Source: an uncultured Anaerolineae bacterium
Lineage (GTDB): Bacteria; Chloroflexota; Anaerolineae; CG2-30-64-16
Assembly (NCBI GenBank): GCA_937124585.1
Contig: CAKZKT010000120.1
Span: forward strand, 1 to 35,975
Reading direction: 5' to 3'
Length of the DNA stretch: 35,975 nt
Shown in pieces: positions 1-35,975 of the stretch; the first letter of the stretch is position 1; each line of letters begins with the position of its first letter. A program made the translations under genes and the position numbers. The notes beneath the pieces are model-generated. The model was given only the letters and a program-made list of their open reading frames with translations. It was not told the origin of the DNA and searched no databases.

Positions 1-2
1 CT

Positions 3-68
3 CCGGCCATGGCGCGAAAGAAAAAACTGCCGGCAAAAACAAACCTGCCCCGGCGCCCGCACCGATGA
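3..68 (+). CDS. possible C-terminal end of an upstream gene (partial)
   Basis: The frame beginning at base 3 is open to a TGA at 66-68. That TGA overlaps the ATG of recG as ATGA, a common sign of translational coupling. The visible tail is short and basic, rich in Lys, Arg and Pro, and gives no family identity. A second reading is possible, because the recG frame is itself open to the window edge and this tail could be a shadow of a longer recG. I cannot decide from the 68 bases available. Confidence 0.25.
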   Translation, partial: PAMARKKKLPAKTNLPRRPHR

Positions 69-2452
69 GCGCCGCGCCTGAGGCGGCGCCAGGTACGCCA
101 TCATCGGCCGAACCCACCCTCGAGCGCAGCGATCGCGACATGCCGACCACCAACAAGCCCGCGCCTGCCGGGCCGGCCGAGCGCCGGGGCGTTGCTGCAC
201 CGACTCCGCCTGCCCCAACAGCCCCACCGGTTGCACCGGCTTCGGCCGGCCCGGCTACAGAAAAAACGCCACCGGTCGCGCCGGCCAAGGCCGGCGCGAC
301 TACGGAAAAAACGCCGCCGGCCATGCCCGCACGCCAGGCCGCAACTGCCGCGCCGGCCGCTGCTCGCCCGCGCGAGCCGGAATATGGCCTGCAGTCGCCG
401 GTAACCCGCCTGCCCGGCATCGGCCCGCACTACGCCGAAAGGCTGGCGCGGCTGGGCGTGCACACGATTCAGGACCTGCTCTACCTGCTGCCCACACGTT
501 ATGACGACTTCAGCCGGCTGCGCACAATTGACCGGCTGCGCTGGGGCGAAGAAGTAACGATCATCGGCACGGTCTGGAAACTTAACAGCCGGATCATCGG
601 CGACGACCGCCGCGTTGTCACGGCTCGGGTCGGCGATGGCACGGGCGAAATCGAGGTCACCTGGTTCAATCCCTTCGTCGAACGTCGCCTGCGTGTCGGC
701 CAGGCCTTCATGTTCAGCGGCAAAGTAGACAGCTTTCGCGGCTACTACGTGATGCGCAACCCGGAATTCGAGGCGCTCGACCGCCAGCCGATCCACACGG
801 GCCGGCTGGCGCCGATCTACCCATTGACCGAGGGCATCTCCATCCACTGGCTGCGCAACGTGATCCACAAGACCGTGGAGGCGTGGGCGGCCAACGTGCC
901 CGACTTCCTGCCGCCGGCGTTGCTCCAGGAATTCGGCCTCATGCCCCTCTCGGCGGCGCTGGCCCAGGTCCACTTCCCGGACAACATGGAACAGGCGCGC
1001 GCGGCGCGGCGGCGCCTGAGCTTCGACGAATTCCTGCTGCTCCAGTTGGGCGTCCTGGCCGCACGACAGCGCTTCCAGGCGCAGTCTGGCCATCCCCTGC
1101 GGACCGATGAAGCCATCGTGACGCCCTTCCTCGCAGCCCTGCCCTTCGCGCTGACCGGCGCGCAACGCCGCGCGTTGCACGAGATCCTGGACGACCTGGT
1201 CCAGGCGCGGCCCATGAGCCGGTTGCTGCAGGGTGACGTCGGTTCCGGCAAGACCGCTGTCGCGGCCGCGGCGCTGTGGGTGGCCGTGGCGAACGGCGCA
1301 CAGGGCGCCATCCTGGCCCCCACCGAAATCCTGGCTGAACAACATGCCCGCTCGTTCGGCCGGCTGTTCGCCGGATTGACGCACCCACTTGCGGGCCGCC
1401 CCGTGCGGGTGGCGCTCTTCACCGGCCACACCCTGCGCCATCGAGCTGAACGCGCGGCCGCGCTGGCCGATCTGGCCAACGGCAATATTGACATCGCCGT
1501 CGGCACCCACGCCCTGATCCAGGAAGAGATCACCTTCCATGACCTGGCCGTGGCCGTGGTAGATGAACAACATCGCTTCGGCGTCGCACAGCGCGCCGCG
1601 CTGCGCAGCAAAGGGGTGCAGCCGCACATGCTGGTGATGAGCGCCACCCCCATCCCCCGCTCGCTGGCGCTGACCATCTACGGCGACCTCGACGTCTCGG
1701 TGATTGATGAGATGCCGGCCGGGCGGATGCCGGTAAAAACCAAATGGTTGACCTCGGCGCAACGAGAACGCGCCTACAGCTTCATCCGTCGCGAGATAGC
1801 GGCCGGTCGCCAGGCTTTCATCATCTATCCGCTGGTCGAGGAATCGGAGCGCAGTGAGGCCAAAGCAGCCATCGAAGAACATGCCCGGCTGCAGCAGACC
1901 GTCTTCCCCGACCTGCGGCTGGGATTGTTGCACGGCCGGCTGCGCAGCGAAGAAAAAGAACGAGTGATGCGAGCCTTTGCTGCCCGTGAGCTCGACATCC
2001 TGGTCGCCACCAGCGTCGTCGAAGTGGGCATTGACGTGCCGAATGCCACCGTGATCCTCATCGAGGCCGCGGATCGCTTCGGCCTGGCCCAGCTGCACCA
2101 GTTCCGGGGCCGCGTCGGCCGGGGCGAGCATCCCTCCTACTGCATCTTGCTCTCGGATGCCGCCGAAGGCGAAGGCGTACAGCGGCTGCAGGCGCTGGAG
2201 ACAAACCACGACGGCTTTGCCCTGGCCCAGATTGACCTGGAGCTGCGCGGGCCAGGCGACTTCTTCGGCACCCGGCAAAGCGGCCTGCCGCTGCTGCGCG
2301 CCGCGCAGCTGACCGACCTGGCCACCCTGGAGCATGCGCGCGCCGCCGCGCGCCGCATCTTCACCGCCGACCCGAACCTGACCGCAGAGGAACATCGCAA
2401 CCTGGCACAGCGCGTCGCCGCCTTCTGGAGCGAAACCAACGAAATGACCTGA
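65..2452 (+). CDS. recG: ATP-dependent DNA helicase RecG
   Basis: RecG remodels stalled replication forks and branched recombination intermediates. Residues 1-110 are a Pro/Ala/Thr-rich low-complexity extension containing two similar ATEKTPP and TTEKTPP copies. The conserved part follows: a wedge-domain start with LPGIGPHYAERLARLG near residues 117-133, an OB-fold (VTIIGTVWKL), Walker A GDVGSGKT at 390-397, the RecG-type DEQH box at 500-503, SATPIPRSLALT, and the C-terminal helicase motifs (SVVEVGIDVPNA, HQFRGRVGRG). E. coli RecG is about 693 residues, so the extension explains the 795-residue length. The frame is open to the window edge, so the true start could lie upstream; ATG at 65 is used because it overlaps a TGA as ATGA. 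An 8-bp tandem repeat and coaD follow. Confidence 0.95.
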   Translation: MSAAPEAAPGTPSSAEPTLERSDRDMPTTNKPAPAGPAERRGVAAPTPPAPTAPPVAPASAGPATEKTPPVAPAKAGATTEKTPPAMPARQAATAAPAAARPREPEYGLQSPVTRLPGIGPHYAERLARLGVHTIQDLLYLLPTRYDDFSRLRTIDRLRWGEEVTIIGTVWKLNSRIIGDDRRVVTARVGDGTGEIEVTWFNPFVERRLRVGQAFMFSGKVDSFRGYYVMRNPEFEALDRQPIHTGRLAPIYPLTEGISIHWLRNVIHKTVEAWAANVPDFLPPALLQEFGLMPLSAALAQVHFPDNMEQARAARRRLSFDEFLLLQLGVLAARQRFQAQSGHPLRTDEAIVTPFLAALPFALTGAQRRALHEILDDLVQARPMSRLLQGDVGSGKTAVAAAALWVAVANGAQGAILAPTEILAEQHARSFGRLFAGLTHPLAGRPVRVALFTGHTLRHRAERAAALADLANGNIDIAVGTHALIQEEITFHDLAVAVVDEQHRFGVAQRAALRSKGVQPHMLVMSATPIPRSLALTIYGDLDVSVIDEMPAGRMPVKTKWLTSAQRERAYSFIRREIAAGRQAFIIYPLVEESERSEAKAAIEEHARLQQTVFPDLRLGLLHGRLRSEEKERVMRAFAARELDILVATSVVEVGIDVPNATVILIEAADRFGLAQLHQFRGRVGRGEHPSYCILLSDAAEGEGVQRLQALETNHDGFALAQIDLELRGPGDFFGTRQSGLPLLRAAQLTDLATLEHARAAARRIFTADPNLTAEEHRNLAQRVAAFWSETNEMT

Positions 2453-2462
2453 TCACCGGCCC

Positions 2463-2494
2463 ATTTGCCCATTCGCCGATTTGCCCATTTGCCG
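2463..2494 (+). repeat. 8-bp degenerate tandem repeat after recG
   Basis: Four exact-length 8-bp units lie end to end: ATTTGCCC, ATTCGCCG, ATTTGCCC, ATTTGCCG. They begin ten bases after the recG stop and end just before the coaD ribosome binding site (GGAGG, 2496-2500). No inverted partner is visible. This belongs to the set of post-stop tandem words seen across the window. Confidence 0.8.
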
Positions 2495-2506
2495 CGGAGG
2501 CCCATG

Positions 2507-3037
2507 ATGCGAGCCCTTTACCCGGGCACTTTTGATCCGATCCACAACGGCCACGTGGACATTGCCGCCCGTGCAGCCGCCCTGTTCGACGAGCTCGTCA
2601 TCGGCGTCTACGACACATCGCCGAAATCACTCCTGTTCGACACCGCCCAGCGGGTCGCGCTGGCCGAGCAGTCCCTCGCACATCTGCCCAACGTGCGCGT
2701 CGTCACCTATCGCGGGCTGACGGTTGCCTTCGCCCGCGAGATCGGCGCGTCCGTACTGGTGCGCGGGCTGCGCGCCATCTCCGACTTCGAATTCGAGTTC
2801 CAAATGGCATTGACCAACAAAAAGCTGGCCCCGGAGATCGAATTCGTCAGCCTGATGACCAGCCTGGAATACGCCTACCTCAGCTCATCCATCCTGAAAG
2901 AGATCTCACGGCTGGGAGGCGACATCTCAGGCCTGGCGCCGGCGCCCGTCCAGGCGGCCCTGCGCGCGCGCTTCGAAGAGATGCGACGCAGCGGCGCCGA
3001 CCCGCTGCCTGTGCCGTTGATCTCTGGCCGCGACTAG
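2507..3037 (+). CDS. coaD: phosphopantetheine adenylyltransferase
   Basis: CoaD transfers AMP from ATP to 4'-phosphopantetheine, the penultimate step of coenzyme A synthesis in the cytosol. The protein starts MRALYPGTFDPIHNGH, with the nucleotidyltransferase HxGH signature at residues 13-16. It keeps the family's RGLRAISDFEFEFQMA block and the YLSSSILKEI segment near the C-terminus. Two ATGs lie in tandem at 2504 and 2507. The GGAGG at 2496-2500 is three bases from the first and six from the second, so 2507 is preferred. About 176 residues is slightly longer than the usual 160. recG precedes it and a coiled-coil protein gene follows after 17 bases. Confidence 0.94.
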   Translation: MRALYPGTFDPIHNGHVDIAARAAALFDELVIGVYDTSPKSLLFDTAQRVALAEQSLAHLPNVRVVTYRGLTVAFAREIGASVLVRGLRAISDFEFEFQMALTNKKLAPEIEFVSLMTSLEYAYLSSSILKEISRLGGDISGLAPAPVQAALRARFEEMRRSGADPLPVPLISGRD

Positions 3038-3054
3038 GCCGATTGGAGGCATAC

Positions 3055-3519
3055 ATGGACCTGGAAAGCCTGATTGACGAGCTAGAAGAGATACTACAGC
3101 GCGGCGTTCACCTGCCTGGCGGCAAAGTGCTGCTGGACGAGGTCGCCCTGCGCCAGATCATCCAGGAACTGCGCGACGCGGTGCCCGATCAGCTGCAACT
3201 GGGCAATCGGATCGCCAGCGAGCGCGAACGCATCCTGGCCGATGCCCGGGCCCAGGCGCAACGCATCACCGAAGAAGCGCGCGCCCAGCTCAATGCCCGC
3301 CTCGACGAACAGGCCATCGTGCAGGCGGCCCGGCAGCGGGCAAAGGAGATCCAGGCCGAGGCCGAGCAGCGCGCCGCGTCTCTGCGCGCGGACGCTAACC
3401 AGTACGTCATCGGCCAGCTCGGCGCGCTCGAAGCCCGGCTTCAACGCCTCCTGCGCGAAGTGCAGGCCGGCCAACGCGCGCTGAACCAGGAACGCACCGA
3501 AAGCAGCGGCCAATTTTGA
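3055..3519 (+). CDS. coiled-coil, DivIVA-like / ATP-synthase-b-like protein
   Basis: This is a 154-residue, almost wholly helical protein. Residues 1-30 (MDLESLIDELEEILQRG) are acidic, followed by a GGKVLLDE turn. From about residue 40 to the end it is Ala/Glu/Arg/Gln-rich heptad coiled coil with ERILADARAQAQRITEEA. The layout resembles short DivIVA-domain or cell-division-associated proteins next to coaD in other bacteria, but no diagnostic DivIVA N-terminal motif is clear. There is no signal peptide or membrane segment, so a cytosolic scaffold is likely. ATG 3055 is chosen over an in-frame TTG at 3043 because GGAGG sits six bases upstream of it. Its last codons overlap the -35 box of the next operon's promoter. 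Confidence 0.7.
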   Translation: MDLESLIDELEEILQRGVHLPGGKVLLDEVALRQIIQELRDAVPDQLQLGNRIASERERILADARAQAQRITEEARAQLNARLDEQAIVQAARQRAKEIQAEAEQRAASLRADANQYVIGQLGALEARLQRLLREVQAGQRALNQERTESSGQF

Positions 3520-3544
3520 CACAATCGGCCCTCTCACCTATAAT
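3516..3544 (+). promoter_or_regulatory. consensus sigma-70 type promoter for yceD-rpmF-fabD-fabG
   Basis: A perfect TTGACA (3516-3521) is followed by a 17-base spacer (3522-3538) and a perfect TATAAT (3539-3544). The -35 overlaps the TGA of the upstream coiled-coil gene. A start of transcription near 3551 would give a leader of about 50 bases before the YceD-family start at 3604. Confidence 0.85.
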
Positions 3545-3603
3545 GTGCGTCTGGCGTCCGCACGCCCGTGCAAGGCGAACAGGACAGCGCACCGAGAAGT
3601 AAC

Positions 3604-4164
3604 ATGGAACAAAATCTCATCTTAAACGTCGCCCAGCTCCTCAAGGAGTCGGTCGGCGCAACGCGGTCGGTTCACGTGATCGCCGACCTTCACCGGCTGA
3701 CCCCGGAGCTCCTGGAAGGGGTGGACGAGGCAGATCAGGCCGTCTCTACTCTGTCCGGTCCCGTCCGGCTGTTGCGCACGGGCGGCGATATCCTGGTACA
3801 GGGCCGGCTGTACGCCGAAGTCATCTTGCCCTGCGCGCGCTGTCTGGCGCCGGTGCGCGCGCCGCTCGTCGTGGAACTCGAAGAGGTCTTCACGCCGACG
3901 CTCGACATCATCACCGGCCAGGCGATCATCCCGGAAGAAGAAGACCGGGCGCTCTGGATAGATGAGCACCATATCCTGGATCTGACCGAGGTCTTGCGCC
4001 AGGACGTGCTGGTTGCCCTGCCGATGCACCCGCTCTGCCGGGAGGACTGCCGTGGTCTCTGCCCGACGTGCGGCGCGAATTTGAACGATGGCCCGTGCAA
4101 CTGTCGGCCCGAGCCTGATCCGCGTTGGGCCAGGCTGGCAGCGCTGCTGGATGCCGAAGACTAG
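3604..4164 (+). CDS. yceD: YceD/DUF177 family protein
   Basis: DUF177 (YceD) proteins sit directly upstream of rpmF in most bacteria and have been linked to 23S rRNA accumulation in plants and E. coli. The mechanism is unclear. The N-terminus MEQNLILNVAQLLKE matches the family start. LPCARCLAP in the middle and a Cys-rich C-terminal part (CREDCRGLCPTCG, then CNC) are the usual family cysteines and could bind zinc. An upstream in-frame GTG at 3568 would add 12 residues, but ATG 3604 fits the family and has a modest GAGAAG upstream. It is the first gene behind the promoter at 3516-3544 and ends 42 bases before rpmF. Confidence 0.9.
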   Translation: MEQNLILNVAQLLKESVGATRSVHVIADLHRLTPELLEGVDEADQAVSTLSGPVRLLRTGGDILVQGRLYAEVILPCARCLAPVRAPLVVELEEVFTPTLDIITGQAIIPEEEDRALWIDEHHILDLTEVLRQDVLVALPMHPLCREDCRGLCPTCGANLNDGPCNCRPEPDPRWARLAALLDAED

Positions 4165-4206
4165 CCGAACAAAAAACGGGTTTGAACCCATTGAAGGAGT
4201 TGGACT

Positions 4207-4398
4207 GTGCCACCTCAACCGAAACGTAAACTTTCCAAGGCCCGCCGCGATCGTCGGCGCGCCCACGATAGCCTGCCGGCGATCCATCTGATCGCGTGCC
4301 CGAAGTGCGACGCGCTGCGTCAGCCGCACCGCCTGTGCCCTGAATGCGGCACCTACAGGGGCGAAACCTATATCGAGACGCAGGCCGAGAAGAAATAG
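4207..4398 (+). CDS. rpmF: ribosomal protein L32
   Basis: L32 is a small zinc-ribbon protein of the large ribosomal subunit. The 63-residue sequence opens MPPQPKRKLSKARRDRRRAH, the classic basic N-terminus. It carries four cysteines in CPKC (31, 34) and CPEC (44, 47), the zinc-binding version. The start is GTG, supported by AAGGAG about ten bases upstream. It is preceded by yceD, the standard pairing, and followed by a structured 168-base spacer and then fabD. Confidence 0.95.
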   Translation: MPPQPKRKLSKARRDRRRAHDSLPAIHLIACPKCDALRQPHRLCPECGTYRGETYIETQAEKK

Positions 4399-4519
4399 CA
4401 CGCTGCGCAGGGATTTGCGAGCATCGCCGGGGCTTTGCCGATGCACTGCCCCATATCATGATCTGGTTAGGCCCAAACGCCGCACAGGCTGCCGTCTGTG
4501 GGCGCTCAGCGGAGAACAG

Positions 4520-4552
4520 AGAGGGGATTTGGGCTCGTCCCATTTCCCCTCT
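4520..4552 (+). other. hairpin just upstream of fabD
   Basis: AGAGGGGA (4520-4527) pairs with TCCCCTCT (4545-4552) as eight perfect base pairs. Inside, after a two-base mismatch, TGGG (4530-4533) pairs with CCCA (4539-4542) around a CTCGT loop. GTTTCTGT follows, not a full T tract. It ends 14 bases before the fabD ATG and could act as a weak terminator/attenuator or mask translation initiation. Confidence 0.5.
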
Positions 4553-4566
4553 GTTTCTGTGAGCAT

Positions 4567-5496
4567 ATGTCGCAAATCGCCTATCTCTTTCCCGGACAGG
4601 GTTCCCAGGCCGTCGGCATGGGCATGGCGTTGGCCCAACGCTACGCCGTGGCCGCCGAGACCTTCACCGAAGCGGATGCCATCCTGGGCTTCCCCCTCTC
4701 GCAGCTCTGCTTCGCAGGGCCGGCCGAGGTCTTGACGGCCACACAGAACGCCCAGCCGGCCATCTTGACGGCCAGCATCGCCGCGCTGCGGGTGTTGCGG
4801 GCTGAACGGCCCGACCTGCCGACGCCGGCATACGTGGCCGGCCATAGCCTGGGCGAATACAGCGCGCTCGTGGCCGCCGAGAGCCTGACCTTCGCCGACG
4901 CCGTGCGCCTGACGCGCGCGCGCGGTGAGCTGATGGCCATGGCCGGCGAACGCCATCCCGGCAGCATGGCCGCCATCCTGCGGCTGGACGACGCGCAGGT
5001 GGCTGCGCTGTGCGCCCAGGCAGTCGCCGAGTCCGGCGATGTCGTCCAGGTGGCCAACTACAATTCCCCTGGCCAGGTGGTGATCTCGGGCGGTCCGGCC
5101 GGCGTCGCTGCGGCCACCGCGCTCGCCAAAGCCGCCGGCGGCCGGGTCGTGCCGCTCGCGGTCAGCATTGCTGCCCATTCCGCGCTCATGGCGCCGGCCG
5201 TGGAGCCCTTCGCCCAACGCGTGGCGGCAACTCCCTGTGCGCCTCCGCGGCTGCCGATCATCGGCAATGTCCAGGCACAGCCGCTGACCACGGTCGAGGA
5301 GATCCGGGCCGAGCTGGTGGCCCAGCTGACGGCCTCGGTGCGCTGGACGGCCTCGATCGCGGCGATGATCGCCGGGGGCGTCACCCGCTTCGTCGAGATC
5401 GGCCCGGGTGCCGTGTTGACCGGCCTGGTAAAACGCATCGCGCCGACCACAGAAACAGCCAACGTCGCCACGCCGGAAGATGTGGCAAACGCATGA
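4567..5496 (+). CDS. fabD: malonyl-CoA:ACP transacylase
   Basis: FabD moves malonyl from coenzyme A to acyl carrier protein for fatty acid elongation. The 309-residue protein begins MSQIAYLFPGQGSQ, the family's glycine-rich start. It carries the nucleophile elbow GHSLGEYSA with Ser94 at the centre, and the catalytic His204 in IAAHSALM. ATG 4567 is chosen because conserved sequence starts there; an in-frame ATG at 4498 would only add translated leader. No strong Shine-Dalgarno sequence is visible, and a hairpin ends 14 bases upstream, so expression may be tuned. fabG follows after 12 bases. I saw no acpP or fabH in the window. Confidence 0.95.
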   Translation: MSQIAYLFPGQGSQAVGMGMALAQRYAVAAETFTEADAILGFPLSQLCFAGPAEVLTATQNAQPAILTASIAALRVLRAERPDLPTPAYVAGHSLGEYSALVAAESLTFADAVRLTRARGELMAMAGERHPGSMAAILRLDDAQVAALCAQAVAESGDVVQVANYNSPGQVVISGGPAGVAAATALAKAAGGRVVPLAVSIAAHSALMAPAVEPFAQRVAATPCAPPRLPIIGNVQAQPLTTVEEIRAELVAQLTASVRWTASIAAMIAGGVTRFVEIGPGAVLTGLVKRIAPTTETANVATPEDVANA

Positions 5497-5508
5497 AGGG
5501 AGGGCGTT

Positions 5509-6252
5509 ATGTTGGAGGGGAAGATCGCAGTCGTCACGGGTAGCTCGCGCGGCATCGGCGCGGTCATTGCCAAAGAGCTGGCCGCCCAGGGCGCCACGGT
5601 CGTCATCAACCATCGTGACAGCGCCGCGCAGGCCGAAGCGGTCGCAGCAGAGATCAACGCGGCCGGCGGCCAGGCGGTTGTGATCGCCGCCGACGTGAGC
5701 CAGTTCGTCGAGGCGCAGCGCCTGATCAAAGAGACCGTGGACCGTTTTGGCCGGCTCGACATCCTCGTCAACAACGCCGGCACCACACGCGATATGTTGA
5801 TCATGATGATGTCCGAGGCCGATTGGGACCTGGTGATCGAGACGAACCTGAAAAGCGCCTTCAATTGCGCCAAAGCAGCCGTGCGGCCCATGATCAAACA
5901 GCGCGGCGGCCGGATCATCAACATCACCTCGGTGTCGGGACTGGCCGGCCAGGCCGGTCAGACCAATTATTCGGCCTCCAAAGCCGGCATGATCGGCTTC
6001 ACGAAAGCGCTGGCCAAAGAAGTCGGCCCGCGCGGGATCACGGTGAATGCCGTGGCGCCGGGGTTCGTGCCGACTGCTCTGACCGACGTGCTGACCGAAG
6101 AGCAGAAGCGCACGATCATTAGCATGACGCCGCTGGGCCGCTTCGCCCGGCCAGAGGAGATCGCCTACGCGGTCGCCTTTCTGGCCAGCGATCGCGCCGC
6201 GTTCATCACCGGCCAGGTGCTGAGTGTGGACGGCGGCCTCGTCATGCAGTAG
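5509..6252 (+). CDS. fabG: 3-oxoacyl-ACP reductase
   Basis: FabG is the NADPH-dependent ketoreductase of fatty acid synthesis and a classical short-chain dehydrogenase of 247 residues. The dinucleotide-binding motif TGSSRGIG is at residues 10-17 and NNAG lies in the middle. The catalytic triad is Ser141, Tyr154 and Lys158, in ITSVSG and YSASK. The C-terminus (TGQVLSVDGGLVMQ) is typical. GGGAGG precedes the ATG. The pairing with fabD 12 bases upstream supports a fatty-acid role over a generic SDR. Confidence 0.94.
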   Translation: MLEGKIAVVTGSSRGIGAVIAKELAAQGATVVINHRDSAAQAEAVAAEINAAGGQAVVIAADVSQFVEAQRLIKETVDRFGRLDILVNNAGTTRDMLIMMMSEADWDLVIETNLKSAFNCAKAAVRPMIKQRGGRIINITSVSGLAGQAGQTNYSASKAGMIGFTKALAKEVGPRGITVNAVAPGFVPTALTDVLTEEQKRTIISMTPLGRFARPEEIAYAVAFLASDRAAFITGQVLSVDGGLVMQ

Positions 6253-6335
6253 CCGGCCGGCGGCGGATCGTGGGGACTCGCCCGGGACCATTCACGTTCA
6301 TCCAGGCGGGCGCGGCGAGCGAAAGGAGAAAGACG

Positions 6336-6698
6336 ATGGAGGAACCCGTCGGGAAGGTCACCATTGCGCCTGGCGTGCTGACCACCATCGTGCATCAGAC
6401 AACCCTCGACCAGGCGGGGGTGCACCATCTGGTGCCGGTTCCGCCGAGAGTGCGCGGCTGGTTCGGCGCGACCGGCGTCGCCAACGACGGCATTTTCATC
6501 TCGGTCGGCGAGGATGGTGTTCGGGTCGAAGTACATGTCGCCGCGGAAAGCGGCATCAATCTACTGAAGCTGGGCGAAGCGATCCAGGACAGCATTTTCC
6601 GAGCCATCGAAGAGATGATCGGCATGACCGTTGCAGCCGTAGACGTCTACATAGATGATGTCGTGCTGCCCGCTCTGCCCACGACACAGGATAGTTGA
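6336..6698 (+). CDS. Asp23/Gls24 family envelope stress protein
   Basis: This is a 120-residue Asp23-domain protein. It opens with MEEPVGKVTIAPGVLTTIV and contains GIFISVGEDGVRVEVHVAAE and VAAVDVYIDDVVLP, the beta-alpha pattern of the family. Such proteins are implicated in cell-envelope homeostasis in Gram-positive bacteria, and their biochemical role is not settled. No signal peptide or membrane segment is visible. GAAAGGAG upstream fixes ATG 6336 against an in-frame ATG at 6270. nusB starts three bases after its stop, an Asp23-nusB pairing common in several phyla. Confidence 0.88.
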   Translation: MEEPVGKVTIAPGVLTTIVHQTTLDQAGVHHLVPVPPRVRGWFGATGVANDGIFISVGEDGVRVEVHVAAESGINLLKLGEAIQDSIFRAIEEMIGMTVAAVDVYIDDVVLPALPTTQDS

Positions 6699-6701
6699 CT
6701 C

Positions 6702-7187
6702 GTGCCGGAGAAAAGCACGATCCATGCGCGCCATCAGGCCCGCATCCTGGCCCTACAGGCGCTTTACGAACTCGATACGACCAGGCATCGGGCCGATCAG
6801 GTCATCGCCTGCCGGCTGGAAGAGCAACCTCTGCCCGCTGAAGGCGAGGCCTTTTTGCGCTTGCTGGTCAGCGGCGTCCTCACCCACCGCGAACGCCTCG
6901 ATGCGGTGATCCAGCATTATGCGCCGGCCTGGCCTGTTTCCCAGATCGCCGTCATTGACCGCAACGTCCTCCGCATCGCCCTGTTCGAGCTGAGCGGAGC
7001 GACCAGCACGCCGCCCAAAGTGGCCATCAACGAGGCGGTAGATCTGGCCAAGCTTTTCGGCAGCGACAACAGCTCGCGTTTCGTCAACGGAGTGCTGGGA
7101 TCCGCAATCGCCGACCAGCAGGTGATCAGCCTCGCGGCGGCCCCTGCTCCATCGTCGCAACCACCGGCCGCGGCCCAAAAGGACTGA
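6702..7187 (+). CDS. nusB: transcription antitermination factor NusB
   Basis: NusB binds boxA RNA with S10 (NusE) and promotes antitermination on rRNA operons. The 161-residue, mostly helical protein has the family features HARHQARILALQALYELD near the start, PVSQIAVIDRNVLRIALFEL in the middle, and the conserved INEAVDLAKLFGSDNSSRFVNGVLG region at the end (given here in overlapping pieces: INEAVDLAKLFG, then SSRFVNGVLG). A short Pro/Ala tail is added. The start is GTG, three bases after the Asp23 stop, and tatA begins three bases after the nusB stop, so the genes are tightly coupled. Confidence 0.93.
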   Translation: MPEKSTIHARHQARILALQALYELDTTRHRADQVIACRLEEQPLPAEGEAFLRLLVSGVLTHRERLDAVIQHYAPAWPVSQIAVIDRNVLRIALFELSGATSTPPKVAINEAVDLAKLFGSDNSSRFVNGVLGSAIADQQVISLAAAPAPSSQPPAAAQKD

Positions 7188-7190
7188 AGC

Positions 7191-8144
7191 GTGGACATTC
7201 TCGGCATCGGCCCCCTCGAATTGATACTGGTGCTGATCCTGGCACTGCTGGTCTTCGGTCCCGACAAACTGCCCGAGATCGGCGCTAGGCTTGGCACTGC
7301 CCTGCGCGACATGCGCAAAGCGACGCGGGAATTCTCGCGCGAATTGGACGAGACCCGCCAGGCCATCGAGGGGCCGATCCAGAAGGTTGCAGAGCCGTTG
7401 CAGACCACCGGCGAAGCGCTCAGCAGCGCGCGCGAACTTGTGACCGATCCTGCCAAAGCCATCGGGAGCTATGTCCTGGGCCAGTACTCGACCGGCACAT
7501 CGGCCGGCGAGGCCCAGGCAGGTGACGAGGCCGCGACGCCTGCGTCGACGCCCGACCAGGGGATCGCCTCGGCGTTGGCAACGCTGGAAACCGCGTTCCC
7601 GAGGGCGGACGAAACGCGTGAGCCTGCGCCCGCCGCTGAGCCTACACCCGCTGCCGAGCTGCCCGTGACCGCCGAACCTGCAGCTGTCGAGCCTGCGCCC
7701 GCTGCCGAGCTGCCCGTGGCCGCCGAACCTGCAGCTGTCGAGCCACCCGCCGCTGCCGAGCCTGCGCCCACCATCGAGCCGCCCGCTGCCGAGCCGCCCG
7801 TGGCCGAGCCTGCGCCCGCCGTTGAGCCTGCACCCGCTGCCGAGCTGCCCGTGGCCGCCGAGCCTGCGCCCGCTGTCGAGCTGCCCGTGGCCGCCGAACC
7901 TGCAGCCGTCGAGCCTGCGCCCGCTGTCGAAGCGCCCGCAGTCGCCGAGCCGCCTGCCGTCGAACCTGCAGCCGCTGTCGAGCCGTCCACCGCCGCTGAG
8001 CCGTCTGCTATCGAACCTACAGCCGTCGAGCCTGCAGCCGCCAGGCCTGCGCCCGTCGCCGAGCCGCCCACAGTCCGGCCGGCCACCGCACACAGCAGCC
8101 AACGCCGTCGCCACCGCGCGGCCCCGCGCCTGATTCAGGATTGA
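7191..8144 (+). CDS. tatA: TatA/TatB-type Sec-independent translocase subunit with long acidic repeat tail
   Basis: The N-terminus is a Tat A/B domain: a short membrane helix (residues 3-22) with Glu10 as the polar residue, FGPDKLPEIG at the hinge (22-30), and an amphipathic helix to about residue 55. Glu in the helix is closer to TatB than TatA, but the A/B split is uncertain. From about residue 110 to 317 the protein is an Ala/Pro/Glu/Val low-complexity tail. It is built on AELPVAAEPAAVEPAPA-like units with a period of 17 residues, where usual family tails are 30-80 residues. The start is GTG three bases after nusB. A TatC fusion follows four bases downstream, so both probably work in the same translocase. 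Confidence 0.87.
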   Translation: MDILGIGPLELILVLILALLVFGPDKLPEIGARLGTALRDMRKATREFSRELDETRQAIEGPIQKVAEPLQTTGEALSSARELVTDPAKAIGSYVLGQYSTGTSAGEAQAGDEAATPASTPDQGIASALATLETAFPRADETREPAPAAEPTPAAELPVTAEPAAVEPAPAAELPVAAEPAAVEPPAAAEPAPTIEPPAAEPPVAEPAPAVEPAPAAELPVAAEPAPAVELPVAAEPAAVEPAPAVEAPAVAEPPAVEPAAAVEPSTAAEPSAIEPTAVEPAAARPAPVAEPPTVRPATAHSSQRRRHRAAPRLIQD

Positions 8145-8148
8145 CCCC

Positions 8149-9111
8149 ATGTCATTTACCGGTGTCTTCGGCCTCGTCCTGCTCATCATCGCAGCGATTG
8201 CCCTGCTGGGGCCATCCAAGTTGCCGGCAGGCATCGAACAGCTCTGGCTCTCCATCACCAATTTTCGCCGCCAACAAAGCGAGCTGCCCCCGCTGACCCT
8301 GGAGCAGGCGCGCCGCTCATGGGAGATGAGCGAAAACCCCCTCTACGACCTGATCCAGATCCTCTACGGGGCAGTCGAACACCTGGTCGAGTTGCGCCAT
8401 CGTATCTTCATCGTCCTGGGCTGGCTGCTGGGCGCCGCGATCGTGGCCTTCATCTTCTCCAATCAGCTCCTGGATCTGATCTCGCGACCCAAAGGCGACA
8501 TCCAGCTGATCGTTCTGGCGCCGATTGACATGCTGTGGGCCACTTTCGAGGTGATCTTCGGCACGGCCGCCGTGCTAACGCTGCCGGTCCTCCTCTATCA
8601 GGCACTGCGCTTCGTGGGGCCGGCGCTGGAAACGCCGGCCGAGAAAGCGGCCTATCGGATGATCGCCATGATCGGTATCCCCCTGGTGTTGATCTTCTTT
8701 GTGCTGGGCACGCTCTTCGCCTATTTCATCATGTTGCCGTTTGCGCTCAGGTATCTGGCGTCGTTCGGCACCGACATCGCTCGCGCCAGCTGGAATGTGC
8801 GCGCCTATTTCAGCTTTACCGTGGGCGTCATGTTGTGGATGGGTGCCGCCTTCGAGACACCCCTCATCATGGCGTTGCTGGCCCGGCTGGGGATTGCCTC
8901 TCCACGCGGCATGGCGCAGAAATGGCGCTATGCAATCGTGCTGATCGCTGCGCTGGCGGCCATCATCACCCCGACCGTGGATCCGCTCAACATGGCGCTG
9001 GTCATGGGGCCGCTGCTGGGTCTCTACTTCCTGGGAGTGCTGTTTGCCCGTCTGACCTATCGCCCGCGCAACTCGCAACCGGCCATCGTGGAGAGTTCGC
9101 CGTCCACCTGA
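8149..9111 (+). CDS. tatC: TatA/B-TatC fusion protein (twin-arginine translocase)
   Basis: Residues 1-45 form a second Tat A/B-like module: a membrane helix (7-20), the hinge LGPSKLP, and an amphipathic helix (AGIEQLWLSITNFRRQQ). A linker of about 35 residues leads into a full TatC domain. That domain begins near residue 75 with VEHLVELRHRIFIVLGWLLG (TatC's HLxELRxR signature) and has six hydrophobic segments, ending in RLTYRPRN. The usual TatC is about 250 residues; this one is 320. The N-terminal helix lacks the Glu/Gln found near position 8 of TatA/TatB and the FG of the hinge is LG. The frame is continuous with no internal stop, so it is one polypeptide. The separate TatA/B protein lies immediately upstream. 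Confidence 0.9.
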   Translation: MSFTGVFGLVLLIIAAIALLGPSKLPAGIEQLWLSITNFRRQQSELPPLTLEQARRSWEMSENPLYDLIQILYGAVEHLVELRHRIFIVLGWLLGAAIVAFIFSNQLLDLISRPKGDIQLIVLAPIDMLWATFEVIFGTAAVLTLPVLLYQALRFVGPALETPAEKAAYRMIAMIGIPLVLIFFVLGTLFAYFIMLPFALRYLASFGTDIARASWNVRAYFSFTVGVMLWMGAAFETPLIMALLARLGIASPRGMAQKWRYAIVLIAALAAIITPTVDPLNMALVMGPLLGLYFLGVLFARLTYRPRNSQPAIVESSPST

Positions 9112-9200
9112 TCTGAACCGACCGGGACGGGCGCACATTCGACGCCTTTCCGCCAGCAACAGACAATGGTGTCATCATCTGGCTTAATGGAGGATCGCAA

Positions 9201-10520
9201 GTGACTCGCGAACGTATTCTCATCATGGGCGCGGCCGGCCGCGACTTTCACAACTTCAACACCGTATTCCGAAATGACGACCACTACGAGGTCGTCGCCT
9301 TCACCGCCACGCAGATCCCCAACATCGAGGGACGGCGCTACCCGCCCGAGCTGGCCGGGCCGCGCTATCCGGCGGGCATCCCGATCTATAGCGAGAGCGA
9401 ACTTCCCGCTCTCATCCGCGACCTGAAAGTCAATCAGGTCGTCTTCGCCTACTCCGATGTCAGTCACCAATACGTGATGGAGCGGGCCAGCATCGCCCTG
9501 GCCGCCGGCGCGGATTTCCGGCTCATCGGCCCGGATGCGACCATGCTGCGCGCCGACAAGCCGGTAATAGCCGTCTGCGCAGTGCGCACCGGCTGCGGCA
9601 AATCGCAGACCACGCGGCATGTGGCCGACATTCTCCAGCGGATGGGCAAGAAGGTCGTCGCAGTGCGCCATCCGATGCCCTACGGCGACCTGGTTCGCCA
9701 GCGCGTCCAGCGTTTCGCCAGCTACGACGACCTGGACGCCCAGCGTTGCACCATCGAGGAGCGCGAGGAGTACGAGCCGCATCTGGATCGCGGCATCGTC
9801 GTCTATGCCGGGGTAGACTACGAAGCGATCCTGCGCCAGGCCGAGCGCGAGGCGGACGTGATCCTGTGGGACGGGGGGAACAACGACCTGCCCTTCTTCC
9901 GGCCGACCCTGCACATCGTCGTGGCCGATCCGCACCGGCCCGGCCACGAGCGCACCTACTATCCGGGCGCGGCCAACTTCCGCATGGCCGATGTGATCGT
10001 CATCAACAAGATTGACACGGCCGATCTGGAGCCGATCAGCGCGGTGCGCCAGAACGCAACCGCGGTCAACCCGGCCGCGCTGATCGTCGAGGCCGCCTCG
10101 CCGATCTTCCTGCCCGATCCGCTGGCGATCCGCGGCAAACGGGTGCTGGTGATCGAAGACGGCCCCACCCTGACGCACGGCGAAATGCAGTACGGCGCGG
10201 GCATTGTGGCGGCGCGGCGCTTCGGCGCGGCCGAGATCATAGACCCGCGGCCCTATGCAGTCGGCAGCATCGCCGAGACCTTCCGCGCCTATCCGCACAC
10301 CGGGCCGTTGCTGCCCGCCATGGGCTACGGCGAGGCGCAGATCCATGATCTGGAAGAGACGATCCGCCGGACGCCGTGCGACCTGGTGATCGCGGCCACG
10401 CCGATTGATCTCTTGCGCGTGGCGCGCATCAGCCAGCCCGTCCAGCGCGTGCGCTACGAGCTCCAGGTGATCGGGCAGCCGACGCTGGCCGAGATCATCG
10501 CAGCGCGGCTCACTCGATGA
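9201..10520 (+). CDS. cyclic 2,3-diphosphoglycerate synthetase-like GTPase
   Basis: This 439-residue protein belongs to the COG2403-type predicted GTPases related to archaeal cyclic 2,3-diphosphoglycerate synthetase. RILIMGAAGRDFHNFNTVFR opens a Rossmann-like N-terminal domain (1-120). A P-loop RTGCGKSQTTR follows with Gly131 to Ser135, then DPHRPGHE, and NKID at 269-272. Ligation of 2,3-diphosphoglycerate is known for the archaeal homolog. The substrate in bacteria is not established, so I do not assert it. Start is GTG with GGAGG eight bases upstream. Its end overlaps the end of the convergent HAD gene by 11 bases, leaving no room for a terminator. Confidence 0.85.
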   Translation: MTRERILIMGAAGRDFHNFNTVFRNDDHYEVVAFTATQIPNIEGRRYPPELAGPRYPAGIPIYSESELPALIRDLKVNQVVFAYSDVSHQYVMERASIALAAGADFRLIGPDATMLRADKPVIAVCAVRTGCGKSQTTRHVADILQRMGKKVVAVRHPMPYGDLVRQRVQRFASYDDLDAQRCTIEEREEYEPHLDRGIVVYAGVDYEAILRQAEREADVILWDGGNNDLPFFRPTLHIVVADPHRPGHERTYYPGAANFRMADVIVINKIDTADLEPISAVRQNATAVNPAALIVEAASPIFLPDPLAIRGKRVLVIEDGPTLTHGEMQYGAGIVAARRFGAAEIIDPRPYAVGSIAETFRAYPHTGPLLPAMGYGEAQIHDLEETIRRTPCDLVIAATPIDLLRVARISQPVQRVRYELQVIGQPTLAEIIAARLTR

Positions 10521-11490
10521 GGCGCAACACCTCGGCCAGCGACTCGCAATAAAAATCGCACAGCGCCCGCGTGCCGCTCTCGATGATATTTCCACCGGCC
10601 AGGCCAACCGTCGGGAAGCCGGCCAGGCGAATGGCGCAGACGCCGGCGCCGCTGTCCTCGATGCCCAACACCGAGTTGCGCGCGGCGAACGGAATGCCCA
10701 GCCCCACGCGCGCGGTCTCCGCGTAGAGCCAGGGGTGTGGCTTGGGCGACAGCTCGCCCAGCGTGCCCACCTCGCCGCGACGCAGCGGGAAGCCGGCCGT
10801 AATGATCGCATCGTAGAAGGCGGCCGGATCGCCCAGGCCCAGGGCACGAAACGCGGCCACGATCTCCGGATAGGCTTTTTCGTAGAGGCCAGAGGTCACC
10901 AGGCCGATCTTGATGCCGCGCGCTTTGAGCGCCAGCAGGAACTCCTTCAGCCCCGGCGCGGGCACAAACGCATCGGCCCGGCCGTGGCCCTCCAGAATGG
11001 CGGCCATCTCGCGGCGCGTGTGCTCGAAGTAGAGTGCGCGCGCCGCCTCGACCGTCTGGCCGGGGCAATACTTCTGGATGCAGTACTGGAGATGCTCCGA
11101 GACGCTGTGGCCGGAGACGAAAGGCAGATCAGCTTCTTCCAGGGTGAAGCGAGGATCGCCCAGCAGACTGGCCGTAGTCTGCTCGATGATCCAGATCCAA
11201 AAACGCTCGCTGCGCACGCTGGTGCCATCGAGATCCATCAGCACGGCCTGCACCGGCCGCTCCAACGCGACCGGACGCACCGGATAGTAGGCCGGATAGC
11301 CGAGTGCAGAGCGCACGTAGGCTAACGTGTGATCGGCGAACGCGATGAACTCCACCTTGCCGTCGCCGGTCGCCGTCACCGAGACCACCCCATCGTGGCC
11401 GGGCCGGAAGCGACCGTCGCTGCACGCGGCCAGCGGCTGCAGCCCGCTCTCCGGACCGAAAACGCCCAGATCGGGGATCACGATGGCCAT
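10510..11490 (-). CDS. HAD-superfamily hydrolase with an N-terminal extension
   Basis: HAD motif I is DLDGT with Asp86 and Asp88. Motif II is in LVTSGLYEK, motif III is the Lys of SPKPHPW, and motif IV is GIEDSGAG. The cap region between motifs I and II is helical, as in the beta-phosphoglucomutase/phosphoglycolate phosphatase group. A phosphatase or mutase on a sugar phosphate is likely; galK lies upstream on the same strand, 64 bases away. About 80 residues precede motif I (DGVVSVTATGDGKVEFIAFA and ALGYPAYYPV) and have no family I recognise. Start ATG 11490 has GAGAGG upstream; longer in-frame starts reach into galK and look spurious. Confidence 0.83.
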   Translation of the reverse strand: MAIVIPDLGVFGPESGLQPLAACSDGRFRPGHDGVVSVTATGDGKVEFIAFADHTLAYVRSALGYPAYYPVRPVALERPVQAVLMDLDGTSVRSERFWIWIIEQTTASLLGDPRFTLEEADLPFVSGHSVSEHLQYCIQKYCPGQTVEAARALYFEHTRREMAAILEGHGRADAFVPAPGLKEFLLALKARGIKIGLVTSGLYEKAYPEIVAAFRALGLGDPAAFYDAIITAGFPLRRGEVGTLGELSPKPHPWLYAETARVGLGIPFAARNSVLGIEDSGAGVCAIRLAGFPTVGLAGGNIIESGTRALCDFYCESLAEVLRLIE

Positions 11491-11554
11491 GACGCCTCTC
11501 GTCGCAAGCCCGCCGTGCAGCCCCGCCGGCCACAGACAGACGCAATCCAGACGT

Positions 11555-12958
11555 TCAAACGGTAACCTCCCCCGCGCCGGGCGCAGACGCGCACACGAAA
11601 CCCTCGCCGGGCAGCCCGGTCGCCGCACGATAGCGCGCCGTGACCTGGGCCAGCACATCGGCCGCGGCATCGGCCGCGACGAACGCGACCACGCAGCCGC
11701 CCCAGCCGGCGCCGGTCACGCGCGCACCGAGGACGCCCTCACATGCCCGGCACAGATCGGCCAGGAGGTCCACCTCCGGGCAGCTCGCCTCGTAGTCACG
11801 ACTCATGCTCTCGTGCGCGGCGTTCATCAGCGCGCCGAAGCGTTGCACATCGCCCGCGGCCAGCGCAGCCTCGCTCGCCAGCACGCGCGCATTCTCCGTG
11901 ATCACGTGACGACAGCGCCGGCGCACGCGATACACCTGATCCTCTTCCAGCCGAAAATCGGCGAACATGGCGTTCAGCGCATCGTCCAGCACCCTCTGGA
12001 CGGCCAGCGCCTGTCGCGTGGTCGCTTCGGGCAACAGGTCGTCCAGCAGCGCCAGCACTGCAGCCTGCGAGAGGCCCAATGCCTCGGCCGAGATGTCCCG
12101 CAGATGCGTGATGCCGGGCGAACGGCGGCGCAGCAGCGCCACCCCGATCCGACATTCCGCCACGCGCACGTTGAACTGCGACTTCGTCTTCTCGCGCGGC
12201 ACCGCGCTGTTGAAGATGACGAACCTGTAGCCGGCGGGCAACGGCACCGGCCGCATCTCATAGCGCGGCGCATCGGGGCGCTCGCCGGGCTGCGGCCGAC
12301 AATCGAGCAATAGCGCCCGGTCCCGCTCGGCCAGGATCGAGATGAACTGGTCCATGATGCCCCCGCGCGTGCCGACGTACCACTCTGCCTCGCTGCACAA
12401 CCGGGCCAGCGCCAGTTTCGGCAGAGCCAGATCGTTCAACGCGGCGAAGGCGAGCGCGGCGACCACCGTCAGCGCGGAAGAAGAACTGAGGCCGGCGGCC
12501 GGCGGCACGCCCCACGGCGCCGGCCCCGACGCGACGATATCCGCCCCGCGCAGCTCGCGGCCGGCCGCCCGCCGCACTGCCTGGGCCGCAGCTTTGACGT
12601 AATTCGCCCAGTCGCCGAGCGGGCTGGGCGGGATCTCGGCGCTGATGACGAATGTGCGAGCAGGAAAACGCTCCGGCTCGACGTTCCACAGATTGACAAC
12701 CGCATCGGAGCGGGGCCGCGCGACGAGGAGGATGTCCTTGTCGAGCGCCATCGGCATGACGTAGCCGTGATTGTAGTCGGTGTGCTCGCCGATCAAATTC
12801 ACCCGACCGGGCGCCCGGAAAAAGCGCGCCGGGCCTGGCCCGGCCCACGCGCTGAGCGCGTCCAGCGCAGCGGCATATCGCCGGCCCTGTCCACCCGTCC
12901 AGACGCCCTGTTCCCCGTAGACCGCCGCCAACGCCGCCTCAAGCCAATCACCCACCAT
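11555..12958 (-). CDS. galK: galactokinase
   Basis: GalK phosphorylates galactose at C1, the entry step of the Leloir pathway. The GHMP-kinase galactokinase signature GRVNLIGEHTDYNHGY is at residues 51-66. GLSSSSAL (156-163) is the phosphate-binding loop, GGIMDQF (199-205) contains the likely catalytic Asp203, and TGAGWGGC is the third motif near the C-terminus. At 467 residues it is longer than the bacterial norm of about 380-390; an N-terminal 45-residue segment precedes the signature. ATG 12958 is preferred (AAAGGATGG upstream) over an in-frame ATG at 13000 that lies in a tandem repeat. A HAD phosphatase follows. No galT or galE is in the window. A divergent GHMP substrate cannot be excluded. 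Confidence 0.92.
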   Translation of the reverse strand: MVGDWLEAALAAVYGEQGVWTGGQGRRYAAALDALSAWAGPGPARFFRAPGRVNLIGEHTDYNHGYVMPMALDKDILLVARPRSDAVVNLWNVEPERFPARTFVISAEIPPSPLGDWANYVKAAAQAVRRAAGRELRGADIVASGPAPWGVPPAAGLSSSSALTVVAALAFAALNDLALPKLALARLCSEAEWYVGTRGGIMDQFISILAERDRALLLDCRPQPGERPDAPRYEMRPVPLPAGYRFVIFNSAVPREKTKSQFNVRVAECRIGVALLRRRSPGITHLRDISAEALGLSQAAVLALLDDLLPEATTRQALAVQRVLDDALNAMFADFRLEEDQVYRVRRRCRHVITENARVLASEAALAAGDVQRFGALMNAAHESMSRDYEASCPEVDLLADLCRACEGVLGARVTGAGWGGCVVAFVAADAAADVLAQVTARYRAATGLPGEGFVCASAPGAGEVTV

Positions 12959-12972
12959 GAACCATCCTTTGC

Positions 12973-13027
12973 GTTGCACGTTCAACGTTCCAACGTTCAA
13001 CGTTCCAACGTTCCAACCTTCAACGTT
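12973..13027 (-). repeat. tandem 7/8-bp words between the URO-D-family gene and galK
   Basis: Read on the minus strand, units of the form GTTGGAAC and GTTGAAC follow one another at least six times, starting four bases after the URO-D-family stop codon and ending near the galK ribosome binding site. The unit contains the palindrome AACGTT, so both strands show similar words. It is the clearest single-orientation example of the post-stop repeat set. Confidence 0.85.
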
Positions 13028-13030
13028 TTT

Positions 13031-14008
13031 TCACGTCCCATACACCCCTTCTCGCCGCCACACATCGAGCATCAGCTCATAACGCGCCAGCCGCATGCCG
13101 GTGTAGATGCAGTTGCTGGTGGAGAAGATGTAGCCGCCGCCGGGCATGCCGCTGCTCAGGGCATAGCGCGCCGACTCGACTACTTCGTCATCGGTGCCGG
13201 TGTCCAGCTTGCCGCAGTTCACATTGCCGATCAGGCAGATGCGGTCGCCGTAACGCCGCTTGATCTCCGCGATGTCCACGCCGGCCTGCGGATCGAGCGA
13301 ATGGAGCGCGTGCGGGTTGGCCTGTACCAGCTGATCCAGGATCGGCATGATGTTGCCGTCGGTGTGCTTGATGACGTAAAAGCCCAGATCGCGATAGCCC
13401 TGGATCAGCTTTGCCAGGTACGGGGTGATGAACTCGGCAAAGCGCCGGGGACTCAAGAAGGGGCCGGTATTCAGGCAATAGTCGGCGCACAGCGCGAAGC
13501 CGTCCAGGCCAAGCCCGCGCTGATCCGCATGCTTGCGGTAGCGCTCGGCCCGCGCCAGCGCCTCATCCACCATCTGCTGCGCCTCCGCCTTCACCTTCTC
13601 CGGTTCGTCCACCAGCCGATAGGAGAAGGCCGCCATGTGTTCCCCGTCCGGAATGCTGAAGGTGGCGTCGCCATGGCGCATGATGAAGTAGCGGTCGCCG
13701 GTCTTCTCGCGAATCAGATCCACCAGGCGGATCGTCTCTTCGACTCCGCCGGGATTGGGATGGATGAAGATCGCATCGTGCTCGTAGCGTTCGGCGGTCA
13801 TGATGAAGATATCCGCCATATCGCGGCGATGCAGTTCGCGTTCTTTCTCTTCCATCTGATCCCACTGGGCATAGTAGCGATGGGAAGGATGCACGCGGCC
13901 GAAGGCCTCCATCGTGAGGAAGAAGACAAGCTCGAAGTGAGGAACGCGCTGGCCGGGGATGGGCGGCCGACGTTCCAGGGCGTGGATGAAACGTTCTCGT
14001 GGTAGCAT
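13031..14008 (-). CDS. uroporphyrinogen decarboxylase (URO-D) family protein
   Basis: The 325-residue protein has a URO-D/MtaA-like TIM-barrel pattern: MLPRERFIHALERRPPIPG at the N-terminus, GFYVIKHTDGNIMPILDQL with the family's HxDG-like block, and HSLDPQAGVDIAEIKRRYG followed by ICLIGNVN. The group includes true HemE, which decarboxylates uroporphyrinogen III, and cobalamin- or methanogen-type methyltransferases. The first residues do not look like HemE (which has RxxRQAGRY), so a methyltransferase-like or unknown role is more likely. A GGAG sequence nine bases upstream fixes ATG 14008. Its own promoter (14044-14071) is divergent from that of the PIG-L gene. galK follows across a tandem repeat. 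Confidence 0.8.
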   Translation of the reverse strand: MLPRERFIHALERRPPIPGQRVPHFELVFFLTMEAFGRVHPSHRYYAQWDQMEEKERELHRRDMADIFIMTAERYEHDAIFIHPNPGGVEETIRLVDLIREKTGDRYFIMRHGDATFSIPDGEHMAAFSYRLVDEPEKVKAEAQQMVDEALARAERYRKHADQRGLGLDGFALCADYCLNTGPFLSPRRFAEFITPYLAKLIQGYRDLGFYVIKHTDGNIMPILDQLVQANPHALHSLDPQAGVDIAEIKRRYGDRICLIGNVNCGKLDTGTDDEVVESARYALSSGMPGGGYIFSTSNCIYTGMRLARYELMLDVWRREGVYGT

Positions 14009-14043
14009 GACAATCTCCAGAATGAGTCTCTTGCTGCTCCTCA

Positions 14044-14071
14044 AGCATAGTACACTTCGCCCATCTGTCAA
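14044..14071 (-). promoter_or_regulatory. promoter for the URO-D-family gene
   Basis: On the minus strand a perfect TTGACA (14071-14066) is followed after 16 bases by TATGCT (14049-14044). It lies about 36 bases upstream of the ATG at 14008 and back to back with the promoter at 14124-14152. Confidence 0.65.
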
Positions 14072-14123
14072 ATATCGAGGGGGTGTATGCGAGCGTGTGC
14101 GAATCGCTGCCCGGCATGGTGGC

Positions 14124-14152
14124 TTGACGTTTTGCCGTCGCAATGCGATAAT
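14124..14152 (+). promoter_or_regulatory. promoter for the PIG-L gene
   Basis: TTGACG (14124-14129), a 17-base spacer (14130-14146) and GATAAT (14147-14152) match the sigma-70 consensus at five of six positions in each box. The PIG-L start codon is 47 bases further on. Confidence 0.75.
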
Positions 14153-14199
14153 CTAACCACTTCGTTCCCGAAGCCAACGACGCAATCAAGGACAGCCCC

Positions 14200-14925
14200 A
14201 TGAACGACGCAGAACGTTTCACCATCCGCCAGTTCGGCGCCGAGGTGCGCCGCGTGTTGGTCGTGGCGGCCCATCCCGACGATCTGGAGACCGCCTGCGG
14301 CGGCACCGTGCTCCTGCTCATCCAACAGGGCGTCGAAGTTTCCCTGTTGTTGTGCACCGATGGCGACATCGGCACCCATGATCCCAACTTCACCCGTGCT
14401 ACCTTGGCCGCAGCCCGACGCCAGGAAACCCTCGCAGCCGCGCAGGTCATCGGCCTGAAAGAGGTGATTTTCCTGGGCCACCCCGACGGCGAGCTGGTGG
14501 CCGACCTGACGCTGCGCGCCGAGATCGCGGGCGCTTACCGGCGCTTGCAGTCCGATACGATCTTCACCTTCGATCCGTTTTGGCCGGGCCAGGCGCATCC
14601 GGATCACACCGCAGCCGGCCGCGCGGCCGTGGATGCCTACATGCCCTCCAAGATGGAGCTCTATCATCCGGAGCAACTCGTCGGCGGGGTCAAGGTGGCC
14701 GACGTGAAGCGCTTTTTCTTTTTCGGGGGCAGCAACCGCGAGGGCGAGATCACGATTGACATCTCGTCCGTGTGGCCGACCAAAATGGCCGCCACCCGCT
14801 GCCATGTCAGCCAGTTCGGCCAGAAGGAAGAAGCACTGCAATGGCTGGCCGATTGGAACCGCGAGACCGGCAGGTGTTGCGGGCTGGAATATGCAGAGGC
14901 TTTTCACCCGATGCATGTCTGGTAA
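14200..14925 (+). CDS. PIG-L family N-acetylglucosaminyl deacetylase
   Basis: PIG-L (LmbE-like) zinc deacetylases remove acetyl groups from N-acetylglucosaminyl conjugates, for example MshB and BshB in low-molecular-weight thiol synthesis. The zinc motif VAAHPDDLE is at residues 22-30 (His25, Asp28) and the second histidine motif HPDH at 133-136. The 241-residue length is usual. The substrate cannot be read from the sequence, and no thiol-synthesis glycosyltransferase or ligase is nearby. AAGGA precedes the ATG. It has its own promoter and is followed by a hairpin with a T tract, so it may be monocistronic. Confidence 0.88.
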   Translation: MNDAERFTIRQFGAEVRRVLVVAAHPDDLETACGGTVLLLIQQGVEVSLLLCTDGDIGTHDPNFTRATLAAARRQETLAAAQVIGLKEVIFLGHPDGELVADLTLRAEIAGAYRRLQSDTIFTFDPFWPGQAHPDHTAAGRAAVDAYMPSKMELYHPEQLVGGVKVADVKRFFFFGGSNREGEITIDISSVWPTKMAATRCHVSQFGQKEEALQWLADWNRETGRCCGLEYAEAFHPMHVW

Positions 14926-14993
14926 TCGACGAGAGATTCGGTAAGAATACGGATGGTCATGCGGGAGAATATGTTTTATGTTTGAGCCAACAC

Positions 14994-15061
14994 CGCGGGC
15001 GCCTTGTTTGTTCTGGCTCATATCCTCTCCGCGCACGACAAGGCGCCACGCGTCTTTTTTT
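14994..15061 (+). terminator. hairpin plus T tract after PIG-L / before the B12 protein gene
   Basis: GGCGCCTTGT (14998-15007) pairs with ACAAGGCGCC (15038-15047) as ten perfect pairs. CGCG (14994-14997) can extend the stem with CGCG (15049-15052) past one bulged A. TC and then seven Ts (15055-15061) follow. The loop is 30 bases, large for an intrinsic terminator. A second perfect stem, TGAGCCA (14983-14989) with TGGCTCA (15014-15020), encloses the first arm and crosses the terminator stem, so the two form either a pseudoknot or alternatives. Confidence 0.7.
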
Positions 15062-15149
15062 CTCCGGCTTGACCCCATTTCCTGTGATAGCGGCCCGACA
15101 AATCGCTCTCGCCTTTTTGGGATAGGATGCTCAGAACGAGGAGGATACC

Positions 15150-16208
15150 ATGGAGTCCCTATCTGAAACAGCCGGCCGAACGATACTCGAACAACGCGCC
15201 AGACTTGCCGAAGCGATCGTAGCCCGCCAGTACAGCGAGCAGGCCGCGATCTGGGCGCGTTACGGGGCCACGGGCCGCCACAAGTCGCTGCAAGATGCCT
15301 CTTATCACCTGACTTACCTTGCCGAGGCCGTGGTCGCCGCAGACCCCTCGCTCTTCAACGATTATGTCGCTTGGGTCAAAGCGCTTTTCGCCGGCCTGGG
15401 CTTCCCGGAAACAGCCCTGGCCGACACCCTGACCTGGACACGCGAGGCGCTGCGCGAGGGCTTGCCCGCCGAACTGTGGGCCGCCGTCGAGCCCTATCTG
15501 ACCGCAGCGCAGGCCAGCCTGCCCGCGGCCGCGGCCGAACCGCCCAGCTTCCTGAGCGGCGACTCGCCCCTCACCCTGCTGGCCCGCTGGTATCTCGACG
15601 CGCTGCTGGCCGCCGACCGTCGCACGGCCAGCCGCCTGATCATGGACGCAATCGCCTCGGGCGTGAGCGTGCGCGACATTTACCTGGGCGTCTTCCAGCC
15701 CGTCCAACGCGAGATCGGCCGGCTGTGGCAGACAAATCGCGTGAGCGTGGCCCAGGAGCACTTCTGCACGGCTGCCACGCAACTGATCATGTCGCAGCTC
15801 TACCCCTACATCTTCTCGACCAACCGGACGAACCGCCGGCTCGTCGCCACCTGCATCGGCGGCGAGCTGCATGAGATCGGCATGCGGATGGTCGCCGATT
15901 TCTTCGAGATGGAGGGCTGGGACACCTATTTCATGGGCGCCAATACACCCCTGCCCAGCATCCTGCAGACGGTGAAAGAGCGACAGGCTGACCTCCTCGC
16001 CATCTCCGCCACCATGACCTTCCACGTGCGCGGGGTGCATGAGTTGATCGCGGCGGTGCGCGACATGGACGGCGGCCGTCGCGTGCCGATCATGGTGGGC
16101 GGCTACCCGTTCAACGTGTCGCCGCAGCTCTGGCGCACCGTGGGCGCAGACGGCTACGCGCCGAACGCGCAGGAGGCGATCGGTGTAGCGACCAGGCTGA
16201 TCGGCTGA
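15150..16208 (+). CDS. B12-binding protein with CarH-type photoreceptor signature
   Basis: The C-terminal half is a cobalamin-binding module. A four-helix cap (about 130-215) carries W193-x9-E203-H204, the W-x9-EH signature of CarH/LitR-type adenosylcobalamin photoreceptors. A Rossmann domain follows with ELHEIG (Glu239, His241, Gly244), then exactly 41 residues to S286-A-T288, then 28 residues to Gly317-Gly318. That is the ExHxxG-x41-SxL-x24-28-GG spacing described for CarH, with Thr in place of Leu. His241 should be the cobalt ligand. Position 194, next to the Trp, is Gln; CarH of Thermus has His132 there, which binds cobalt after light. The first 130 residues are a helical domain with no DNA-binding motif. 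A histidine kinase gene starts 17 bases later. GAGGAGG precedes the ATG. Confidence 0.85.
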   Translation: MESLSETAGRTILEQRARLAEAIVARQYSEQAAIWARYGATGRHKSLQDASYHLTYLAEAVVAADPSLFNDYVAWVKALFAGLGFPETALADTLTWTREALREGLPAELWAAVEPYLTAAQASLPAAAAEPPSFLSGDSPLTLLARWYLDALLAADRRTASRLIMDAIASGVSVRDIYLGVFQPVQREIGRLWQTNRVSVAQEHFCTAATQLIMSQLYPYIFSTNRTNRRLVATCIGGELHEIGMRMVADFFEMEGWDTYFMGANTPLPSILQTVKERQADLLAISATMTFHVRGVHELIAAVRDMDGGRRVPIMVGGYPFNVSPQLWRTVGADGYAPNAQEAIGVATRLIG

Positions 16209-16225
16209 TCGTCAGACACGGCAAA

Positions 16226-17497
16226 ATGCAACAAATCATCCCGAAAGCCGGGCAGGGCCTGGTGCTGGAGTGCGATGCGGCCGGGATCATCACCAAAGTG
16301 CTCTGGGATGATCTCGGCCTGAGCGCGCGGCTGCGCACCGGCCAGCCGCTCTCCGCGCTCGTCGAGCGCGAAAGCCGCGCCAAAGCGCACAACTTCGTGC
16401 TGGCTCTGCGTGCCGAAGGCGCGACGTTCGACTGGGAGCTCAACGTCCCGCTCGGCGGGACCATCACGACGCTGCGCTTCGCTGGCATCACGAGCGGCGA
16501 TTCGTTGCTCGTCCTGGCGGCCAAAAGCAACGGCGAGCTGATGAAGCTCTACGAGGCGCTTGCGGCCATTAACAACGAGCAGACCAATGTCCTGCGTGGC
16601 CTGCTGAAGGAACGCGTGATGGCCGAACGTGCCCCCGATCCGAGCGACACATCGCTGTACGACGAGCTCAGCCGGCTGAACAACGAGCTGGCCGATGCCC
16701 AGCGTCAGCTGGCGAAACAAAACGCCGAGCTGGAACGCCTCAACGCCCTGAAAAACCAGTTCCTGGGCATGGCCGCCCACGACCTGCGCAGTCCCCTCTC
16801 GATCCTGCTGGGCTACAGCGAATTCCTGCTCGAAGACCTGCGCGATAGCCTGAGTGCGGAGCATGTGGAGTTCCTGGAGACGATCCACGCATCCAGCCAG
16901 TTCATGCTCCAGCTGGTGAACGAGCTGCTGGATGTCTCGATCATCGAATCAGGTCGGCTGGAACTGCACATCGAGAGAACCGATCTGGTGGGCCTGACGC
17001 AACACAGCGTGGCCCTCAACCGGGTGCTGGCGGCTCGCAAACAGATCAACGTGACATTTCACAGCGCCGGCGAGATCCCGCAGCTGCTTGTTGATCCGGG
17101 CAAGATCCGCCAGATGCTGGACAATCTCCTGTCCAACGCCATCAAGTACTCGCAGCCCGGCACCGAAGTGACGGTGAGCCTGACCCGTCAGGGACAAGAG
17201 GTCATCCTGGCCGTGGCAGATCAGGGCCAGGGCATCCCGGCCGACGAAATGCACAAGTTGTTTCAGTGGCTGGGCAAAACAAGCGTGCGCAGCACTGGCG
17301 GGGAGAAAAGCTCGGGCCTGGGGCTGGCGATCGCCAAGCGGATCATCGAGGGGCACCGCGGCCGGCTGTGGGCAGAAAGCGAGGTGGGCAAAGGTTCGAC
17401 GTTTTACGTGGCGCTGCCCGTGGAAGAGCCAGAGGCCGTCGCAGACTCGCCGGCCGGCCGCGCGGACGTCGACGCGTCGAGACCTGGCGCTGCCTGA
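16226..17497 (+). CDS. sensor histidine kinase with PAS-like N-terminus
   Basis: The 423-residue protein has no membrane segments, so it is cytosolic. Residues 1-110 look like a PAS-type sensor domain (LVLECDAAGIITKVLWDDLG). A coiled-coil linker (130-180) leads to the dimerisation helix with the phospho-accepting His185 in AAHDLRSPLSIL. The ATPase domain shows DNLLSNAIKYS, DQGQG (332-336) and GLGLA (364-368). It begins 17 bases after the B12 protein gene, which suggests the two work together. No response regulator is in the window. The last 94 bases overlap the convergent mogA gene, and that tail (after about residue 392) is low-complexity. Confidence 0.92.
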   Translation: MQQIIPKAGQGLVLECDAAGIITKVLWDDLGLSARLRTGQPLSALVERESRAKAHNFVLALRAEGATFDWELNVPLGGTITTLRFAGITSGDSLLVLAAKSNGELMKLYEALAAINNEQTNVLRGLLKERVMAERAPDPSDTSLYDELSRLNNELADAQRQLAKQNAELERLNALKNQFLGMAAHDLRSPLSILLGYSEFLLEDLRDSLSAEHVEFLETIHASSQFMLQLVNELLDVSIIESGRLELHIERTDLVGLTQHSVALNRVLAARKQINVTFHSAGEIPQLLVDPGKIRQMLDNLLSNAIKYSQPGTEVTVSLTRQGQEVILAVADQGQGIPADEMHKLFQWLGKTSVRSTGGEKSSGLGLAIAKRIIEGHRGRLWAESEVGKGSTFYVALPVEEPEAVADSPAGRADVDASRPGAA

Positions 17498-17991
17498 TGA
17501 TGCTGCTCGGCCGCGGGCGCCTCGCGCAGCAGCTCGATTGCGTGAGGCAGCACGGGGAGGATGACGCGCAGGTTTTCGATTGCGCCTTTGGGGCTGCCGG
17601 GCAGATTGACGATCAGCGTGCGGCGCCGGATGCCGGCCACCGCGCGGCTGAGCATGGCATGCGGCGTCACGCGGCGGCTCTCGCTGCGCATCGCCTCGGC
17701 CAGGCCGGGCGCCTCCCGTTCGATGACCGCGCGCGTGGCCTCCGGCGTCACATCGCGCGGTGCGAAGCCGGTGCCGCCGGTCGTCAGGATCAGATCGAGC
17801 GCCAGCTCATCGGCGCCCCGACGCAGCCAGGCCGCGATCTCGGCCGGTTCATCGGGCACGATGCCGGTTACGGCGACCTCTGCATCGGCCCAATGCGCGC
17901 GCACGGCCTGCGCCAGAGCCGGGCCGCTCAGATCGGGCCGCTCGCCGCGCGCGCTGCGGTCACTGATGGTGAGGATGCCGACGCGTATCAT
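17404..17991 (-). CDS. mogA: molybdopterin adenylyltransferase / MoaB-family protein
   Basis: MogA/MoaB proteins activate molybdopterin by adenylylation before molybdenum insertion. The start MIRVGILTISDRSARGE, the molybdopterin-binding TTGGTGFAPRDVTPEAT (from residue 70) and NLPGSPKGA are typical. MogA and MoaB cannot be told apart here. At 195 residues it has a tail of about 35 residues beyond the usual 160-170, rich in Ala, Ser and Thr. That tail is encoded in the 94 bases shared with the histidine kinase gene on the other strand. ATG 17991 is chosen because homology begins there; longer in-frame starts would add nonconserved residues. No other molybdopterin gene is in the window. Confidence 0.88.
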   Translation of the reverse strand: MIRVGILTISDRSARGERPDLSGPALAQAVRAHWADAEVAVTGIVPDEPAEIAAWLRRGADELALDLILTTGGTGFAPRDVTPEATRAVIEREAPGLAEAMRSESRRVTPHAMLSRAVAGIRRRTLIVNLPGSPKGAIENLRVILPVLPHAIELLREAPAAEQHHQAAPGLDASTSARPAGESATASGSSTGSAT

Positions 17992-18117
17992 CAACGCTCC
18001 CCTGCAACCGCCCAACCGTCGAGGAATCGGACTGCCCCGAAAACCGCGGCCAGACATGCCGGCCACCCGGCAAGGTGCCTGCGAAATCCTGCGACAGCGG
18101 CGGGCGGATATGGCCTG

Positions 18118-18163
18118 GTTTCATAGCGCGCTGTGCGCCGCGTGGCGCATGAGCCCATGAAAC
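18118..18163 (-). other. two-tier hairpin downstream of rpsI
   Basis: GTTTCAT (18118-18124) pairs with ATGAAAC (18157-18163). Inside it TGCGCC (18134-18139) pairs with GGCGCA (18144-18149) around a four-base loop. No T tract follows on the minus strand. It lies about 60 bases beyond the last ribosomal gene and could mark the operon's 3' end or be a cruciform; the rest of 17992-18117 holds nothing I recognise. Confidence 0.5.
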
Positions 18164-18182
18164 GAGAAGCCCGATACCCTCA

Positions 18183-18225
18183 CGAGCATCGAGCTTCCTG
18201 TTCTCCAACTTCCAGCTGCCAGCAA
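18183..18225 (-). repeat. heptad words directly after rpsI
   Basis: On the minus strand, starting at the rpsI stop, units GCTGGCA, GCTGGAA, GTTGGAG, then GCTCGAT and GCTCGTG follow with a period of about seven. CTTCCAGCT, in the opposite orientation, is shared with the repeat at 28418-28479. Confidence 0.6.
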
Positions 18226-18618
18226 CTACCGCTTCGTATACTGCGGCGCTTTGCGGGCACGCTTGAGGCCGTACTTCTTGCGCTCTTTCGCGCGCGCATC
18301 GCGCGCCAGCAACCCGTTGGCCTTTAGCACAGAACGCAGATTCTCGTCGGCGACGCACAGGGCGCGGGCAATGCCAAGAGAAGTCGCGCCGGCCTGGCCG
18401 CTGAGGCCGCCGCCCTCGACGTGCACGCTGATGTTATAGCTGTTCAGCGTGTCGGTGACCTGCAACGGCCGGTTGATGGCGATCACATCGGCGCTGCGCG
18501 GGAAGTACTCCTCCAGGGGCCGGTCATTGACCAGGATCGTGCCCGTGCCGGGGTAGAGGCGCACGCGCGCCGACGCCGTCTTGCGACGCCCAACTGCTTC
18601 GTAATACTTGACTGTCAT
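18226..18618 (-). CDS. rpsI: ribosomal protein S9
   Basis: S9 belongs to the small ribosomal subunit; its C-terminal tail reaches the P-site tRNA. The sequence MTVKYYEAVGRRKTASARV, GGGLSGQAGATSLGIARAL and the end KRARKAPQYTKR are typical. The ATG at 18618 is chosen because conserved sequence begins there. An upstream in-frame ATG at 18639 overlaps the rplM stop as ATGA and would add seven residues. This is the last gene of the superoperon, after rplM. Confidence 0.95.
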   Translation of the reverse strand: MTVKYYEAVGRRKTASARVRLYPGTGTILVNDRPLEEYFPRSADVIAINRPLQVTDTLNSYNISVHVEGGGLSGQAGATSLGIARALCVADENLRSVLKANGLLARDARAKERKKYGLKRARKAPQYTKR

Positions 18619-18635
18619 CTGCCCTTGATCCTCCC

Positions 18636-19073
18636 TCATGCGAACGGGAACGGTTTCGGCTGCTGAGCCAGATGCGGATGCTCCGGGCCGGCATATACCT
18701 TGAGCTTACGCATCAACTGCCGACGCTGGCGATTCCGGTTCAACATGCCGTTTACAGCCGCCTGGATCACCCGCTCGGGATGATTCGCCAGTTGATCCCG
18801 CAGCTTCGTCTCGCGCAAGCCGCTCGGATAACCCGAATAGCGGTAGTACACCTTCTGGTCGAGCTTGCGCCCGGTCACAGCGATCTTCTCGGCATTGATC
18901 ACGATCACGTAGTCGCCGCAATCCATGCCGGGCGTATAGATCGGCTTGTGCTTGCCTTTGAGCACCATCGCGATTTGCGTGGCCAGCCGGCCGAGGGTCT
19001 TGCCCGTGGCATCCACCACGTACCACTCGCGGCTTTGATCGGCCTCACTTGCCGTTGCGCTATAAGTTCTCAC
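18636..19073 (-). CDS. rplM: ribosomal protein L13
   Basis: L13 is an early-assembly protein of the large subunit. The 145-residue sequence has REWYVVDATGKTLGRLATQI, GDYVIVINAEKIAVTGRKL and GMLNRNRQRRQLMRKLKVY, all characteristic. The start is GTG with GGGAG upstream. Its stop overlaps a possible rpsI ATG. truA lies 13 bases upstream, the usual truA-rplM-rpsI order. Confidence 0.96.
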   Translation of the reverse strand: MRTYSATASEADQSREWYVVDATGKTLGRLATQIAMVLKGKHKPIYTPGMDCGDYVIVINAEKIAVTGRKLDQKVYYRYSGYPSGLRETKLRDQLANHPERVIQAAVNGMLNRNRQRRQLMRKLKVYAGPEHPHLAQQPKPFPFA

Positions 19074-19086
19074 GTTGCTTACTCCC

Positions 19087-19830
19087 CTACTGTTCGTACT
19101 CGACCTTCGTCAGGCATAATCCACAGGCCGGAGCAGGCGCCGCCGCCTGACTGCGGTCTCGGCTCTCCAGCACCTCTGCGATGCGTTCGACCGGCCACCG
19201 CCCCAGCCCAACCTGAAGCAGTGCGCCGACCAGACTGCGCACCATGCCACGCAAGAAGGCATTCCCGATTATGTCAAAAACAAGGCGTTCGCCGTCCTGG
19301 CGCCAGTCGGCCGCATAGATGACCCGCACCGTGCTGTCGCCGTGCGTGGGCTGGCCGAAGCTGGCGAAGTCGTGTTCGCCGACCAGGAGCGCCGCTCCGG
19401 CGCGCAGGGCCGCCAGATCCAACGGCTCCGTCACCAGATGGCTATAGCGCCGATCCAACGGCGAGCGCACCGATCGGTTCAGCACCGTGTAGCGATAATA
19501 TCGCCGGCAAGCGCTGAACCTGGGATGCCAGTCGGCCGCCGCCGGGCCGAGCTCCAGGACCGCCACATCCGCAGGCAGCACGGCATTCAGCGCCCGCTGC
19601 AGGTCGGCCAGGGCATGTCGCCAGGGCACGGAGAACCCGATCACCTGGCCCGTGGCATGCACGCCAGCATCCGTGCGGCCGGCCCCGGTGACACGCGTTG
19701 CGTGTTGTGTCACCTGGGCCACAGCCGCTTCCAGCACCCCCTGCACCGTACGACCGTCGGTCTGCCACTGGAAGCCCAGAAAATCGGTTCCGTCGTAGGC
19801 CACGATCGCACGCACGCTTTGCTCTGACAT
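19087..19830 (-). CDS. truA: tRNA pseudouridine(38-40) synthase
   Basis: TruA isomerises uridines 38-40 in the tRNA anticodon arm. The catalytic aspartate is Asp54 in GAGRTDAGVHA. The N-terminus has VAYDGTDFLGFQWQ, and FLRGMVRSLVGALLQVG near the end is a second family block. The 247-residue length is usual. It is positioned between rplQ and rplM. Confidence 0.95.
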   Translation of the reverse strand: MSEQSVRAIVAYDGTDFLGFQWQTDGRTVQGVLEAAVAQVTQHATRVTGAGRTDAGVHATGQVIGFSVPWRHALADLQRALNAVLPADVAVLELGPAAADWHPRFSACRRYYRYTVLNRSVRSPLDRRYSHLVTEPLDLAALRAGAALLVGEHDFASFGQPTHGDSTVRVIYAADWRQDGERLVFDIIGNAFLRGMVRSLVGALLQVGLGRWPVERIAEVLESRDRSQAAAPAPACGLCLTKVEYEQ

Positions 19831-19860
19831 CGGCTTGAAAGGTACCGGTTGAGAACGTCT

Positions 19861-20265
19861 CTACTTCTTGGCTGCCTCGGCCGGTTTTTCGGCGCGTTCC
19901 ACCAGCTCCAGGATCACCATCTGGGCGCCATCTCCCATCCGCGGCCCAACCTTGACGATGCGCGTGTAGCCGCCGGGACGATTGAGGAAACGCGGCGCCA
20001 CCTCGTCGAACAGACGCTTGGTCACCTCGGGATCGGTAATGACGCGCGCAGCCAGGCGCCGCGCGTGCACGGGATTGCCGCCGGCCATGGTGCTGCGCTT
20101 GGCAATCGAGATCAAATGCTCCACATCGCCGCGCACCGACCGGGCCTTGGCATCCGTCGTGCTGATCCGATCGTAGCGCAACAGATCGGTGATGAGATTA
20201 CGCCACAAGGCGTTGCGCTGGCTGGTGTTGCGCCCCAGCTTACGTCCTGCAACTCGATGCTTCAT
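19861..20265 (-). CDS. rplQ: ribosomal protein L17
   Basis: L17 is a large-subunit protein near the exit tunnel. MKHRVAGRKLGRNTSQRNAL is the canonical start and fixes ATG 20265, with GGAG ten bases upstream; longer in-frame starts are spurious. VITDPEVTKRLFDEVAPRF and RIVKVGPRMGDGAQMVILEL are typical. The 134 residues end with a short Ala/Lys tail. It follows rpoA by 16 bases. Confidence 0.95.
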   Translation of the reverse strand: MKHRVAGRKLGRNTSQRNALWRNLITDLLRYDRISTTDAKARSVRGDVEHLISIAKRSTMAGGNPVHARRLAARVITDPEVTKRLFDEVAPRFLNRPGGYTRIVKVGPRMGDGAQMVILELVERAEKPAEAAKK

Positions 20266-20281
20266 ATCGAGATAACTCCGT

Positions 20282-21274
20282 TCACAAATCGTCGTCCGCC
20301 TCGTCGGCGTCTTCATCCGCGGCCGAGGCACCCGGCTGATAGGCGATCACCGAGAGATAGCCTTTGGCATCCAGCTTTTCGACCAACTCGGTCAACGACT
20401 TGCGACCGAAATTGCGGATGCTCAGGATCTCCTCTTCTCCTTTTTCGAGCCGTTCCAATACCTCGCCGACTTTGGTGATACCGGCGCGCTTCAGACAATT
20501 GAAGGCGCGCACGCTGAGCTCCAGCTCTTCGATCGGAGCTTCGTAGACGCGGCTCGGGATTTTGCGCGCCTCCAGCTCGCCCTCTTCGACCGGCAGCACG
20601 TCGGCGCCGGCGATCAGCGTCAGATGACGGATCAGCAGTCGGGCGGCCTCGCGCAGAGCCGCCTCTGGCGTCATCGTACCGTCCGTCCAGATCTCCAAAG
20701 CAAGGCGATCGTAGTTCGTCTGCTGACCGATGCGTGCTCGCGTGACGGTGTAGTTCACTTTGCGCACCGGCGAATAGATCGCGTCCACGGGGATCTCGCC
20801 GAGAGAGAGCTTGCCCCGCTCTTCGGCCGGCGAATAGCCCCGCCCGCGGTTGACGGTCAGTTCGATGTCGAGGTCCACCTGCGGCGAATCGGCCGTCAAC
20901 AGCAACAACTCCGGGTTGACGATCTCCACCTCGGGCGGGCAGACCAAATCGCCCGCCGTGACCGGGCCTTCATTGCGCACTTCGACGTGCAAACGCACCG
21001 GTTCGTCCACGCTGGATTTGAGCCGCAGCTGTTTGAGATTCAACAACAGCGCCGTCGTATCTTCGGTGACGTGCGGGATGGCCGAAAACTCATGATGGAC
21101 CCCGCTGATGCGGACCGAAGTCACCGCTGCGCCAGGCAACGATGAGAGCAACACACGGCGCAGGGCATTGCCTAGAGTGACACCATAGCCACTTTCCAAC
21201 GGGCCGATCACAAACCGCCCGTAGTTGCGCGCACTGGCGTCGCGCTCGATTTTGGGCAGCACAAAGTTCAACAA
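20282..21274 (-). CDS. rpoA: DNA-directed RNA polymerase subunit alpha
   Basis: Alpha nucleates RNA polymerase assembly through its N-terminal domain and contacts activators and UP elements through its C-terminal domain. The sequence has FVIGPLESGYGVTLGNALRR and SLPGAAVTSVRI (alpha-NTD), then a C-terminal domain with LSVRAFNCLKRAGITKVGE and GRKSLTELVEKLDAKG. It ends in an acidic tail. The start is taken as TTG 21274 (TTG 21271 is also possible), with AAAGGGGG just upstream, giving about 330 residues. ATGs at 21307 or 21352 would make part of the intergenic repeat coding and do not match the family. Confidence 0.93.
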   Translation of the reverse strand: MLNFVLPKIERDASARNYGRFVIGPLESGYGVTLGNALRRVLLSSLPGAAVTSVRISGVHHEFSAIPHVTEDTTALLLNLKQLRLKSSVDEPVRLHVEVRNEGPVTAGDLVCPPEVEIVNPELLLLTADSPQVDLDIELTVNRGRGYSPAEERGKLSLGEIPVDAIYSPVRKVNYTVTRARIGQQTNYDRLALEIWTDGTMTPEAALREAARLLIRHLTLIAGADVLPVEEGELEARKIPSRVYEAPIEELELSVRAFNCLKRAGITKVGEVLERLEKGEEEILSIRNFGRKSLTELVEKLDAKGYLSVIAYQPGASAADEDADEADDDL

Positions 21275-21289
21275 GACGCCCCCCTTTCG

Positions 21290-21358
21290 GAATGATGAAT
21301 GCAGCATGAGACTGGCCGGGTCCGGCCGCGCCCACGCACCGGCATTCTGCATTCGCTG
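21290..21358 (-). repeat. inverted heptad-word element between rpsD and rpoA
   Basis: Reading the minus strand from the rpsD stop, GAATGCA and GAATGCC stand in tandem (21358-21342). A GC-rich centre follows and then words in the opposite sense, GCTGCATTCATCATTC (21305-21290). The arms can pair imperfectly. Its presence argues that rpoA starts downstream of it. Confidence 0.7.
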
Positions 21359-21994
21359 TTAGCGGCTATAGTACTCAACGATCAACTGTTCGCTCAGCGG
21401 GAGGTCCACCGACTGACGATCGGGCAGGCTCAAGACCCGGCCGGCCAGACGGGCACTGTCGAACTCCAGCCAATCCGGCACACTGCGCGCGCCCAGGTTT
21501 TCCAGCGCGGTCTTAAAATAGCCGTTCGAGCGGCTCGCGCTGCGCACCTCAACCACATCGCCCACTTCCACCAGATAGGAGGGGATGTTGTGGTTGTGGC
21601 CGTTGAGCAGGAAGTGGCCATGGCGCACCAGCTGACGCGCCTGCGCGCGCGAATCGGCCAGCCCCAGGCGGTACACCACGTTGTCGAGGCGGCGTTCCAA
21701 AATTTGCAGCAGCGTGACGCCGGTCATTCCCTTCACCCGCAGCGCGGTGCGGAAATAGCGGCGGAACTGGCGCTCCTGAACGCCGTAGATGCGCCGCGCC
21801 TTCTGCTTCTCGCGCAGTTGCAACGCGAAATCCGATTCCTTCCGCTTGAAGGCGCCCTTCTTGCCATGCATGCCCGGCGCGTAGTTGCGCTTCTCAAACG
21901 AACACTTCGGCGAGAGACAACGCTCGCCCTTCAAGAACAACTTCATTCCCTCGCGGCGACAAAGCCGACAAACGGGATCAGTCCGTCGTGCCAA
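21359..21994 (-). CDS. rpsD: ribosomal protein S4, zinc-ribbon form
   Basis: S4 starts 30S assembly at the 5' domain of 16S rRNA. The N-terminus carries Cys9, Cys12, Cys26 and Cys31, the zinc-binding (C+) form. An S4 RNA-binding domain follows ([20 protein letters not shown]). The 211-residue length is usual. The start codon is TTG at 21994, supported by AGGAGG six bases upstream and by conservation from residue 1. rpsK precedes it, separated by 90 bases that hold a tiny basic open frame. Confidence 0.96.
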
Positions 21995-22031
21995 TTGAAT
22001 CCTCCTGTTACTGTCTCATGATCCGAGGGGT

Positions 22032-22085
22032 TTACGGCTTGGCGACCTTCTTCCCCCTCGCAGCCGGTTTCCGGCCGCCGGTCAT
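22032..22085 (-). CDS. 17-codon basic microORF between rpsK and rpsD
   Basis: ATG 22085 shares its A with the rpsK stop (TAATG) and reads 17 codons to a [20 protein letters not shown]. The composition (Lys/Arg/Gly/Ala) is like the flexible N-terminal extensions of S11 and S4. It may be a coupled micropeptide, a remnant of a gene end, or chance. No ribosome binding site is needed if translation is reinitiated. Confidence 0.3.
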   Translation of the reverse strand: MTGGRKPAARGKKVAKP

Positions 22086-22507
22086 TACACCCGACGTCGT
22101 TTCGGCGGTCGGCAGCCGTTGTGCGGAATGGGCGTCACATCGGTGATCGAGCGCACCCGCATGCCGGTCGTTTGCAGGGCGCGGATGGCCGACTCGCGAC
22201 CGGGGCCAGGCCCCTTCAAGAAGACGTCCGCCTCGCGCATTCCCAGGTCCATCGCCAGACGCGCAGCCTGTTGGGCCGCCATCTGTGCCGCGTAGGGCGT
22301 GCTCTTGCGCGAGCCCTTGAACCCGACCGAGCCTGTGCTCGTCCAGGCCAGAGTATTGCCCTGCAGGTCCGTCACCGTCACGATCGTATTATTGAACGTA
22401 GACTGAATATGGATCTGTCCCTGCGGCACCATCCGCTTCTCGCGGCGCGGGACTGCTCGGCGGCCGCGCCTGGCAGCCGCCCCCCCAGATGCTGTTGGTT
22501 TAGGCAT
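22085..22507 (-). CDS. rpsK: ribosomal protein S11
   Basis: S11 helps select mRNA in the platform of the small subunit. After a basic 28-residue tail ([16 protein letters not shown]) it has [38 protein letters not shown] and [18 protein letters not shown], the diagnostic end. The 140-residue length is a little above the usual 128. rpsM lies 13 bases upstream. Confidence 0.96.
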
Positions 22508-22520
22508 TCCTCAACTCCCC

Positions 22521-22898
22521 TTACTTGCGGGCGCGCTTCTTCCCCGGCACCGTCTTGCGGGCGCCGCGCTTCGTGCGGGCATTGGTGCGGGTGCGCTGGC
22601 CATGAACCGGCAGATTGCGGCGATGGCGCAGTCCGCGGTAGCTGCCGATCTCCTGCAGCCGCTTGATGTTCATGTTCACCTCGCGGCGCAGGTCGCCCTC
22701 TACCTTGTAGTTGCGCTCAATTACCTCGCGCAGACGCGCCACTTGCGCTTCATCCAGATCGCGAATGCGCGTGTCGGGATTGATGCCCGTCATGCTCAGG
22801 ATCTCCCGGCTAGACGTGAGGCCGATCCCGTAAATGTACGTCAGGCCGATCTCGACCCGCTTGTCACGCGGCAGGTCTACACCAGCAATACGAGCCAT
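22521..22898 (-). CDS. rpsM: ribosomal protein S13
   Basis: S13 sits at the head of the 30S subunit and contacts the P-site tRNA and bridge B1. [20 protein letters not shown], the helix-hairpin-helix [14 protein letters not shown], and [20 protein letters not shown] are characteristic. The 125 residues end in a basic tail. Confidence 0.96.
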
Positions 22899-23002
22899 GC
22901 GCTCCTCCCATAATCAACACTGAACGTCGCATGATGAAGGCGGACATGCATCGCGGCCGCTTCGGCGTACGATCCTCTGCCCGCATCACGCGGCGCGCAT
23001 CA

Positions 23003-23116
23003 TTACCCCTGTCGTTGTTTGTGCTTCGGGTTGTCACAGATCACGTGTACCACCCCGTGACGCCGGATGATCCGGCACTTCGCGCAAATGCGCTTCACCG
23101 ACGGTCGAACTTTCAT
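23003..23116 (-). CDS. rpmJ: ribosomal protein L36
   Basis: This 37-residue zinc-ribbon protein of the large subunit reads [14 protein letters not shown], then the [11 protein letters not shown] end. The four zinc ligands are Cys11, Cys14, Cys27 and His32. It begins 63 bases after the map stop codon; infA, which often sits here, is absent. Between its stop and rpsM are 104 bases with two TGATGCG heptads but no gene. Confidence 0.94.
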
Positions 23117-23179
23117 GCTGAATTCCTCCTGGCCGACCCAGGGCTGCCCTGCCGTCATGGGGGCTGCGCCCTGTTCGGC

Positions 23180-23953
23180 TCACAAAACAGTCAAGATCTC
23201 CGGGCCGTCTTCGGTGATGGCAATCGAATGCTCGAAATGAGCGCAACGCTTGCCATCCAATGTCACAACGGTCCAACCATCTGCCAAAATCCGGGTGCGC
23301 CAGTTGCCCACATTGACCATCGGCTCGATGGCCAGCGTCATGCCCGGCTGCAACATCGGGCTTGTGCGCCGGGCGCCGGGCGCCACGTAGTTGAGCACCT
23401 GCGGCTCCTCATGCATATTGCGGCCCACGCCGTGGCCGGTATACTCCCGCACCACAGCAAAACCGCGCTGCGCCACATACGCCTCGATGGCGGCCGAGAT
23501 GTCCACCACCCGATTGCCCGGCCGCGCCTGGGCGATGCCCGCCCACAGGGAGCCTTCGGTCGCTTCGAGCAGGCGTCGGCTGACATCATCTATCGCGCCG
23601 ACCGGGTAGGTCCAGGCCGCGTCGCCTACCCAGCCGTGATAGGTGGCCCCGACATCTATGCTGATGATGTCGCCCGGCTCCAGCCACCGCTGATCGCTCG
23701 GAATGCCATGCACCAGCACCTCATTGATCGAGGTGCAGATGCTGGCCGGAAAATCGTTCTTGCCGGTGTGCGGATACCCCAAAAACGTGGGGATCGCACC
23801 GTGGCGACGGATGATCTCATCGGCCCGGGCGTTCAGCGCCGCTGTCGTCACGCCGGGCCGGATCATCTCGCGCAGGGCCTCGTGCACTCGGGCAACGATC
23901 CGTCCCGCCTCTCGCATTTCGGCGAGATCGGCTTTCGACTTGAGCAAGATCAT
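23180..23953 (-). CDS. map: methionine aminopeptidase type I
   Basis: MetAP removes the initiator methionine from nascent proteins. The 257-residue pita-bread fold protein has the metal ligands in ISIDVGATYHGWVGDAAWTY, TGHGVGRNMHEEPQVLNY and LAIEPMVNVG. ATG 23953 is chosen because MILLKSKADLAEMREAGRI is the family start. The gene lies 13 bases after adk. Confidence 0.95.
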   Translation of the reverse strand: MILLKSKADLAEMREAGRIVARVHEALREMIRPGVTTAALNARADEIIRRHGAIPTFLGYPHTGKNDFPASICTSINEVLVHGIPSDQRWLEPGDIISIDVGATYHGWVGDAAWTYPVGAIDDVSRRLLEATEGSLWAGIAQARPGNRVVDISAAIEAYVAQRGFAVVREYTGHGVGRNMHEEPQVLNYVAPGARRTSPMLQPGMTLAIEPMVNVGNWRTRILADGWTVVTLDGKRCAHFEHSIAITEDGPEILTVL

Positions 23954-23966
23954 CCGCAGCGCACCG

Positions 23967-24644
23967 TCACGCCAGCGCCGCCACGGCCGCACGCAGGTCG
24001 GCCTGCACCACTTCGATCGGCCGATCGCCGTCCACCGGCTTGAGGACGCCGTGCGCGAAATAGTAGCCCACCAGGGGCGCGGTCTGCTTGTAGTAGACAA
24101 ACAGCCGATTGCGGACGGTCTCCGGGTCGTCGTCGGCCCGGCGATAGAGCTCGCCGCCGCATTTGTCGCAGCGCGTCGGGTCGCCGGCCGGCGGATTGAA
24201 CTCCAGATGATACATCGCCTGGCAATTGCGACACACGCGACGGCCGGCCAGCCGATTGATCACCGCCTCGTCGCTGACTTCCAGCACAGGCGCCAGCCGC
24301 ACCCGCAGGTCGCGCTCGCGCAGCGCGGCATCGAGCGCGGCCGCCTGCGCCAGGGTGCGCGGAAAGCCGTCCAACACTGCGCCGGCCGCGCAATCGGGCT
24401 GGGCCAGCCGATCCATCACCATATTAATCGTCACATCGTCGGGCACCAGCGCGCCCTTGTCCATGTACTGCCTGGCCAACAGGCCCAACGGCGTCTGATT
24501 CTTCAGATTCTCCCGAAAGATGTCACCGGAAGAAACCTGCGGAATACCCAGCGCCTCGCAGAGCAGCCGGGCCTGCGTCCCCTTGCCGGCGCCCGGCGCG
24601 CCCATCATGACGATGAACAGCGGTTCCTTGAACGACGTCGTCAA
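23967..24644 (-). CDS. adk: adenylate kinase, zinc-binding lid form
   Basis: Adk interconverts ATP, AMP and ADP. The P-loop GAPGAGKGTQ is at residues 15-24. The lid has CRNC and, later, CDKC, a Gram-positive-type zinc knuckle. DGFPRT and the AMP-binding SSGDIFREN are present. The 225 residues start at TTG 24644, which has GGAGG seven bases upstream and no nearer ATG. secY precedes it. Confidence 0.95.
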   Translation of the reverse strand: MTTSFKEPLFIVMMGAPGAGKGTQARLLCEALGIPQVSSGDIFRENLKNQTPLGLLARQYMDKGALVPDDVTINMVMDRLAQPDCAAGAVLDGFPRTLAQAAALDAALRERDLRVRLAPVLEVSDEAVINRLAGRRVCRNCQAMYHLEFNPPAGDPTRCDKCGGELYRRADDDPETVRNRLFVYYKQTAPLVGYYFAHGVLKPVDGDRPIEVVQADLRAAVAALA

Positions 24645-24658
24645 TCCCGGTCCTCCCG

Positions 24659-26005
24659 CTATGACATCTTGCGGATGAAGCCCTCATAGTGGCGCATCAA
24701 TAGCTGCGCTTCGAGTTGCTTCATCGTGTCGAGCACCACGCCCACCACGATCAGCAGGCCCGTGCTGGAGATCAGCAGGGTGCTGGTCGAGGCGCGCGAA
24801 GCCGCTGCGCTGCCGAAGCCTAGGTGAACCAGCCACGGCAAGATGGCAACGAAACCCAGGAAAAGCGCGCCCACCAGCGTGATCCGGGTCATCACCCGGT
24901 TCAAATACTTCTCGGTGTTCGGCCCAGGCCGAATGCCGGGGATGAAACCGCCCTGTTTCTGCAATGTATCCGGCAGGTTCTGTTGGCGGAACACCACGTC
25001 GGTGTAGAAGTATGTGAACGCGATGACCAGCAAGAAATACAGAACCCAATACCAGTTGTACTGCGGGCTGAACACACGGTTGATGAAACCCGCCACCGCT
25101 GCCACCCAGGACACTTCCGAGTTCACGAAATAGCTGGCAATCGTGCTCGGAAAGATCAGAAAACTGGAAGCAAAGATCAACGGAATCATGCCGGCCGAGT
25201 TAACGCGCATAGGCACATGCGTGCTCTGGCCGCCGACCACCACCAGGCGGTTGCCGCGCACCGCGCGCACGCGCTTGCCGTATTGCACCGGGATGCGCCG
25301 TTGGCCCTCCTGCACGACGACGATCAGCGCCACAGTGAAGATCGTCACCAGGGCGAACACCACCAGCTCGGCAAAGCCGCCCTGAATCGCCGTCCGCTGG
25401 ACGTTCTGCGGCATGGCCGCGATGATCCCACCGAAGATGATGATCGAGACACCGTTGCCGATCCCCTCTTCAGTGATGATCTGGCCGAGCCACATCGCCA
25501 GCATCGTCCCGGCGGTCAACGTCACGATGATCGAGATCGTCGTCAGCGGCGCCGTGGCAAAGCCGAACTCGGCCAGGATGCCCGCCCCACCGACCGAAAG
25601 CGGCTGGGCCAGCAGCGATGACTGGCCAAAGGCCTGCAGCGCGGCCAACGGGATCGTCAGGTACACAGTGTACTGGTTAAGTTTCCGACGACCGGCATCC
25701 CCCTCCTTCATCAGCGCCTCCAGCTGCGGGATGATCGGCTGCAACAATTGCAGAATGATGGAGGCAGTGATGTAGGGGTACACGCCCATGGCCATCACCG
25801 AGAAGTTCTGCAGCGCGCCGCCCGAAAGCAGATTCAGCATGCCCAGCAGCGCGTTGGACTCGAAGACCTGCCTGAGCGCGATCCGGTCTACGCCGGGCAC
25901 CGGCACATGCGAGATGAACCGGTAGATCACCAGGATGCCGAGCGTGATCAGCAGCTTGCGCCGCAGATCCGGCAACCTGAACGCATTGCGAACGGCATCG
26001 AGCAT
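24659..26005 (-). CDS. secY: protein translocase channel subunit SecY
   Basis: SecY forms the pore of the Sec translocon. The 448-residue protein has ten hydrophobic segments, [17 protein letters not shown] near the start and [20 protein letters not shown] in the cytoplasmic loop. ATG 26005 is chosen over the TTG at 26011 because AGGAG is nine bases from the ATG. The rplO-secY spacer has a hairpin, CGGGGCG (26021-26027) with CGCCCCG (26045-26051), which could tune secY relative to the ribosomal genes. Confidence 0.96.
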
Positions 26006-26059
26006 GTTCAAGCTCTCCTGCGGGGCGAGGGAATCAAAACACCCCGCCCCGATTGTGCC

Positions 26060-26509
26060 CTAAAAGGCCAGCTCTTCGACGGTTCCACCGGCCGCCAGGA
26101 TCTTGGCGCGAGCGGTGGCCGAGAATTTGTGCGCCTTTACCGTAAGCGCGCGGTCGAGGGCGCCATCACCGAGCACCTTGACCGGTTTGGCAAACGAGCG
26201 GATCAGGCCGACCGCCAGCATCAGTTCGGGGGTCACCTCGGTGCCCGGCTCGAAGCCGTTCAACGCGCCGACGTTCACCGGTTCGTATTCGATCCGCCAG
26301 ATGTTGGTGAAGCCGCCCAGGCCCGGCAGCCGACGCACCAGCGGCAATTGCCCGCCCTCGAAATAAGGACGCTTGGTGCCGCCAGAGCGGGCCCGTTGAC
26401 CCTTTTGGCCGCGGCCGGCCGTCTTGCCGCGGCCGGCAGAGATGCCGCGACCGGCCCGCGTCGGTTTCTTGTGAGCGCCCTCAGCGGGCCAGAGTTCGTT
26501 CAACTTCAT
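26060..26509 (-). CDS. rplO: ribosomal protein L15
   Basis: L15 is a late-assembly protein of the large subunit. [20 protein letters not shown] with Gly-rich [18 protein letters not shown] and a folded part ([20 protein letters not shown]) are standard. It has 149 residues. rpmD lies 54 bases upstream. Confidence 0.96.
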
Positions 26510-26563
26510 GATTCCTCCACAGATAGGCGAAGGGCCGCCGACGAAACCTGCTTCGTTCGCCGG

Positions 26564-26761
26564 TCATTCGCTCACTTCTGTCACCGTGACCAGGTGGCGC
26601 ACTTTGTGGATCATGCCCCGAATGGCCGGGGTATCCGGGTGCTCCACGGTCTGGCCGAGCCGGGTGAAGCCCAGCCGGCGAATGGTGTCTTTCTGATCCG
26701 CCTTCACGCCGATAAAGCTGGTGCGATAGGTCACGCGCAGCTTTTTCACTTCATTCGCCAT
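26564..26761 (-). CDS. rpmD: ribosomal protein L30
   Basis: L30 is a 65-residue large-subunit protein. [20 protein letters not shown] and [20 protein letters not shown] match the family. Its ATG lies inside the last codons of rpsE, an 11-base overlap that suggests coupled translation. Confidence 0.94.
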
Positions 26762-27344
26762 TGGGCCCTCCTTGCCCGCCGCGCAACCAGAAGGGAGTCA
26801 CTGCTTCGAGCGACTTGCCGCGGCGTCGGGCTTCCTCCTCCGGGCTCTTGAGCGATTCGAGCGCTTTGAAGGTGGCGGCGACGACGTTGAGCATGTTGGC
26901 ACTCCCCTGCGATTTGGTCAGGATGTCGCGAATGCCGGCCGCTTCGAGCACGGCGCGCACGCCGCCGCCGGCGATGACGCCGGTGCCGGGCGACGCCGGC
27001 CGCAGCAGCACACGGGCCGCGCTGGCATTGCCGATGACCGGGTGCGGGATGGTCGTGCCGACCAGCGGGATCGGCCGCATGGCTCGGCGCGCCCGATCAG
27101 AGGCCTTGCGCACTGCATCCGGCACCTCGCGGGCCTTGCCCACGCCGAAGCCCACCTGGCCGTGATTATCGCCGACGACGACGACGGCGCGGAAGGCGAA
27201 CCGGCGGCCGCCCTTCAGCACTTTGGCTGTGCGAGCGATGTGCACAACCCGCTCATCGAGTTGTTCCTGTTCTTCTTCACGCTCGCGCGGCTTGCGCTGC
27301 TTTTCCTTGCTCTGCTCGCGCTCTTTCTTCTCTTTGCCTGGCAT
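26751..27344 (-). CDS. rpsE: ribosomal protein S5
   Basis: S5 is a decoding-fidelity protein of the small subunit. A charged Lys/Glu-rich N-terminal extension of about 30 residues ([17 protein letters not shown]) leads into [20 protein letters not shown] and [20 protein letters not shown]. At 197 residues it is longer than the usual 165-170 because of this extension and the C-terminal tail. The stop overlaps rpmD. Confidence 0.95.
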
Positions 27345-27352
27345 CTGTCCTC

Positions 27353-27718
27353 CTAGAACTCCAGTCCCGCCTCGCGTGCGCCGTCGGCCAACGCTTTGAC
27401 GCGGCCGTGGTAGGGGTAACCGCCTCGATCAAAGACGACCATCTTGAGTCCCTTTGCCAGGGCGCGCTCGGCCACCAGCTTCCCCACGCGCGCCGCCTCT
27501 TGGGACTTCGTCAGACCATCCAGTTTCCCGCGCAGTTCGGGATCCAAGGTCGACGCCGAGACCAATGTATGGCCCAGATCGTCGTCAATCACCTGCGCAT
27601 AAATGTGCTGCAGGCTACGAAACACGTTCAAACGAGGGCGCTGCGATGTCCCGTGAATGCGCTTGCGGATGCGCTCATGTCGGCGATCGCGAGCTTCTCG
27701 GCTTGTATCTTTGGCCAT
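27353..27718 (-). CDS. rplR: ribosomal protein L18
   Basis: L18 binds 5S r[23 protein letters not shown] and [20 protein letters not shown] are diagnostic. ATG 27718 ([18 protein letters not shown]) has AGGAGG ten bases upstream; an in-frame ATG at 27778 would include the intergenic spacer. It has 121 residues. The 121-base spacer from rplF holds two hairpins, CTTGCC with GGCAAG and CCCCGC with GCGGGG. Confidence 0.95.
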
Positions 27719-27839
27719 TGACTGTGATCCTCCTAACCGGTTGGGGGGCTTGCCCCCGGGCAAGATCAGGCAGCCCACAAGCCACCCGTCACCCCAACTC
27801 GGAGATATCCCCGCGCTGGCTCACCGGCGGGGAAACCAA

Positions 27840-28415
27840 TTACTTCTTCGCGCCCTTACCGCCCTTGCCGCCGACCTTGCCGCTCTTGCCGGCCTTCTGG
27901 CGGACGACCTCGCCCTGATAGCGCACACCTTTGCCCTTGTAGGGTTCCGGCGGCCGCAGTTCCCGGATCTGCGCGGCCATGGCCCCGACCTGCTGCTTGT
28001 CAATGCCGCTGATCGTGATCTGGCGGCCGGTCTTGTCCACCTCGAAGGTGATGCCGGCGGGCGGGATGATCTCCACGGGGTGAGAGTAGCCCACCAGCAC
28101 GACCAGGTTTTTGCCCAACATGGCCGCGCGATAGCCGACCCCCTCGATGTCGAGCGTGCGCTTGAAGCCGCTGCTGACGCCGATCACCATGTTGTTCAGC
28201 AAGGCGCGCGTCAGCCCGTGCAGCGCGCGGTGACGATCGGCATCGCTCGGCCGCGACACGCGCAATTCACTGCCGACCTGCTCGACGCGAATGTCGGCGG
28301 GAAACTGCTGCACCAGTTGCCCCTTCGGCCCTTTGACGGTAATCGCATTGCCCGGGTCAATCGCCACACTGACGCCCTTGGGCAGCGGAACAGGCATTTT
28401 TCCTATACGAGACAC
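27840..28415 (-). CDS. rplF: ribosomal protein L6
   Basis: L6 lies near the GTPase centre of the large subunit. The start GTG 28415 (MSRIGKMPVPLPKGV reading) has GGAGG six bases upstream, so the longer in-frame ATG at 28475, which lies in a repeat, is rejected. GVGYRAAMLGKNLVVLVGYS and RPPEPYKGKGVRYQGEVV are typical. A Lys/Gly-rich tail (GKSGKVGGKGGKGAKK) extends it to 191 residues. Confidence 0.95.
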   Translation of the reverse strand: MSRIGKMPVPLPKGVSVAIDPGNAITVKGPKGQLVQQFPADIRVEQVGSELRVSRPSDADRHRALHGLTRALLNNMVIGVSSGFKRTLDIEGVGYRAAMLGKNLVVLVGYSHPVEIIPPAGITFEVDKTGRQITISGIDKQQVGAMAAQIRELRPPEPYKGKGVRYQGEVVRQKAGKSGKVGGKGGKGAKK

Positions 28416-28417
28416 TC

Positions 28418-28479
28418 TCAACCTCCTGCCAGATACTGGATGCTGTCCGATCACCGGCTTCCAGCTTCCAGCCACCGGC
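28418..28479 (-). repeat. heptad-word element between rpsH and rplF
   Basis: From the rpsH stop, units GCCGGTG, GCTGGAA, GCTGGAA and GCCGGTG follow with period seven on the minus strand. Words of the opposite sense (GCATCCA, GTATCTG) come next and the rplF ribosome binding site after that. The first word overlaps the stop codon as GGTGAGCC. Confidence 0.75.
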
Positions 28480-28875
28480 TCACCAGATATAGCAGAGCAC
28501 CTCGCCGCCGAGGCCGAGCCGGCGCGCCTTCTGGCCGGTCATGATGCCCTGCGGCGTGCTCAGCACGGCGACGCCCAGCCCACTCAGCACCCAGGGGATC
28601 TCGCTGCGCTTCACATAGACCCGGCGTCCGGGCTTGCTGACGCGCAACAGGCCCGTGATGACGGACTTGCGATCCCGATCGTATTTCAAGACGATACGCA
28701 GTTGCGGCTGCGGCACATCCTTGGTCACCTCGAAATCCTTGATGAAGCCCTCTTCTTTCAGGATGCGCGCCAGGGCAATCTTCACCTTGGAGCCAGGGAT
28801 CACCACCTGCTTCTGACGCACCATGAAAGCGTTGCGGATGCGCGTCAGCATGTCGGCAATTGGATCGTTGATCAT
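28480..28875 (-). CDS. rpsH: ribosomal protein S8
   Basis: S8 binds the central domain of 16S rRNA and in E. coli represses the spc operon. [20 protein letters not shown] is the canonical start and fixes ATG 28875; [20 protein letters not shown] is the end motif. It has 131 residues. The 78 bases between rpsZ and rpsH hold no gene. Confidence 0.96.
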
Positions 28876-28953
28876 TCTTCTATCGCTCCTCAACAGACCG
28901 CCAGTCAGCCTCCCGATCGGCACGCTCTTGGCGGCCCTGGCGAGACTGGTCCT

Positions 28954-29136
28954 CTACCAGCTCGCTTTCACCACGCCGGGCAAATTGCCGCGCAGAGCCT
29001 GGTCGCGGAAGCAGATGCGGCACAGATCGAAGCGACGCATGTATCCGCGCGGCCGGCCGCAGATCCTGCACCGGTTGCGCACGCGCACCGCGTATTTCCG
29101 CCGCTGCTCACGAATTGGCATACATGTCTTGGCCAC
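28954..29136 (-). CDS. rpsZ: ribosomal protein S14, type Z (zinc)
   Basis: This is the short 60-residue zinc-binding S14: [20 protein letters not shown] carries the four cysteines and LPGVVKASW is the universal end. The start is GTG with GGAGG six bases upstream. It lies between rplE and rpsH, the usual place. Confidence 0.96.
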
Positions 29137-29169
29137 TGATTTCCTCCAATCGTTCGCCTGACTTGCGCC

Positions 29170-29715
29170 CTACTTGCGGAACGGCATGCCCAGCAAGGCC
29201 AACAAGCGGCGGCCCTCTTCGTCGGTTTTGGCCGTCGTGACTACGGTCACTGCCATCCCGCGCACCTTGTCAATTTTGTCGTAGTTGATTTCCGGCCAGA
29301 TCAGCTGTTCGCGCAGGCCCAGGCTGTAGTTGCCGCGACCGTCGAACGAATCGGGCGACACGCCGCGGAAATCGCGCAGCCGCGGCAAAGCGATGTTCAT
29401 CAGCCGATCCAGGAAGCTCCACATGCGTTCGCTGCGCAGCGTCACCGTCACGCCGATGGTGTTGCCCTCGCGCAACTTAAACGCCGCAATGGAACGCTTC
29501 GCCTTCGTGAAAACCGGCTTCTGGCCGGTGATCGTGGCCAGGTCGTTGGCGGCGGCATCCAATGCCTTTGCGTTCTGCAGCGCCTCGCCCATCCCGATGT
29601 TCAGGACGACTTTCTCGATGCGCGGCACTTGCATGATGTTCTTGTAGCCGAACTCCTTCTGCAGGGCCGGCACAACTTCTTTACGATACCGTTCCAGCAA
29701 TCTCGGTACTGCCAT
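29170..29715 (-). CDS. rplE: ribosomal protein L5
   Basis: L5 binds 5S rRNA and contacts the P-site t[43 protein letters not shown] and [20 protein letters not shown] are diagnostic. ATG 29715 with GGGAG nine bases upstream gives 181 residues; the longer in-frame start at 29775 would run into a repeat element. Confidence 0.96.
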
Positions 29716-29767
29716 GGCTATTTGCTCCCGTCCGTGTACAGGGTCGCCACTGCGCCCTGAGCGGAGG

Positions 29768-29868
29768 AGTAACATGAAACGTGATCCGTGAACCGCAACG
29801 CATCGCGTGCGCCGCCTCGCCGGCAGCGTCGCCCCGCGCCCGACGTTTCACGTGCGACGTCTCACGCC
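29768..29868 (-). repeat. inverted heptad-word element between rplX and rplE
   Basis: On the minus strand the words GTGAGGC, GTGAGAC, GTCGCAC, GTGAAAC, GTCGGGC follow the rplX stop with a period of exactly seven. A GC-rich centre comes next, then words in the opposite sense, TTCACGG, ATCACGT, TTCATGT. The arms share CGTGAAACGT and its complement. The first unit contains the rplX TGA. Confidence 0.85.
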
Positions 29869-30228
29869 TCACTCGTCAATAGATTCGCCGCACTGCTTGC
29901 ACATGCGGGTGCGGCTGCCGTCGGCGTGCACCTTGTGCGCCACGCGCGTGGGCTTGCCACAACGCGGGCACACCAGCATCACATTGGACACATGAATCGG
30001 CGCTTCTCGCTCGATGATGCCAAACTGCGTGCGCACATCGCCGGTGCGGCGCTGATGCTTTTTCACCATGTTGACGCCGGCCACGAGCACGCGATCGCCC
30101 TGGGGGTTGCGCTCGCCGGCCCGGCGGCCCTTGCCCCATTTGGCACGGATCACGCGATGCACCTCGCCCTGAGCGCCCCGATCGTCGCCCGCAATGACCA
30201 TCACCTTATCGCCCTTGCGGATATCCAT
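29869..30228 (-). CDS. rplX: ribosomal protein L24, zinc-ribbon form
   Basis: L24 initiates 50S assembly. The KOW motif region ([20 protein letters not shown]) is at the N-terminus, then [19 protein letters not shown] and CKQCGE, four cysteines that can bind zinc. It has 119 residues. GAGGTGGT precedes the ATG, and rplN lies 12 bases upstream. Confidence 0.96.
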
Positions 30229-30240
30229 ATCACCACCTCA

Positions 30241-30609
30241 TCACAGCACTTCAGGGGCCAGCGAGACGATGCGCATGAAACCGCGATCGCGCAGTTCGCG
30301 CGCCACCGGCCCGAAGATGCGCGTGCCGCGCGGCGCCCGTCCCTGATCAATGATCACGGCGGCATTATCGTCGAACCGGATGTGCGAACCATCCGGCCGG
30401 GCCTGGGGATAGGTCGTGCGCACCACGACCGCGCGCACGATCTCGCCCTCTTTCACTGCGCCGTTGGGCGCGGCTTGCTTCACCGTGGCGATGATCACAT
30501 CGCCCAAGTGCGCGTAGCGCCGAGTCGAGCCGCCCATCACACGGATGCAGAGGATCTCCTTGGCCCCTGTGTTGTCGGCGACCTTGAGTCTGCTTTCCTG
30601 CTGAATCAT
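30241..30609 (-). CDS. rplN: ribosomal protein L14
   Basis: L14 lies at the intersubunit face of the 50[32 protein letters not shown] and [20 protein letters not shown] are diagnostic of the 122-residue family. rpsQ precedes it by 19 bases. Confidence 0.97.
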
Positions 30610-30628
30610 CGCTTCACCTCTACCCGGC

Positions 30629-30913
30629 CTACAACTCGGCCTGCAACGGCGTCGTATCTACCTGCGTGCCGCGCTGGAGGATCGCCTCAACCCGCCAGTG
30701 CTTCTCTTTGCTGTAGGGCCGCGACTCGACGATGCGCACCTGATCTCCGGGCTGGCAGGCGTTGGTCTCATCGTGCGCTTTATAGCGCTTGCTCACCCGA
30801 ATCACTTTGCCGTAGAGCGGGTGCCGGCGCGTGCGGCGCACGACCACAACCACGGTCTTGTCCATCTTGTTGCTGACCACCTGGCCGATCAGCCGTTTGC
30901 GTTGCGCTTCCAT
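30629..30913 (-). CDS. rpsQ: ribosomal protein S17
   Basis: S17 is an early 16S-binding OB-fold protein. [20 protein letters not shown] and [20 protein letters not shown] are typical of the family; 94 residues. ATG 30913 has GGAGG seven bases upstream; the GTG at 30919 lies too close to the GGAGG. Confidence 0.95.
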
Positions 30914-30915
30914 CG

Positions 30916-31122
30916 TCACTCCTCCTGCGCCGCGGCCAGTTCGCGCTCGCGCAAGAGCGTGCGCAAGCGGGCAACTTCGCGCCGGACCTGGCCCAGCCGG
31001 GCCGTATTCTTCAACTGGCCGGTCGCATACTGGAAGCGCAGGTTGAACAGTTCCTGGTACGCTTCATCCAGATGCCGGCCGATTTCCACGTTCGTCAGGT
31101 TGCGGATATCACGCGGGCGCAT
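30916..31122 (-). CDS. rpmC: ribosomal protein L29
   Basis: L29 is a small helical protein at the tunnel exit. [20 protein letters not shown] and [20 protein letters not shown] are standard; 68 residues. Its ATG shares one base with the rplP stop (TGATG). Confidence 0.95.
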
Positions 31123-31550
31123 CAGCTTCCCTCCCCGGCGCCGACCTCTCGGCGCACGAATTGCGTCGCGATCGGCAGTTTGTGCGAGGCCAGGCGCATG
31201 GCCGCTTTGGCCTCTGCTTCGGACACGCCGGCGACCTCAAACAGCATCAAGCCCGGCCGCACCACCGCAGCCCAGTATTCCACCGCGCCTTTGCCGCCGC
31301 CCATACGGGTCTCTGCCGGACGTTTGGTCACGGCATGATCGGGGAAGACGCGAATCCATAGCTTGCCGCCGCGACGCAGATAACGCACGATGGCGCGCCG
31401 CGCTGCCTCGATCTGGCGGCTGCTCAGCCAGGCCGACGCCAGGGCCTGCAGCCCATAATCGCCGAACGAGACCTGGTTGCCGCGGCTGGCCACACCTCGC
31501 CTGCGTCCACGATGGACTTTGCGATATTTCACGCGCTTTGGCATCAACAT
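31122..31550 (-). CDS. rplP: ribosomal protein L16
   Basis: L16 helps position A-site t[42 protein letters not shown] and [19 protein letters not shown] are diagnostic. ATG 31550 has AAGGAG nine bases upstream, giving 142 residues; ATG 31544 is also possible. Confidence 0.95.
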
Positions 31551-31579
31551 GCTTGATAACTCCTTGAGTCCCATAGTCC

Positions 31580-31680
31580 GGCAGTCTGCCGATCTGGAAG
31601 GCCGACCGTCGCCTACTCTGACAGCATCACGACGAATCGCTTCTCCGCTGACCCGACCACCCGACTATTCGACGATCTGA
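31580..31680 (-). repeat. octad-word element between rpsC and rplP
   Basis: On the minus strand the units GAGTAGTC, AGATCGTC, GAATAGTC, GGGTGGTC, GGGTCAGC follow with period eight. The first unit contains the rpsC TAG stop. Towards the rplP end, words with the opposite sense (GGACTATG) appear. GTCGAATAGTCG (31673-31662) recurs exactly in the rpsJ-rplC spacer. Confidence 0.85.
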
Positions 31681-32322
31681 CTACTCGGCGCCCGGCAGAA
31701 CTTCGCCCTTGTAGATCCACACCTTGATGCCGATGCGGCCGTAGGTGGTCAGCGCTTCGCTTTTGGCGTAATCAATCTCGGCGCGCAGCGTGTGCCGAGG
31801 CACCTGGCCCTCGCGCACGGTTTCGACGCGGGCCATTTCCGCGCCCGCCAGCCGGCCGCCGCAGCGGATCATGCAGCCTTTGGCGCCACTTTTCAGGGCG
31901 CGCAGGACGGCCTGTTTCATGGCCCGCTTGTGCGAAATGCGCCGCTCCAGCTGTTCGGCGATGCTCTCGGCCACCAGATAGGCATCCATCTCCGGATGCT
32001 CGATCTCGGCGATGTCGAGCTTCACCTTCTTGTTCGTCATCTGCTGCAGATCGTTGCGCAGCGCGTTCACCGTGGCGCCCCTGCGACCGATGATAACGCC
32101 CGGTTTCGCCGAATGCACCGTCACCCGCACCTGGTTGGGCGGAAAACGCTCGATTTCGACTTTGGAAATGGCTGCTTCCGGCAACGACTTCAGGACCAGG
32201 TTCCGGATGTTGCGATCCTCGTTGACGAGGTCCTTGTACTCGCTGCCCTCAGCAAACCAACGCGAGCGATGCTGCTCGATTGTTCCCAGACGAAAACCAA
32301 TGGGATGAACTTTTCGGCCCAA
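31681..32322 (-). CDS. rpsC: ribosomal protein S3
   Basis: S3 lines the mRNA entry channel of the 30[21 protein letters not shown], the KH motif [17 protein letters not shown] and [17 protein letters not shown] are typical of the 213-residue family. The start is TTG 32322, with GGAGG five bases upstream and conservation from the first codon. Confidence 0.96.
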
Positions 32323-32335
32323 AGCAGCCTCCTGA

Positions 32336-32668
32336 CTAACGTTCCTCTAGCTCAACCGTGATGTGCGAAGAGCGACGGATGATCGGCTTGAACCGGCCGC
32401 GCGCGCCGAAGCGTCGCCACTTGCGCAACGGCGCAACATCGGCCGTGATCGCGGCGATGTACATGTCGCTGCGATTCAAGCCTTCGTTCTCATCGGCATT
32501 TGCCAGCGCCGATGCGATTGTCTTGGCCACCGGCTGGGCGGCCGCCTGCGGCATATGGCGCAGCAGCGCCAACGCCTGCTCGGCCTGCATGCCGCGCACC
32601 TGGTCAATCACCTGGCGCACTTTCTGAGGCGAGATGCCCACATACTTTGTCACTGCTCGTGTTGCCAT
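32336..32668 (-). CDS. rplV: ribosomal protein L22
   Basis: L22 reaches into the exit tunnel. [37 protein letters not shown] and [20 protein letters not shown] match the family; 110 residues. The gene lies between rpsS and rpsC with 15- and 13-base spacers. Confidence 0.96.
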
Positions 32669-32683
32669 GCTCTCACCTCTCGT

Positions 32684-32965
32684 TTAGCGCGTCGAGCTTT
32701 TCTTCTCGCTGCGCACATGCCCGCGGAAGAAGCGGGTCGGCGCAAACTCGCCCAACTTATGGCCAACCATGTTCTCGGCAATGTAGATGGGAACATGGCG
32801 CCGGCCATCGTGCACGGCGATGGTATGGCCGACCATCTGCGGAAAGACGGTCGAAGCGCGCGACCAGGTCTTGATCACCTGCTTTTTGCCGGTGCGATTC
32901 ATCGCCTCGATCTTCTTCAACAATTTCGGCTGAACGTACGGCCCCTTCTTTAGAGATCGCGACAT
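32684..32965 (-). CDS. rpsS: ribosomal protein S19
   Basis: S19 is in the head of the 30[41 protein letters not shown] and [16 protein letters not shown] are diagnostic; 93 residues. rplB lies upstream. Confidence 0.97.
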
Positions 32966-32979
32966 ACGTCATTCCCCCA

Positions 32980-33807
32980 TCACTGCTTGCGGCGGCGCAC
33001 GATGAACTTGTCGGTGCGCTTGTTTGTGCGAGTCTTGTAGCCCAAAGCCGGCCTGCCCCACGGCGTCTTCGGCCCGGGCATGCCAACCGGGGTCCGGCCT
33101 TCGCCGCCGCCATGCGGATGCGAGTTCGGATCCATGGCCACCCCGCGCACTGCCGGTCGCCACCCCAGCCAGCGCTTGCGGCCCGCCTTGCCAAGCTTGA
33201 TGTTGGCGTGTTCGGGATTGCCGACCTGCCCGATCGTCGCCATGCAGACCAACGGCACCCGGCGCAGCTCGCCGCTCGGCAAGCGCAGCAGCGCGTACTC
33301 GCCTTCCTTCGCCATCAGCTGGGCGCCCACGCCGGCCGACCGGGCCAGCTGGCCGCCGCGGCCAGGCTGCAATTCGACGTTGTGCACCACGGTGCCCAAC
33401 GGGATGTTCTTCAGCGGCAGGGCATTGCCCGTGCGCACCTCGGCTTCAGGGCCAGAGAGAACCTGCTGGCCCACTTGCAGGCCGAGCGGGGCCACGATGT
33501 AGCGCTTCTCGCCATCCGCGTAGACGATCAGCGCGATGCGCGCCGAGCGATTCGGATCGTATTCGATGGATGCGACACGGCCGGGCACGCCCAGCTTATC
33601 GCGACGAAAGTCCACCACGCGGTACTGGCGCTTGTGTCCGCCGCCCCGATGGCGTACAGTGACGCGGCCCTGGTTGTTGCGGCCGGAGCTCTTGCGGGTC
33701 GGCCGCAGCAGCGAACGCTCTGGCCTGGGGCGCGTAATTTCCTCAAATGTATAGCCGGACATCCCGCGTCGGCCGGGGCTCGTCGGCTTGAAAATCTTGA
33801 TCGCCAT
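32980..33807 (-). CDS. rplB: ribosomal protein L2
   Basis: L2 is needed for subunit association and peptidyl transfer. [40 protein letters not shown] and the conserved [20 protein letters not shown] are all present; 275 residues. The end [16 protein letters not shown] is basic. Confidence 0.97.
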
Positions 33808-33828
33808 GCGACAAACTCCTCAGTCGTG

Positions 33829-34119
33829 TCAGACGCCCTCGAAGAGCTGGATCGAGTTGCCCGGCGCCAATGTCACCACCGCTTTCTTATACGCCGGCCT
33901 CTTGGTGACCGTCGTGCGGCCATAGCGCCCGCGCTTGGCCGGAATGTGCACCATACGCACGTTGATGACCTTCACGTTGAAGGCGGTCTCGACCGCGTCC
34001 TTCACCTGGATCTTGTTGGCCCGCTGATCCACCTCGAAGGTGTATTGGCGCTCCGTTTCGGCCTGGATGTTGCTCTTCTCGGTCACGATAGGCCGTTTCA
34101 GTACATCATAGACGTGCAT
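33829..34119 (-). CDS. rplW: ribosomal protein L23
   Basis: L23 docks trigger factor and SRP at the tunnel exit. VLKRPIVTEKSNIQAETERQ and YTFEVDQRANKIQVKDAVET match the family; 96 residues. It lies 14 bases after rplD. Confidence 0.96.
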   Translation of the reverse strand: MHVYDVLKRPIVTEKSNIQAETERQYTFEVDQRANKIQVKDAVETAFNVKVINVRMVHIPAKRGRYGRTTVTKRPAYKKAVVTLAPGNSIQLFEGV

Positions 34120-34133
34120 CTCTTCCTCCCGCT

Positions 34134-34754
34134 CTAGCCGAGGATGGCCTCGATCACGCCGAGCGCGTTCTGCGGGATGATCAGGTAATCATAACGCAGC
34201 AGATCGCGCACGTTGACGTACTCGGCCCGCAACAGCTTGATGTCCGGCAGATTGTTGCTGGCGCGCTCGATCACCTCGTCGGCCTCGGCCATGAGAATCA
34301 AGGCGCTGGCGTCGCCGGCCAGACGATTGACGACCGCGGCCATTTCGCGCGTCTTGGGCTGGGGCAGGGCCAGGCGGTCGAGCACGACCAGTCTGTCCTC
34401 TGCAGCCTTCACCGACAGCGCGGAGCAAACTGCGGCGCGGCGCATTTTGCGCGGCATCTTCTGTTCGTAGGAGCGTGGGGCAGGGCCAAAGATGATGCCG
34501 CCGCCGCGCCATTGCGCAGCGCGGATGGAGCCCTGCCGCGCCCGGCCGGTGCCCTTCTGTTTCCACGGCTTGCGGCCGCCGCCGGAGACTTCGCTGCGGC
34601 CCTTCGTCTTGGCCGTGCCCAACCGGGCATTGGCCAACTGCCGCACGAGCGCCTGGTGCATCAACGGGATATTGATCGGCGCAGCAAAGATGGTATCGGC
34701 CAGCTCGATTTCGCCGACTTTTTCGCCGGCCACATTCATCAATGAGACTTGCAT
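34134..34754 (-). CDS. rplD: ribosomal protein L4
   Basis: L4 lines the exit tunnel and in E. coli represses the S10 operon. GRKPWKQKGTGRARQGSIRA and GGGIIFGPAPRSYEQKMPRK are diagnostic; 206 residues. ATG 34754 is preferred over GTG 34760, which overlaps the rplC stop, because AGGGG is eight bases from the ATG. Confidence 0.95.
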   Translation of the reverse strand: MQVSLMNVAGEKVGEIELADTIFAAPINIPLMHQALVRQLANARLGTAKTKGRSEVSGGGRKPWKQKGTGRARQGSIRAAQWRGGGIIFGPAPRSYEQKMPRKMRRAAVCSALSVKAAEDRLVVLDRLALPQPKTREMAAVVNRLAGDASALILMAEADEVIERASNNLPDIKLLRAEYVNVRDLLRYDYLIIPQNALGVIEAILG

Positions 34755-34759
34755 GGTCA

Positions 34760-35404
34760 CTACCCCTGCTTTCGCGCTTCCGTGATGAGCAACAGGCCGC
34801 CGCGCGGGCCCGGCACTGCACCGCGCACCGCCAACAAGTTCCGCTCCGGGTCAACCAGGACGACGCGCAGGTTGGCGATCGTCACCGGCACGTTGCCCAT
34901 GTGGCCGGCCATACGCTTTCCTTTGTACAGACGCCCCGGCGTGGTGCCCGAGCTGCTGGCACCCGGCGCGCGCAGCCGGTCAGACTGGCCATGCGTGCGC
35001 GGGCCGCCACGAAATCCGTAGCGCTTGACCCCGCCCTGAAAGCCACGCCCCTTGGAGATGCCCTGAACGTCCACCCGCTCATGGGTGTTGAAGATGTCGG
35101 CCATGATCTTCTGGCCTAAATGGTAGTCCTCGACGTTGCGCAGACGCACTTCGCGCAGCACGCGCAACAGGGGCACCTCGCGCGGCATGCCGCGGCGCTT
35201 GAGATGGCCGATCTGTCCTTTGGTCAGCCGACGCTGTCTGGTCTGCTCAAAGCCCAGCTGGATGGCGGCGTAGCCATCGCTCTCGACGGTTTTGATCTGG
35301 GTGACGTAACAAGGCCCGGCCTCGATCACGGTCACCGGCACAACCTCGCCTTTTTCGGTGAGCAGCTGGGTCATGCCCACCTTGCGGCCCAAAATTCCTT
35401 TCAT
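34760..35404 (-). CDS. rplC: ribosomal protein L3
   Basis: L3 is one of the first proteins to bind 23S rRNA and reaches the peptidyl transferase centre. MKGILGRKVGMTQLLTEKGE, GISKGRGFQGGVKRYGFRGG and RMAGHMGNVPVTIANLRVV are typical; 214 residues. A short hairpin, TCTCGC with GCGAGA, lies about 30 bases upstream of the start. Confidence 0.97.
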   Translation of the reverse strand: MKGILGRKVGMTQLLTEKGEVVPVTVIEAGPCYVTQIKTVESDGYAAIQLGFEQTRQRRLTKGQIGHLKRRGMPREVPLLRVLREVRLRNVEDYHLGQKIMADIFNTHERVDVQGISKGRGFQGGVKRYGFRGGPRTHGQSDRLRAPGASSSGTTPGRLYKGKRMAGHMGNVPVTIANLRVVLVDPERNLLAVRGAVPGPRGGLLLITEARKQG

Positions 35405-35454
35405 CGTTCCTCCCTGGGACTGTCGTGATCTCGCCTGCGCGAGACCGCATCATC

Positions 35455-35560
35455 CCGAATGAGTCGAGTAGACAAGGAAACAAGTAGACAAGGGAACAAG
35501 TAGACAGGTAAGTTAGGCAGGTGAGAGTGTCTCTTGACTACTTGCCGTTCGACTATTCGA
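35455..35560 (-). repeat. octad-word element with inverted copies between rpsJ and rplC
   Basis: Reading the minus strand from the rpsJ stop, GTAGTC and GAATAGTC words follow (TTGTAGTC, GAATAGTC, AGTAGTCA). After a unique centre come near-complementary words, CTTGTCTACTTG twice, then CTCGACTCATTCG. The first word contains the TAG stop. GTCGAATAGTCG (35561-35550) is identical to a stretch after rpsC. Confidence 0.85.
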
Positions 35561-35869
35561 CTACAATTTGATTTCGATATCCACGCCCGCCGGCAGGTCC
35601 AGCTTGGTCAGGTTTTCGATCGTCTTGGAGCCGGGCTCGAGCACATCGATCAGCCGTTTGTGCGTGCGAATCTCGAACTGCTCTCGACTGTCCTTGTCAA
35701 TGAAGGTCGAGCGATTCACGGTGAAGCGCTCGATCTTGGTCGGCAAAGGCACCGGGCCGACGACAGCCGCGCCGGTGCGCTCTGCCGCGTCCACGATCTT
35801 GCGCACCGAGTCATCCAGGACCCGATGATCGAAAGCCTTAAGCCGGATGCGAATCCTGTTTTTTGCCAT
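35561..35869 (-). CDS. rpsJ: ribosomal protein S10 (NusE)
   Basis: S10 is a 30S protein that also pairs with NusB in antitermination; nusB is in this window. [39 protein letters not shown] and [18 protein letters not shown] are diagnostic. ATG 35869 has GGAG eight bases upstream and gives the usual 102 residues; an upstream in-frame start at 35926 would run into an inverted repeat. Confidence 0.97.
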
Positions 35870-35895
35870 GTGGAAAGCTCCGTGTGACCCCTGCC

Positions 35896-35948
35896 CCCTG
35901 GCGCCTGACGCATGACAGGCCCACAATGCTACACGTCAGGCGCCAGGG
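35896..35948 (-). repeat. perfect 15-bp inverted repeat between tuf and rpsJ
   Basis: The arm at 35896-35910 is exactly complementary to the arm at 35934-35948, with a 23-base loop. On the minus strand it begins three bases after the tuf stop and no T tract follows. Each arm reads as two heptads (CCTGGCG, CCTGACG on one side). It may be a 3'-end stabiliser, a processing site, or a member of the repeat set. Confidence 0.85.
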
Positions 35949-35951
35949 TTG

Positions 35952-35975
35952 TTATTCGAGAATCCTGGTGATGAC
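35952..35975 (-). CDS. tuf: elongation factor Tu, C-terminal end (partial)
   Basis: The last seven codons before TAA read VITRILE, the typical C-terminal end of EF-Tu (compare VVTKILE-type ends). The gene continues beyond the window. tuf directly before rpsJ is the classical str-S10 junction, which supports the call. Confidence 0.7.
   Translation of the reverse strand, partial: VITRILE

What the first reader, a model, noticed from the sequence alone, without database searches (positions are those of the whole stretch)
15150..16208. CarH-type B12 photoreceptor signature without a DNA-binding domain
W193-x9-E203-H204 and Glu239-x-His241-x-x-Gly244, then x41, SAT, x28, GG match the CarH-family cap and Rossmann spacing exactly. 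CarH proteins are transcription repressors with an N-terminal MerR domain. Here the N-terminus is a helical domain with no DNA-binding motif. Position 194, which corresponds to the light-state ligand His132 of Thermus CarH, is Gln, so the light response, if any, must differ.
Basis: partly seen in the sequence, partly recalled or inferred. Interest (0 to 1): 0.68.

Follow-up and report, generated by a model that had tools for sequence, protein, structure and literature searches.

The report
Light-sensor protein paired with a kinase
The gene encodes a predicted two-pigment (vitamin B12 plus bilin) light sensor of the recently described photocobilin family, with its two parts in reversed order; in about 19 bacterial and archaeal phyla it sits next to a dedicated signalling partner that carries a nearly invariant helix, which looks like the plug the sensor docks on.

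Summary
The ORF (15150-16208, 352 aa) and its motifs are real. The B12 half carries the light-sensor cap (W193-x9-E203-H204) and cobalt ligand H241. The N-terminal "helical domain" is a phycobiliprotein-like photoglobin: AF2 pLDDT 96, Z 17.4 to allophycocyanin over residues 1-126. It keeps D49 and W75, equivalents of the biliverdin contacts Asp270 and Trp296 of crystallised photocobilin SasPcob. The protein is therefore a photocobilin in globin-then-B12 order, an order already noted in the 2024 photocobilin paper. Q194 is also Gln in SasPcob, whose light state is aquo-cobalamin, not bis-His.

What may be new is the system. In 80 full-length homologues from about 19 phyla, D49, W75, W193, E203, H204 and H241 are invariant. 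In 77 of 80 the next gene carries a 23-residue helix (LNNELVxxQRELAKKN), fused to histidine kinases or GGDEF domains or standing alone, with a PpsR-N-like PAS in 64 and without it in 13. The helix occurs once per genome in 36 of 40 genomes. AppA/AerR dock on the corresponding PpsR/CrtJ linker. Heme oxygenase is missing in the window's genome and in 44 of 50 others, yet lies beside the sensor gene in 4. Light response, docking and chromophore are untested.

The parts
15150..16208 (+). photocobilin-type sensor gene (P0001, 352 aa): N-terminal photoglobin + C-terminal B12-binding module
15150..15527 (+). photoglobin / phycobiliprotein-like globin domain (residues 1-126) with D49 and W75 (equivalents of SasPcob Asp270 and Trp296)
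   Evidence: Pfam Phycobilisome 3.9e-4 (38 of 62 homologues match, best 5.4e-9); AF2 + VIA Z 17.4 to allophycocyanin 9i1r_I over residues 1-126; D49 and W75 in 81/81
15573..15812 (+). four-helix cap of the B12 module (residues 142-221): W193, Q194, E203, H204, T210, Q211
   Evidence: Pfam B12-binding_2; W193, E203, H204, T210 in 81/81 and Q211 in 80/81
15837..16202 (+). Rossmann-like B12-binding domain (residues 230-351), lower cobalt ligand H241
   Evidence: Pfam B12-binding 2.4e-24; H241 81/81
16226..17497 (+). partner: cytoplasmic sensor histidine kinase (P0002, 423 aa), 17 bases after the sensor's stop codon
   Evidence: HisKA 7.8e-16 and HATPase_c 1.3e-27; homologue directly downstream in nearly all loci
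16253..16534 (+). PAS domain of the partner (residues 10-103), specifically similar to the N-terminal PAS of PpsR
   Evidence: AF2, Foldseek/VIA PAS fold, hhalign prob 90.6 to PpsR-N against 42.4 / 3.5 / 1.3 for PAS1 / PAS2 / generic PAS
16652..16720 (+). conserved linker helix of the partner (LYDELSRLNNELADAQRQLAKQ): proposed docking/relay element
   Evidence: directly downstream in 77/80 loci, 13 of them without the PAS, 0 elsewhere in the flanks; once per genome in 36 of 40 genomes, twice in 4
16751..16954 (+). HisKA phospho-acceptor domain of the partner
17093..17425 (+). HATPase_c domain of the partner

Best explanation
15150-16208 encodes a photocobilin in globin-B12 order that works in trans on the histidine kinase encoded next to it. 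Predicted cycle: in the dark, adenosylcobalamin is held base-off on H241 with its adenosyl group against W193/E203/H204, in a CarH/SasPcob-like dimer. Where a bilin is available it sits in the globin pocket (D49, W75) and widens the usable spectrum. Light breaks the Co-C bond, adenosine leaves and the E203/H204 helix moves. Because residue 194 is Gln, the light state should be aquo/hydroxo-cobalamin as in SasPcob. The moved helix, which also carries the family-specific pair T210-Q211, changes its contact with the partner's linker helix (LNNEL..QRELAKKN), which runs straight into the kinase's HisKA domain, and so alters kinase activity. Shown here by computation: architecture, residue conservation, conserved gene pair, near-exclusive co-occurrence of the linker. 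Inferred: AdoCbl and bilin binding, light response, docking on the linker, sign of the kinase response.
For: Photocobilins 8J2W/X/Y are the top relatives by profile (150.7 and 122 bits) and by structure (Z 27.4-26.8). Globin fold at residues 1-126. Residues matching SasPcob His108, Trp61, Glu71-His72, Asp270, Trp296 are invariant in 81/81. The genome has an adenosyltransferase, PF01923 8.9e-46. The partner linker is adjacent in 77/80 loci from about 19 phyla, unique in 36 of 40 genomes, and goes with different outputs (HK, HK-REC, PAS-HK-REC, GGDEF, stand-alone; a variant with STAS) and with loss of the PAS. Precedent: AppA-SCHIC contacts the PpsR Q-linker in 4HH3, and AerR is modelled the same way through helix 4 residues incl. 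Gln112 (PMC9144470). Gln at W+18 is shared by this family (80/81), the Chloroflexales-type B12-only proteins (3/3) and AerR/PpaA (7/8) but not by CarH-type proteins (8/8 Arg) or C-globin photocobilins. Standalone photocobilins can regulate a separate enzyme by protein contact (PMC10979010). A heme oxygenase gene lies directly beside the sensor gene in 4 loci, two lineages.
Against: No spectroscopy, binding or kinase data. No heme oxygenase in the window's genome or in 44 of 50 homologue genomes, and many hosts look like anaerobes living in the dark, so bilin and even light are uncertain. The linker match to the PpsR Q-linker is by eye only; a profile comparison of the linkers alone gives nothing. 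In the B12-module tree the window family does not group with C-globin photocobilins, although that grouping is not rejected (p-AU 0.395). The photocobilin paper itself found a fusion (AbDPcob) with weak bilin binding.
Confidence: 0.7

Rival explanations
1. It is an adenosylcobalamin-level (or redox/heme-catabolite) sensor rather than a light sensor: ligand occupancy, not photolysis, sets the contact with the kinase.
For: Many homologue hosts are sediment, digester or other presumably dark anaerobes by their record titles; no heme oxygenase in 44 of 50; B12-fold AppA SCHIC senses heme (PMC9144470).
Against: Every residue that shields or reacts to the photolabile adenosyl group in CarH/SasPcob (W193, E203, H204) is invariant in 81/81, which a simple B12 sensor would not obviously need; homologues occur in phototrophs (heliobacteria) and the D49/W75 bilin pair is kept.
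Confidence: 0.18
2. A CarH-family transcription regulator that has lost its DNA-binding domain, or an AerR-type antirepressor that acts on a transcription factor.
For: CarH-type cap; no DNA-binding domain; gene order B12 protein then PAS protein is the same as aerR/ppaA-ppsR, and the partner PAS resembles PpsR-N.
Against: N-terminus is a globin, not a relic of MerR; the adjacent partner is a kinase here and a signalling output in the other partners scanned; none of the ten partners scanned with Pfam had an HTH.
Confidence: 0.06
3. A corrinoid protein of a methyltransferase system.
For: Generic Rossmann B12 motif; NCBIfam corrinoid models score slightly above the CarH model, all far below their cut-offs.
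Against: Cap W-x9-EH present; corrinoid proteins form a separate 100/100 branch; no methyltransferase found next to it in the window; fused globin.
Confidence: 0.02

Closest known systems
Photocobilins SasPcob (8J2W/8J2X) and AbDPcob (8J2Y), PMC10979010
   Same: B12 module with W..EH and E/DxH motifs fused to a globin domain; Asp270 and Trp296 equivalents; Gln after the cap Trp as in SasPcob
   Different: Domain order reversed (globin first); Asp kept where AbPcob has His; no fused output; dedicated partner gene with a conserved linker helix. The paper states that photocobilins with the AdoCbl domain at either end exist.
AppA/AerR(PpaA) - PpsR/CrtJ of purple bacteria (4HH3, 7TE2, PMC9144470)
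   Same: B12-fold regulator gene directly before the gene of a PAS protein; partner PAS specifically similar to PpsR-N; partner helix after the PAS; Gln at W+18 in the regulator's fourth helix
   Different: PpsR is a DNA-binding repressor with two more PAS domains; AerR/AppA have no globin; here the outputs are kinases, GGDEF or none
BBAG-2 globin + B12-binding protein clusters (PMC10151467)
   Same: Same two domain types, biliverdin-binding globin of the photoglobin lineage
   Different: There the two are separate genes with a bilin reductase; here one polypeptide with a kinase partner
Thermus CarH
   Same: Four-helix cap and Rossmann B12 module, W-x9-EH, lower-ligand His
   Different: MerR DNA-binding domain and light-state His132 absent

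Membership tests
Photocobilin | CarH-like cap W-(9/10)x-EH and E/DxH cobalt-ligand motif | tested here: met
   W193/E203/H204/H241, invariant in 81/81
Photocobilin | globin-like (photoglobin) domain in the same chain | tested here: met
   profile hits to 8J2X globin (1.1e-5) and allophycocyanins; VIA Z 17.4, 126 residues, 2.2 A
Photocobilin | key bilin contacts Asp270 and Trp296; no covalent Cys | tested here: met
   D49 and W75 align with them; Ser46 at the Cys position
Photocobilin | binds AdoCbl and biliverdin, photoconverts | not testable with these tools
   needs protein; heme oxygenase not found in this genome
CarH/LitR | N-terminal MerR DNA-binding domain | tested here: not met
   residues 1-126 are a globin; no HTH family
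CarH/LitR | His at the residue after the cap Trp (bis-His light state) | tested here: not met
   Gln194; 65/81 Gln, 7/81 His in the family
AerR/PpaA-AppA with PpsR | partner with PpsR-N PAS and following helix | tested here: met
   hhalign prob 70 (full PpsR) and 90.6 (PAS to PpsR-N), controls 42.4/3.5/1.3; helix similarity by eye only
AerR/PpaA-AppA with PpsR | partner is a DNA-binding repressor | tested here: not met
   partner is HisKA-HATPase kinase
Methyltransferase corrinoid protein | groups with MtaC/MtbC/MetH-type proteins, lacks photoreceptor cap, methyltransferase nearby | tested here: not met
   separate 100/100 branch, cap present, no methyltransferase found in the window

The most novel reading that the evidence does not exclude
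A widespread trans-acting optical plug-and-socket: globin-B12 sensors that dock on one short helix (LNNELVxxQRELAKKN) which evolution has grafted onto kinases, cyclases and STAS proteins, with AerR-PpsR of purple bacteria as a DNA-binding offshoot of the same pair, and with a linear tetrapyrrole other than biliverdin (or an empty pocket) in hosts that lack heme oxygenase.
Probability: 0.3. Interest if true: 0.8.

Novelty: new variant of a known kind. Interest (0 to 1): 0.62.

Why it matters
Photocobilins have been characterised only as a stand-alone protein or a direct fusion, both with the globin C-terminal to the B12 module. Here is a large family in the other order whose likely output can be read from the genome: the next gene, through a single short helix that is kept when everything around it changes. 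That gives a defined, portable handle for red/green-light control of kinases or cyclases, a common frame for AerR-PpsR and photocobilin signalling, and a directly testable puzzle: what fills an invariant bilin pocket in hosts without heme oxygenase.

Tried and rejected
Methyltransferase placement: rejected by the cap and the tree. The tree is unrooted; the window family and the corrinoid proteins lie on one side of a 95/88 branch against CarH plus C-globin photocobilins, which is what a root on the corrinoid branch gives, so I draw no sister-group claim. Globin order as a circular permutation of one ancestor versus two separate fusions: not resolved (AU p 0.395). Anaerobilin synthase HutW as bilin source: no hit over the cut-off in 51 genomes, only sub-threshold matches as in nearly all control genomes. 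Profile of the partner PAS against PDB sequences: no PpsR hit at E<=1, so the PpsR link rests on hhalign with controls and on Foldseek identity (21-23% over 140+ columns; VIA ranks ordinary PAS domains equally). Linker-to-Q-linker profile match: none. AerR protein against P0001 by BLASTP: insignificant. The photoglobin paper (Schneider 2022) is not held, so I could not check whether it already lists this operon.

Full report
Observation. The ORF at 15150-16208 (+) is a 352-aa protein. The cap W193-x9-E203-H204, the ligand motif E239-x-H241-x-x-G244 and the SAT/GG positions are as described. Pfam finds B12-binding_2 at 148-217 and B12-binding at 230-344, and, just below its cut-off, Phycobilisome at 37-120. 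The Rossmann spacing is generic to B12 proteins: corrinoid proteins of the same genome share x41 and x28, while Thermus CarH has x41 and about 22. Only the cap is photoreceptor-specific.

N-terminal domain. A profile of 62 homologues finds the globin of SasPcob (1.1e-5 for that stretch) and some two dozen phycobiliprotein chains (down to 6.8e-7) with residues 5-127; 38 of 62 members match Pfam Phycobilisome, best 5.4e-9. The AF2 model (mean pLDDT 95.6, pTM 0.90) gives Z 17.4 to an allophycocyanin over residues 1-126 and Z 27.4/26.8/26.8 to photocobilins 8J2W/8J2X/8J2Y over 138-352, above methyltransferase corrinoid protein 3EZX (24.2) and CarH (about 21). So this is a photocobilin with the globin first.

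Residues. From the alignments (chain index + 5 = published SasPcob numbering, fixed on His108) the SasPcob residues named in PMC10979010 map as: His108 = H241, Trp61 = W193, Glu71-His72 = E203-H204, Asp270 = D49, Trp296 = W75, and the residue after Trp61 is Gln in both. AbPcob, which binds biliverdin poorly, has His at the Asp position; the window protein has Asp. In 81 sequences D49, W75, W193, E203, H204 and H241 never vary. The lit SasPcob has water/hydroxide on cobalt and no bis-His state, so Q194 is expected, not odd. The photocobilin paper says that members differ in having the AdoCbl domain at the N- or C-terminus, so the order itself is not new.

Family. 80 full-length homologues (43-61% identity, 341-380 aa) come from 19 named phyla including Chloroflexota, Bacillota (heliobacteria, Paenibacillus), Bacteroidota, Pseudomonadota, Acidobacteriota, Spirochaetota and two Promethearchaeota. 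In a tree of the B12 module the corrinoid proteins are a separate 100/100 branch and the window family forms a 95/86 branch; C-globin photocobilins and CarH proteins are further branches.

Partner. The window's next gene, 17 bases downstream, is a soluble histidine kinase (HisKA, HATPase_c). Across the 80 loci a relative lies directly downstream in nearly all, with a 4-base ATGA-type overlap in 32. What is constant is not the kinase. A PAS domain plus a 23-residue helix (consensus LYDELSRLNNELVxxQRELAKKN) precedes HisKA kinases, HK-receiver and PAS-HK-receiver hybrids, GGDEF cyclases or nothing at all (stand-alone 166-171 aa). The helix is present just downstream in 77 of 80 loci, with the PAS in 64 and without it in 13 (mostly Paenibacillus), and nowhere else in the flanks; its mean column identity is 73% against 43% for the PAS. 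In 40 whole genomes it occurs once in 36 and twice in 4. Among 400 genomes of the window's phylum the PAS-helix profile is found in 6, always on the contig of, and close to, a B12 gene of this family. These six include G391 (GGDEF-like output), G125 (helix on a different kinase type, no PAS) and three genomes where a B12-only protein sits beside PAS proteins with a divergent helix; the one scanned carries a C-terminal STAS domain (1e-17).

Mechanistic parallel. In AppA-PpsR the B12-fold SCHIC domain contacts the long Q-linker helix after the N-terminal PAS, and AerR was modelled onto CrtJ the same way via its fourth helix (Thr105, Ser109, Gln112) (PMC9144470). The partner PAS here prefers PpsR's N-terminal PAS (hhalign prob 90.6, E 1.3e-6) to PpsR PAS1 (42.4), PAS2 (3.5) and other PAS domains (1.3). 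aerR/ppaA and ppsR have the same gene order, with a 4-base overlap in several plasmids. The residue equivalent to AerR Gln112 (W+18, Q211) is Gln in 80/81 of this family, 3/3 Chloroflexales-type proteins and 7/8 AerR/PpaA, but Arg in 8/8 CarH-type proteins and Glu/Glu/Gly in three C-globin photocobilins. I infer that helix 200-216 docks on the partner's linker helix. The linkers themselves show no profile similarity to the PpsR Q-linker, so this step is inference.

Chromophores. An ATP:cobalamin adenosyltransferase is present. No heme oxygenase is found in the 99.8%-complete window genome, in 44 of 50 homologue genomes or in 386 of 400 genomes of the phylum. Yet in four loci, three related and one unrelated, a heme oxygenase gene is immediately next to the sensor gene. 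So biliverdin is the likely ligand where it can be made, and the ligand elsewhere is open, although D49 and W75 are kept there too. Scavenged bilin, another linear tetrapyrrole or an empty structural pocket remain possible; HutW-type anaerobilin synthases were not found over the cut-off.

Verdict. The protein is a new member, in the less-studied order, of a known family. The conserved two-gene system, its near-unique linker helix with interchangeable outputs and its link to AerR-PpsR make it a new variant of a known kind. Whether the 2022 photoglobin paper already lists this gene pair could not be checked.

Noticed in passing
L055, L057-L059, L061, L064, L068, L074, L080, L085, L087, L092, L099, L100, L103, L106, L114, L118 (photoglobin position 46): 18 of 81 homologues have Cys three residues before the invariant Asp49 (C-x-x-D), the place of the phycobiliprotein CXRD attachment cysteine; these could bind a bilin covalently, unlike SasPcob and the window protein (Ser).
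   Followed up: partly
L046, L052, L053 (about 5150-5800, -) and L079 (about 4880-5718, +): Heme oxygenase genes directly beside the photocobilin gene, two independent arrangements; supports biliverdin as chromophore in those hosts.
   Followed up: yes
L122, L125, L126 (genomes G439, G418, G120): B12-only proteins (220-233 aa, 46-51% identical to the window B12 module) with no photoglobin match in the fetched flanks, next to PAS proteins, one shown to carry a STAS domain.
   Followed up: partly
G305:C97, G354:C574, G071:C63: A different, 719-751 aa open frame with a B12-binding stretch lies within about 7 kb of a heme oxygenase gene in three genomes of one family of the same phylum.
   Followed up: no
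L120 / G125:C1: The linker helix is fused without PAS to another kinase type (HisKA_2-like by eye: ELQHRVKNNMQVISSLI), a further independent PAS-less partner.
   Followed up: partly
L041 and L117 (same genome assembly): One Anaerolineae genome carries two photocobilins; the second (L117) has no recognisable partner downstream.
   Followed up: no
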